Shown here piece by piece: positions 1 to 42,113 of a stretch of 42,113 bases of DNA; within the stretch, counting starts at the first letter, position 1, and every line of letters starts with the position of its first letter. Origin of the DNA: an uncultured Eggerthellaceae bacterium. Its GTDB lineage: Bacteria; Actinomycetota; Coriobacteriia; Coriobacteriales; Eggerthellaceae. The notes under the pieces were generated by a model, which worked only from the letters and a program-made list of their open reading frames with translations, was not told the DNA's origin and ran no database searches. A program made the position numbers and the translations under genes. The stretch spans positions 1 to 42,113 of the forward strand of contig CAJOIP010000013.1 in the NCBI GenBank assembly GCA_905234785.1. The letters run 5' to 3'.

Positions 1-1
1 T

Positions 2-100
2 TGGAAACATTATGATTACAAAATGTTGGACATCATTGGCGAGCCTTATCTCACGACTGACTTCTCAAAGATGCTCTATCTCACAGACACAGGGCGACGC
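2..100 (+). pseudogene. Fragment of an unrelated low-GC ORF at the window edge
   Basis: Frame 2 is open from the window edge and reads smoothly through YLTTDFSKMLYLTDTGRR, then turns into arginine-rich shadow translation after about base 100. The first 90 bases are about 40% G+C and use A/T-ending codons, unlike everything downstream. The phrase YLTDTGRR resembles from memory a motif of polysaccharide-deacetylase-like proteins; this cannot be confirmed here. It looks like the 5' side of a junction with the helicase fragment that follows in another frame. It may be a real rearrangement or an assembly or contig-end artefact. Confidence 0.35.
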
Positions 101-677
101 GAACCAGGCCGTGAACGCGGGGACGGCGACGTTCGCCGAAATCCGCGACTTGTTCTGCGACCTGCGCGGCAGCGTGGACGAATGCGCGCTCATGATCAGC
201 TACCGCTCGTCCCCCGAGATCACCAAGCTGTTCTCGAAACTGCTGCCCGACGACGAGCGCCTGGAAGCATCGTCGGTGCAACGGCCCGGCACGAAGCCCG
301 AAATCATCGAATGCGATGGCGATGCCGCCTACGACGAGGCGCTGCGCGGCGCCGTGCGCGCCGCTGCCGGGGAAGAGAGCCTCTGCGCGCTCATCGCCAA
401 CAGCCGCACGCGCGCAAAGCAGCTTGCGAAGCTGCTCGAAGGCGAGGCCATCGCCACGGTTCCGCAGGACGGCACGCTGCCTTCGAGCGGCGTGGTCCTC
501 TTAGACGTGAAGCTTGCGAAGGGCCTGGAATTCGACCACGTCATCGTGCCCGATGTGCAGGAAGGCGCGTTTCCCGACGAGCCGCTGCGCCGCCACCGCC
601 TGTACACGGCCATCTCCCGCGCCACCCAGCGCGTCACGCTGCTGGCGAACGGGAAATTGGCGAACGTGTTGCGGTAA
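93..677 (+). CDS. UvrD/HelD-like superfamily 1 helicase, C-terminal fragment
   Basis: This is the C-terminal motor part of an ATP-dependent superfamily 1 helicase of the UvrD/Rep/HelD group, acting on DNA or on stalled RNA polymerase in the cytoplasm. The frame begins with GDANQAVN, which fits helicase motif III. It continues with an SYRSS segment, motif V (KGLEFDHVIVPD) and motif VI (RLYTAISRATQRV), so the ATP-binding and coupling motifs of domain 2 are present. Walker A, motif II and the whole N-terminal half are missing. An ATG at position 12 keeps the frame open, but residues before GDANQ do not look like helicase and are probably the other side of a junction near 92-100. HelD is favoured over UvrD because the end is short and no UvrD C-terminal extension follows. 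It is complete at its 3' end (TAA). Confidence 0.75.
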   Translation, partial: GDANQAVNAGTATFAEIRDLFCDLRGSVDECALMISYRSSPEITKLFSKLLPDDERLEASSVQRPGTKPEIIECDGDAAYDEALRGAVRAAAGEESLCALIANSRTRAKQLAKLLEGEAIATVPQDGTLPSSGVVLLDVKLAKGLEFDHVIVPDVQEGAFPDEPLRRHRLYTAISRATQRVTLLANGKLANVLR

Positions 678-787
678 CCATTCGTGGGGGGCGATTCATC
701 GCGCCTGCCGCATAGGCGTACATATTTGCAAATACTGATGTTCCGCCGCTTCGCGGCGCGGGCCCCTACGGAAACAACCTGTCGGGG

Positions 788-1624
788 TTATCCCAAGAAG
801 TCTTCGATGGCGAAGGCGTCGCGCATGCCCTTGGCGTAAAGGCCCTCGATGGCGTCGAGGTCCTTCGTCAGCGTCTTCATGCCCGCGATATCGTCGGGCG
901 CGACGATGAGCACCTTGCCCTCGCGCTCGTACTTCTTGGCCTGGTCGAGCTGCATGTTGTACAATCCGGCGCGATTCGCCAGAGCCGTGGCGATGCGCTG
1001 GTTGAACGGCGCGAGCAGGCGCACGAAGGCCTTGTCGGCATCGGGCGTGCGGTAGGCGTCGCGCGGGCGCGTGAGCACCACGACCACCTTCTCGCATCCG
1101 GCGTCGAGCGCCTTTTTCACGGGAATCGGGTCGGAAAGCCCGCCGTCGTAATACAGCCGCCCATTCACGGGGTACGGCTTGTTCGCGACAGGCAGCGCCG
1201 ATGACGCCTTGATGGGCGCGTAGTCATCTTGCCTCATGTCGTCGAGCGAGAAGTACGCCGGCCGGCCGCTTTCCGCATCGGTGGCCACGATGACGAACTC
1301 CTTGCCCGAATTCACCATGGCCTCGAAGTCGAGCGGGTAATCGCCGTCGGAATTCGACAGGCCGCCGTAAATGTAGTCGAGGTCGGTGTACTCGCGCTTC
1401 TTGGCGACGAGCCCCAGGCCCATGTACTGCGGACGGAAGCTGTACGAGGTGTAGAACGCGAAGTTGCGCCCCTCCTGCCCCGCGAGGTAGGAGGCCAGGT
1501 TCGCAGCGCCGGCCGACACGCCCACGCAATGGTCGAACTGTATGCCGCGGCTCATGCAGAAGTCGAACACGCCCGCTCCGTACACGCCGCGCTCTCCGCC
1601 GCCTACGTCAACAACGCCAATCAT
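788..1624 (-). CDS. Patatin-like phospholipase family protein
   Basis: This is a 278-residue patatin-fold serine lipid acyl hydrolase, predicted cytoplasmic or membrane-associated. It has the glycine-rich oxyanion loop GGGERG (8-13), the nucleophile elbow GVSAG with Ser37, and the DGG motif with Asp160, so the Ser-Asp catalytic dyad is intact. Length and motifs resemble the YjjU/RssA-like bacterial branch; the substrate is unknown. The ATG lies about 20 nt after a strong terminator that closes the upstream tRNA unit, so it is probably transcribed on its own. Its ribosome site is weak. Directly after the TAA stop, CCCC and GGGG tracts can pair into an imperfect hairpin, the likely end of the transcript. 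Confidence 0.85.
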   Translation of the reverse strand: MIGVVDVGGGERGVYGAGVFDFCMSRGIQFDHCVGVSAGAANLASYLAGQEGRNFAFYTSYSFRPQYMGLGLVAKKREYTDLDYIYGGLSNSDGDYPLDFEAMVNSGKEFVIVATDAESGRPAYFSLDDMRQDDYAPIKASSALPVANKPYPVNGRLYYDGGLSDPIPVKKALDAGCEKVVVVLTRPRDAYRTPDADKAFVRLLAPFNQRIATALANRAGLYNMQLDQAKKYEREGKVLIVAPDDIAGMKTLTKDLDAIEGLYAKGMRDAFAIEDFLG

Positions 1625-1644
1625 GTGAACCTGCTTTCGCTCAA

Positions 1645-1680
1645 TAAAAGAGCCCAGCTTGGCATGCTGCCAAACTGGGC
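1645..1680 (-). terminator. Rho-independent terminator after the tRNA pair
   Basis: On the minus strand a 12-bp stem (1669-1680 with 1652-1663, one U-G pair) and a 5-nt loop are followed by a TCTTTTATT run. It lies about 10 nt past the CCA end of tRNA-Gln and separates the tRNA unit from the patatin gene. Confidence 0.85.
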
Positions 1681-1689
1681 CTGTTGTTC

Positions 1690-1763
1690 TGGCTGGGCTG
1701 CAGGGATTCGAACCCCGATAGTCGGCACCAAAAACCGAAGTCCTGCCATTGGACGACAGCCCA
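1690..1763 (-). tRNA. tRNA-Gln (anticodon TTG)
   Basis: The minus strand folds as a full cloverleaf: a 7-bp acceptor TGGGCTG/CAGCCCA, a TCGGT/GCCGA anticodon stem with loop TTTTGGT (anticodon TTG), and a T arm with GTTCGAATC. The discriminator is G and the CCA end is encoded (1690-1692). Length is 74 nt. Confidence 0.95.
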
Positions 1764-1778
1764 ATCTCGCATCCGGAA

Positions 1779-1854
1779 TGGTGGGCCCTGGGGGACTCGA
1801 ACCCCCGACCTTGGGATTAAAAGTCCCCTGCTCTACCAACTGAGCTAAGGGCCC
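1779..1854 (-). tRNA. tRNA-Lys (anticodon TTT)
   Basis: The minus strand folds as a cloverleaf of 76 nt with acceptor GGGCCCT/AGGGCCC, a D arm with AGCTCAGTTGGTAGAGC, anticodon loop CTTTTAA (anticodon TTT), and a T arm with GTTCGAGTC. Discriminator A and CCA are encoded. It lies 15 bp upstream of tRNA-Gln and is probably transcribed with it. Confidence 0.96.
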
Positions 1855-1984
1855 GATTCCCGAACGAGCGAAGCATAATTCTAGCGGGACGACCCGCTTC
1901 GGTCAATGAAAGCGTTGTGGAATCGCATAGCCCGCGGGGCGTTTGCGGCCCAATGGGAAGCATCCGCTTCGAGTTGCTCGGAGG

Positions 1985-2698
1985 TTACTCGAACAGCGAG
2001 CCGACGAGGACGAACGCAGCGCCGATGACGACGCCGACGACGCTGCGCAGGGGCTGGCCGCGGCGCACCATGGCAGGCAGGAGCTCGGCGAGCAGGATGT
2101 AGGCGATCATGCCGAGCGCCACGCACACGACGCCGTCCATGATTGCCTCGTCGATGACGCCGCCCAGCAAGAACATGACAAGCCCGCCGACGAACGTCGA
2201 GAGCACCGCCGCCGCGAGCACCGCGATGCCGCGCGCGCGGCCGTGTTCCATCGTGGAATAGAACAGCATGCCCATAGGAGCGTTATGCAACCCGACGCCG
2301 AGCGCAAGGGCCAGGCCAGAGGAAAGGTCCTGCGAGGCTATGGCGAAGATGGCCGCGCCTTCGGCGACGTTGTGAACCGACACGGCGAGCACCGCCATGG
2401 CGCCGATATGGGCGGCGCCCTCTTCCCCGCCTTCCGCATGGTGGTCGGGAATCAGGCGGTCGAGCGCGATGAGGACCACGGCACCTGCGACAATGAGCGC
2501 CGCCACGAGAAGCCAGCCGAGCTCCTCGGCGACTTCGACAGCCTCCGGCGCGAGATCGGTGGCGGCCACGCACGCGAGCGAGCCGAACGCGATGGCGACC
2601 GAGTAGTCCTCGATTGCGCCGTGACCGTGCGCCCGCCACGCGACCAACGCACCCAGCAGGAAGAACGCTCCCGCAAAAAGCGTCACCAACAGTGCCAT
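1985..2698 (-). CDS. ZIP-family divalent metal transporter
   Basis: This is a 237-residue integral membrane protein of the ZIP (ZupT-like) family, which imports zinc, iron or manganese. Hydrophobic stretches fit about eight helices, with the usual His/acidic loop between helices 3 and 4 (PDHHAEGGEEG, 84-94). The helix 4 motif HNVAEG (109-114) is canonical. The helix 5 motif is HNAPMG (138-143) where family members usually have HNxPEG, so the glutamate of the binuclear site is replaced by methionine. The start has a purine-rich ribosome site AAGGAAGG. The upstream region has an AT-rich TATATA box and an imperfect inverted repeat around 2770-2795 that could be a metal-regulator site; this is weak. 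A 7-bp hairpin (1968-1974 with 1987-1993) includes the last codons and the stop. Confidence 0.88.
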   Translation of the reverse strand: MALLVTLFAGAFFLLGALVAWRAHGHGAIEDYSVAIAFGSLACVAATDLAPEAVEVAEELGWLLVAALIVAGAVVLIALDRLIPDHHAEGGEEGAAHIGAMAVLAVSVHNVAEGAAIFAIASQDLSSGLALALGVGLHNAPMGMLFYSTMEHGRARGIAVLAAAVLSTFVGGLVMFLLGGVIDEAIMDGVVCVALGMIAYILLAELLPAMVRRGQPLRSVVGVVIGAAFVLVGSLFE

Positions 2699-2802
2699 GG
2701 CCTACTGTTTCCTTCCTTTCAAGCGGAACGCACGCCGGGCGACAGCCCCGCCTTCATTCCTATATACATATGAGCATTCGTTCATGACCTCATGAAACGC
2801 GA

Positions 2803-2830
2803 AACGGGACGGCCGTTGAGCCGTCCCGTT
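2803..2830 (-). terminator. Strong hairpin terminator between groEL and the ZIP gene
   Basis: An 11-bp perfect inverted repeat (2803-2813 with 2820-2830, 6-nt loop) is followed on the minus strand by a T-rich stretch. It lies about 70 bp past the groEL stop and likely ends the groESL transcript. Confidence 0.7.
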
Positions 2831-2877
2831 CCTGTTGCTTGCAGCATATGGTAGCCGAGTTTTACTACCTATGCGCC

Positions 2878-2900
2878 GGAAATCTGCTTGCGCAGATTTC

Positions 2901-2901
<1 letters not shown>
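2878..2901 (-). other. GCAA-tetraloop hairpin at the groEL stop codon
   Basis: On the minus strand a perfect 10-bp stem starts with the G of the groEL TAG stop codon and is closed by the loop GCAA, a GNRA tetraloop. No T-run follows, so it is more likely an RNA-stabilising or processing element than a terminator. The true terminator lies about 50 nt further on. Confidence 0.75.
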
Positions 2902-4565
<1,664 letters not shown>

Positions 4566-4606
4566 TCAGCGGGTTTCCGTGGTGAGTGCAGTTGGGCTGA
4601 AGGTTC

Positions 4607-4654
4607 TTCGCGCCCGAGCAAAGCAGCAATCGTGCTGTGTGCGAGGGCGCGAAG
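4607..4654 (-). other. Stem-loop in the groES-groEL intergenic region
   Basis: A 9-bp perfect stem (4607-4615 with 4646-4654) encloses an inner 5-bp hairpin (4625-4629 with 4634-4638). It occupies the middle of the 160-bp gap between groES and groEL and has no T-run. It may be an RNA processing or partial attenuation site. Confidence 0.55.
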
Positions 4655-4698
4655 GTTCTGAGCCCCAAATGCGCCGCCACGGGAAGCCGCCAGGTGAA

Positions 4699-4986
4699 CT
4701 ATTCGCAGATGGCGTAGATGTCGTCGGCACGGAGGATCAGCACGTCCTCGCCGTTGTAGGTGACTTCGGTTCCGCCGTACTTGCCGAAGATGACCTTGTC
4801 GCCCTTCTTCACGGGAACGGGAACCTTGTTGCCGTCTTTGTCCAGCTTGCCCTCGCCCACGGCGATGACGATGCCGGTCGTCGGCTTCTCCTTGGCCTCG
4901 CTGGCCAGGTACAGGCCCGATGCGGTCTGGGCCTCGGCCTCGTCGGCCTTGACGATCACGCGATCGCCCAACGGTTTCAGTGCCAT
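4699..4986 (-). CDS. groES: Co-chaperonin GroES (10 kDa)
   Basis: This is the 95-residue GroES lid of the chaperonin cage, a cytosolic heptamer that caps GroEL. MALKPLGDRVIVK opens the beta-barrel, the mobile loop lies around residues 16-32, and the roof and C-terminal strand (YNGEDVLILRADDIYAI) are normal. An in-frame ATG exists 54 nt upstream, but position 4986 is chosen because it gives the conserved MALKPLGDR start and has a good ribosome site (GAAGGAAGG, about 8 nt away). It is the first gene of the groES-groEL operon and sits directly under the CIRCE element. Confidence 0.97.
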   Translation of the reverse strand: MALKPLGDRVIVKADEAEAQTASGLYLASEAKEKPTTGIVIAVGEGKLDKDGNKVPVPVKKGDKVIFGKYGGTEVTYNGEDVLILRADDIYAICE

Positions 4987-5033
4987 TGCTTTTGCCTTCC
5001 TTCTTGCTCGACAAACGATACCTTGGTTGGTGT

Positions 5034-5060
5034 TTAGCACTCGAAGGAGCCGAGTGCTAA
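5034..5060 (-). promoter_or_regulatory. CIRCE operator (HrcA binding site)
   Basis: The sequence TTAGCACTC, nine spacer bases and GAGTGCTAA match the CIRCE consensus perfectly. It lies 47 bp upstream of groES. HrcA repressor binds such sites and releases them on heat or folding stress. hrcA itself is not in the window. Confidence 0.96.
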
Positions 5061-5069
5061 CAGCTACGT

Positions 5070-5075
5070 ACTATA
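5070..5075 (-). promoter_or_regulatory. groES promoter, -10 box
   Basis: On the minus strand TATAGT is preceded by TGC, an extended -10 arrangement. The expected transcription start falls just before the CIRCE element, so bound HrcA would block initiation. No good -35 hexamer is visible. Confidence 0.55.
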
Positions 5076-5283
5076 GCACCCCCGCGCACGAGTGGCCGAA
5101 GTTTGCCGATTCGTCACCTTCCCGCCACATTCGCAGTCGAGCACCAGCCCGATTTGACCGGACGCGCGCAGAACCGAGGGACCTAAGGGGCATTTCATTT
5201 GCTCCGAGCGGGCCTTTTGTCTCGAAAACATGGCAAATCGCCGACAAGCAGGCGGATTCCGCGCCGTGAAACGAAGCGCGCCC

Positions 5284-5289
5284 TATACT
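5284..5289 (+). promoter_or_regulatory. -10 box of a leaderless transcript (GGDEF gene)
   Basis: TATACT ends exactly 7 nt before the ATG at 5297, and no ribosome site precedes that ATG. The transcription start is expected at the A of the start codon, making a leaderless mRNA. Confidence 0.6.
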
Positions 5290-5296
5290 ATGCGCC

Positions 5297-6181
5297 ATGG
5301 AGCTCCGCTACGACATACAGCTCAAGTCTGCCCACGACCTCGTGGAGGTTCTGCAATCGGAAAACGACATCGTGCGCATCGTCGACCCGATGACGCGCGA
5401 GGTGCTGTTCTGGCCCGCCGTCGACCGCGGCGACCTCGACTGCCCGTGCTTCGAGTGCAATGCCGTATGGGGCCGCGCCGAACGGTGCCCCAACTGCTCG
5501 TCGCTCGAAGCGGTGAAGCTGAAGCAGCGCACGTTCAAAGTCGAGCTCAGCAACAACCGCGCGTTCTGGGTGCAATCGCGTCCCATGAACATGGAGGGCC
5601 GCGAGTGCGTGCTTGAAACCGTGAACGACGTGACCGACGGCCTGCTCGTCGAGGGCGCCGACCACGGAAAGGTCGCCGACCTCATCGACAGCCTGAACGC
5701 GCTCATCGTCACCGACGCGCTCACGTCGCTGTACAACCGTCGCTTCATCGACGACTTCAGCCACCGGCTTGCCGAGCTCGAGCGCGCAGGCGAACGCGTG
5801 AACGTGGCCATGATCGACCTTGACGACATGAAAGACGTCAACGACACGTACGGCCACCCCGCTGGCGATGCCGTGCTGAAAGACGTCGCCGGGTTCCTGA
5901 AGCTGCATTACTCGTCGCGCGACGAGAAGCGCGAATGCTACGCCGTGCGCTACGGCGGCGACGAGTTCCTGGTCATCGACGTCGGGTCCGATTTCGACGC
6001 GTTCGTCGCCGACGTGCGCCACCGCTACGACAGCATGCGCCGCATCTGCTATTTCGACGACATCGAGTTCCCGTTCTCGCTGAGCTGCGGGTTCGCATCG
6101 AGCGACGAATTCGGATGGGATTGGAACGCCCTGCTCGACGCCGCCGACAAGCGCATGTACGCCGACAAGCGCACCCACTAG
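5297..6181 (+). CDS. GGDEF-domain protein with N-terminal cysteine cluster (putative diguanylate cyclase)
   Basis: This is a 294-residue soluble protein likely to make cyclic di-GMP from two GTP. Residues 1-115 resemble a PAS-like sensor domain with a dense cysteine cluster, CPCFEC (49-54) and CPNC (64-67), which could bind zinc, an Fe-S cluster or heme. The C-terminal GGDEF domain starts at TDALTSLYNRRF (139-150). It has the metal-binding DLDDMKDVND stretch (174-183) and an intact GGDEF signature at 220-224. The RxxD inhibitory site expected five residues before GGDEF is absent, so product inhibition may be lacking. No membrane segment is seen. The gene stands alone, transcribed from a leaderless-type promoter, and is followed by the structured repeat at 6189-6372. 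Confidence 0.88.
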   Translation: MELRYDIQLKSAHDLVEVLQSENDIVRIVDPMTREVLFWPAVDRGDLDCPCFECNAVWGRAERCPNCSSLEAVKLKQRTFKVELSNNRAFWVQSRPMNMEGRECVLETVNDVTDGLLVEGADHGKVADLIDSLNALIVTDALTSLYNRRFIDDFSHRLAELERAGERVNVAMIDLDDMKDVNDTYGHPAGDAVLKDVAGFLKLHYSSRDEKRECYAVRYGGDEFLVIDVGSDFDAFVADVRHRYDSMRRICYFDDIEFPFSLSCGFASSDEFGWDWNALLDAADKRMYADKRTH

Positions 6182-6188
6182 CTACTTA

Positions 6189-6372
6189 TTGTTCGCTCTG
6201 TTTGTCCCGGGTTGCGTATTCGCTTGTCCTCGCACGCTCAGCGGCAAACATCTTGTTGTTCGCTTTCTTCCCTCCGGGCCATGTGCCCGCTTGTCCTCGC
6301 TCGCATGGCGACCTTGGTTGCTGCCATATCCGGCTGCGGAATCGCGTTCACATGGCCCGGAGGGAAGAAAGC
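6189..6372. repeat. Structured repeat with long inverted arms (copy 1) plus a degenerate half copy
   Basis: A perfect 24-bp inverted repeat (6262-6285 with 6349-6372) encloses a 63-nt core. The core words CTTGTCCTCGC and CCGGCTGCGGAATCGC recur in the copy at 41826-41937, whose arms have a different sequence. Both copies are followed by GCTACGCT. Bases 6189-6237 are a degenerate direct copy of 6256-6304, matching at about 35 of 49 positions. This fills the 315-bp gap between the GGDEF and WYL genes; no gene is seen in it. Confidence 0.8.
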
Positions 6373-6461
6373 TACGCTGTTATGCTTCGGTGAATCTTTT
6401 GACCCGCACATTTCCAATGGCGGCGAGCAGGGCTATTGGGAAAGGCAAGGTGGGCCTGTTC

Positions 6462-6467
6462 TATAAT
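6462..6467 (+). promoter_or_regulatory. -10 box of the WYL regulator gene
   Basis: A consensus TATAAT lies 30 bp before the GTG start at 6497, leaving a short leader that holds the AAGGAGGG ribosome site at 6485-6492. No clear -35 box is seen at normal spacing. Confidence 0.55.
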
Positions 6468-6496
6468 ATGGACAGGCATCGTTTAAGGAGGGCGTC

Positions 6497-7492
6497 GTGC
6501 CGAGGAAGAAGAAGCTCAACGGGCAGAGCCAGAAGCTGAAGCTCGTGTACCTCATGCAAATGCTCGAAGAGGAAACCGACCTCGAGCGCGGCCTCACGAT
6601 GCCGCAGATCATCGAGAAGCTGGAAGCCCGCGGCGTTCCCGCCGAGCGCAAGTCAATTTACCGCGACATCGCCGTGCTGCGCGAGACGGGCGTGGACATC
6701 CGCATGTTGCCGACGCGCCCGGTCGAGTACGCGCTCGTCCGAAACGAGCTGGGCATCGACGACGTCATGATGCTCGTCGACATCGTGCAATCGAGCCGCT
6801 TCATCACCGAGCGCAAGTCGAACAAGCTCGTGAAGAGCCTGAAGGGCCTCGTCAGCGAACGCGAGCGCAAGCTGCTCGACAAGCGCGTGCACGTACGCGG
6901 GCGCATCAAGAACCAAAGCGACTCCATCTTCCACAGCGTCGACGTCATCCACGAGGCGCTGCAGCGCAAGCGCAAGGTGCAGTTCCTGTACTTCAGCTAC
7001 GGCACCGATTTGAAGCGCTCGGCGCGCCACGACGGCAAGCGCTACGAGCTGACGCCCGTGCAGGTCGTGTATTCCGACGCCAACTATTACCTCGCCGCCT
7101 ATGACGATGACGAGGCGACCATAAAGACGTTCCGCATCGACCGCATGGAACTGCTGCAGATGAGCGACGCTGCGGCGACGCGTTGCGCCACGATCGCGAA
7201 CTACGAGTTCGAGGACTTCGCCTACCAGAGCTTCGGCATGTTCAAAGGCGAGCCCGTAAGCGCCACGCTGCATGTCAGCGCGCCGCTCATGGACACGATC
7301 GTCGACCGCTTCGGCACCGACCTCGACATCGTGCGCTCGACGGCGAACTACGCCGACGTGCGCGTGAACGTGCAGAAGAGCCCCCAGTTCTTCGGCTGGG
7401 TCGCCGGATTGAACGGCGACGTGACCATCAAGGCCCCCAAGAAGCTCGATGCCGAGTACAAGGAATGGCTGAAATCGCTCATCGCCGAGTAG
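6497..7492 (+). CDS. WYL-domain transcriptional regulator
   Basis: This is a 331-residue DNA-binding regulator. A winged helix-turn-helix of DeoR type spans about residues 10-80 (LTMPQIIEKLEARGVPAERKS and the following wing). A WYL ligand-binding domain follows at about 150-230, with YYLAAYDDDEATIKTFRIDR corresponding to the WYL strand; the tryptophan is replaced by tyrosine. A C-terminal WCX-like extension completes it. WYL proteins often sense nucleic acids or nucleotides; the ligand here is unknown. GTG is the start, fixed by the strong ribosome site 4 nt upstream. Its stop directly abuts the stop of the convergent MFS gene with no spacer. Confidence 0.9.
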   Translation: MPRKKKLNGQSQKLKLVYLMQMLEEETDLERGLTMPQIIEKLEARGVPAERKSIYRDIAVLRETGVDIRMLPTRPVEYALVRNELGIDDVMMLVDIVQSSRFITERKSNKLVKSLKGLVSERERKLLDKRVHVRGRIKNQSDSIFHSVDVIHEALQRKRKVQFLYFSYGTDLKRSARHDGKRYELTPVQVVYSDANYYLAAYDDDEATIKTFRIDRMELLQMSDAAATRCATIANYEFEDFAYQSFGMFKGEPVSATLHVSAPLMDTIVDRFGTDLDIVRSTANYADVRVNVQKSPQFFGWVAGLNGDVTIKAPKKLDAEYKEWLKSLIAE

Positions 7493-8746
7493 CTATTTCG
7501 AAAACATGCGGTAGTAGCGCAGGATGATGACGGCCGCCGCCAGCAAAATGACCAGCATGCCGACGTATGAGATGACATACGAGCCGAACAGGTCCTTCAC
7601 GATGCCGGGCAGCGTGTTGGCGACGAACCCGCCGACGCCGTAGGCAATCTGGCAATTCTTTATGTGACGCGCGCGATTGGCAGGGTCGGCGGTGTCGAGC
7701 GACCACACTGAAATGCCAACCGACCCCAACGAGATGCCCGCGCCCACCATGACAGCCGCCACGACCATGAGCGCGGCGCTCCCGGTTCCCGCGCAGCAGC
7801 ACAACGCGAAGCCGATTGCCGCGACCACGAACACGATCGCCGACCCGCGCTGCGTGCCGAGCACGTCGAACAGCTCGCCCGTCACGAACTTCGACACGGT
7901 CAGCGCCACGCCTGCAACCGACACGATGGTCGCCGCAAATGCGGGCGTGAACCCAGACGTCGTCGCCAGCACCGAGATGTAGGTGATGGCACCGCAGCTG
8001 AAGATGCCCACGAACGCCACAGCCGCAAGCAGCAAGACGCGCTCGCCGCAGGGCGCGGGCTTCATCTCGAGCACCTGACCGCGCTTCTTCTTGCCAGGCT
8101 TGCCGGCATACGGCTCGAGGCCCAAATCGGACGGTCGGTTTCGCAGCAAGGCGAACACGGCGAGCCCGACGAGAAGCGCGATGGCGGCTTCCACCAGAAA
8201 CGCGACGGAAAGCGATGCGGCCTCGATGACGCGGATGACGATGAGCGGCATGACGATGGAAGCCATGCCGCTTCCCATGGTGGCGAACCCGACCGCGCTG
8301 CCGACGTTCTCTGAAAACCAGCGGTTCGTGAGGATCGTCATGGCGATGAGGCCGCCCAGCCCGTACCCGGCGCCGAGGATGACCGCGCCGGCAAAGAACA
8401 CGGGCAGACCCGTGGCAAAGCTGTACACGAGAAAGCCCGCAGCCGTCAGAAGGCACGCAACCAGCACGCCGTTCCGCACGTCAAGCGCCTGGTAGTACCG
8501 GTCGACCACGAACATGGCCAGAAGCGACGCGAGCGTGCGCGCCGACAAGATGAGTGAGCCGCCCGTGTCGCCGATGCCGTCCATGGCGACGATGAAGGGC
8601 TGGTGCACGGAAAACGCCGTGGACGCCAAGCCCACGTTGACGAACAGAAACGCGAAGCAGCAGCCGACGATGACTTTCTCGTAATGGCGCTTGATCATGG
8701 CGTTCGCAGGCCGCTTCCCAGGTGATTTCCGATGATTCTTCCCCAT
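7493..8746 (-). CDS. MFS transporter
   Basis: This is a 417-residue major facilitator superfamily protein with about 12 membrane helices. The long central loop carries the basic stretch KPGKKKRGQ around residue 219, and the C-half loop [12 protein letters not shown] matches the second motif A region. The overall look ([20 protein letters not shown]) resembles the oxalate/formate-antiporter-like and monocarboxylate branch; the substrate cannot be told. The ATG at 8746 has GGAG 7 nt upstream. MIKRHYEK at 8698 is an alternative start that removes a lysine-rich leader. It is convergent with the WYL gene, with adjacent stops, and no terminator fits between them. Confidence 0.85.
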
Positions 8747-8850
8747 TATCGCACTCCGTCACGACTCGGCAACCGAATCGGCTGAAAGCGCCCCGCGCTG
8801 CATGTAATTGGTACAATGCCCGCATGGCAACGACGACGAGAGGAGACGCC

Positions 8851-9006
8851 ATGAAGTACATCTGCCCCTGCGGTTACGTGTACGACCCTGAAGCCGGCGA
8901 CCCCGATGCCGGCATCGCCCCCGGCACCGCCTTCGAGGACATCCCCGATGATTGGGTGTGCCCCTGGTGCGGCCTTGGCAAAGACGCCTTCACGGTCGAA
9001 GGGTAA
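8851..9006 (+). CDS. Rubredoxin with a CxCG first knuckle
   Basis: This is a 51-residue iron-only electron carrier, probably donating electrons to rubrerythrin-type peroxide or oxygen defence enzymes. Rubredoxin features are [19 protein letters not shown], the [14 protein letters not shown] block and Cys37/Cys40 in normal CxxC spacing. The first pair is Cys5-Pro-Cys7, one residue shorter than the usual CxxCG. The start at 8851 is chosen for the ribosome site GAGAGGAG 5 nt upstream. A second reading is leaderless from the ATG at 8824, because TACAAT (8812-8817) lies 6 nt before it; that would add nine residues. A strong terminator follows. Confidence 0.93.
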
Positions 9007-9023
9007 AGCGCCCGCCAAGAGAA

Positions 9024-9050
9024 ATGGCCCTCGATCGAGGGCCATTTTTT
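9024..9050. terminator. Bidirectional terminator between rubredoxin and apt
   Basis: An 11-bp self-complementary stem (ATGGCCCTCGA with TCGAGGGCCAT) is followed by six T on the plus strand and preceded by A's, so it can stop transcripts from both convergent genes. Confidence 0.9.
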
Positions 9051-9107
9051 GTTATAGAACCCGCCTTCGGCGGCAGGCGCGGTGATTTGCGCCCCTTCGA
9101 AAACCCG

Positions 9108-9641
9108 TTACTTCACCTTCACGAGCGAGTGCAGCTGCTTGTCGGTGACGGGAGCCAGGATGTCGCGTGGGTGGAAGAACTCGAGCTCCATCAGACAGCC
9201 GATGCCGACGAGCTCGGCACCGAGCTGCTCGACAAGCTTCACCTGCGCCACCATGGTGCCGCCCGTTGCCACCAGGTCGTCCACGATGAGCACCTTGTCG
9301 CCGGGCCCGAACGCATCGGTGTGAATCTGCAGCGTGGCGGTGCCGTATTCCAAATCGTAGTCTTGCTCGACGACCTCGCGCGGCAGCTTGCCCGGCTTGC
9401 GGGCAGGCACGAAGCCGCAACCAAGCTCGAGCGCCACCGGCGCGCCGAGCATGAACCCGCGGGCCTCGGCGCCCATGACCTTGGTCACGCCCAAGCTGCG
9501 GTACGGGTCGGCTAAGGCCTGCACGACGGCCTCGAAGCCCTCGGGATCGGCCAGAAGCGGCGTGATGTCCTTGAAGAGCACACCCGGCTTCGGGTAATCG
9601 GGAATGTCCGCGATCAGGCTTTCGAAATCAAACTCTGTCAT
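9108..9641 (-). CDS. apt: Adenine phosphoribosyltransferase
   Basis: This 177-residue cytosolic enzyme converts adenine and PRPP to AMP in purine salvage. It has the type I phosphoribosyltransferase fold with the PRPP loop VLIVDDLVATGGT (117-129), the adenine-hood start FPKPG-like PDYPKPGVLFKDITPLL, and the GAEARGF segment. Length is normal. It lies 71 bp downstream of a purine/xanthine-type NCS2 permease on the same strand. A stop-codon hairpin lies between them, so co-transcription would need read-through. The start has GGGGGAAAC as a weak ribosome site. Confidence 0.96.
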   Translation of the reverse strand: MTEFDFESLIADIPDYPKPGVLFKDITPLLADPEGFEAVVQALADPYRSLGVTKVMGAEARGFMLGAPVALELGCGFVPARKPGKLPREVVEQDYDLEYGTATLQIHTDAFGPGDKVLIVDDLVATGGTMVAQVKLVEQLGAELVGIGCLMELEFFHPRDILAPVTDKQLHSLVKVK

Positions 9642-9682
9642 GTTTCCCCCATTCCGCCGCGCGGCATCTGCGGCAAAATCGT

Positions 9683-9715
9683 TAGCGAAGCGGCGGAAAA
9701 GCCGCGTCTTCGCTA
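9683..9715 (-). terminator. Hairpin built on the NCS2 permease stop codon
   Basis: On the minus strand the arm TAGCGAAG, whose first three bases are the TAG stop codon, pairs with CTTCGCTA at 9683-9690. An inner CGGC/GCCG stem and a short ATTTT run after the hairpin make it terminator-like. Confidence 0.6.
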
Positions 9716-11137
9716 TGCCACCAAGAAGAACTTCACGATGAAGATGACCGCCAGGATATACGTGAGCGTGTACTGCTTCGATCCCTTGCCGCTCGTCAGG
9801 TTAATAACCGAGAACGTGATAAGGCCGATGCCGATGGCATGGCCGATAGAGCCGGAAATCGGCATGGCGATGAGCATCAGGGCAACGGGCGCGATCTGCT
9901 CCATGTCGTCGAAGTCGATGTTCTTCAAGCCGCTCAGCATGACGATGCCGACGTAGATGAGGGCCGACGAAGTAGCGGCAGCCGGGATGATGGCGGCGAT
10001 CGGCGCGATGAACATGCACAGCAGGAACATGACGCCGCACGTGAGGGCCGTGAGACCTGTACGGCCGCCGGCTTCGACGCCCGAGGCAGATTCCACGAAC
10101 GTGGTGACGGTCGACGTGCCGGCGCACGCGCCCACCACGGTGCCGATGGAGTCGGAAAGCAGCGCCTGCTTCATCTTCGGCATCTTGCCGTTCTCGTCGA
10201 GCATGCCGGCGCGCGCCGCCGTGCCGACCAGCGTGCCGATGGTGTCGAACATGTCGATCATGCAGAACGTGACGATGAGCGTGATGGCCGTGAACCAGCC
10301 GAGCTCGAGGAAGCCCGCGAAATTGAACTTGAACAGCGTGAGGTCGACCATGTCGCCGAACGCCGGTAGCCAGGAAGCCGTGGTCAGGCCGACGAACGGG
10401 TCGGTGCCGAGGAACAGCGCCTCGCCGGCCCAGTAGATGACCGATGCCACGAGCATTCCAACGATGACCGCAGCCTTCACGCCGCGGTGCACGAGGAAGA
10501 TGATGACGAACAGGCCCACGAACATCGTGACGACGGTCAGCACCATTGCCGGATACGATTCACCCATGGTGGCAGCGGCGCTACCCGCGGTGAGCGAGCC
10601 GAAGAAGTCGCGCATGACGTAGAACGGGTTGCCGTCGACGCCGAACACGCCGGCGTTGCTGCCCACTCCGATGTTCAGCAGCATGAGGCCGATGGCGGGT
10701 GCGATGCCCATGCGCACGCCGTACGGGATGGCGTCTATGATCATCTCGCGTATGTTGCATAGCGTCAACACGACGAACACGACGCCCTCGGCCAGCACGA
10801 TAACGAGGGCCGCCTGGAACGATGCGACATACGAGGCGCCGGTTATCGTGGCAATTTGCGCGACCACCACCGCCAAGAAGCTGTTGAGCCCCATGCCGGG
10901 GGCCAGGCAGAAAGGCTTGTTCGCCAGGAAGGCCATGCAGATCATGGCAACGCCCGACGCCAGGCACGTGGCTAGGAACACGGCGTTCCAAAGCTCGTCG
11001 CCGCCGGCGCGCCAGCCGGTGAGCAAGTTCGGGTTCAGGGCGATGATGTAGGCCATCGTCATGAACGTGGTGAGGCCGGCGATGATCTCGGTGCGCACCG
11101 AGGTGCCGTTCTCCTTCAACTTGAAGATCTTTTCCAC
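9713..11137 (-). CDS. NCS2-family purine permease (AdeP/PbuG-like)
   Basis: This is a 474-residue membrane protein of the nucleobase/ascorbate transporter family, AzgA-like branch, importing adenine, guanine or hypoxanthine with protons. The N-terminus TEIIAGLTTFMTMAYIIALNPNLL is diagnostic. Other conserved stretches are GMGLNSFLAVVVAQ, FDTIGTLVGTAARAG in the substrate-binding region, and GTSTVTTFVESASGVEAGGRTGLT. The start is GTG with AAGGAGGGG just upstream. The neighbour apt uses one likely substrate. No purine riboswitch is seen in the 69-bp gap upstream. Confidence 0.93.
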   Translation of the reverse strand: MEKIFKLKENGTSVRTEIIAGLTTFMTMAYIIALNPNLLTGWRAGGDELWNAVFLATCLASGVAMICMAFLANKPFCLAPGMGLNSFLAVVVAQIATITGASYVASFQAALVIVLAEGVVFVVLTLCNIREMIIDAIPYGVRMGIAPAIGLMLLNIGVGSNAGVFGVDGNPFYVMRDFFGSLTAGSAAATMGESYPAMVLTVVTMFVGLFVIIFLVHRGVKAAVIVGMLVASVIYWAGEALFLGTDPFVGLTTASWLPAFGDMVDLTLFKFNFAGFLELGWFTAITLIVTFCMIDMFDTIGTLVGTAARAGMLDENGKMPKMKQALLSDSIGTVVGACAGTSTVTTFVESASGVEAGGRTGLTALTCGVMFLLCMFIAPIAAIIPAAATSSALIYVGIVMLSGLKNIDFDDMEQIAPVALMLIAMPISGSIGHAIGIGLITFSVINLTSGKGSKQYTLTYILAVIFIVKFFLVA

Positions 11138-11166
11138 AACCCCTCCTTAGGCGTGAATCGCTTCGA

Positions 11167-11195
11167 TAATCAGTTTCCTCCGAGGAAATTGATTA
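11167..11195 (-). terminator. AT/CCTC palindromic 3' element, copy 1
   Basis: A 13-bp stem with a 3-nt CCG loop lies 11 bp past the HIT gene stop. Near-identical palindromes (TAATCAAT...CCTC...GAGG...ATTGATTA) sit just after the stops of rubrerythrin and the C39 peptidase. It probably acts as a terminator or 3' stabiliser. Confidence 0.6.
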
Positions 11196-11206
11196 CCCAT
11201 GTTCCC

Positions 11207-11635
11207 CTATGCCTGCTGCGAGGCCTTCCACGCCGCGATCTCGGCCTTCTGCTTGGCGATTTCGGCGGCGTTGGTGGCGAACTCGCCCCAGTCCTGGTCG
11301 TTCGGACGCGGCATGAGGCCGCCGCCCAGGATGTGCACGTGCAGGTGCTTCACCGACTGGCTGGCGTCTTCACCCGTGTTCACGAGCACGCGGTAGCCGT
11401 TCTTCAGGCCCTTCATCTCGGCGACCATGCCGACCTTGGAAAACACCTTGCCCAGCGTCTCGGGCGGCACGTTGTCGGACAAATCGGAATAGTGGTCCTT
11501 CGGAATGATCAGCGTGTGCACGGGCATGAGCGGCTCGAGGTCGTCGAACACGATGACGTCGTCGTCCTCGTACACCTTGTTCGTGGGAATCTCGCCTTTG
11601 GCGATCTTGCAGAAAATGCAATCGTCCTTTTGCAT
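11207..11635 (-). CDS. HIT-family nucleotide hydrolase/transferase
   Basis: This 142-residue histidine-triad protein of the HINT branch hydrolyses purine nucleoside phosphoramidates or related adducts. The catalytic triad is HLHVH (97-101). Cys6 and Cys9 in DCIFCK form the first half of the zinc site often found in this family. The C-terminal WKASQQA tail is longer than in minimal HINT proteins. The start at 11635 is chosen because it gives the conserved DCIFCKIAKGEIP opening and has AAGGAG 5 nt upstream; the longer open frame upstream is not protein-like. It is a likely single-gene unit ended by the palindrome at 11167-11195. Confidence 0.93.
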   Translation of the reverse strand: MQKDDCIFCKIAKGEIPTNKVYEDDDVIVFDDLEPLMPVHTLIIPKDHYSDLSDNVPPETLGKVFSKVGMVAEMKGLKNGYRVLVNTGEDASQSVKHLHVHILGGGLMPRPNDQDWGEFATNAAEIAKQKAEIAAWKASQQA

Positions 11636-11721
11636 GAGGGCTCCTTCGCAGTCGGTTTTGGACAAGCGCAATTGTACCCCGAATGCGAACGACAACGTAC
11701 GCCAATTAGACAGTTCATCAC

Positions 11722-11755
11722 CCAATATGAGCCCATTGCCTCTCTGGGCTCATTG
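11722..11755. other. Hairpin upstream of the HIT gene
   Basis: CCAAT and ATGAGCCCA pair with TGGGCTCAT and TGG with a 2-nt bulge. There is no T-run on either strand. It lies in the 362-bp gap 11636-11997, which holds this hairpin, the 12-bp repeats at 11854-11946 and no gene that I can support. Confidence 0.5.
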
Positions 11756-11853
11756 GCTATCGCAGGGGCGCAAAGACTTGCCCAAATCCCGCGCTCATTG
11801 CCCCCAAATTATGGCGTGAATGCAGTTGAACGCACGCAAGCGACATCAACATG

Positions 11854-11946
11854 GGGAAATGTACGCCTCTTACACTAATTCGTCGTACATTTCCCGCGAT
11901 TTGCTGTTTATGTATCCCGCGCAAACCGCGCCAACGTACATTTCCC
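11854..11946. promoter_or_regulatory. Three copies of a 12-bp site (GGGAAATGTACG)
   Basis: GGGAAATGTACG occurs forward at 11854-11865 and as its exact reverse complement at 11884-11895 and 11935-11946. Centres are 30 and 51 bp apart, close to whole helical turns. The copies lie between the HIT gene and the MFS gene stop. They could be operator sites for the HIT promoter or paired RNA arms. Confidence 0.5.
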
Positions 11947-11997
11947 GTCAAGAACGCCATTTCGACGCGGGCAACGGAAATGATGCTCGATTTCGGG

Positions 11998-13323
11998 CTA
12001 TTTGCGCGACTCGCGGCGGATGAAGTACAGCACGATGAACGTGAACAGCGCTACGACTGCACCGCCGGCGAAGATGAGCGAGCTTGGCGTGAAGCCGTCG
12101 CCCACCACGCCGAAGCCGACCACCGCGCCCGACGAGGCCGAGATGGCGCTGCCGATCCACGGGCCGACGAGCATGGGCACAAGCACCACCATGAAGATGC
12201 GGACGCCTTGGTATAAGCCCACATGACCCGCAGGCGTGTTGTTGCGGATCTCGGCACCGAAACACGCCACCGAACCCAGGTAGCCCGCCAGCATGAGCAT
12301 GCTTCCAACGAAGACGCCCGGCGCGCTTGTCAGCACGGTGAGGATAATGCAACCAGCAAGGAACAGCACGAGCGGAACGATGATGCTCTTCGAGAAGCCG
12401 CGGCGGTCGACGGTGCGCCCGTACAGGATGGTGAACACGGCCGCGATGATGATGCACGGCGCCATGACGAGCACGTAGTTCTCGCCGAGGATGTAGGGCA
12501 AGCGCAGGTACAGCACGTAGTACGGCATGAACACCTGCATGGCGATGGCGAACACGCAGTATGCCAAAAGCACCAGGTACAGCATGCGCTCGGCGCGCAT
12601 CGACGACGGCCTGAAACCGTACAGCACCTCTGCCAGATAGCCGCTGTCGCGCTTCGGCTCAGGGCGGCTGTCCTCCATGAGGATGGCGGCGAGCAGGCCG
12701 GTGACGAGCACGATGCTTCCGATGATGGTGAAGAACAGCGGGTAGTCGTACGTGACCGTGCCGTCGGGCCCGACGACCATGAGAAACATCGCTCCGCCGA
12801 ACACGGCAAGCATCGAGAGCAGGGGCATCGAGCTGTTGACGCCTTCCACCTTGCCGCGGTTCGTGTCGTCGGTGATGTCGGTCATCCACGCGTTGAAGGC
12901 GCTGTCGTTGGCGAGGCTGCCGAAGAACGTCATGATGCAGTCGAACACCACCGTCAGCGTGATGCCGAGCGCGGCCGCAGCCGCCGCATCGCGCGCAAGC
13001 GCCTGCGAGATGTTCTGCAGCACGGCGAACGCGCAGATGGAAAGGCCCCATAGCAGCGTGCCCACGACCACGAACACCTTGCGGCGCCCCACGCGATCGG
13101 ACCACACGCCAGCGAGCAGCGTGGTGGCGGTTGCCGTGACGGCCGATGCGGACACCATGAGCGCCACGTCGGAAAGCGACGCGCCGAACACGTCCTGGAT
13201 GAACAGGTTGAAGAAGTTGTTCTCGACCGCCCAGGCGACCTGCCCCATCAGCGACAGCAAGACGATGAGGAACCACGTCTTGCGCGGCAGCGGCGTGCCC
13301 TTTGCCTTCGCGTTCGAAGTCAT
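11998..13323 (-). CDS. MFS transporter
   Basis: This is a 441-residue major facilitator with about 12 helices. Motif A (GVWSDRVGRRKV) lies after helix 2. The VEGVNSSMPLLSM and TDITDDTNRGKVEG stretches resemble the glycoside-pentoside/SLC45-like sugar carrier branch, and the C-half loop is GRTVDRRGFSKS. The substrate is unknown. A strong ribosome site (AGGAGG) lies 6 nt before the ATG. The next gene on this strand (HAD phosphatase) ends 28 bp upstream, so the two may form an operon. Confidence 0.85.
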   Translation of the reverse strand: MTSNAKAKGTPLPRKTWFLIVLLSLMGQVAWAVENNFFNLFIQDVFGASLSDVALMVSASAVTATATTLLAGVWSDRVGRRKVFVVVGTLLWGLSICAFAVLQNISQALARDAAAAAALGITLTVVFDCIMTFFGSLANDSAFNAWMTDITDDTNRGKVEGVNSSMPLLSMLAVFGGAMFLMVVGPDGTVTYDYPLFFTIIGSIVLVTGLLAAILMEDSRPEPKRDSGYLAEVLYGFRPSSMRAERMLYLVLLAYCVFAIAMQVFMPYYVLYLRLPYILGENYVLVMAPCIIIAAVFTILYGRTVDRRGFSKSIIVPLVLFLAGCIILTVLTSAPGVFVGSMLMLAGYLGSVACFGAEIRNNTPAGHVGLYQGVRIFMVVLVPMLVGPWIGSAISASSGAVVGFGVVGDGFTPSSLIFAGGAVVALFTFIVLYFIRRESRK

Positions 13324-13351
13324 GAAAACCTCCTGTAGGGGCCGAGGCGGT

Positions 13352-14008
13352 TTATTCGGCTACGTCCAACGCGTATGCGGCGAAATCGGCGAATGACGCG
13401 CAGGCGGCTGCAGGCTGGTAGCTGAGCAGCAAATCTTCGGGGAACATGCCCCACAAAGCCGCGACCGTCATGCAGCCGGCAGCGAGGCCCGCCTGCATGT
13501 CGTAGGGGCTGTCGCCCAGGTAGATGCATTCTTCCGGCTTCAGGCCGAGCAAGCCTGCCGCCATGGCGACGGGCTCGGGGTCGGGCTTGGCCTTCGGGCA
13601 ATCGTCCGGGCCGACGAGGCAGTCCATGTAGTCCCACACGCCCATGATCTCCAAGCCGTGCTGTGCGAGCGCGTGGCGCTTCGCGGTGACCACGCCCTGT
13701 TTGCATCCGGCGTCGTGCAGGGCGCGCAAACCGTCCGCCACGCCCGCGAACAGGCTGATGGACTGGTCGTGAATCGCGTGGTTGTGCTCGCGGTACACGC
13801 GGGCAAGCTCGGCGCCGAGCGCTTCGTCGCCTCCGGCCAGTTCCAGAAGCTGCGCGTCAAGCGGCGTGCCCACGCCCTTCATGAGCTCGCTTTCGGGAAA
13901 CTCCTTGCCCAGCACCGTGGACGTCGTGTGCCGCATGCTGGCCAGGATGAGGTCGTGCGTGTCGACGAGCGTGCCGTCGTTGTCGTACAGGATTCCGCGG
14001 ATTGCCAT
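13352..14008 (-). CDS. HAD-superfamily hydrolase (phosphoglycolate-phosphatase-like)
   Basis: This is a 218-residue haloacid dehalogenase-type phosphatase with the alpha-helical cap of subfamily IA. The nucleophile motif is DNDGTLVDT (Asp9, acid/base Asp11), followed by the VTAKR motif II region (T108), Lys141 in KAKPDPEP and the GDSPYD motif (Asp166, Asp170). It is close to Gph/PpaX-type enzymes, but the substrate is not determined. A longer frame runs upstream to 14422, but it is arginine-rich shadow sequence of the lipoprotein gene. Position 14008 gives MAIRGILYDNDGT and has a GAAAGGA-type ribosome site. It probably shares an operon with the MFS gene downstream. Confidence 0.9.
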   Translation of the reverse strand: MAIRGILYDNDGTLVDTHDLILASMRHTTSTVLGKEFPESELMKGVGTPLDAQLLELAGGDEALGAELARVYREHNHAIHDQSISLFAGVADGLRALHDAGCKQGVVTAKRHALAQHGLEIMGVWDYMDCLVGPDDCPKAKPDPEPVAMAAGLLGLKPEECIYLGDSPYDMQAGLAAGCMTVAALWGMFPEDLLLSYQPAAACASFADFAAYALDVAE

Positions 14009-14093
14009 AACCGTCCTTTCTCCGTCTCGCCCATCGTACACGATTACGTGGGACAGTGGGGACAGGAGCGGGTGTCCTGCTCCCGAGATGAAG

Positions 14094-14125
14094 GAAGCGC
14101 CCCCGCGTTGTTGCGGAGGCGCTTC
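14094..14125 (-). terminator. Terminator of the beta-helix lipoprotein gene
   Basis: On the minus strand a 13-bp stem (one U-G pair) with a 6-nt loop is followed by CTTCATCTC. It lies 21 bp past the lipoprotein stop. The T-run is weak. Confidence 0.65.
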
Positions 14126-14145
14126 TGGAAAAGGGAAAGGAAGTG

Positions 14146-15654
14146 TTACTTGGATTTGCTCGAGGACGAGCTGTGCGAGGGCTTGTCCGGGGGCGTGCCA
14201 CCGCTCCGCTCGCTGCCGCTCGAGGGCGCACCGCCGCTGGGAGGCTCGCCTGCATCGCCATGACCGGCCGATTCGCTCACGACCACCTCGATGGCCGTGC
14301 CCGCAGAAGCCGTGCCGGCCGAGTACGCCTGGCCGTTCACGTACAGGGTGTGGCCGTTCAGGTCGATGGAGTCGGCGTCGCACGTCAGGCTGGTGATGTA
14401 CGAATCGCCCGTCAGCACCCACTTCGAGCCGCCCGTCAGCTCCACGTACACGTCGCCCGCTTCGCCGTCTGCGTTTATCGCGCCGGTGAAGGTGGACGTA
14501 TCGGCCAGGTACAGGTTCAGGTTCGACACCTCGTCGACGACCATGTCGCCGTCGATCTGCTGGGCGGTCGCTTTCAGCGTAACCTGCCCGCCGTTGCTGC
14601 CGTAGCTGCCCCAGCCTGCCGCCGCGGCGCGCAGGAACACGCCGTCGCCGTTGTTCTGGATGCTCGCCTTGTTCAGCGCGATCGTGGCCACCGTGTTGTT
14701 CACGAAGAACACGTCGCCGTTGGCGTTGGTCAGGCTGCCGCCGTTCATCGTGAAGGACGCCTCGCCGTTGGCCGCGTCGCCCGACATCGACTGGTAGATC
14801 ATGACGGCCTGGTAGTAGTCGGACTTGTCGGAGTTCTTCGTGTTGTTGTCGGCCACGACGGTGTCGTCGTTCAGCGTGACGGAGTTCTTGCCTTCCACGA
14901 CCACGCCCTGCGAGGCGGTGGACTCGAGGTAGGCGTTGTTCACGGTGATGTCGGCCGTGGAGTAGATGACCGGCGATCCCGTGCCGCTCGTCGCGTACAC
15001 GCCGCCGTCGACGTTCACCGTTCCACCGCCGCGGTCGCTGCGGATGGCAGCGGACGAGTTGCCGCTGGTCAGAATGCGCAGGTTAGAGGCGTTCATGGTG
15101 CCGCCGCCCGTGGTCATGAGACCGCCCGAGCAGTTGCCCTGCGTTTCGATGACGGAATCGGACACGTTCACGGTCGTGCCCTCGCCGTAGCTGAACACGC
15201 CGTTGGCATGCGTTCCGTCCGATTCCACCACGATGTCCGACAAGTTCAGCGTGGCGCCGTTCGTGGCGAAGATCGTGGCGTTGTCGCCGTAGAAGTCGGC
15301 CTCGTCGCCGCTGTCGGAATCGCCCGTCTTGACGACTTCCACGTTGGAATAACTGCCGGTCGTGCCGTCGGCCTCGATGGCATGCTCGCCATCGGCCGAG
15401 TTCTCGACGGTCTCGTCGATGGCAATGTCGGCTTTTTCGGGCGCGTTGCCCGCCGTGACGCTCGGCAGCTCGGCGCTCGAAGAGGCGCTGTGCGAGCTGG
15501 GCGCGCTGCTCGATGCCGCGCTCGAGGCGCTCGAACTGGCCTCGCTGCCGCTGGCGCCGCTCGTCCCGCACGCCGTCAGCGTGAACGCCAGGCACGCGCA
15601 CACGATGGCGGCCGCGATGCCCGTCAGCCGGGTTCTGGGTTTCGTGCTTTCCAT
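14146..15654 (-). CDS. Surface lipoprotein with predicted right-handed beta-helix
   Basis: This is a 502-residue exported protein. A signal peptide with basic n-region and hydrophobic core ends in the lipobox LTAC (26-29), so Cys29 is lipidated and anchored in the membrane. A serine/alanine-rich linker (30-65) precedes the repetitive body. Residues about 75-440 show short beta-strand repeats rich in N, G, T and V (NATIFATNGATLNLSDI, TVNVSDS, TVNVDGGVY), typical of a right-handed parallel beta-helix of pectate-lyase or adhesin type. No catalytic motif is recognised. The C-terminal tail is rich in Gly, Pro and Ser with lysines, perhaps wall-spanning. The start at 15654 gives a proper signal peptide and an AAAGGAC ribosome site. 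The likely role is host or matrix adhesion; this is inferred. Confidence 0.82.
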   Translation of the reverse strand: MESTKPRTRLTGIAAAIVCACLAFTLTACGTSGASGSEASSSASSAASSSAPSSHSASSSAELPSVTAGNAPEKADIAIDETVENSADGEHAIEADGTTGSYSNVEVVKTGDSDSGDEADFYGDNATIFATNGATLNLSDIVVESDGTHANGVFSYGEGTTVNVSDSVIETQGNCSGGLMTTGGGTMNASNLRILTSGNSSAAIRSDRGGGTVNVDGGVYATSGTGSPVIYSTADITVNNAYLESTASQGVVVEGKNSVTLNDDTVVADNNTKNSDKSDYYQAVMIYQSMSGDAANGEASFTMNGGSLTNANGDVFFVNNTVATIALNKASIQNNGDGVFLRAAAAGWGSYGSNGGQVTLKATAQQIDGDMVVDEVSNLNLYLADTSTFTGAINADGEAGDVYVELTGGSKWVLTGDSYITSLTCDADSIDLNGHTLYVNGQAYSAGTASAGTAIEVVVSESAGHGDAGEPPSGGAPSSGSERSGGTPPDKPSHSSSSSKSK

Positions 15655-15717
15655 ATCTTGTCCTTTCTCATATCCCCCAAGATGAAACAAGAATAGAACC
15701 CGTTCCTTAAGGGAACC

Positions 15718-16464
15718 TTAAAGGGCGTTGCGTTCCTTGCGCATGCGGAAGGCGAGGTACACGAACACGAGGCCGGCCAGGGCATCGAGGGGAAGCATCG
15801 CCCAGAACAGGCCGCCTTCGCCCACGGCGTCGAGAAGCATGCCGCCGATGAGCGGGCCGATCGTGTAGCCGATGTCGCCGCCGAGGTAGTACATCGACAT
15901 GGCCACGCCCGTGCGCTCGGGCTCCTCCTTGGCGCATTGCGCCTGAATGGCGGGAAGCACGCCTCCGGTGCCGCCGGCTTTCAGGAAGCCGGCCAGCAGC
16001 ATGAGCCACAGCTGCTGCGAAACGGCCAGCAGCACGAGCGTGATCGCCTCGAACACGATGGCGGGAACGAACGTCACCTGGATGCCGTGCTTGTCGGCCA
16101 TCTTCCCCCAGAACGGGCGCGTGACGAACAGCGCATAGAACAGCCCATGGACCGCGCGCAGCGCCAGCAGCAGCTCGAACGAAGGCACGAACGCGTACCC
16201 GACTTGCGCCAGGCAGCTGACCGCGAGCGCTGCGACGACGATGCGCTTGCGGCCCATGCGGTCGGACAGCACGCCGCTGACCGGCCGCGCGACGACCGAC
16301 ACGATGGCGAACATCGTGGCCGCAAGGCCCGACAACGCCACGACCACGCCCTGTTCAATGGCGTATTTGGCGATGACGGGCGCCACCATGTAGTACGTCA
16401 GCATGTCGACGGTCTGCACCGCTATGAGCAGGATGAAGCCTTTTGTCCAGAGCCTGTCTTGCAC
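15718..16464 (-). CDS. MFS transporter with an internal deletion
   Basis: At 248 residues this open frame is far shorter than a normal MFS protein (about 400). Helices 1-4 and motif A (ARPVSGVLSDRMGRKR, about 59-74) are present. Right after RAVHGLFYAL the sequence jumps to TRPFWGKMADKHG, which matches the loop between helices 8 and 9 of the intact MFS protein at 17501-18691 (YALCLVATRPLFGKMADRFG). About 150 residues, helices 5-7 and part of 8, are therefore missing, in frame. It could be a decayed gene or an unusual eight-helix form. The start is GTG at 16464 with AAGG 6 nt upstream. It is divergent from the DUF2798-like gene. Confidence 0.75.
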   Translation of the reverse strand: MQDRLWTKGFILLIAVQTVDMLTYYMVAPVIAKYAIEQGVVVALSGLAATMFAIVSVVARPVSGVLSDRMGRKRIVVAALAVSCLAQVGYAFVPSFELLLALRAVHGLFYALFVTRPFWGKMADKHGIQVTFVPAIVFEAITLVLLAVSQQLWLMLLAGFLKAGGTGGVLPAIQAQCAKEEPERTGVAMSMYYLGGDIGYTIGPLIGGMLLDAVGEGGLFWAMLPLDALAGLVFVYLAFRMRKERNAL

Positions 16465-16482
16465 GCATGCCTTCTTCTACGA

Positions 16483-16501
16483 GTAAACATGACAAGTTTA
16501 C
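16483..16501. promoter_or_regulatory. Inverted repeat overlapping a divergent promoter
   Basis: GTAAAC, seven bases and GTTTAC form a 19-bp operator-like palindrome. It ends at the -35 region of a promoter with extended -10 TGTTATACT (16515-16523) that drives the gene at 16564. TetR- or MarR-type repressors bind such sites; no such regulator gene is adjacent. Confidence 0.5.
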
Positions 16502-16563
16502 GCCTGTATCCTGGTGTTATACTCCTTTATCGTCACATATGGAATACGAAAGGCAGGTTGGAA

Positions 16564-17154
16564 ATGACCTTCAAGGGACCAGGCGGCTTCGGGCGCATCG
16601 TCAACATCATCATGAACATCTTCATGTGCGCGGCGTTCACCACCTTCATGCTGTGGAACGCCCAGCAGCGCGCCGGCGACATGGCGCAAGTGCTCACGCC
16701 CACGTCCTGGGTTTTCGGGTTCATCACGGCATTCGCCATCGGCTTCACGACGGCCGACCTCATCCCCGTGTTCAAGATCGGGCCGTTCGTTTCCAACAAG
16801 CTGCATTTGAAGGGACTGCCGGCCTACCTCGTCACGGTGCTGTTCCTCGACCTGATCATCACCACCATCATGGGCTTCCTCATGACGATGATCAACATGG
16901 TCGACCGCGCAGGCCTCGTCGGCGCGTTCATGTCGTGGCTCGGCCTATATCCCCTCTCGCTGCTCATCGGCTACGTCGTGCAGTTCATCATCATGAAACC
17001 GGCCATGTCCTTCGCGAAGAAGGCGTCGGGCTTCGACCCTGACAACCCCATGCCGATGGGTCCTCCCGCCGGCATGCCGCCTGCTGGCGCTCCCCAGGGC
17101 ATGCCACCCGCTGACGGCCCGGGTGCTGGAATGCCGCCCGCTGACAAGGACTAA
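16564..17154 (+). CDS. DUF2798-like integral membrane protein with Gly-Met-Pro tail
   Basis: This is a 196-residue membrane protein with four predicted helices in two similar halves (16-36, 53-72, 89-113 and 124-146 approximately). It resembles tandem DUF2798 domains, whose function is unknown. The last 45 residues are a soluble tail rich in Met, Pro and Gly, built from repeats of the type GMPPAGAP. The ATG at 16564 follows GGCAGGTTGGAA, a modest ribosome site, and another ATG at 16539 is out of frame. It is divergent from the deleted MFS gene and controlled by the promoter at 16515-16523. Its stop overlaps the stop of the convergent gene at 17151 by two bases. Confidence 0.7.
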   Translation: MTFKGPGGFGRIVNIIMNIFMCAAFTTFMLWNAQQRAGDMAQVLTPTSWVFGFITAFAIGFTTADLIPVFKIGPFVSNKLHLKGLPAYLVTVLFLDLIITTIMGFLMTMINMVDRAGLVGAFMSWLGLYPLSLLIGYVVQFIIMKPAMSFAKKASGFDPDNPMPMGPPAGMPPAGAPQGMPPADGPGAGMPPADKD

Positions 17155-17426
17155 GCCGGATCGGCGGAATTCAAGCGCAAAACGCAAGCCTGCAGCTCGC
17201 TGACCAATTCGGGCGTGATCGGCTGGTCGGGCGCCTGCCCTGACTGCACCTGCTCGTCGAGCGCGAAGCAGCCGCGGATGAACTGCTCGTGTTCGGGCGA
17301 GATCATCTTCAGGTCGCGCGCGGCGGCAAACCCCGCTTCGATGTCGTTCGAATGCGCGACGCGCCGCAGGTGAAGGACGGCCAGCGCGACCGTCCCATGG
17401 AATTGTCGTTCAATCGGCACTCCCAT
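17151..17426 (-). CDS. Small hypothetical protein, 91 residues
   Basis: I do not recognise this protein. It is a soluble, probably helical polypeptide with no membrane segment or signal. It has one cysteine at residue 53 and another at 81, and acidic helices in the second half (TPELVSELQACVLRLN). ATG at 17426 has the ribosome site GAGAGGAG just upstream, which together with protein-like composition supports a real gene. It lies 74 bp after the MFS gene on the same strand and may be read from the same transcript. A longer frame through the MFS gene is a shadow. Confidence 0.6.
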   Translation of the reverse strand: MGVPIERQFHGTVALAVLHLRRVAHSNDIEAGFAAARDLKMISPEHEQFIRGCFALDEQVQSGQAPDQPITPELVSELQACVLRLNSADPA

Positions 17427-17500
17427 ATGCTCCTCTCCCAACGATGCGAAGGCCCGTCTCTTCCGCGTCGTCAACGATGCGGAAGCTCCCCTCCCGTGCA

Positions 17501-18691
17501 TCACTTTCTCTGGACGTTCCAATACACGATCACCGCGAAGGCGACGGCAAGCGGCACCAACATGGCAAGCCACATATGGGAATACGCCTCGAGGACGCTG
17601 CCCATTGCGGACGCGAGCGCCTCGATGACGAACCCGGCCGTCGCAGGGCCTATGAGCATGCCGACATCGAGCCCGGTGAAAGCCGTGTTGCTTGCAGCGC
17701 CGCGTCGCTCGGGAGGAACGGACGCCAGCGCCATCGACTGGATGAGCGGCGCACACGCTCCGAATCCCGCCGAGCCCACCACCGCCACGGCCATGAGCCC
17801 GGCGAAATCGCGCACTTGCCAGAGCATCACGTACGAAACCGCGAAGAACACGCACCCCGCCAGCAGCACGCGCTGAGCGCCGAAACGGTCGGCCATCTTG
17901 CCGAAGAGCGGCCGCGTGGCAACCAGGCACAGCGCGTACACCACGAAGTACGTGCCGATGCCCTCGATGCCCAGCAGGTTGCCGTACAGCACGAGGTAGG
18001 ACGTCACGCCCGAAAACGCTATGGCGAGCAGGCACAGCACCGCGGCTTTCGGCACGGCTTCGCGGGCGAACATGCGGTTGGGGGCGAACCGGTACGGCAG
18101 GCGCTCGCGTGCGGGCTCCTTCACGAAGAAGACGCCCACCATGGCAAGCACGAGGCATGCCGCAGCGAGGAAATACGCGTTGGAAAAGCCCATGTTCTCG
18201 ACGAGCCATAAGCCCACCGCCGGACCGATGACCTGCGCGAACGACTGTGCAAGCGCATATATGCTGATGCCACTTGCCATCTTCGACGCAGGCAGGAACT
18301 CGGAAACGAGCGACATGCCGAGCGGCCCCGCGCACCCGATGCCCAAGCCGTGCAGCAGGCGCACGCAGAACAGGCCGGGAATCGACCCGACCACGCCGTA
18401 CCCCACGAGCGATACCGCGATGACGGTTTGCGCGCCGAGCAGCAGCCGCTTGCGCGAGAAGCTGTCGAACGCAGGGCCGGCGAACGGGCGCACGAGCAGC
18501 GCCGTGATGGCGAAGGCGCCGATGACGATGCCGACCATCGACGTGGCCGCGCCAAGCGCGTCGAGGTACACCGGCAATGTCGTGTTCGTCATGAACGCCG
18601 CCATGCTCTGGAAGAAGTTCGTGACCATGAGCGCGATGTACGGCGCGCTCCAAACGGTCTCGCGTTGCGGTTTTCCGGTCCCCTCAGCCAT
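17501..18691 (-). CDS. MFS transporter
   Basis: This is a 396-residue major facilitator with 12 predicted helices, probably a drug or small-molecule efflux carrier. Motif A is degenerate (RPFAGPAFDSFSRKRL) after helix 2. The C-half repeat is RPLFGKMADRFGAQRV, and GLDVGMLIGPATAG marks helix 11. The start at 18691 is chosen because TATAAT (18699-18704) ends exactly 7 nt before this ATG and no ribosome site is present, which is the leaderless pattern. An in-frame ATG 48 nt upstream would precede the -10 box. The small gene at 17151 follows. Confidence 0.87.
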   Translation of the reverse strand: MAEGTGKPQRETVWSAPYIALMVTNFFQSMAAFMTNTTLPVYLDALGAATSMVGIVIGAFAITALLVRPFAGPAFDSFSRKRLLLGAQTVIAVSLVGYGVVGSIPGLFCVRLLHGLGIGCAGPLGMSLVSEFLPASKMASGISIYALAQSFAQVIGPAVGLWLVENMGFSNAYFLAAACLVLAMVGVFFVKEPARERLPYRFAPNRMFAREAVPKAAVLCLLAIAFSGVTSYLVLYGNLLGIEGIGTYFVVYALCLVATRPLFGKMADRFGAQRVLLAGCVFFAVSYVMLWQVRDFAGLMAVAVVGSAGFGACAPLIQSMALASVPPERRGAASNTAFTGLDVGMLIGPATAGFVIEALASAMGSVLEAYSHMWLAMLVPLAVAFAVIVYWNVQRK

Positions 18692-18698
18692 ATCCCGA

Positions 18699-18704
18699 AT
18701 TATA
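18699..18704 (-). promoter_or_regulatory. -10 box of a leaderless MFS gene
   Basis: Consensus TATAAT on the minus strand ends 7 nt before the ATG at 18691. Confidence 0.65.
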
Positions 18705-18721
18705 TGCGTTCCCCGCAGCAA

Positions 18722-18785
18722 GAAGGCGCCCCGCTTCACGCAGGGCGCCTTCCGATAATCAATTACCTCGGAGGAGATTGATTAT
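18722..18785 (-). terminator. Rubrerythrin 3' region: AT/CCTC palindrome (copy 2) plus hairpin
   Basis: Reading after the rubrerythrin stop, the palindrome 18755-18785 (14 pairs around a 3-nt loop, one mismatch) begins 2 nt later. A GAAGGCGCC/GGCGCCTTC hairpin (18722-18752) follows. Together they end the transcript before the MFS promoter. Confidence 0.65.
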
Positions 18786-18787
18786 TC

Positions 18788-19327
18788 CTAGTAGTTCTCG
18801 GCCCTCAGCTCGAAGTAGGACTTCGGATGAGCGCACACCGGGCAAATCTCCGGGGCGTTCTTGCCGATGACGATGTGGCCGCAGTTACGGCAAATCCACG
18901 TGCGGTCGCCATCGCGCGAGAAGACGATGCCCTCTTCGATGTTGCCGATGAGCTTGCGGTAGCGGTCCTCGTGATGCTTCTCGATGGCGCCGACCATGCG
19001 GAACTTGATGGCGATTTCCTTGAAGCCCTCTTCCTCGGCGACCTTGGCGAACTCGTCGTACATGTCGGTCCACTCGTAGTTCTCACCGTCGGCGGCGTCA
19101 TTCAGGTTCGTCAGCGTGTCGGGCACGTCGCCGTCGTGCAGGTACTTGAACCACAGCTTCGCGTGCTCCTTCTCGTTGCGCGACGTTTCGAGGAACAACT
19201 CCGCGATCTGCTCGTAGCCGTCCTTCTTGGCCTTGCTGGCGTAGTACTGGTACTTGGTGTGAGCCTGCGATTCGCCGGCGAACGCGGCCTGCAGGTTGGC
19301 CTCGGTCTTGCTGCCCTTCAGTTCCAT
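18788..19327 (-). CDS. rbr: Rubrerythrin
   Basis: This 179-residue cytosolic peroxidase reduces hydrogen peroxide to water in anaerobes, using electrons from rubredoxin or NADH systems. The N-terminal four-helix ferritin-like domain carries the diiron ligands in the [12 protein letters not shown] and EKHHEDRY stretches. The C-terminal rubredoxin-like domain has CRNCG and CPVC pairs. The start at 19327 gives MELKGSKTE and has AGAGGAG upstream. A rubredoxin gene lies 10 kb away in the window. Upstream bases 19328-19441 hold its probable promoter, and beyond them is a dispersed repeat. Confidence 0.96.
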
Positions 19328-19441
19328 GCAAGTCTCCTCTCGTCTTGGTTTGCCCCGCTGCGAAAACAGTACCATACTCCGCGCTTGCAAGGGCCGACGC
19401 TTTCGATGAGTTTTCGCGGCGCTTCGCATGGAATCCCTCCT

Positions 19442-19599
19442 TTGTCATCCCGAGCGGAGCGCAAGGCGCCGAGTCGACGGGTTTCCAGCGTCGCAACGGG
19501 GGAGATTCCTCGCTTCGCTCGGAATGACAAAAGGGATGCCCGGAATGGCAAAAGGGATGCTTGGACTGACAAATGGGATGCTCGGAATGGCAATCCGGG
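19442..19599. repeat. Dispersed repeat with inverted ends and 21-bp tandem tail (locus A)
   Basis: The body runs from TTGTCATCCCGAGCGGAGC (19442) to the inverted end GCTTCGCTCGGAATGACAA (to 19530). From 19526 the end is tandemly repeated with a 21-bp period (3.5 units, GACAAAAGGGATGC plus a variable part). Related copies lie at 25598-25716 and 34293-34480, with fragments at 26567-26627 and 39106-39178. Confidence 0.8.
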
Positions 19600-19606
19600 T
19601 AAACGG

Positions 19607-22600
19607 TTAGTCGCGGTCGATGCGGCTTTGGGCTTGCTCGGCGATGCGGGCGGCGAAGGCGCGACCCTCTTCCAGACGGGCTTGCAGCTCGGGAATCGCA
19701 TGCGAAAGTGCTTCGCTTCCCGATTCGCCGAGGCTCGCCGCCATGTCGGACATGGCCGTGAGCGCAGCCTTGGTGCGCGTGCGCATCTCGCGGGTCATCT
19801 CGGATGCGGCCAGCGCCGAGCGGGTCACCGCGTCGGCTGCGTCGCTTGCGCCCTGCTGGGCGGCCTTGCGCGCAGCTGCCAGCGCGTCTTTGGCGCGCGC
19901 AGCCAGATGGTCTTCCCTCGTGAGTACCATGCGCATCACGGCAGCCGTCTCGGCGAAGCGCTTCTGCGTGTATTCGGGTTCGCCATCGTACGCGGAAGAT
20001 GCGCGCAGGATCTCCTCGGCCAAGTTGCCCGCCTCGGAAACGACCGACTCGACGGATTCGGCCACCGCGTCCAAATCGACCGCGGCGGGGTCGGCCGTCA
20101 GCGACTCGCGCACGTTCATGATGAGCATCTGCAGGCGGTTCTCGACATTGGCGAAGCTGACGTCGGGATCGTAGTCGAGCGAGAGGATCTGCGCCGCCGG
20201 ATACAGCTCGCGCAGGCGCTTCACGATGCCGCGGCCGACGATGTGGTTGGGCAGGCACCCGAACGGCTGCAGGATGACGAACGCCTCGCAGCCGTTGTTG
20301 GCATGGTGGATGATCTCGCCGGGGATGAGCACGCCCTCGCCGGCGTCGAACGTATGGTGGATGATCGGGTCGGACTCGACGACCAAATCGGGCATGCGGC
20401 ATGCCGGCTCGTACAGCGGATGCGCGCTCGCGATGCGGTCGCATACGTCGTGCGCGTGCTCGAACAGCGCGTTGGCGACGGTGTACCACGTCGACTCGGC
20501 GAAGGGCTTCTTCACGTCGTATTCGGAAATCTGCGAGCCCTTGTAGAAGTACGTCTTGCGGATGACGTCGGTCATCTTGGCCTCGATGACCTCGAAGCCG
20601 TTGTCTTCCAGGTACTCCTCGATGTCGTGGTTGGCGCCCGGATGGAAGTTCAGCAGGTACTCGCCCACGATGAGCACGCGCGGGCGCAGCTCGGTTCGGT
20701 CGTACTCGACGGCGCGCAAAAGCTCGATGGCGCGCTTGAAACCGCGCTCGGCGCCGCGGGCGCCATGGGCTTCCATGCCGTCCATGACTGCGTCGATGCC
20801 CTGCTCGAAGGCGGCGTCGGCGCTGCCCGGCACCAGCTCGTAGGGGCGGATCTTGCGCAGCAGCTCCTCGAGCGCGTCGATCATGGGCAGCCCCATGGCG
20901 ACGCGCGCCGCGGACAGGACCGACATCTTGAAGCCGGGGTGCAGGTCGTGGTAGTCGACGTCGTCATTCGTGATGATGGGCACGTGCGCATAGCCGGCCT
21001 CGTCGAGTGCCTTGCGCAGCAGCGCGCCGTAATGCGTCAGGCGGCAGTCGCCGATGTACTTGCCGGTTCCCACGGCCACGTCGCAGTCGTCGTACTTGCC
21101 GCTTCGCAGCTCGGCCAGGCACTCGCCGATGGTGATCTGCGCCGGGAAGCAGATGTCGTTGTGCACGTACTGCTTGCCCAAGCGGATGGCCTCGTCGCGG
21201 CCGATGGGAATGGAGACGGCGCGCACGCCCTGCTTGCTGAACACGGCCGCCATCAGGCGCGAGAACGCATGCGACGTGTTCGGCACGAGGATGACCTTCT
21301 CGCGGCGGTCGGCCTTCGTGAACTTCACGGGGTACGGGTCGCGCAGCGTGCGCACAGGCGCCGCCGAGCGCTCCGAGCGCTTGATGTTGATGGTTTCCAC
21401 GAACGAACGGATGCGGATGCGCAGAGGGCCGGGCACGTCGGACTCGTCGACTTTCAACACGAGCGGCGACTTGTCCGTGATCTCGTGGGTCAGGCGCACG
21501 ATCTCGTCGGACAGGTACGCATCGTGGCCGCAGCCGAAGCTGACGACCTGCGCGTATTCCAGGTTCGGGTCCTGCGCGGAGATGATAGCGCATGACAGCA
21601 TGCGCGCATGGTAGTTGTTCACGATGTCGAGCCTGCTCTTCGACAGGTCGACGTCGCCCGTGCCCGGCACCGCGTCGGGCGGCAGCACGGGAATGCCCAG
21701 CGAGGTGAACATGCCGGGCAGGTCGTGGTTCACGAGCGGGTCGTTGTGGTACGGGCGGGATGCGAGCACCACGGCGTACGAGCCTTCGCGGCGCACTTCC
21801 TCGATGACCTGCTTTCCAGCCGCCAGAAGCTCCTTGCGGAACGACTCCTGCGCCTCGTCGGCCGCGACGATGGCGGCATCGACAAGGCCCTGCCCGATGC
21901 CGAACGTCTCCTTCATCCAGGCGCCCAGCTGCCGCGAGCGGTCGGCGTCGGAATACCAGTGCCACAGCGGGGAATCGAGCTTCACGTCGGAGCGCAGCTC
22001 GGGGTTGTCGGAATTGCGCATGACGATGGCGTAGCCCTTCACCACGGCGCACATCGACTCGCTCGTCTTCTCGGTGTTTTCCGAGGGCACGGTGGTGATC
22101 GACGGCATGAAGATGCGGTCGACGCGCATCTTCTCGAGGTCGCGCACATGCCCATGCACGAGCTTCGCGGGGAAGCAGATGGTGTCGGACGCGACGGCGT
22201 GCAGGCCGTTTTCGAACATCGTGCGCGTGGACGGATGCGACAGCCGCACGTTGAAGCCGAGCGAGCGCCAGAACGTCGTCCAGAAGGGCATGGTGTCCCA
22301 GAACGCCAGCACGCGCGGCAACCCGATGGTGATGCCGCGGGGCTCGGACAGCTCGGGGGCCTGATAGTCGCCCATCAGCAGGCGCTCGCGCACGTTGAAC
22401 AGGTTCGGCACCGACTGCTTTTGCGCTTGGACCGCCTTTACCTTCTCGCGCACGGCGGCGTCGCGCGGGTCGCCGACGACCTCGCCGCGTTCGCAGCGGT
22501 TGCCGGTGACGAACGTCGAGCCGTCCGAGAACGTGACGATTGAACGCGGGCAGTTGTTCGTGCAGAACGGGCAGATGGCGTTGGCCGTCGTGGTGTACGT

Positions 22601-24481
22601 GAGCTCGCGCACGCCTTTCAAGCCTATGAACGTCGAGCGCAGGCGCCCTTCGCCGGTCGTCGTGGCGCGTTCGGCGTTTCGGATGGCGAACAGGCCCGCG
22701 CCGATGGCGCCCATGAGGCCCGGGTACGGCGCGCGCGTGACCGGGCGGCCGACGTAGGCCTCGAAGGCCGCGAGCACCGCGTCGTTGGCGAACGTGCCGC
22801 CTTGCACGACGATGCGCTGCCCCAGGTTGTCGAGGTTCGACACGCGGATGACCTTGGTGAACACGTTCTCGATGATGGAACGGCAAAGCCCCGCCATGAT
22901 GTCGTCGGGAGATTTGCCGTTCTTCTGCTCGGTCACGACCGACGAGGTCATGAACACGGTGCAGCGGCTGCCCAGCTCGGCCGGGCTTTGCGAGCGGAAC
23001 GCCGCCTCGGCGATGTCGCGCGTCTCGAAGCCCAGGTTGTGGGCGAAGTTTTCGAGGAACGACCCGCAGCCCGAGCTGCAGGCCTCGTTCACGAGGATGT
23101 CGGTTACGATGCCGTCGTCGATCCAGATGGCCTTCATGTCCTGGCCGCCGATGTCGAGGATGAACGTGGCGTCGTCGACGTAGCGCGCCGCGGCCAGCGC
23201 GTGGGCGACGGTCTCGACCACGTGGCAGTCCGCGCGGAAGGCCTTCGCGAACAGCAGCTCGCCGTAGCCGGTCGTGGCGCAGCCGAGGATGTCGAGGTGC
23301 ACGCCGGCTTCGCGCCAGCGCCCTTCCATCTCGCAGAGCGCGGCCTTTGCCACGTCAAGCGGCTCGCCCTCGTTGTTGGCGTAGAACGAGTCGATGAGGT
23401 GCCCGCTTTCGTCGAGCAGGGCGAACTTGGTGGTGGTGGAGCCCGAGTCGATGCCCAGGTACGCGCGCACGCGCTCGCCGCGCTGGTACGCCGCCGGACC
23501 CACAGGTGCGGGGCGCGGGGCATGGCGCTCGCGAAAATCGGCGAGCTCCTCGGCAGTTGCGAAGAACGGCTTGCCCTGGCTGGGGCGCTCGTGGACGCTT
23601 TCAGCCTGCGCCTTCACCGCCGCGCGCGCTTCTGCGAGCGTCGTCTCGCCCGCCTCGTCGGCGAACATCTTCTGCAGCGACAGCGCCGCGCCGCGCGCGA
23701 CGATGATCTCGGGCTGGCTGGGCACGATGACGTCGGCGTCGGCGAGCGCGAGGCGCTCCTTGAACACGCGCACGAGCGTGGGATTGAACGTCAGCGGGCC
23801 GCCCTCGAAGATGACGGGCGGAATGACGTCGAGGCCCTGTGCCAGGCCGCCGAGCGTCTGCTTGGCGACGGCGTGGAACGTGGAAAGCGCGATGTCTTCC
23901 TTGGCCGCTCCCTGGTTGATGAGCGGTTGGATGTCGGTCTTCGCGAACACGCCGCACCGACCGGAGATGCTGTACAGCGTGGAGCCTTTTGCGGCGTACG
24001 CGTCGAGCTCTTCCACGGGAATCTTCAGCAGGTTGGCGATCTCGTCGAGGAACGCGCCCGTGCCGCCGGCGCACGAGCCGTTCATGCGCATGTCGGCCAC
24101 TTTCAGCGTGCCCTCTTCGGTGCCGGGTTCGAAGAAGATCATCTTGGCGTCTTGGCCGCCGAGCTCGACGGCCACGCGCGCCGCCGGGTAATGGGCGGCC
24201 ACGGCTATGGAGTTCGCGACGACTTCCTGCACATAGGGAACGCCGAGCGCATCGGCGAGTTCCTTGCCGCCCGAGCCCGTGACGGCGAGCGACACCTTCG
24301 CATCGCCGAGCTCCTTCTCGAGTTCCCCGATGACGCGAACGGCGGTTTCAAGCTGATGGGCATGATGGCGCTGGTACGTGGCGCACACGACCGTATGCGT
24401 GTCCGCGCTGACGGCAGCGGCCTTCACCGTAGTCGACCCGACGTCGACGCCGACTAAATACGTCCCCATTTCATGTTTCAT
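19607..24481 (-). CDS. Giant acyl-CoA dehydratase activase-related protein
   Basis: This is a 1624-residue protein of the 2-hydroxyacyl-CoA dehydratase activator family, which uses ATP to inject an electron into radical dehydratases or related reductases. Two tandem BadF/BcrA-type ASKHA ATPase domains lie at about 1-275 (GVDVGSTTVK) and 335-610 (GIDSGSTTTK). Each has the Fe-S-binding cysteine stretches (NGSCAGGTG and GRCGVF; NEACSSGCG and SRCTVF). A DUF2229-like region follows (about 640-960, with CPFCTNNCPRS), then a dehydratase-subunit-like domain (about 1080-1400). The last 170 residues are an alanine-rich, probably coiled tail. Start: ATG 8 nt after a TATCCT box, leaderless-like. It follows hypB by 66 bp. 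No partner dehydratase is in the window, so its substrate is unknown. Confidence 0.88.
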   Translation of the reverse strand: MKHEMGTYLVGVDVGSTTVKAAAVSADTHTVVCATYQRHHAHQLETAVRVIGELEKELGDAKVSLAVTGSGGKELADALGVPYVQEVVANSIAVAAHYPAARVAVELGGQDAKMIFFEPGTEEGTLKVADMRMNGSCAGGTGAFLDEIANLLKIPVEELDAYAAKGSTLYSISGRCGVFAKTDIQPLINQGAAKEDIALSTFHAVAKQTLGGLAQGLDVIPPVIFEGGPLTFNPTLVRVFKERLALADADVIVPSQPEIIVARGAALSLQKMFADEAGETTLAEARAAVKAQAESVHERPSQGKPFFATAEELADFRERHAPRPAPVGPAAYQRGERVRAYLGIDSGSTTTKFALLDESGHLIDSFYANNEGEPLDVAKAALCEMEGRWREAGVHLDILGCATTGYGELLFAKAFRADCHVVETVAHALAAARYVDDATFILDIGGQDMKAIWIDDGIVTDILVNEACSSGCGSFLENFAHNLGFETRDIAEAAFRSQSPAELGSRCTVFMTSSVVTEQKNGKSPDDIMAGLCRSIIENVFTKVIRVSNLDNLGQRIVVQGGTFANDAVLAAFEAYVGRPVTRAPYPGLMGAIGAGLFAIRNAERATTTGEGRLRSTFIGLKGVRELTYTTTANAICPFCTNNCPRSIVTFSDGSTFVTGNRCERGEVVGDPRDAAVREKVKAVQAQKQSVPNLFNVRERLLMGDYQAPELSEPRGITIGLPRVLAFWDTMPFWTTFWRSLGFNVRLSHPSTRTMFENGLHAVASDTICFPAKLVHGHVRDLEKMRVDRIFMPSITTVPSENTEKTSESMCAVVKGYAIVMRNSDNPELRSDVKLDSPLWHWYSDADRSRQLGAWMKETFGIGQGLVDAAIVAADEAQESFRKELLAAGKQVIEEVRREGSYAVVLASRPYHNDPLVNHDLPGMFTSLGIPVLPPDAVPGTGDVDLSKSRLDIVNNYHARMLSCAIISAQDPNLEYAQVVSFGCGHDAYLSDEIVRLTHEITDKSPLVLKVDESDVPGPLRIRIRSFVETINIKRSERSAAPVRTLRDPYPVKFTKADRREKVILVPNTSHAFSRLMAAVFSKQGVRAVSIPIGRDEAIRLGKQYVHNDICFPAQITIGECLAELRSGKYDDCDVAVGTGKYIGDCRLTHYGALLRKALDEAGYAHVPIITNDDVDYHDLHPGFKMSVLSAARVAMGLPMIDALEELLRKIRPYELVPGSADAAFEQGIDAVMDGMEAHGARGAERGFKRAIELLRAVEYDRTELRPRVLIVGEYLLNFHPGANHDIEEYLEDNGFEVIEAKMTDVIRKTYFYKGSQISEYDVKKPFAESTWYTVANALFEHAHDVCDRIASAHPLYEPACRMPDLVVESDPIIHHTFDAGEGVLIPGEIIHHANNGCEAFVILQPFGCLPNHIVGRGIVKRLRELYPAAQILSLDYDPDVSFANVENRLQMLIMNVRESLTADPAAVDLDAVAESVESVVSEAGNLAEEILRASSAYDGEPEYTQKRFAETAAVMRMVLTREDHLAARAKDALAAARKAAQQGASDAADAVTRSALAASEMTREMRTRTKAALTAMSDMAASLGESGSEALSHAIPELQARLEEGRAFAARIAEQAQSRIDRD

Positions 24482-24489
24482 ACATCAGA

Positions 24490-24495
24490 AGGATA
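24490..24495 (-). promoter_or_regulatory. Possible -10 box of a leaderless activase transcript
   Basis: TATCCT ends 8 nt before the ATG at 24481 and no ribosome site is seen. The box is a weaker match than the others in the window. Confidence 0.35.
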
Positions 24496-24547
24496 GCGTA
24501 AAACCCTCGCAAGGCGAAATGACCCCGGTTTTCGCGTTACGCGCTTG

Positions 24548-25198
24548 TTACGCCTCGCGGATGCGGTCGGCAAGCCAGCTGGCCCATTCCTCGACGCCCT
24601 CGCCCTTCGTGGCGGCGATCGGGAAGATGGGCGCCTGCGGGTTCAGCTCGCGCACCGAGGCGTAGAACGCGTCGCGGTCGAAGTCGAAGACCGGCAGCGT
24701 GTCGACCTTGTTCAGGATGACCGCGTTCGACACCTGGAAGATGCCCGGGTACTTCAGCGGCTTGTCGTCGCCTTCCGGCACCGACAAGATCATGACCTTG
24801 GCGTTCTCGCCCAAATCGAAGTCGGTCGGGCACACGAGGTTGCCCACGTTCTCCACGATGATGAGGTCGAGGCGCTCAAGGTCGAGCACGTCGATGGCGC
24901 GCTTCAGCATGGCGCTTTCCAAATGGCAGGCGCCACCGGTGTTGATCTGCACGGCGGGAATGCCCTGCGCCTTGATCTTCTCGGCGTCGACCGAGCTTGC
25001 GATGTCGCCTTCGATGACGGCGATGTTGAACTCGTCGCGCAGCGCATCGATAGTCGCCAGGATCGTCGAGGTCTTGCCCGAACCGGGGCTTGCCAGCAAG
25101 TCGACCACGTACACGTGGTTCTCCGCGAAACGCTCGCGCAGCTCGGCGGCCAGCTTGTCGTTCTTCTCCAGGATGGGCTTGTTGATGTCGATATGCAT
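24548..25198 (-). CDS. hypB: Hydrogenase nickel incorporation GTPase HypB
   Basis: This 216-residue GTPase helps insert nickel into [NiFe] hydrogenase, acting with HypA. It has the SIMIBI-class P-loop SPGSGKT (37-43), the EGDIASSVDAEKI switch region, GGACHLES with the metal-binding Cys91-His92, and NKVD. The N-terminal histidine-rich nickel store and CxxCGC motif of some HypB proteins are absent, so nickel storage is unlikely. ATG at 25198 is preferred over the GTG at 25204 because GAGGAG then has 5-nt spacing. It begins 2 nt after the hypA stop, so the pair is translationally close. No hydrogenase structural genes are in the window. Confidence 0.95.
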   Translation of the reverse strand: MHIDINKPILEKNDKLAAELRERFAENHVYVVDLLASPGSGKTSTILATIDALRDEFNIAVIEGDIASSVDAEKIKAQGIPAVQINTGGACHLESAMLKRAIDVLDLERLDLIIVENVGNLVCPTDFDLGENAKVMILSVPEGDDKPLKYPGIFQVSNAVILNKVDTLPVFDFDRDAFYASVRELNPQAPIFPIAATKGEGVEEWASWLADRIREA

Positions 25199-25200
25199 GA

Positions 25201-25560
25201 TCACTCCTCGTCGTCAGGCAAATCCACTTCGATGCTCGCGATTTCAAGCTCGCGGCCGGCGGTCAGGGTCGTTTCATAGCTGCCACATGCGGGGCACGTG
25301 CGGTGGAAGCGGTCATGGCCGAACGCGTGCCCGCATTCCAAGCAGAGGCTTTCCGGCTCGACCCATTCGATGACCAGCTCGGCGCCTTCGCAAAGCGTCC
25401 GTTCCGACATGGCCTCGAATGCGAACATGAGCGCGTCTTCGATGGCCTCGGTCATGACGCCCACGCGCAGGTTCACCGTCAGCACGCGATTGGCGCCCGC
25501 ATCGGCCGCCGACGCGTTCACCGCGTCGAGCACGCCCGATATGATGCCCATCTCATGCAT
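25201..25560 (-). CDS. hypA: Hydrogenase maturation nickel metallochaperone HypA
   Basis: This 119-residue metallochaperone delivers nickel to hydrogenase precursors. The N-terminal MHE (His2) is the nickel site. The zinc ribbon has Cys73 and Cys76 (CLEC) and Cys89 and Cys92 (CPAC). Length is normal. It directly precedes hypB. The region upstream (25561-25725) is taken up by a dispersed repeat, and I see no clear ribosome site for the ATG. The Tat translocase genes further upstream on the strand fit, since periplasm-facing [NiFe] hydrogenases are Tat substrates. Confidence 0.95.
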   Translation of the reverse strand: MHEMGIISGVLDAVNASAADAGANRVLTVNLRVGVMTEAIEDALMFAFEAMSERTLCEGAELVIEWVEPESLCLECGHAFGHDRFHRTCPACGSYETTLTAGRELEIASIEVDLPDDEE

Positions 25561-25597
25561 TCAGCAACGCCGCCATTTCTTACTCGACACTCCCGGA

Positions 25598-25716
25598 CTT
25601 CCCACTTGTCATTCCGAGTCTTCCCACTTGTCATTCCGAGCGAAGCGAGGAATCTCCCCCGCCGCGCTTCGCGGAGATCCTTCGACTCCGCGCTATGCGC
25701 TCCGCTCAGGATGACA
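25598..25716. repeat. Dispersed repeat with tandem tail (locus C)
   Basis: The unit CTTCCCACTTGTCATTCCGA occurs twice with a 22-bp period (about 25598-25641). It is followed by a body ending in the inverted end CGCTCCGCTCAGGATGACA (to 25716). It fills the gap between tatC and hypA. Confidence 0.75.
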
Positions 25717-25725
25717 GATAGCGTC

Positions 25726-26523
25726 TCACTCACCATCATCTTCGTCGCCGTACAGGGCAAGCTCTTCTTCCTGCTGCTTCTTGATGCGCTTTGCCAACAC
25801 GATGCGCGAGATGAACAGGCTCGCCTCGTACAACGCCACCAGCGCGGCGAACATGAGCAGCATCGTGACCGGGTTGGCGTCGGGCGTGACCATGGCCGAG
25901 AACACCATGAGGCCGACGTAGACGTAGCGCCAGCTGCTGCGCAGCTTGCTGTACGGCACGATGTTGAAGATGACCAGGTAGAAGATGACGATCGGTAGCT
26001 CGAAGGCGATGCCGAAGCCGATTTCGAACTTGATGATGACGTCGACGTAGTTCGCGGCGTTCGGCAGCACCTCGCCCAAATCGGAGGTTTGGTCGGTCAG
26101 CCATTGGAACGCCGGGTGCAAGATGATGAGGTAGCAGAACACGGTGCCCAGGATGAACAGCGCCACGCCGGCCGCGAACGTCGGGATGAACCACTTGCGC
26201 TCGTTGGGCTTGAGCGCCGGCAGGAAAAACGCGAGGACCTGCCACAGGATGATGGGCGACGTTGCCACGACCGACATCCAGAAGGCTATCTTGAACTTCA
26301 CCGTGAACGGGTCGAACGCGTTCAGGAAGCTGAGCTCGACCGTGCCGTCCTCGGCCGTCGGCAGGAAGTCGGCGATGGGCAGCAACAGGAACTGGCCCAT
26401 CGTGCCCGCGGCCAGGTAGAACACGCAGACGGCCACCAGCAGCACCACCACGATGCGCACGAGGCGCATGCGCAGCTCGCCGAGGTGCTCCATGAGGGGC
26501 ATGCGCGCAGGACCGATGGGCAT
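25726..26523 (-). CDS. tatC: Sec-independent protein translocase TatC
   Basis: This 265-residue inner-membrane protein with six helices recognises twin-arginine signal peptides. The family opening is LMEHLGELRMRL, followed by FLNAFDPFTVKFKIAFW, the conserved FEIGFGIAFELPIVIFYL stretch and VTPDANPVTML. The C-terminus is basic and then acidic (KRIKKQQEEEL). The ATG overlaps the tatA stop as TAATG, so the two are translationally coupled. Length is normal. Confidence 0.96.
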   Translation of the reverse strand: MPIGPARMPLMEHLGELRMRLVRIVVVLLVAVCVFYLAAGTMGQFLLLPIADFLPTAEDGTVELSFLNAFDPFTVKFKIAFWMSVVATSPIILWQVLAFFLPALKPNERKWFIPTFAAGVALFILGTVFCYLIILHPAFQWLTDQTSDLGEVLPNAANYVDVIIKFEIGFGIAFELPIVIFYLVIFNIVPYSKLRSSWRYVYVGLMVFSAMVTPDANPVTMLLMFAALVALYEASLFISRIVLAKRIKKQQEEELALYGDEDDGE

Positions 26524-27170
26524 TACGCGTCACCCCCTTCGGCGGGGGCTCCCGCCGGTTGATCGGGCAAAGCCCGAGATCCTTCGACTTCGCTCCCTTC
26601 GGTCGCTTCGCTCAGAATGACAGAAGGGGTCGCGCCTTCGGTCGGGATGGCGGGGGCCGCAGATTCCCCTGATGCAGGTGCAGGGGTCGCGCTTACGGGG
26701 CTTTCCGAGCTTGCCTCGGCGTTGGCTTTTGCCGCTTCGGCTTCGGCCGCCTTGCGGGCAGCGCGCTCGCGCTCGTAGCGGGCCTTGCGCTCGGTGAAGC
26801 TTTCCTGCTTGGGCGCCTCATCGTCCGAAGAAGCGGGCTCGTCATCGGCCTTCGCGGACGAGTCCGCCTTGGCAGACGCGCTGGAAGAGGCGCTGGAAGA
26901 CGCCTTCGACGAAGTGCCGGCCTTCTTCTCCTCCTGGCGCTTCGCGATGCGGTCGAGCGCCTCGATGGGGTCTTTGAACGGCTGGTCGGGGTTGTCCAAG
27001 TCGATGATCTTCTCGTCGCCGATGGCGTCGTTCACCTCTTTCTGGGCCTCGCGGAAGCGCGCGATGCCCTTCCCCACCGTCTTCGCGATTTCGGGGAGCT
27101 TGTCGGGCCCGAAGATGAGGAACCCGAAGATGAGGATGATGAAGAGCTCGAAGCCGCCGATGCCGAACAT
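26523..27170 (-). CDS. tatA: Twin-arginine translocase subunit TatA/TatB, extended
   Basis: This is a 215-residue pore-forming or bridging Tat subunit. The N-terminal membrane helix and hinge (IILIFGFLIFGPDKLPEIAK) plus an amphipathic helix (about 1-55) are typical. No separate tatB is nearby, so one protein may serve both roles. The rest is far longer than usual: a Ser/Ala/Lys/Asp-rich linker, a charged coiled segment (ERKARYERERAARKAAEAE) and an Ala/Pro-rich end. Residues about 182-202 (VILSEATEGSEVEGSR) are encoded by a piece of the dispersed repeat read in frame. Overlaps tatC by TAATG. Confidence 0.9.
   Translation of the reverse strand: MFGIGGFELFIILIFGFLIFGPDKLPEIAKTVGKGIARFREAQKEVNDAIGDEKIIDLDNPDQPFKDPIEALDRIAKRQEEKKAGTSSKASSSASSSASAKADSSAKADDEPASSDDEAPKQESFTERKARYERERAARKAAEAEAAKANAEASSESPVSATPAPASGESAAPAIPTEGATPSVILSEATEGSEVEGSRALPDQPAGAPAEGGDA
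26567..26627. repeat. Dispersed repeat fragment inside tatA
   Basis: GAGATCCTTCGACTTCGCTC through CGCTCAGAATGACAGAAGG matches one end of the intergenic dispersed repeat, and it is translated in frame in the TatA tail. Confidence 0.7.
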
Positions 27171-27188
27171 GCCGAGTTCCCTGCCTGC

Positions 27189-27386
27189 TTACGCGCCGCC
27201 GCCGAGCAGGGCCAGGCCGACAGTCGGAACGCCGAGTGCCAGCACCAGGATGACGCACACGACGATCGTGAATATCTGCTTGGTGCGCTCCTTGCGCTTC
27301 TTCGCCTCTTCGGCGCGGCGTTCGCGCTCTTCAGCTGCGCGGATGCGCTCCTCGCGTTGCTTCTGGGTCATTTTCTGCTTTGCCAT
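27189..27386 (-). CDS. Small charged coiled-coil membrane protein
   Basis: This 65-residue protein has an N-terminal cytosolic helix of alternating Arg/Glu/Lys (about 1-36, probable coiled coil) followed by one membrane helix (FTIVVCVILVLALGVPTVGLAL, split here only by notation of about residues 39-60) and a short glycine end. It lies 18 bp upstream of tatA and 9 bp after the amidohydrolase gene, all on one strand, so it is almost certainly in the same operon. I do not recognise a family; a role as an accessory to the Tat system is only a guess from position. Confidence 0.7.
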   Translation of the reverse strand: MAKQKMTQKQREERIRAAEERERRAEEAKKRKERTKQIFTIVVCVILVLALGVPTVGLALLGGGA

Positions 27387-27395
27387 GTGTACCTT

Positions 27396-28751
27396 CTATT
27401 TCCGAAGTTTCGAGCGGATCTCGATGACGCGCGCGATGTCGCGGGCGACCTCGACATCGACGTGCCATTTGTCCTTTTCGTAGCGGACGGTGCCGTCGAC
27501 CATGGTCATGAGCACGTCAGCCGCCGAACACGAGTTGATGACCGCTGCCGCCGGGTCGTCGGTCGGCACCTGGCGCGAATCGGACAAGTCGACGACCGCC
27601 AAATCGGCGCGTTTCCCGATTTCGACGGAGCCGATCTCGTCTTCCATCTTCAGCACGCGGGCCGCGTCGATCGTGGCCATGCGCAACATGGTGGACGTGG
27701 CGATGAAGCGGCCGGGATTGACCGCGCGGTTCAGCAGCAGGCCGACGCGCATTTCCTTGATGATGTCGGAGGCGTTGGTCGCAACCGAGTACCCCGTGCC
27801 GAGGCCCACGCGCAACCCCGAGCGCAAAAACTCGGCGACCGGCGCCACGCCCATGGAAAGCTGGGCGTTGCAACGCGGGCACACGACCACGGCCACGTCG
27901 TATTCCTTCAGCTTGTGGACGTCCTCGTTGTCGACGTGCACGCAATGCACGGCCATGACGTTGTCGGCCTCGAACGCGCCCCAGTTCAGCACGTAGCGGA
28001 CCGGCGACACGCCCGTGGGAAGCCAAGGCGGAATTTCCACGAAGCCGCGCCTGTCGCCCGCGCTTGCGATGGAAAGCGCCGACGAGCCGTAGCGGATGAA
28101 GTCGTATTCCTCGCGGCTTTCGGCCACGTACACCGAAAGCGGGATGTCCTCTTCACGTGCGATCTTGGCCGATTCGGTGAACACAGCCGGGTGGCAGTCG
28201 TACGTTTCGCGCGGGGCGATGCCGATGCTGATGCGGTCGGAATCGACGAGCTCGTGCCACCGCGCGATGTCGTTGCGCGCCATGCGCATGGCGTCGTCGA
28301 CGCGGCGCTTGTCCATGGCGCCGACCTCGCGGAACACCACGCCGCGCAAGCCCATCTTCGACATGACCGAGCATGACGCCCCGGTGTTCGAGATGTCGCA
28401 CACGGTGGTAACGCCGCCGGACAGCGCCTCGAGGCAGCCGAGCACGGCAGAGGAATGCCAGTCGTGCACGTCGAGCTTCGCGCCCGCCTCGCGGACCGAT
28501 TGGATCCAGCTGATGTAGGGCTGGTCGGGCACGATGCCGCGCAGCACCGAGTTTTCCATATGCGTGTGCAAGTCGATGAGGCCCGGGATGATGGCGGCTG
28601 TGCCGAAGTCGCGCAGCTCGTCGTCGGGGTAGCGAAGGCGCATCTTGTCTGCGTCGCCGATGTCGCTGATGCGGCCGTCGCGCACGAGCACCGCGCTGTC
28701 GACCAGCGGCTCAGACGTCACAGGTATGATGTATTTCGCGGTGAGGAGCAT
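27396..28751 (-). CDS. Amidohydrolase-family protein with altered metal ligands
   Basis: This is a 451-residue TIM-barrel amidohydrolase of the TRZ/ATZ (SsnA, methylthioadenosine or aminofutalosine deaminase) group. The first metal motif HTH (62-64) and a strand 6 histidine (MAVHCVH, 269-272) are present. The strand 5 histidine of the usual HxAE is Tyr208 (VYVAE). The strand 8 aspartate of the usual GTD is Gly320 (GLGTGYS). The usual APHxPYT is APRETYD. Length is normal. It is divergent from menG with 71 bp between, and aminofutalosine deaminase would fit menaquinone synthesis, but the missing ligands make that activity doubtful. It leads the strand that continues into tat genes. Confidence 0.85.
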   Translation of the reverse strand: MLLTAKYIIPVTSEPLVDSAVLVRDGRISDIGDADKMRLRYPDDELRDFGTAAIIPGLIDLHTHMENSVLRGIVPDQPYISWIQSVREAGAKLDVHDWHSSAVLGCLEALSGGVTTVCDISNTGASCSVMSKMGLRGVVFREVGAMDKRRVDDAMRMARNDIARWHELVDSDRISIGIAPRETYDCHPAVFTESAKIAREEDIPLSVYVAESREEYDFIRYGSSALSIASAGDRRGFVEIPPWLPTGVSPVRYVLNWGAFEADNVMAVHCVHVDNEDVHKLKEYDVAVVVCPRCNAQLSMGVAPVAEFLRSGLRVGLGTGYSVATNASDIIKEMRVGLLLNRAVNPGRFIATSTMLRMATIDAARVLKMEDEIGSVEIGKRADLAVVDLSDSRQVPTDDPAAAVINSCSAADVLMTMVDGTVRYEKDKWHVDVEVARDIARVIEIRSKLRK

Positions 28752-28810
28752 GTTGTCCTATCGGGCCGATTTTCACACGTCGGGATATCATATCATCAGA
28801 CGTAATGAGG

Positions 28811-28816
28811 TAGACT
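28811..28816 (+). promoter_or_regulatory. -10 box of a leaderless menG transcript
   Basis: TAGACT ends 6 nt before the ATG at 28823 with no ribosome site between. Confidence 0.45.
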
Positions 28817-28822
28817 TGCACT

Positions 28823-29743
28823 ATGAGCGAACTCACGACAACGCACACGATTGACACGGCGACTGGCAGTGCCCTGCCGGAAACGACTACAGGGCGCACG
28901 GAGTGCGCCCCTACGGAGGATTTGGGGCCGATTGACACGGCGACTGGCAACACCCCGCCTGAAACGGCTGTCGGGCGCACGGAGTGCGCCCCTACGGGGG
29001 GCTTGGGGCCAATTGACACGGCGACTGGCAAGGAAGCCCCCGCGGAATTGTCCACCGAGCGCGTGAAGGCCATTTTTTCCAGCATCGCGCGCAAATACGA
29101 GCTGTTCAACGCCGTGTCGAGCTTCGGCGCATACCGCCGCTGGCTCGACGGCATGATGCTTCAAGCGCCCATCCTGCCCCACCACGACGTGCTCGACATA
29201 GCCGGCGGCACGGGCGACGTGTCGCGCTGGGTGGCGAAGGCCAAGCGGCCGGCCCACATACAGTGCACCGATTTGGTGCCCGAGATGCTGGAAGTGGCCC
29301 GCGCCCACGCCGCGCACGGCGACTTCGGCGACGTGCCGATCGACTTCGACGTGGTCGACGCGCAGGACATCCCGTACGCCGACGAATCGTACGACGTCAT
29401 CACCATGGCCTACGGCATCCGCAACATGCCCGACCGCCCGCGCGCGCTCGCCGAGATGCACCGCGTGCTGAAGCCGGGCGGCGCGCTCGTGTGCCTGGAG
29501 TTCTCCACGCCGCCGAACCCCGTGTGGCGCATGCTGTACCGCTTCTACCTGAAGCACCTGATTCCGTTCTGGGGCGGGCTGATCACCGGGGACAAAGCCG
29601 GCTTCGTGTATCTGGCCGAGTCGATCCGCGCCTTCCCCGACCAACGCGGCCTCGCCGACATGATGGAGGAAGCGGGCTTCCACGACATCACGTGGAAGAA
29701 CTACACCGGCGGCATCGCCGCCGTGCATGTGGCGGAAAAATAA
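28823..29743 (+). CDS. menG: Demethylmenaquinone methyltransferase (UbiE/MenG) with repeat extension
   Basis: This 306-residue SAM-dependent methyltransferase makes menaquinone from demethylmenaquinone at the membrane face. The catalytic part starts near residue 72 (ERVKAIFSSIARKYELFNAVSSFG, quoted in two overlapping ideas: RVKAIFSSIARKY and FNAVSSFG). The SAM motif is VLDIAGGTGDVSRW, then CTDLVPEMLEVA and the UbiE signature YGIRNMPDRPRAL. The first 71 residues are an extra segment built on a 27-residue tandem repeat beginning IDTATG, encoded by 81-bp DNA repeats. Normal MenG lacks this. The start at 28823 is supported by the -10 box 6 nt upstream. An internal start near residue 70 is possible but has no clear ribosome site. 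Confidence 0.92.
   Translation: MSELTTTHTIDTATGSALPETTTGRTECAPTEDLGPIDTATGNTPPETAVGRTECAPTGGLGPIDTATGKEAPAELSTERVKAIFSSIARKYELFNAVSSFGAYRRWLDGMMLQAPILPHHDVLDIAGGTGDVSRWVAKAKRPAHIQCTDLVPEMLEVARAHAAHGDFGDVPIDFDVVDAQDIPYADESYDVITMAYGIRNMPDRPRALAEMHRVLKPGGALVCLEFSTPPNPVWRMLYRFYLKHLIPFWGGLITGDKAGFVYLAESIRAFPDQRGLADMMEEAGFHDITWKNYTGGIAAVHVAEK
28850..29031 (+). repeat. 81-bp tandem repeat in the 5' end of menG
   Basis: The phrase ATTGACACGGCGACTGGCA starts at 28850, 28931 and 29012, exactly 81 bp apart. Each full unit contains the self-complementary GGGCGCACGGAGTGCGCCC followed by CTACGG. The period is a multiple of three, so the frame is kept. Confidence 0.92.
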
Positions 29744-29767
29744 GCGACCGGGCAAAGCCGGCGCATC

Positions 29768-31048
29768 TTATTGGCGGCGCCAGCGTTTGTCTGCTTCGGG
29801 ATAGCACAGCATCGCCACGAACAGCGACGCAATGACGAGCACGATGACGCAGCACATGGTGAATGCGAAGCCGAACGTGTCGTTCGTGATGCCCCAGATG
29901 GTGGCGGCGATGCCGATTCCCACGTCGGTTAGCAGCAGGTACAGCCCGTTCGCGGCGCCCCAGCGCTCCGCCGACGAGTTCTTCACGGCAACCGCCTGGT
30001 TGATGGGGATGGCAAGGCCCGGGCACAAGCCGTACGGCAGGCCTGCGATGTAGTACAGCGCGGTGCGCGCACCCATGTCGAGGTCGGCCGTCACCACGAC
30101 GATCAGCAGTATGAACGCCACGACGCAGCCGAGCACGGCCACGGCGTGGATCTTGATGGCGGGCACACGGTCCATGAAGCGCTTCGAGGCGAGGCGCACG
30201 GAGATCATCGACACGGCGGTCATCGTGTAGAACAGCCCGGCGTTCGCAATGCCCATCTGCGTGCCGAGCAAGCCCGCGAAGAAGATGATGAACCCGAGCG
30301 CCGGCGAGATGACCATCATGGGAACGCCGCCCGCGAGCGCGCCCGGCTCGAGGATGCTGTTGACGAGCCCCGGCTTCTTCCGCTCCTGCTCGGGATGCGC
30401 TTCGCGCTGCTCGGCGATACGGCGGTACGTGGCCGTTTCGGGAAGCTTGTCGGGGCGCTTCTCGTAACGGCAGAAGAAGCACAGCGCGAACGCGCAAATC
30501 GCGATGGCGGAAAGGCCCCAATACAGGTTCTCGGGCGGTTCAGTCGACACGAGCGTTATGGCGAGCGCCGGCCCGCAGGCCATGGCGAGCGCCTGACCGA
30601 GACCCGAATAGCCGATGCCCTCGCCGAGCCGCTCGATCGGCAAAACGTCTGCTGCCGCGGTGGCGACGGCCGTGGTGACAGCCGCAAACCCCACGCCCTG
30701 AAGCAGCCGCCATAGCAAGAACAGCTCTACGCTGGCGGTCAGCGCCTGCCCGCCTACACCGGCGAGCAGCACGACCGTGCCGGCGATCATGACGACCTGG
30801 CGACCGCGGGTATCGGAGACGGGGCCGCTTACAATGCGCGCCACGGCAGCTGCGACCGAGAAGATCGTGGCGCCGATGCCGGCGAGCGTCGACGTCTCGC
30901 CGAGCCGGCTGAGGTACACCGTGCTGCCCGAGTTCGTTCCCTGGCCGACCATGAAGCTGCAAAACGTGACCGCGATGATGACCACGAACACCGGCGTCCA
31001 GAGCTTCGGTTGCTGATTATTTCCCCCAGAATTTTGCACGAAAGGCAT
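29768..31048 (-). CDS. MFS transporter
   Basis: This is a 426-residue major facilitator with 12 predicted helices. Motif A is RIVSGPVSDTRGRQVV after helix 2, helix 4 begins RLLQGVGFAAVTTAVATAAA, and the C-half repeat is SVRLASKRFMDRVP. The LQGVGFAAVT stretch is of the kind seen in multidrug or staphyloferrin-like exporters; the substrate is unknown. The start at 31048 is chosen because the upstream open frame lies in an inverted repeat and is not protein-like; no ribosome site is obvious. It is convergent with menG (24 bp between stops). Confidence 0.85.
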   Translation of the reverse strand: MPFVQNSGGNNQQPKLWTPVFVVIIAVTFCSFMVGQGTNSGSTVYLSRLGETSTLAGIGATIFSVAAAVARIVSGPVSDTRGRQVVMIAGTVVLLAGVGGQALTASVELFLLWRLLQGVGFAAVTTAVATAAADVLPIERLGEGIGYSGLGQALAMACGPALAITLVSTEPPENLYWGLSAIAICAFALCFFCRYEKRPDKLPETATYRRIAEQREAHPEQERKKPGLVNSILEPGALAGGVPMMVISPALGFIIFFAGLLGTQMGIANAGLFYTMTAVSMISVRLASKRFMDRVPAIKIHAVAVLGCVVAFILLIVVVTADLDMGARTALYYIAGLPYGLCPGLAIPINQAVAVKNSSAERWGAANGLYLLLTDVGIGIAATIWGITNDTFGFAFTMCCVIVLVIASLFVAMLCYPEADKRWRRQ

Positions 31049-31076
31049 TGTAGCGCAAATGGGGAAACAACTAGGA

Positions 31077-31179
31077 GCGATGCGCGGGAGGGGAGCTGGC
31101 GCATCATTTTGCCAGAATGTTCCTAAACGCCCTTGCTCGAACCGCAAAATGATGCGCCAGCTCCCCTCCCGCGCATCGC
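31077..31179. repeat. 36-bp perfect inverted repeat after the tsa fusion gene
   Basis: Arms 31077-31112 and 31144-31179 are exact reverse complements with a 31-nt spacer. The structure begins 7 nt after the tsa fusion stop on the minus strand and is followed by TCCTAGTTGTTTCCCC, so it can act as a terminator. The arms are longer than any normal terminator. Confidence 0.85.
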
Positions 31180-31186
31180 TTCCCGG

Positions 31187-34100
31187 CTAGTACGGCTCGT
31201 CGAGGCTGGCGTGGGCGGCGGCGTCTGCATTCAACGGGAAGAACTTGCGCTGGTTGTAGCGGTCGAGCGCGACGAGCGCGATCATGCCGGCGTTGTCGCC
31301 GCAGCTGGAAAGCGGGGGCATGACCAGCTTCACGTGCATGCGCGCGCAGAGGTCCTCGTAGGCCGTGCGCAACACGGGGTTGGCAGCCACGCCGCCACCG
31401 AGGCAGAACGTCGGCGCCCCCGTTTGCTCAAGCGCGGTTTTAGCCTTCGCCACCTGCACGTCGACCACGGCCTGCTGGAAGCTGGCGGCGATGTCGGGAA
31501 CATTGAGCGGACGGCCCGCCTGGCGTTCCTTGTTGATGTAGTTCACGACGGCCGTCTTCAAGCCCGACAGCGAGAAGCGCAGGTCATGCGAATGCAGCAT
31601 GGCACGCGGGAAATCGATGGCCGCAGGGTCGCCCTTGGCGGCTTCGCGCGAGATGACCGGGCCGCCGGGATACCCCAACCCGAGCGCCTTCGACACCTTG
31701 TCGAACGCCTCGCCCACCGCGTCGTCGATCGTCGCGCCGAGCGTGACGTAGTCGCCCCAGTCGCGCATGTGCACGAGCATCGTGTTGCCGCCCGACACGA
31801 GCGAGACCACCGCCGGCGGCTTGAAACCCGCATCTCCGATCTTGTTGGCGTACAGGTGCCCTTCCAGGTGGTTCACGCCGATGAACGGCACATCAAGCGC
31901 CCAGGCCGCGCCCTTGCCGAAGGCCACGCCCACCACGAGCGCGCCGAGCAGACCCGGTGCGTACGTGACGGCGACGGCATCGAGGTCGCGCCACTTTGCG
32001 GCGCCGGCGACGTGCAGCGCCTCCTCGCACACGCCGCAGATGGCCTCGATGTGCTTGCGGCTGGCTATTTCGGGAACGACGCCGCCAAAGCGCGCGTGGA
32101 AGTCGATTTGCGAGGCCACGACGTCGGAAAGCAGCGCCCCTTCCCCATCGACGATGGCCGCAGCCGTCTCGTCGCATGACGACTCGATGGCCAGGATGAG
32201 CGGATGCTTGCCAACCGCGTGGTCGGCAAGCGTTTCATCGTGATGTTGCAGCTGCATGCCGGCGACGTCGCGCGGTGCCGCGGGAAGCGGGCCCGACATG
32301 ATGGCGGCGTCCTCGCGGTCCGAGTAATAGCGGGGCCTTGTTCCGAGGTTGACCAACCCGAGCGATTCGTAAAACGCCCGGGCGCCCGCATTCGAAGCGC
32401 GGACCTCGAGCGAGCAGGTCGAAGCGCCCAGGTTGCGCGCGTCTTCGGCAATGCGCACGAGCAGCTCGCGCGCGATGCCCCGGCGACGCCATGCGGGCCT
32501 TACCGCGACTTTGAGGATTTGCAGGTCGCCGTCGACGACCAAGCCGCCGGCGTAGCCGACCAGGTTCCCGTCGGCCTCGGCAACCCACCACGTGCGGTTG
32601 CGCTGCCCGAGCTCGCCTGCCACGAGGTCGTCGGCCCAGGCGTCGGTGCCCATGGCCTCATGCTCGAGCGCAGCCACATCGTGAACGTGCGCCGCGTCGA
32701 GCGGGCGGTACGCAACGCCCTGGGCGTCGGCGCGCGCGACGAGCTTGGCTTGCGCGTGCATGGTATCGCGGCCCTTGCCGCCATCGGGCGCGACATCCTG
32801 CACGCCCGTTTCGAGGTTCTTCGGATCGTTGCTCGCAAGCTTGATGCGCTCGTTTTCCTCGGCATCGGACAGGCGCGTGTACACCGGCAAGGCGAGCGCC
32901 GGGTCGTGGCGGCGCGCATCGAGCGGGTCGGCTTCGCCTGCTTGCCAAGCGTGCTCAAGCGCGAGGAGCAGGCCCTTTCCGGTCACGTCCCATAGCGCCT
33001 CGTCGAGCACGCGGGCGTGCGGCTCGTACAGCGCGCGGTACTTCACGAGGCCGTCGCCGACGACGAGCAAGTCCATCGCCGAGCCGGCTTCGCATTCGCC
33101 TTCAAGCCCCCCGCCAAGGGAAAGCTCCTCGGCGAGCGCTTCTGCTTTCACGACGCGGTCGGCGCTGAGGCGCCTAACCCCGTCGTCGAAGAGCGCGTAG
33201 CGGACGGGGTACACTTCCTTGCGCATGGCGTCGGCCACCACGAGCACGTCGCCGCGTACGCCCGCGGCCTGGGCGTTCCACGCGACGGCGTCGAGCGTCG
33301 ACACCCCAACAAGCCCCACGCCGAGCGCCGACGCGATGCCCTTGGCCGTTGCCATGGCGATGCGCACGCCCGTGAACGACCCGGGCCCGCGCCCCACGCA
33401 CACGCATGCGATGTTGGCGCGCGCCACGCCCACCTGGGCGAGCAGCTCTTCGATGGCAGGCACAAGCGTGGTGTTCGAAGCCCGATGCGCCGAAACCTCG
33501 CGAGTAGCCACAACCCGCACGCACCTGCCATCCAAGAGAAGCTCCCCCACGCCCAACGCCACGACCTCGTTAGCCGTGTCGAACGCGAGCACGTACGAGC
33601 CGTTTTTCCGTCGAATCGACGCGTCAGCAATGGAGACGAAGCCCCTGTCGGGGAGAGGGGGTCCCGCGCGCAGTTCCGCACGACTCGAACAGCCCAGTGG
33701 GCTGTTCGGCAAAGCAGGACTGTCTGAGCACGGGCGCCCCCTCTCCCCGACAGGGGCGGACAAGTCAACCCACGCTTCAAGCAGTCCCTCATACCGAGCC
33801 CCGGAAGCATGCGCTCGAACTTCGCGCCCGTCTTCCGAAACCTTCGAAATCTCGATGGCGAGGCACTCGTCGAAAGCGCGGGGGAACTTCTCGGCCCACT
33901 CCACGACGCACACCCCATCGCTTTCCACATACTCCCGCAGCCCGATGTCTTCCAATTCGGAATCGGACTCGAGCCGGTACAGGTCGAAGTGATGAAGCGG
34001 CAGGCGGCCCGACCCGTACGTCAGCACGATGTTGAACGTCGGGCTGATGACGGGCTCGCCCGCGCCGAGGCCAGCGGCGAGCCCTTGCGTGAACTGCGTT

Positions 34101-34231
34101 TTGCCCGCGCCCAAGTCGCCCGACAGCAGCAAGACGTCGCCTGCCTGCAGAAGCGGGGCCAACGCCTGGGCCAACGCTTTCGTTTCGTCGGGCGACGCGG
34201 TCGCCGCAATGAGCCTCATCTCGTTTTCCAT
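31187..34231 (-). CDS. TsaE-TsaB-RimI-TsaD fusion for tRNA t6A synthesis
   Basis: One 1014-residue polypeptide carries four proteins. TsaE (1-158): P-loop ATPase, GDLGAGKT (38-45), SPTFNIV, HFDLYRL, VEWAEKF. TsaB (about 213-460): GRGPGSFTGVRIAMATAKG (280-298). RimI (about 503-640): GNAT acetyltransferase with RRRGIAREL (582-590) and AGARAFYESLGL. TsaD (about 676-1014): AIESSCDETA, metal site NHLEGH (787-792), GGGVAANPVLR, CGDNAGM (977-983). TsaB, TsaD and TsaE transfer threonylcarbamoyl from TsaC product to A37 of ANN-reading tRNAs; RimI acetylates ribosomal protein S18 in other bacteria. Linker 160-198 comes from an in-frame palindromic element. Start: ATG 7 nt after TAAGAT (leaderless type); ATG at 34240 would lie inside the -10 box. 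TsaC is not in the window. Confidence 0.95.
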   Translation of the reverse strand: MENEMRLIAATASPDETKALAQALAPLLQAGDVLLLSGDLGAGKTQFTQGLAAGLGAGEPVISPTFNIVLTYGSGRLPLHHFDLYRLESDSELEDIGLREYVESDGVCVVEWAEKFPRAFDECLAIEISKVSEDGREVRAHASGARYEGLLEAWVDLSAPVGERGRPCSDSPALPNSPLGCSSRAELRAGPPLPDRGFVSIADASIRRKNGSYVLAFDTANEVVALGVGELLLDGRCVRVVATREVSAHRASNTTLVPAIEELLAQVGVARANIACVCVGRGPGSFTGVRIAMATAKGIASALGVGLVGVSTLDAVAWNAQAAGVRGDVLVVADAMRKEVYPVRYALFDDGVRRLSADRVVKAEALAEELSLGGGLEGECEAGSAMDLLVVGDGLVKYRALYEPHARVLDEALWDVTGKGLLLALEHAWQAGEADPLDARRHDPALALPVYTRLSDAEENERIKLASNDPKNLETGVQDVAPDGGKGRDTMHAQAKLVARADAQGVAYRPLDAAHVHDVAALEHEAMGTDAWADDLVAGELGQRNRTWWVAEADGNLVGYAGGLVVDGDLQILKVAVRPAWRRRGIARELLVRIAEDARNLGASTCSLEVRASNAGARAFYESLGLVNLGTRPRYYSDREDAAIMSGPLPAAPRDVAGMQLQHHDETLADHAVGKHPLILAIESSCDETAAAIVDGEGALLSDVVASQIDFHARFGGVVPEIASRKHIEAICGVCEEALHVAGAAKWRDLDAVAVTYAPGLLGALVVGVAFGKGAAWALDVPFIGVNHLEGHLYANKIGDAGFKPPAVVSLVSGGNTMLVHMRDWGDYVTLGATIDDAVGEAFDKVSKALGLGYPGGPVISREAAKGDPAAIDFPRAMLHSHDLRFSLSGLKTAVVNYINKERQAGRPLNVPDIAASFQQAVVDVQVAKAKTALEQTGAPTFCLGGGVAANPVLRTAYEDLCARMHVKLVMPPLSSCGDNAGMIALVALDRYNQRKFFPLNADAAAHASLDEPY
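33642..33756. repeat. Palindromic element inside the tsa fusion coding sequence
   Basis: Perfect 20-bp arms 33642-33661 and 33737-33756 enclose 75 bp that hold a second hairpin, CGAACAGCCC/GGGCTGTTCG with a 3-nt loop (33686-33708). It encodes the TsaE-TsaB linker residues about 160-197 (VGERGRP to PLPDRG), a stretch with no family similarity. Confidence 0.88.
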
Positions 34232-34238
34232 AGCGCCC

Positions 34239-34244
34239 ATCTTA
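34239..34244 (-). promoter_or_regulatory. -10 box of the leaderless tsa fusion transcript
   Basis: TAAGAT on the minus strand ends exactly 7 nt before the ATG at 34231, with no ribosome site. Confidence 0.5.
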
Positions 34245-34292
34245 CCGCAAGCGGGCATTCCATTGATTGATGTCACCCCGAGAACAAGCCCC

Positions 34293-34480
34293 CTGTCATC
34301 CCGAGGGCGAAGCCCGAAGGATCTCCAACGCTGCAACGGAGGAGATCCCTCGCTTACGCTCGGGATGACAATGGGGAAGCTTGGATGACAATAGGGAAGC
34401 CTGAATGGCAATAGGGAAACCTGAATGGCAATAGGGAAACCTGAATGGCAATAGGAAAGCTTGAACGACAACGAAAGGCA
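34293..34480. repeat. Dispersed repeat with 20-bp tandem tail (locus B)
   Basis: The body starts CTGTCATCCCGAGGGCGAAG and ends CGCTTACGCTCGGGATGACA (34351-34370). From 34367 a 20-bp unit (GGCAATAGGGAAACCTGAAT and variants) is repeated about five times, then decays. It lies between the divergent tsa fusion and xpaC genes. Confidence 0.85.
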
Positions 34481-34550
34481 AACGGCCGCGAAAGATTCGA
34501 TGCGCCCGTGGGCATTCGTGCAATAATGGCACTGGTATGTTCGAAGCAAC

Positions 34551-35312
34551 GTGGAAGGCGGCAGCACTGTGGGCATTGTCGGAACGCTGGCCCTTTTAAC
34601 GGTTCTCGCGGGAATCGTCGGAATCGGCACGGCAGCCGCCATCATCTTCGGCATCGTCTACGCAACCCGCCGCGGCTATTACGCGCTGAAGGGCGAGCCT
34701 TACCGGCCGCTGCTGCAGACGGGGTCGCAGAAGGAAGTGAAGCTTCTCGAAGCCGGCAGCACAACCGACGAGGCGGCGGTTCGCTCGATCCTGAAGCGCA
34801 ACATGCAGACGAGCGGCGCGGGCCAGTACGCGCGGGCGGGCTTGGACGCGCTCGACGGAGCCGATCGCAAGGCCGCGAGCTTCCACGCGGTGCTCGACGC
34901 GAAATTCCAACCGAGCAGCATAACCTGGGCGAAGTTCGCCGGCGCGTCCGACGGCACGAAGGAAGCCGTGCTGCGCACCTGCATAGAACTGGCGAACGAC
35001 ATCCAGATGTTCGACCATACGGACTACCGGCGCCTCGAGCAGAACATGCGGCGTGCGCGGTTCAACGCCAAGTACCAGCTCGATGCCACGCAGCTAGAGC
35101 AGTACAACTTGCTGCAATCGAAGCTCGGCGAGATGCAAGCGCTCGTCACGCGCTGCGAGAAGATGCTGCTCGAGCTGGACAAGCTCGCAATCGAGCTGAA
35201 CAAGCTCGACGATGCGGGCGGCTCGGCCGAAAGCGAGCGCCTGATCGAGGAAATCCGCGCGCTTTCCGAGGAGACGAAGTACTACAAGGGCAAGCTCGAC
35301 GAAATGGATTGA
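34551..35312 (+). CDS. xpaC: XpaC-like membrane-anchored coiled-coil protein
   Basis: This is a 253-residue protein with an N-terminal membrane anchor (about 8-40, glycine- and alanine-rich) and a cytosolic helical domain ending in a long coiled coil (about 180-253, LLQSKLGEMQALV and LLELDKLAIELNKLDD). It is assigned to the XpaC family (5-bromo-4-chloroindolyl phosphate hydrolysis protein) mainly because it directly precedes telA, the arrangement known as xpaC-yaaN in Bacillus. The biochemical role is not established. The start is GTG at 34551, and a second GTG at 34569 fits equally well. A small out-of-frame ORF of 20 codons begins at 34537. A long hairpin separates it from telA. Confidence 0.72.
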   Translation: MEGGSTVGIVGTLALLTVLAGIVGIGTAAAIIFGIVYATRRGYYALKGEPYRPLLQTGSQKEVKLLEAGSTTDEAAVRSILKRNMQTSGAGQYARAGLDALDGADRKAASFHAVLDAKFQPSSITWAKFAGASDGTKEAVLRTCIELANDIQMFDHTDYRRLEQNMRRARFNAKYQLDATQLEQYNLLQSKLGEMQALVTRCEKMLLELDKLAIELNKLDDAGGSAESERLIEEIRALSEETKYYKGKLDEMD

Positions 35313-35314
35313 TG

Positions 35315-35367
35315 TTCCTTTATCTCCGTTGGGGTGCTCTCCGGGCGCCCCAACGGAGATAAAGGAA
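35315..35367. repeat. 20-bp perfect inverted repeat between xpaC and telA
   Basis: Arms 35315-35334 and 35348-35367 are exact reverse complements with a 13-nt loop. It starts 2 nt after the xpaC stop and ends 40 bp before the telA ATG. There is no T-run, so it is not a typical terminator. Confidence 0.88.
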
Positions 35368-35407
35368 GATTAACGGCATTGTTGGACGCATACGAGAAAG
35401 GCAAGAC

Positions 35408-36592
35408 ATGGCATTCGATCTGAACGTACCCGATCCCGAAGCGACGAAGGCGGAAGTCGAGCGGGCGCTGGCGGTCACGCCGGCCCATGCCGAAATCATC
35501 GAGTCTGAAACCGTCAAAAAAGGCGAGCAGATCATGGAGGTCGACCTTGACAACATCATGGATCGACGCGACATCCTGAACGCCGTCGAGAACATGGGCG
35601 CCGACATCGTGACGCAGTCGGCCAACAAGAACGCCATGCTGTCGAAGCGCATGGTCGACCTGAGCCGCGAAGGCAGCGAGTCTGGCGATGTGGCCAAGGG
35701 CCTCGAGCAGCTGTCCATCAAGATGCGCGACCTCGACCCCTCGCACGTCGACTTCGCGAAGTCCGGCCCGCTCGGCAAGCTGTTCAACCCCGTGCGCAAA
35801 TACTTCGAGCGCTACAAGACCGCCGATGCCGAAATCGCCGACATCGTGAAATCGCTCGAGCGCGGCAAGACCACGCTGCAAAACGACAACGTCACCCTCG
35901 AGCTCGAAGAGGATTCGATGCGCGAGCTGACCAAGCAGCTGAACCAGCAGATCGAGATGGCCACCGACCTCGACAACTACCTTTCCACTGCCGTCGAGAA
36001 GGCGCGCGCCGAAGGTTCGGCCGACCCCGAGCGCATCAAGTTCGTGGAAGAGGAGGTCATCTTCCCGCTGCGCCAGAAGATCCTCGACTTCCAGCAGCTG
36101 CAGACCGTCAACCAGCAGGGCATCGTGTCGATGAACATCGTGCGCCGCAACAACCTCGAGCTCGTGCGCGCCGTCGACCGCGCCGAAAGCGTCACCGTAT
36201 CGGCGCTGCGCGTGGCCGCCACCGTGGCCGGCGCCCTGTACAACCAGCGCATCGCGCTCGAGAAGGTCGACACGCTGAACGCCGCCACCAACGAGATGAT
36301 CACCGCCACCTCGCGCATGCTGAAGGAGCAGGGCGCCGAGATTCAGGTGAAGGCCTCCGAAGCCAACATCTCCGCCGAAACGCTGAAGGAGTCGTTCGCC
36401 GACACGCTGCAGGCGCTCGAGGACATCAGCACCTACAAGCAGCAGGCCCTGCCGCGCATCAAGGCGACCATCGCCGATTTCCAGGAGATCGCCGCCGAAG
36501 GCCAAAAGCACGTCGACCGCTTGGAAGCGCGCGACAAGCAGCTCGCAGCCGCCAAGGCCGACAAACAGCTGGAAGCCGGCAAGGAAGCCTAG
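35408..36592 (+). CDS. telA: Toxic anion resistance protein TelA
   Basis: This is a 394-residue soluble, almost wholly helical protein of the TelA family (PF05816), linked in other bacteria to tellurite and lantibiotic or envelope-stress tolerance. Its mechanism is unknown. Family landmarks are GPLGKLFNPVRKYFERYK (124-141), LERGKTTLQNDNVTLE and FPLRQKILDFQQLQTVNQQG. The last 40 residues are Lys/Ala-rich. GAAAGG lies about 7 nt before the ATG. It forms a pair with xpaC upstream and ends in a clear terminator. Confidence 0.95.
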   Translation: MAFDLNVPDPEATKAEVERALAVTPAHAEIIESETVKKGEQIMEVDLDNIMDRRDILNAVENMGADIVTQSANKNAMLSKRMVDLSREGSESGDVAKGLEQLSIKMRDLDPSHVDFAKSGPLGKLFNPVRKYFERYKTADAEIADIVKSLERGKTTLQNDNVTLELEEDSMRELTKQLNQQIEMATDLDNYLSTAVEKARAEGSADPERIKFVEEEVIFPLRQKILDFQQLQTVNQQGIVSMNIVRRNNLELVRAVDRAESVTVSALRVAATVAGALYNQRIALEKVDTLNAATNEMITATSRMLKEQGAEIQVKASEANISAETLKESFADTLQALEDISTYKQQALPRIKATIADFQEIAAEGQKHVDRLEARDKQLAAAKADKQLEAGKEA

Positions 36593-36613
36593 CGCACCGA
36601 ACCACGATACGAG

Positions 36614-36651
36614 AAAAAAGGGGTCAGGGCACGAAATCCTGACCCTTTTTT
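36614..36651. terminator. Bidirectional terminator after telA
   Basis: The stem GGGTCAGG/CCTGACCC is flanked by AAAAAA on the left and TTTTTT on the right with a 9-nt loop. It fits termination of telA and of read-through from ilvE. Confidence 0.92.
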
Positions 36652-36656
36652 CGCCC

Positions 36657-36821
36657 TAACCTCTGCTCAAGTTGGATAACGCAGCCGATTGGCTGGAAGG
36701 AGCGTCAGCCGCTTGCGCAGGCGGTCAACCTCGCAGGGGATAAAAAGAGATGCCCGCCGAGCAGCTGTAGGCGGACACCCCTTCCAGCCAATCGGCGGGC
36801 ATATGAATAGAGCAGAGGTTA
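36657..36821 (-). other. Nested, mutually exclusive hairpin element at the ilvE 3' end
   Basis: Outer arms (36657-36668 with 36810-36821) include the ilvE TAA stop. A 17-bp perfect pair (36684-36700 with 36780-36796) competes with a terminator stem (36750-36759 with 36793-36802) that is followed on the minus strand by CTCTTTTTATCC. They share bases 36793-36796, so only one can form. Confidence 0.75.
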
Positions 36822-37856
36822 GGCGATCTTGCACACCCAACCGAACGGGTCTTCCGCGGCGCACGTCTGAATGGCCACGAGCGTTTCGCGCAGCTTCTTC
36901 ATGACCGGGCCGCTCGTCTCGGCTCCGTCGGGGAAGGTGACGTCGACGCCCTCGCCTTCCACCTTGCCGACGGGCGAGATGACGGCCGCCGTGCCGCACA
37001 GGCCGCACTCGACGAAGTCGCCGTTGAGCACTTCCTCGAACTTGACCGGGCGCTCGACGACGTTCATGCCGAGGATGTCCTTGGCCACCACGACGAGCGA
37101 ACGGCGCGTGATGGACGGCAGGATGGAATCGGTCGCAGACTGCGGCACGATCAGGTTGCCCTGCTTGTCGACGAACATGATGTTGGCGCCGCCCGTCTCC
37201 TCGACGTAGGTACGGCTCTTCGAATCGAGGTAGAAGTTCTCGGCATAGCCCTTCTCGTGCGCGTCGGTGACGGCGTACATGCTCATGGCGTAGTTCAGGC
37301 CGGCCTTGATGTTGCCCGTGCCGTGCGGCGCCGCGCGGTCGTATTCGGAAACCAGCAGCTTCACAGCCGTATCGCCGCCCTTGAAGTACGGGCCGACCGG
37401 GGTGACGAAGATGCGGAACTGGTACTCGTCGGCGGGCTTGACGCCGATAACGTTGCCCGTCGCCACCATGAACGGGCGGATGTAGAGCGTGGCGCCCGAG
37501 CCGAACGGCGGCACCCACGCCTCGTTGGCCGCGACGACCTGCTTCACGGCCTCGACGAACTTGTCCTCGGGAAACACCGGCATGACCAGGCGGCGCGCCG
37601 AATCGGCCATGCGCTGGGCGTTCAGGTCGGGGCGGAAGCACACGATGGAGCCGTCTTCGGTGGTGTACGCCTTCAGGCCCTCGAATATCTCCTGGCAGTA
37701 ATGGAAGATGCCCGCGTCCTCGGACAGCGTGAGCGTGTGGTCGGTCGTCAGGCCGCCCTCTTCCCACGCGCCGTCCTTGAAGTTGCAGACGTAGCTGTAA
37801 TCGCACGGGATGTAGTTGAAGCCGAGGTTGCCCCAGTCGAGGTCTTTCTTTGCCAC
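36819..37856 (-). CDS. ilvE: Branched-chain amino acid aminotransferase
   Basis: This 345-residue PLP enzyme (fold type IV, BCAT group II-like) interconverts Leu, Ile and Val with their 2-oxo acids in the cytosol. Conserved features are YCQEIFEGLKAY, RPDLNAQRM, the PLP lysine in GTGNIKAGLNYA (Lys184 from this start), EETGGANIMFV and CGTAAVISPV. The GTG at 37856 is chosen: AAGGAG lies 9 nt upstream, and the residues encoded before it are not conserved. A -10 box TACAAT lies at 37897-37902 on the minus strand. The 3' end carries the nested hairpin element. Confidence 0.95.
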   Translation of the reverse strand: MAKKDLDWGNLGFNYIPCDYSYVCNFKDGAWEEGGLTTDHTLTLSEDAGIFHYCQEIFEGLKAYTTEDGSIVCFRPDLNAQRMADSARRLVMPVFPEDKFVEAVKQVVAANEAWVPPFGSGATLYIRPFMVATGNVIGVKPADEYQFRIFVTPVGPYFKGGDTAVKLLVSEYDRAAPHGTGNIKAGLNYAMSMYAVTDAHEKGYAENFYLDSKSRTYVEETGGANIMFVDKQGNLIVPQSATDSILPSITRRSLVVVAKDILGMNVVERPVKFEEVLNGDFVECGLCGTAAVISPVGKVEGEGVDVTFPDGAETSGPVMKKLRETLVAIQTCAAEDPFGWVCKIA

Positions 37857-37941
37857 GGGAATCGTCTCCTTATTCGGTCGGTTTATCTGCACAACGATTG
37901 TACTCCCCCGCAGCGGCGCATGCGGTGGATTTAATGAAAGG

Positions 37942-37968
37942 AATCAATTACCTCGGAGGAAAATGATT
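37942..37968 (-). terminator. AT/CCTC palindromic 3' element, copy 3
   Basis: An imperfect palindrome (10 pairs, two A-A mismatches, 3-nt loop) begins 5 nt after the C39 peptidase stop and is followed on the minus strand by CCTTTCATT. Same family as 11167-11195 and 18755-18785. Confidence 0.65.
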
Positions 37969-37973
37969 ATTGC

Positions 37974-39038
37974 TTAGCGCTTCTTCAGGGCGGTGGCGAA
38001 GTGGTTGGAGCGGCCGTCGAGCCACTGCTGCATCTGCGCCTCGTCATACGGGCAACCCGCGCCCTTCGCAGAGTCGACCGAGCTGTCGTTGGCATAGAAG
38101 ACGCCGTCCTCGTAGCGGTAGAACGTGACCCAGTGGCCATCGGGGAAGCTGCCCGCATCGGCCTGCGTTCCGTCCGCGCGCTGCCACGTAGAGCCCGACC
38201 CTGACGAGGCGAGCACGATGTAGCCCGCTTCGAGCCAGTCGCGCATCTGCTGCGCGGTGTGGATGTCGCCGGCGACCGTCTCGATCGAGATTATGTCGAA
38301 CAGGCCGTTCGCCAGCAGCCAGTTGCTGCCCTTCCAAGCCAAGTCGGTCGTCGAATCGCCGTTGAAGCTTGGGCTCGACCACACGGCCGCGTTGTCGACG
38401 TAGCGGTTCTCGTGCAGGATCGTGTTCACCGCCACGATGAACGCCGTGGCGCCGCAGTTGTTACCGAGGCTCTGGCGCTGGTGGAAGTCGGCGCCGTCGG
38501 AATGCGTGTTGTCGAGCAGCGCCAGCGCAGCCTCGTCAGCGGCGCGCTTGGCGGCCACGACCTCTTCTTCGAGCTCGGCCTTGCGCACTTCGAGCTGGGC
38601 TTTGCGCATGTTGTAGATTGCCCGCTGCTGTTCGAGGCCGTCGATCTTGTCGCGGTAGTAGCCCTCGATCTTCTCGTACTTGTCGTAGCGGGAAACCGCG
38701 TCGCTGAAGCTTTCGGCGTTGAGCAGCAAGTCGACGAGCACCCAGCTGCCGCGCGTGCCCTTGTACATCGAGACGGCCGTCTCGCCGAGCTGCTCTTCGG
38801 TTTGCGCGGTTTTGCGCTCGTTTTCCGCGATGTCGGCACCGACTTGCACGAGCGCGGCTTCGTTCAGGTCCTGCGCGGTGACGGCGCTTTCGTATTTGAT
38901 GACGGCGGCTTGGTAGCTATCCTTCAAATCTTCACGGACGGAAGCGTATGCGGGCTGTGCGGAAAGCGCGAGGGCGACAACGAGGAACACCCCGGCCACA
39001 ACCGGTAGTATCTTCGCTCTCACCAGGCACAACGACAT
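37974..39038 (-). CDS. Secreted C39-like cysteine peptidase with coiled-coil domain
   Basis: This is a 354-residue exported protein. A signal peptide (about 1-32, ending AYA) precedes a long coiled coil (about 35-175). That part contains a LLLNAESFSDAVSRYDKYEKI-like segment typical of the N-terminal domain of CwlO/PcsB wall hydrolases (quoted here as one 20-residue landmark less one). The C-terminal domain (about 185-354) is a papain-like C39-type peptidase with Cys195 in GNNCGATAF, His302 in DGHWVTFY and Asn317/Asp318 after YA. It probably acts on the cell wall or surface proteins. The start at 39038 gives the signal peptide and has AAAGGGG upstream; the longer frame upstream is the repeat. 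It is followed by palindrome copy 3. Confidence 0.82.
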   Translation of the reverse strand: MSLCLVRAKILPVVAGVFLVVALALSAQPAYASVREDLKDSYQAAVIKYESAVTAQDLNEAALVQVGADIAENERKTAQTEEQLGETAVSMYKGTRGSWVLVDLLLNAESFSDAVSRYDKYEKIEGYYRDKIDGLEQQRAIYNMRKAQLEVRKAELEEEVVAAKRAADEAALALLDNTHSDGADFHQRQSLGNNCGATAFIVAVNTILHENRYVDNAAVWSSPSFNGDSTTDLAWKGSNWLLANGLFDIISIETVAGDIHTAQQMRDWLEAGYIVLASSGSGSTWQRADGTQADAGSFPDGHWVTFYRYEDGVFYANDSSVDSAKGAGCPYDEAQMQQWLDGRSNHFATALKKR

Positions 39039-39105
39039 GCTGATCCCCTTTCGGAACCACAAAGCATACAACAAATCGTTGGCGATTACATGAATGTGCA
39101 CCATT

Positions 39106-39178
39106 CTGTCATCCTGGGGGCGAAGCCCGAAGGATCTCCCCGCTTTCAAGCGCTGGAAATCCTAGCTTCGCTCGGAAA
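39106..39178. repeat. Dispersed repeat remnant (locus E)
   Basis: TGTCATCCTGGGGGCGAAGC and GAAGGATCTCC match the dispersed repeat body at 34293, ending in GCTTCGCTCGGAAAAGC. No tandem tail is present. It lies between coaX and the C39 peptidase gene. Confidence 0.65.
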
Positions 39179-39193
39179 AGCAGGTTGAAGTGT

Positions 39194-39961
39194 TTAGCGG
39201 TTTGCTTCGTAGATGAGGCGCAGGCCTTCGAGGGTGAGCTCGGGGTTCACGTGGGTTACCGTCTTGCAGATGGGGGCCATCGTGGTGGCGAGGCCGCCCG
39301 TTGCGACGACGGGCGCCTCGTAGCCGAGCTCCCCGAAGACGCGGCGCACGAACCCGTCGACGCGGTCCGCTTCCCCGTACACGATGCCCGACTGCATGGC
39401 GTGCACCGTGTTCTTGCCGATGGCCGAGCCCGGGTCGACGAGGTCGATTGCGGGCAGCTTCGTCGCGTGCGAGAACAGCGCCGCCGCCGATGTTTCGAGG
39501 CCGGGGGCGATGATGCCGCCGACGAACCGGCCCTGCGCATCGACGACCTCGAGGTTCGTCGCCGTGCCGAAGTCGACGACCACGACGGGCGAGCCGTACA
39601 GCACGCGGGCCGCCACTGCATCGGCGACGCGGTCGGCGCCGATCTCGGTTGGGTTGTCGTAGGTGGTTTCGAAGAGCCCGCCCGCCGTGGCCGCCGAGCA
39701 CGTAAGGGGCTCTTTCCCGAGCATGTACTCGAGCGCACGCTTCCAAGACGTCGAAAGCGCGGGCACGACCGACGCCACGATGGAGCCGTCGATTGCCAAC
39801 GCCTCGATTCCCTCGGAGGCGAGCAGCGGCCTCACCTTCACCCGCAGCTCATCGGACGTGTCGACCTTGCTCGTGGCAAGGCGCCACATGTGGCGGAGCT
39901 CGGCGCCTTCGAACACGCCGATGACGGTTTGCGTATTGCCGATGTCGATTGCAAGTAACAT
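39194..39961 (-). CDS. coaX: Type III pantothenate kinase
   Basis: This 255-residue ASKHA-fold kinase phosphorylates pantothenate, the first step of coenzyme A synthesis. Motifs are LLAIDIGNTQTVIGVF at the start (phosphate loop), NPTEIGADRVADAVAA, DFGTATNLEVVD and GGIIAPGLETSAAALF. Length is normal. MLLAIDIGN at 39961 is chosen over upstream ATG positions because the family begins there; GAAGGAG is rather far (about 12 nt). Confidence 0.95.
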   Translation of the reverse strand: MLLAIDIGNTQTVIGVFEGAELRHMWRLATSKVDTSDELRVKVRPLLASEGIEALAIDGSIVASVVPALSTSWKRALEYMLGKEPLTCSAATAGGLFETTYDNPTEIGADRVADAVAARVLYGSPVVVVDFGTATNLEVVDAQGRFVGGIIAPGLETSAAALFSHATKLPAIDLVDPGSAIGKNTVHAMQSGIVYGEADRVDGFVRRVFGELGYEAPVVATGGLATTMAPICKTVTHVNPELTLEGLRLIYEANR

Positions 39962-40089
39962 GATGGCTACGGGCTCCTTCGAAAACGTCAACAGCCCCCG
40001 AGTTTCAAGCTGTTTTCAGCTAATGAACGGTATTATATCAGGCAAGAAACAAGCCGTTTCAAGCGGCCAGTAAGCAGAAGGAGAAGAAA

Positions 40090-40785
40090 ATGAGCGACGC
40101 AACCAAACGCATCCTGGTAGTGGACGACGAGAGCTCCATCACCGAATTCGTGGGTTACGCCCTGAAGAAGGAAGGCTACAACGTCGACGTGTTCGACAAC
40201 GGCGAAGACGCGCTGGCGGCGGCCCACAAGAACCAATACGACCTGTTCGTGCTCGACATCATGCTGCCCGGCATGGACGGCTACGAGCTGTGCAGGCGCA
40301 TCCGCGCCATCTCATCGGCGCCGGTGCTGTTCCTTTCCGCGCGCGACACCGAGCTCGACAAGGTCGTCGGCCTGGAACTGGGCGCCGACGACTACCTGGC
40401 CAAGCCCTTCGGCGTGCGCGAGCTGATCGCACGCGTGCACGCGCTGCTGCGCCGCGGCTCGGGCGGCGATTTCCCGAACGCGACGCGCGCCATCACGGCG
40501 GGCGGCATCACGCTCGACGAAGACGCCCACACCGCGAAGGGCGCATCCGGCCCGCTCGACCTGACGCCGCGCGAGTTCGAGCTGCTCGCCAGCCTGATGA
40601 AGAACGCCGGCAAGGTCGTTTCGCGCGAGGAGCTGCTGCGCGAGGCCTGGGGCTGGGAATACCTGACCGAGACGAAGACCGTCGACACGCACATCAAGCG
40701 CCTGCGTGATAAAATCGGGCAGGCCGGCTACGATCCCGGCTTGGTCGAAACGGTCCGCGGCTACGGTTACAGGTTCAAGCAATAA
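40090..40785 (+). CDS. OmpR-family response regulator
   Basis: This is a 231-residue two-component regulator. The receiver domain (about 5-120) has the acidic pair Asp12-Asp13 and the phosphoacceptor Asp56 in VLDIMLPGMDGYE, then Lys in AKPFGVRE. The C-terminal winged helix (about 135-230) has LTPREFELLASLM and the recognition helix ETKTVDTHIKRLRDKIG, ending GYGYRFK. The ribosome site AAGGAG lies 7 nt upstream. The kinase frame begins at its stop codon, so they form a pair. Targets are unknown; CoaX upstream is divergent. Confidence 0.96.
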   Translation: MSDATKRILVVDDESSITEFVGYALKKEGYNVDVFDNGEDALAAAHKNQYDLFVLDIMLPGMDGYELCRRIRAISSAPVLFLSARDTELDKVVGLELGADDYLAKPFGVRELIARVHALLRRGSGGDFPNATRAITAGGITLDEDAHTAKGASGPLDLTPREFELLASLMKNAGKVVSREELLREAWGWEYLTETKTVDTHIKRLRDKIGQAGYDPGLVETVRGYGYRFKQ

Positions 40786-41804
40786 AACGCATCCAAACAT
40801 ACTTTGCGCTGCTCGCCACGCTGCTGACGCTGCTGGCGAGCGCGCTTGTCTTGTTCGTCTGCGAGCTCTTGTTCTCGCTGCCGTGGTACCTATTCCTGCT
40901 GCTCATCCCCGTGTCGTTCCTCACGTTCGTGCTGAGCCTGATCATCGGGTACTTCCTGGCCGAGCCGCTGAGGCTGCTGCTGAAGAAGGTGAAGGCGTAC
41001 CGCGCGGGCGCCCAGGTGTCGTTCGAGCCTGACGGGCGCCTGCTCGAAGCCGACGAGCTGTCCGATTCCATGAATGCGCTCGTGAAGAAGCTCGAGTCGC
41101 AGCAGGCCGACCTTTCCCGCGAGAACCGCCGTCAAAGCGAGTTCGTCAGCGATGTGGCGCACGAGCTGCGCACGCCGCTGACCGCCATCCGCGGCAACGC
41201 CGAGATGCTGGAAGACCCCGACTTGCCCGATTCCATGCGCGAGAAGTTCTCGTCGATCATCGTGGGCGAGGCCGAGCGCCTTTCGCGCCTGGTGAACGAC
41301 TTGCTGACGCTGCAGCGCATCGAGAACAACGAGACGCAGCCCGACGAGCTGTCACGCGTCGACCTGCGCAAGCTGTCGCAGAACGTGGTGGACACGCTAC
41401 ATCCCATCCTGGAAGAGCGCGGCGCCAACGTCGCGATCGTCGGCGAGGCGCCCGACGTGCTGGGCAACGCGGACCGGCTGAAGGAGGCGCTCACCAACCT
41501 GGTCGAGAACGCCAGCCGCTTCATCGAACCGGGTGGGCACATCGTCATCGAGCTCAGCGGCCTGCATGGCAATTCAGTCATCCAGGTGAAGGACGACGGC
41601 ACGGGGTTTGGCGACATCGACCCGAGCTTGCTGTTCGGCCGCTTCTACCGCGCCGACACGTCGCGCGCGCGCAACACCGGCGGCACGGGCCTGGGGCTTG
41701 CCATCGTGAAGTCGATCGTGAACGCCCACGACGGCACCGTCGAGGCCATCAACCGCCCCGAAGGCGGCGCGAACTTCATCATCGCGATTCCCTCTATCGA
41801 ATAG
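40782..41804 (+). CDS. Sensor histidine kinase without an extracellular domain
   Basis: This is the membrane kinase partner of the upstream regulator. Two membrane helices (about 5-28 and 33-58 in this numbering) are joined by a very short loop, so there is no periplasmic sensor. A HAMP-like linker follows, then DHp with the phospho-histidine in SDVAHELRTPL (His127) and the ATPase with NLVENASRF, DDGTGFG and GTGLGL. The first ATG/GTG/TTG in frame is TTG at 40851, which cuts off most of helix 1. The frame is open further back to ATA at 40782, which overlaps the regulator stop as ATAA, and the residues KRIQTYFALLATLLTLL look real. I place the start there with doubt. Confidence 0.85.
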   Translation: MKRIQTYFALLATLLTLLASALVLFVCELLFSLPWYLFLLLIPVSFLTFVLSLIIGYFLAEPLRLLLKKVKAYRAGAQVSFEPDGRLLEADELSDSMNALVKKLESQQADLSRENRRQSEFVSDVAHELRTPLTAIRGNAEMLEDPDLPDSMREKFSSIIVGEAERLSRLVNDLLTLQRIENNETQPDELSRVDLRKLSQNVVDTLHPILEERGANVAIVGEAPDVLGNADRLKEALTNLVENASRFIEPGGHIVIELSGLHGNSVIQVKDDGTGFGDIDPSLLFGRFYRADTSRARNTGGTGLGLAIVKSIVNAHDGTVEAINRPEGGANFIIAIPSIE

Positions 41805-41814
41805 GCGCGTCTGT

Positions 41815-41937
41815 CCCTCTTCCCGCCCCCGGAGGCGGGAAGAGGGGGTCGGGCTTGTCCTCGCCCGCATGGGCAGTGGGGCTTGCCACCATACCCGGCT
41901 GCGGAATCGCCCTCACCCCTCTTCCCGCCTCCGGGGG
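41815..41937. repeat. Structured repeat (copy 2) with three mutually pairing arms
   Basis: A local hairpin (41815-41827 with 41834-41846) follows the kinase stop by 10 nt. Its right arm is also part of a 22-bp perfect long-range arm pair (41826-41847 with 41916-41937). The core between (41848-41915) shares CTTGTCCTCGC and CCGGCTGCGGAATCGC with the copy at 6262-6372, and GCTACGCT follows the last arm. Confidence 0.82.
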
Positions 41938-41960
41938 CTACGCTCTTCCGCTAAGGTCAG

Positions 41961-42113
41961 TTATCGGGTTGGGACTGCTTTGATTACCGTGCGGGCTACT
42001 GCGGTTGCAGCTACCACTTTTATGATGTCTACGATGACGAAGGGGGCGACGGTCACGAGAAACGATTCAAAGGGGCCGACGCCGGCGACGAACATGTACT
42101 GGAACCAGCCGCA
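41961..42113 (-). CDS. bioY: Biotin transporter BioY, C-terminal end
   Basis: Fifty codons and a TAA stop are present; the gene continues past the window edge. The residues GVGPFESFLVTVAPFVIVDIIK, read as VGPFESF and PFVIVDIIKVVAA, match the last membrane helix of BioY, where a PF...D..K pattern is typical. BioY is the substrate-binding subunit of ECF-type biotin uptake. It is convergent with the kinase gene, with the structured repeat between them. Confidence 0.7.
   Translation of the reverse strand, partial: CGWFQYMFVAGVGPFESFLVTVAPFVIVDIIKVVAATAVARTVIKAVPTR

Follow-up and report, generated by a model that had tools for sequence, protein, structure and literature searches.

The window, the whole stretch of 42,113 nucleotides analysed here, is contig C13 of the 2.26-Mb, 83-contig genome (G000) of an uncultured Eggerthellaceae bacterium. 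Two palindromic elements lie within it, copy 1 behind a gene for a GGDEF protein and copy 2 behind a gene for a histidine kinase, and their parts are listed in Table 1. Two adjacent tRNA genes, Gln-TTG and Lys-TTT (ARAGORN), were also found on the minus strand at 1693-1854.

Table 1 Features of the two elements in the window, with the exact 8-bp target-site duplications at loci of the G011/G007 subfamily
Feature	Position	Strand	Basis
Truncated type B copy, probable left half (CTTGTCCTCGCACGCTCAGCGGC)	6200-6245	+	resembles the start of type B copies L026 and L050
Copy 1, 5' foot TTGTTCGC, a degenerate version of CTGTCCGC	6256-6263	+	foot alignment of G000/G004 copies; sequence
Copy 1, 5' arm, 24 nt	6262-6285	+	pairs perfectly with 6349-6372
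Copy 1, core 5' half CTTGTCCTCGC	6290-6300	+	conserved across 36 aligned copies
Copy 1, variable loop (type A)	6301-6331	+	length and sequence differ among copies
Copy 1, core 3' half GGCTGCGGAATCGC	6332-6345	+	conserved across 36 aligned copies
Copy 1, 3' arm, 24 nt	6349-6372	+	pairs perfectly with 6262-6285
Copy 1, 3' foot GCTACGCT	6371-6378	+	bottom strand is GTAG adjoining the stem
Copy 2, 5' arm, 23 nt	41825-41847	+	pairs perfectly with 41916-41938
Copy 2, core 5' half CTTGTCCTCGC	41854-41864	+	conserved in aligned copies
Copy 2, variable loop (type A)	41865-41896	+	
Copy 2, core 3' half GGCTGCGGAATCGC	41897-41910	+	conserved in aligned copies
Copy 2, 3' arm, 23 nt	41916-41938	+	pairs perfectly with 41825-41847
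Copy 2, 3' foot GCTACGCTCTTCC	41937-41949	+	foot alignment; sequence
Target-site duplication GCTACCAG	L177		
Target-site duplication CGTGAACT	L180		
Target-site duplication GAAAAGCG	L272		
Target-site duplication GCGTGTAC	L296		
Target-site duplication GTTCTAGC	L306		

The first-pass annotation of this DNA had described perfect arms of 24 bp in copy 1 and 22 bp in copy 2, with a common core and unrelated arm sequences. The arms of copy 1 are as described; those of copy 2 are also perfect but are 23 bp long. Both copies share the core words CTTGTCCTCGC and GGCTGCGGAATCGC and the post-stem GCTACGCT. The arms of the window's two copies are indeed unrelated, but this does not hold across the genus, where many copies have a common purine-rich inner arm half (e.g. 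GGCGGGAAGAGGGG) and differ mainly in the 8-10 or so basal base pairs. The stretch at 41815-41836, which runs into the 5' arm of copy 2 from outside, is a direct repeat (22 nt, 91%) of the 3' arm at 41917-41938, so that the left arm of copy 2 has two possible partners. The probable type B left half at 6200-6245, just upstream of copy 1, for which no right half was seen, is a sign of nested or successive elements.

From the outside inwards the element consists of a foot (CTGTCCGC), an arm, in many copies a TC/TC mismatch, then 2 or 4 bp, a TTG/ATC mismatch, TCC/GGA pairs and a variable loop that is at times itself a hairpin; beyond the loop follow the mirror half and the second foot (GCTACGCTCTTCC). 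The feet (CTGTCCGC and GCTACGC) are clear in part of the copies only. These mismatches and pairs (TTG-TCC and GGA-ATC) form the conserved core, the TTG/ATC mismatch being conserved among the aligned copies. Elements are about 110-170 bp long, with hairpins of about 110-130 nt, stems of 20-45 bp and a median arm of 30 nt. The core subfamilies (TTGTCCTCG/CTGCGGAATC, TTGGCTTCG/CTGCAGAATC, GGTACTCGC/GCTGCGTAATC and CTCAAACAGTCCTCGC/GCTGCGGAACTGC) have the same kind of arms throughout, and several have identical feet. At the 3' base of 93 hairpins CTAC was the top-ranked tetramer (19 of 93 against 1.0 expected), at a single offset in 17, and GTCC was among the most enriched tetramers at the 5' base; the exact CTAC tag is kept in about a fifth of the copies and is missing from most. 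The right half (core 3' half, arm and foot) is partially repeated in tandem behind the hairpin at L026 (G000 C38), L190 (G004 C125) and L257 (G000 C10), and another palindrome, of the TTGAACGTTACCCCAGGGGTGATGTTCAA type, lies within the element loop at L194, L196, L199, L242, L246 and L258 in G004.

A DNA search of the window's own genome with copy 1 returned 33 pieces. CTTGTCCTCGC occurs there 29 times, against 4 for the reversed control, and these counts, together with 22 genome places that score as full elements, put the repetition beyond chance. Nearly all of the folded copies have one architecture, with long arms differing from copy to copy. The first-pass annotation had proposed a covariance model and a search of this and related genomes. 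A model built from 36 copies revealed a large family, with at least 22 matches in the own genome, at least 27 in G012, at least 22 in G011, at least 19 in G009, at least 18 in G007 and at least 16 in each of G004 and G157, all of these counts being lower bounds. Most copies have complementary arms, but a few old or decayed ones (e.g. L299 and L296) have poorly matched arms.

Matches to the model were found in 27 of 138 Eggerthellaceae genomes, representing 10 of 48 genera, and in 29 of 298 genomes of a class-wide sample of Coriobacteriia, the matches elsewhere in the class being weaker than those within Eggerthellaceae. A scan of GTDB contigs for the core pattern gave 36 stretches, the arm-matched ones of which all belong to Eggerthellaceae or Coriobacteriaceae; those from other phyla, outside Coriobacteriia, were without matching arms and were treated as chance. 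Many members outside Eggerthellaceae combine this core with a short inner loop (e.g. GTCCTCGCGCTTCGCGCTGCGGAATCG), and their arms measure about 20-30 bp. Repetition, a modular build and a patchy distribution characterise the family. The plasmids and phages searched contained no match to the element, and no description of the family was found in the open-access literature, the part of the literature that was covered; going by that literature, this study adds a previously undescribed repeat family of gut Coriobacteriia.

The copies are mostly positioned behind gene 3' ends. Of 81 cases with an upstream gene within 200 bp, 61 have that gene on the same strand, and the intergenic settings are convergent in 27, divergent in 10, codirectional sense in 29 and codirectional antisense in 17, all approximate counts since the gene calls are simple ORF picks. 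In the low-copy genomes (Coriobacteriaceae) it is common for the match to begin 14-34 bp past the stop codon in sense orientation, behind genes as varied as those for S10, PNPase, an aldolase, FtsX, a chaperonin, a LeuA-type protein and Pta. It had been pointed out at first that both window copies follow signalling genes; this is true of the two, but an association with such genes was rejected, as the other copies follow genes of every kind.

Such a setting would suit a structured RNA at mRNA 3' ends, acting as a stabiliser, a processing site or a non-canonical terminator, with arms that change by compensatory mutation. Besides the same-strand upstream genes and the sense matches close behind stop codons, the conserved internal loops in the core and strong covariation favour this explanation. 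Across 36 copies, 85.3% of cells are paired compared with 60.6% when shuffled and at most 53% with slid partners, and both sides have changed in 209 cells against 70 in the shuffles. The covariation test suggested in the first-pass annotation bears out its observation that the arms differ yet pair. In a second set of 64 distinct rows, an alignment fitted to the model and thus biased towards it, 89% of cells are paired and 495 are changed on both sides against 170; the core pair 48:139 is C-G in 38 of these rows, T-A in 26 and broken in none.

The mismatches that remain in the arms tell otherwise. Selection for RNA pairing would tolerate G-U and not A-C, and the arms show the opposite trend: 2204 arm pairs lying at least 8 bp from the tip include 42 G.T and 66 A.C mismatches (p = 0.026 against equality, A.C being the commoner), and the whole-arm tally is 43 G.T and 62 A.C. 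Eight tRNAs from the same loci, taken as a control, gave 7 G.T and 0 A.C. Arm matching probably acts on DNA letters rather than on RNA pairs, because an excess of G-U is absent from the arms while it is evident in the tRNAs. Further points against an RNA element are that TTTT was found within 12 nt after the stem in 7 of 93 hairpins only, so that most lack this feature of intrinsic terminators, and that a T-tract hairpin resembling a terminator is already present ahead of the element at L016. The codirectional sense excess (29 to 17) is modest, and orthologous sites show the element inverted in one case and absent or replaced in many. Rfam, searched at gathering and relaxed thresholds, holds no such family and yielded only two weak animal microRNA matches scoring far under gathering. 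A transcript function as the main explanation is thus considered unlikely.

The turnover at orthologous sites was followed in G004, the closest genome, where 16 sites were located by flank search (82-95% flank identity) and three more by locus comparison; G004 is estimated to be 9% contaminated, but the flank identity still places the sites in the same lineage. At L020/L103 the element is present in both genomes with cores that agree and mid-arms that differ, in length too, by 8 bp on either side. The site of window copy 2 in G004 (L190) has similar feet with a different core subfamily and different arms, and that of copy 1 (L199) has a related 5' arm and a degenerate type B core split by another palindrome, without a 3' arm. 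The G004 site corresponding to L008 is empty (L195), and at this single clean empty site no derivation of the arms from the target flank was seen. At six G004 sites an unrelated palindrome, ATGAGTAGCAGGACGTTCCTGCTACTCAT, stands in the place of the hairpin. Orthologous sites hence differ by the presence, absence and swapping of elements, and whole hairpins are also replaced by other family members. Two Coriobacteriaceae genomes carry the element in opposite orientations between conserved flanks (L322:2024-2094 and L323:1601-1671), which suggests inversion between the arms, and two very close genomes have an identical copy at another site (L338/L339).

A palindrome of the ATGAGTAGCAGGACGTTCCTGCTACTCAT kind also flanks a RAYT gene in G004. 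Next to the RAYT gene at L234 of the same genome is a palindromic repeat family other than the hairpin element (ATGAGTAGCAGGACGTTCCTGCTACTCATTTT, in pairs about 60 nt apart), which also occupies L197, L198, L200, L203, L204 and L205, G004 sites where G000 has the hairpin; its palindromes are probably the REPs of that RAYT.

Transposition itself is recorded in the G011/G007 subfamily, whose elements are 166-168 bp long (typically 167) and end in 12-bp TIRs (GTTACAGTTCAC/GTGAACTGTAAC). Among 16 copies with both ends readable, the 8-bp flanks are identical at five and match in seven of eight positions at two more. This subfamily has transposed with TIRs and 8-bp target-site duplications, and since its copies have common arms, the arms travel with the element. 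No related autonomous element was found, the G011 assembly consisting of 480 contigs and being 70% complete. A scan of the other subfamilies for TIRs and target-site duplications at a loose threshold gave 8 against 3.3 by chance, which does not prove their ends, and TIRs of the GTTACAGTTCAC type were not present in numbers in the other genomes searched. A search of G000 and G004 for feet as a pre-existing target (TGTCCGC beside GCTACGCTC, or empty feet) gave no evidence of these, returning one short core-less hairpin (G000 C17:10962) and two identical coding-like hits in G004.

It could be argued that mobility is confined to the G011/G007 subfamily because a MITE captured the hairpin there, and that elsewhere the element is old, vertically inherited and reshaped in place. 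TIRs and duplications proved in that subfamily alone, a TIR scarce in the other searched genomes and the identical copy at one site in two very close genomes would all agree with this. However, G012 has several copies with shared arms at separate places without these TIRs, and orthologous sites in G000 and G004 are unlike in whether the element is there and in the subfamily to which it belongs; restriction to the one subfamily is accordingly regarded as doubtful.

Another candidate is a REP-type element, the folded bottom strand of which would be acted on in trans by a RAYT (TnpA-REP) transposase. The bottom-strand GTAG at the hairpin base and the conserved stem mismatches are both REP recognition determinants (PMC8266576), and RAYT-like genes occur in most of the searched genomes of the genus. 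Nevertheless, no match to a Y1 (IS200/RAYT) gene was found in the own genome, G009 or G157, though these hold at least 22, 19 and 16 copies respectively, and the exact tag is found in only about a fifth of the copies. Y1 transposases are not known to act with TIRs and 8-bp target-site duplications such as those of the G011 subfamily. The RAYT genes found in the genus are flanked by other palindromes. Those lying on one or both sides of the RAYT-like genes at L223, L230, L226 and L237 are of the GGGGACAGTCCCC and CCCCGCGGGAAATCAGTT types, which are likely separate REP families. No match to model R1 was found in 20 Y1 loci and no RAYT in the element loci, and a RAYT as neighbour of the element was rejected, none adjoining it. 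Movement by a RAYT is improbable on these grounds.

The most plausible explanation, to which we assign a probability of roughly 60%, is that the family is a non-autonomous mobile palindromic DNA element of Coriobacteriia with DNA-level arm matching; the alternatives discussed overlap with it and with each other, and their probabilities need not total one. The window copies would have arrived in the same general way as the G011/G007 elements, moved by a recombinase acting in trans; the foot and the conserved mismatches may be what it recognises in the hairpin, which would then probably be a folded single strand. During replication one arm may template the repair of the other by template switching at the palindrome, which would keep the arms matched, and exchange of whole hairpins between copies may also act; together these processes would let the arm sequence drift without loss of pairing. 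Effects on transcripts, if any, would be secondary. The sense orientation behind genes and the class-wide occurrence count against the mobile reading in that they also fit a transcript function.

The first-pass annotation had left the choice between an RNA fold and a mobile palindrome with arms copied one from the other. The mobile palindrome gains from the TIRs and duplications of one subfamily in relatives, and the mismatch spectrum speaks against the RNA fold. As for the arms, literal copying of one from the other is the best inference, but replacement of whole hairpins is seen as well and decayed, unmatched copies exist. An improbable extension is that the hairpins are exchangeable cassettes, in which the feet stay at the site while arms and core are exchanged together, and an active, element-linked process on the folded strand rewrites the arms in matched pairs. 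If true, what defines this mobile element would be not its sequence but its fold, together with a short core. Covariation usually ranks as the strongest evidence that an RNA fold is functional; in this family it is strong without G-U tolerance and goes along with mobility in at least one lineage, which provides a natural test case of RNA selection against DNA-level arm matching. The family also marks the 3' ends of genes, with turnover between close species.

Several known systems may be compared with this family. Integron attC sites have conserved outer boxes and belong to a cassette array with an integrase, whereas the conserved parts here are the foot and the loop-near core. The element is similar to a MITE in being short and without a gene of its own, and in the TIRs and 8-bp duplications of the G011/G007 subfamily, but in most subfamilies no common TIR or duplication was found, and it is their ends and arms that vary and the core near the loop that is conserved. 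Template switching in replication, a known route at palindromes, makes hairpins and keeps them perfect (PMC8794818), and it predicts that several bases change together in the two arms with no G-U intermediates, a point of likeness to the arms here; it was described for RNA genes, and is here a proposal for a mobile repeat family. The GTAG- and CGTC-tagged palindromic repeats of prokaryotes are alike in tag and palindrome, but have stems of 5-13 bp compared with 20-45 bp here; the CGTC type is without a dedicated transposase, and Eggerthella, Slackia, Cryptobacterium and Atopobium are not mentioned (PMC3733652). The likeness to REPs and REPINs lies in repeated intergenic palindromes mostly behind genes, with GTAG at the stem base, here in about a fifth of the copies, and conserved stem mismatches (PMC8266576), the TTG/ATC mismatch corresponding to the conserved mismatch or bulge of a REP stem. 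REPs, however, measure 20-50 nt and have conserved stems, a size exceeded by hairpins of about 110-130 nt in elements of 110-170 bp with stems of variable sequence. The element resembles REPs in its mismatches and, in the copies that keep it, its tag, though not in size or RAYT association, and MITEs in its ends, in the G011/G007 subfamily only; we call the family a variant among bacterial palindromic mobile repeats.

Follow-up and report, generated by a model that had tools for sequence, protein, structure and literature searches.

The inverted repeats behind ilvE in the genome of an uncultured Eggerthellaceae bacterium (G000) include one copy of a dispersed hairpin repeat, here named family A. 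This copy is probably a mobile, REP-like hairpin whose arms are kept matched by template switching, with adjacent host DNA copied in. The window, the whole stretch of DNA that was analysed, is 42,113 nt of contig CAJOIP010000013.1. Family A copies are insertions and, at orthologous sites, their arms change together in both bases and length. From the comparisons below, we infer template switching as the cause of this joint change and movement of the element as single-stranded DNA.

The ilvE gene (Aminotran_4, PF01063) lies on the minus strand at 36819–37892, with its TAA stop codon at 36819–36821, and the region behind it (36655–36823) contains several nested pairings. A 17 bp perfect pair (36684–36700 with 36780–36796) sits in a longer 27 nt pair (36684–36710 with 36770–36796; 89%), whose two sides, read on the plus strand, are the complementary arms of the element. 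The 36684–36710 arm is private to the ilvE site and has a counterpart in the near relative G005 (L111). An alternative 10 bp stem on the minus strand (36750–36759 with 36793–36802), part of a 25 nt pair at 76%, is followed on that strand by T5 at 36746–36742 and has four bases (36793–36796) in common with the 17 bp arm; the same shared bases and T5 are found in G005. Outermost are 14 nt arms on the plus strand at 36655–36668 and 36810–36823, 100% complementary, of which the near arm (36810–36823) contains the ilvE stop codon and the far arm is an inverted copy of the stop region that falls outside the repeat. The original prediction described the 17 bp pair, the 10 bp stem with its T-run, the four-base overlap and the TAA within an outer arm; all are present, and the pairings are far from chance. 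Compared with 200 dinucleotide shuffles, the folding energy gave z −6.92 on the plus strand and z −9.36 on the minus strand, and none of the shuffles was as low on either. Beyond the element, between convergent genes, is a two-way hairpin resembling an intrinsic terminator (36613–36652), its T-runs judged by eye.

When 36655–36823 was used to query G000, the self match was accompanied by many matches to the middle of the query, approximately positions 50–130. Placed side by side, the family A copies share two motifs, GCCGCTTGCGCAGGCGG (motif 1; plus strand, 36708–36724 at ilvE) and CCGCCGAGCAGCTGTAGGCGG (motif 2; plus strand, 36754–36774), which are conserved in the 13 aligned G000 copies and bound a core (36708–36774) set between long arms that pair within each copy. 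The spacer between the motifs, which forms the apical loop (36725–36753), is variable and at ilvE includes A5 at 36742–36746, the complement of the T5 above. The core is bulged and lies mid-hairpin rather than at the ends. The arms mostly differ among copies yet are self-complementary; some copies in another genome of the genus, G001, have arm sequence in common. A covariance model of the family, R1, matched the ilvE element at 36679–36803 on the plus strand (102.8 bits), with degenerate ends ACGCAGCC and GGCGGGCAT for the canonical GTAGC and GCGGACA; at the left end this copy has ACGCAGC where GTAGC is canonical. R1 matches are about 94–160 nt, with arms of about 25–30 bp whose average is close to 25 bp.

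The comparisons used 89 loci (88 distinct) from 103 rows, after 13 opposite-strand readings and the partial match L018 were dropped; they are the best-ranked of the match lists rather than every match in the genus. Clustering of the arms at 65% identity chained 67/89 copies into a single group, a cut-off too permissive for arms rich in G+C, and no arm-cluster count was used. The consensus hairpin from the 13 G000 copies has 36 pairs, of which 27 vary in both partners, and its covariation of 0.610 compares with 0.168 for shuffles and 0.104–0.182 for slid partners; 0/500 shuffles were as high. One core pair, X–Y, is Watson–Crick in 86/88 copies (G-C in 76, C-G in seven and A-T in three), and one of the two exceptions is a misaligned row.

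A search for other copies of the ilvE hairpin, called for in the original prediction, returned 16 copies in G000 and matches in 12/15 genomes of the genus, with 0 to 45 per genome. R1 found matches in 14/138 genomes and 3/48 genera of the family and, at stricter settings, in 7/396 genomes and 2/153 genera of the class; no match to family A was found in the plasmid and phage records searched. Thus, family A is nearly confined to one genus of gut Eggerthellaceae. Named relatives of the IlvE protein are from rumen and gut metagenome-assembled genomes, the nearest being RGIG4359 from roe deer (98%). A segment of G000 contig C71 (L008) and one in a genome of another genus (L166 in G050) are near-identical at the DNA level, including one family A copy; this likeness may reflect transfer or a misplaced contig, and both loci were retained in the counts.

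Neighbouring genes were taken from a simple gene caller, and 8/88 copies were without a called neighbour. In the remaining 80, read from motif 1 to motif 2, both flanking genes point left in 36, and they are convergent in 23, both rightward in 12 and divergent in nine. The right-hand gene ends toward the element in 59/80, commonly with its stop codon within 30 nt. Pfam supported 9/10 neighbours tested: ilvE, gyrB, greA, scpB and genes for an ammonium transporter, a methionine sulfoxide reductase, an amidase, an ABC-transporter ATPase and a PNPase-like protein. The tenth, the gene at L174, had no Pfam match.

Occupied and empty versions of the same site were found. Among 12 genomes in which the gyrB–gyrA gap was read, the element is present in G002 (L261 and L262 represent the same site), G005, G008 and G011, and is absent from the other eight; in G007, which is one of these, there is just a short gap with a ribosome binding site from stop to start. 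Behind greA, G000 has the element and G005 has 2 nt from the stop codon to the next ATG. At five sites occupied in G000 (greA, the ammonium transporter, the L174 gene, methionine sulfoxide reductase and the amidase), no family A was found in G005 by eye or with R1. Sites common to the two genomes are ilvE, scpB and the ABC-transporter gene, where the G000 copy is broken. Among 11 genomes whose stretch downstream of ilvE was inspected, only G000 and G005 have the element, and the ilvE copy was, most simply, inserted in the common ancestor of these two near species. Behind ilvE in G001 there is instead a terminator-like hairpin and then an element of a second family, family B. In G005, the orthologue of the L174 gene (L295) is followed, starting right after the stop codon, by a different near-perfect palindrome with approximately 34 bp per arm; family A occupies this position in G000. 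A further dispersed repeat, around GTCATCCTGAGCGGAGCGCGAAGCGCGGAGTCGAAGG, was seen in the gyrB–gyrA gap and elsewhere (L259 and L025, G000).

Host DNA is found inside the stems at several sites. Outer inverted repeats of at least 10 bp join the flanks beyond the modelled element in 14/85 copies, where shuffles predict 0.4, though one of these (L195) consists of the repeat and several directly prolong the arms; in the other 71/85, any such repeat is at most 8 bp long. Among the 46 copies with a called stop codon 0–60 nt away, four, representing three sites (L174, greA, and ilvE in both G000 and G005), have some or all of that codon within a perfect stem of at least 11 bp. The original prediction had suggested that a palindromic element might have captured the stop codon, and this is supported: the element is a dispersed insertion, and pairing that takes in a stop codon recurs at greA and the L174 gene. 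The greA arm, CGAGCACTAAT, comprises seven coding nt, the stop codon and one further nt, a total of 11 nt in G000; at the greA end in 10/10 relatives the longest inverted match is 5–6 nt, and shuffles reach up to 10. At the ilvE stop codon, the inverted copy is 14 nt in G000 and 11 nt in G005, both of which carry the element, and no such copy was found in 9/9 other genomes of the genus tested (longest 5–7 nt). In the near outer arm at ilvE, G000 and G005 differ by C/T at two positions, and the far arm mirrors both differences as G/A.

The clearest inverted coding end is behind the ABC-transporter gene. In G005, a perfect 40 bp arm consists of 34 coding nt, the TAG stop codon and 3 nt, repeated in inverse orientation downstream, and 26 bp of this arm is present in G000 (shuffle maxima 9 and 11). 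A synonymous difference, GAG in G005 and GAA in G000, is matched by CTC and TTC, respectively, in the non-coding arm; two separate copying events could be responsible. Eight other genomes share this protein end; the inverted match is only 6–9 nt long in seven of them, which is the shuffle level, and 13 nt long in G007. Thus, non-coding DNA has received inverted copies of protein-constrained sequence, and the match between the two has been retained. An inverted copy of adjacent DNA that is missing from relatives without the event, as template switching leaves, is present at the ABC-transporter gene, greA and ilvE. Other arrangements were seen behind the same ABC-transporter gene. In G007 (L315), a family B hairpin and half of a family A core (by eye) occur together with short stretches of the coding end in inverted form, as if several rearrangements were layered. 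The reading frame in G000 (L314; contig C15, about 59860–59980) is without the usual stop codon and continues through the broken element and its arms, and in G002 (L317) a different long palindrome, CCGTAAAAAACTCGCACG..., occurs twice after the stop codon.

Joint change of the arms was assessed in seven groups of loci with related flanks; L141/L154, related solely in their upstream genes, were not counted. The 12 comparisons, which are not all independent, gave 270 pairs that were the same, 37 one-sided changes, 27 two-sided changes with both states Watson–Crick, 36 whole-pair indels and 11 others (other doubles, bulges or one-sided indels). With one comparison taken per site, the six independent sites (L001/L111, L011/L134, L142/L145, L172/L183, L196/L198 and L164/L202) gave 139, 17, 10 and 14 in the first four classes, with one other double change and three bulges. 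Aligned pairs were the basis for counting whole-pair indels, some of which may be double substitutions. By our own arithmetic, arms mutating independently at the one-sided rate would give fewer than one matching double change. Isolated arm mismatches on the plus strand are G-T in 28 cases vs A-C in 10 (p 0.005), an imbalance not expected from plain arm correction. In the 88 family A copies, 22/48 isolated mismatches, and most of the G-T cases, set a left-arm T against a right-arm G on the plus strand, for which strand-biased mutation or a plus-strand hairpin may be the reason.

The process envisaged would begin with a hairpin forming on a single DNA strand during replication. A polymerase that switched template could copy one arm from the other, so that the arms would stay complementary, and a polymerase that passed the end of an arm would place adjoining host sequence, inverted, on the opposite side of the hairpin. 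At ilvE, such an overrun would have left the stop codon in the outer stem. Template switching has been studied in microbes and, in the sections of Monttinen and Loytynoja 2022 (PMC8794818) that concern us, is described as making reverse-complement copies and repairing stems, and is proposed to create and maintain RNA hairpins. In those sections, as is likely in family A, one event gives or repairs a perfect stem, which explains double changes; the mutations described there are in RNA genes, whereas family A is a dispersed repeat whose arms include host gene ends. Template switching explains the differing arms, the whole-pair indels, the paired changes and the copying of host DNA in one step. 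Selection on RNA explains the paired changes only.

Selection for an RNA structure in mRNA 3′ ends, affecting stability, RNase III processing or the production of a stable 3′ RNA, with broken stems selected against, is nevertheless possible, though we consider it rather unlikely. The strong covariation and the retained core pair are in its favour, as are the tendency of right-hand genes to end at the element and the excess of co-directional flanks in one orientation (36 vs 12). The original prediction had named a lack of conserved pairing in relatives among its refuting conditions; the co-variation found there passes this check but need not reflect selection on RNA. The sense RNA shows no preference for wobble pairs, its isolated mismatches being of G-U types in 10 cases and A-C types in 28, and neither whole-pair indels nor inverted copies of coding ends are expected from selection alone. 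Turnover also argues against this explanation, with 5/5 of the G000 sites compared being without family A in G005. Nothing in the window matched an Rfam 15 family at the gathering score, and a permissive Rfam search of six loci returned isrG alone (22 bits, against a cut-off of 100). Compensated pairs are also expected from selected RNA or DNA structure and are not fully separable from template switching here; as the core is conserved in both sequence and structure, the two may both act. Paired stem changes are normally taken to prove that an RNA is functional, and family A provides many copies with such changes in one genus, alongside whole-pair length changes, stems that enter coding sequence and a synonymous difference mirrored in non-coding DNA. 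The family could be used to measure how far template switching alone imitates selection on RNA, and it is a caution for covariation-based RNA discovery.

It is also conceivable, if doubtful, that family A is a GTAG REP or REPIN mobilized by a RAYT, with a tyrosine (Y1, HUH) transposase of the genus moving the element as single-stranded DNA, an explanation that can hold together with template switching. GTAGC is at the left end of 16/88 copies (control mean 3.5), most copies being without it, GCGGAC is at the right end of 21/88 (control 0), and the 12 copies with both have them at fixed distances. Y1 genes are found in 12/15 genomes of the genus, and family A lies behind genes, as reported for REPs in the relevant part of Di Nocera 2013 (PMC3733652), where REPs, including a GTAG superfamily, are dispersed and located behind genes. 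However, G000 is without a Y1 gene despite its 16 copies, the conserved part is mid-hairpin and not terminal, and 22 Y1 loci yielded no family A copy and only two weak family B matches, with other palindromes at two of three such loci inspected. Thus, no cognate RAYT flanked by the repeat was found for family A among these 22 loci or in G000. Y1 genes and family A are poorly correlated, with neither in G003, Y1 without family A in G006 and G012, and one copy without Y1 in G011. At L218 and L225, Y1 genes are set amid palindromes of other sequence, for example TGAACATCACCCC... and AGCCCAAAGAGGA....

In the parts of the literature on which this comparison draws (PMC3116915, PMC3733652), REPs and REPINs share with family A dispersed non-coding hairpins behind genes, a variable spacer and two-sided compensatory changes, the last reported for REPINs by Bertels and Rainey 2011 (PMC3116915). 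Family A has many intergenic copies, mainly behind genes, as expected of a GTAG REP, and the GTAG tag that such REPs carry at one end is present in some of its copies but missing from most. As characterized in the same parts, a GTAG REP is a palindrome of 20–40 bp, well below the length of family A matches, and a REPIN has conserved ends and a less conserved middle, whereas family A has a conserved mid-hairpin core and outer arms that mostly differ. Unlike the REPs and REPINs described there, family A has arms that extend over the stop codons and coding ends of host genes, and no RAYT was linked to it. A REPIN with two inverted, conserved terminal REPs was considered and rejected for family A, in which the conserved motifs are inside and the variable arms outside. 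As the core is mid-stem, the unit is longer, G000 is without Y1 and the 22 Y1 loci are without a copy, we classify family A as REP-like but not as a member. In MITEs and enterobacterial repeat units, the terminal repeats keep their sequence. Family A arms mostly differ among copies, in contrast to these terminal repeats; such elements are otherwise like family A in being small, non-coding, intergenic and insertional. A literature search for REP, RAYT, palindromic or quasipalindrome repeats in Eggerthellaceae and relatives returned texts whose available portions contain no description of such repeats.

Three further explanations are less probable than those above. It is improbable that the core itself signals the template switch, so that arms are kept matched, surroundings are rewritten as stop codons and coding ends of the host are taken into the arms, and changes are sometimes fed back to the gene end, perhaps with spread that needs no transposase of its own. 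Insertion of the core into the loops of existing terminator hairpins, whose old stems would be the arms, is highly improbable: the arms are indeed self-complementary, different among copies and just behind stop codons, but the empty gyrB–gyrA (G007) and greA (G005) sites are too small for a hairpin, no T-run follows the arms in the G000 copies inspected by eye, and some G001 copies have common arm sequence. With hardly any DNA present at these empty sites, an origin of the arms there from old terminator stems is excluded.

Intrinsic terminators and attenuators have a hairpin behind a gene and a T-run. The ilvE copy is like them in both respects, but it has no T-run after its long stem, and the alternative stem is not kept in family A. 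It is scarcely credible that a terminator/antiterminator pair controls ilvE or readthrough: the four common bases and the T5, retained in G005, suggest one, but no gene lies downstream of ilvE on the minus strand, a separate terminator-like hairpin comes after, and among the 86 copies whose core was readable the second stem averaged 5.21, compared with 5.22 when right flanks were permuted (167/300 permutations at least as high as observed). The doubt about attenuation already voiced in the original prediction, on the ground that no gene follows, is strengthened by this result. The flank exchange led us to reject the 10 bp stem as a family feature, T-runs in other copies having been judged by eye only. 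As mutually exclusive hairpins are not a feature of the family, attenuation is unsupported.

Family B, met in relatives, has the same layout as family A and a different core, GGCTTGGCTTCGGCTAA ... CTGCAGAATCGCC; an example is L032 4189–4299. A model of this family, R2, found matches in 12/15 genomes, including 12 in G000, 28 in G012, 22 in G003 and 141 in G001, where there are also 28 family A matches. Family A is absent from G003 and G012. In G001, family B reaches REP-like abundance and often occurs as close inverted pairs. What spreads seems to be an architecture, not one sequence. The window itself contains two family B copies, at 6261–6371 and 41826–41935 (R2 scores of 45.7 and 53.2 bits); both have long arms, and their core resembles CTTGTCCTCG...CGGCTGCGGAATCGC.
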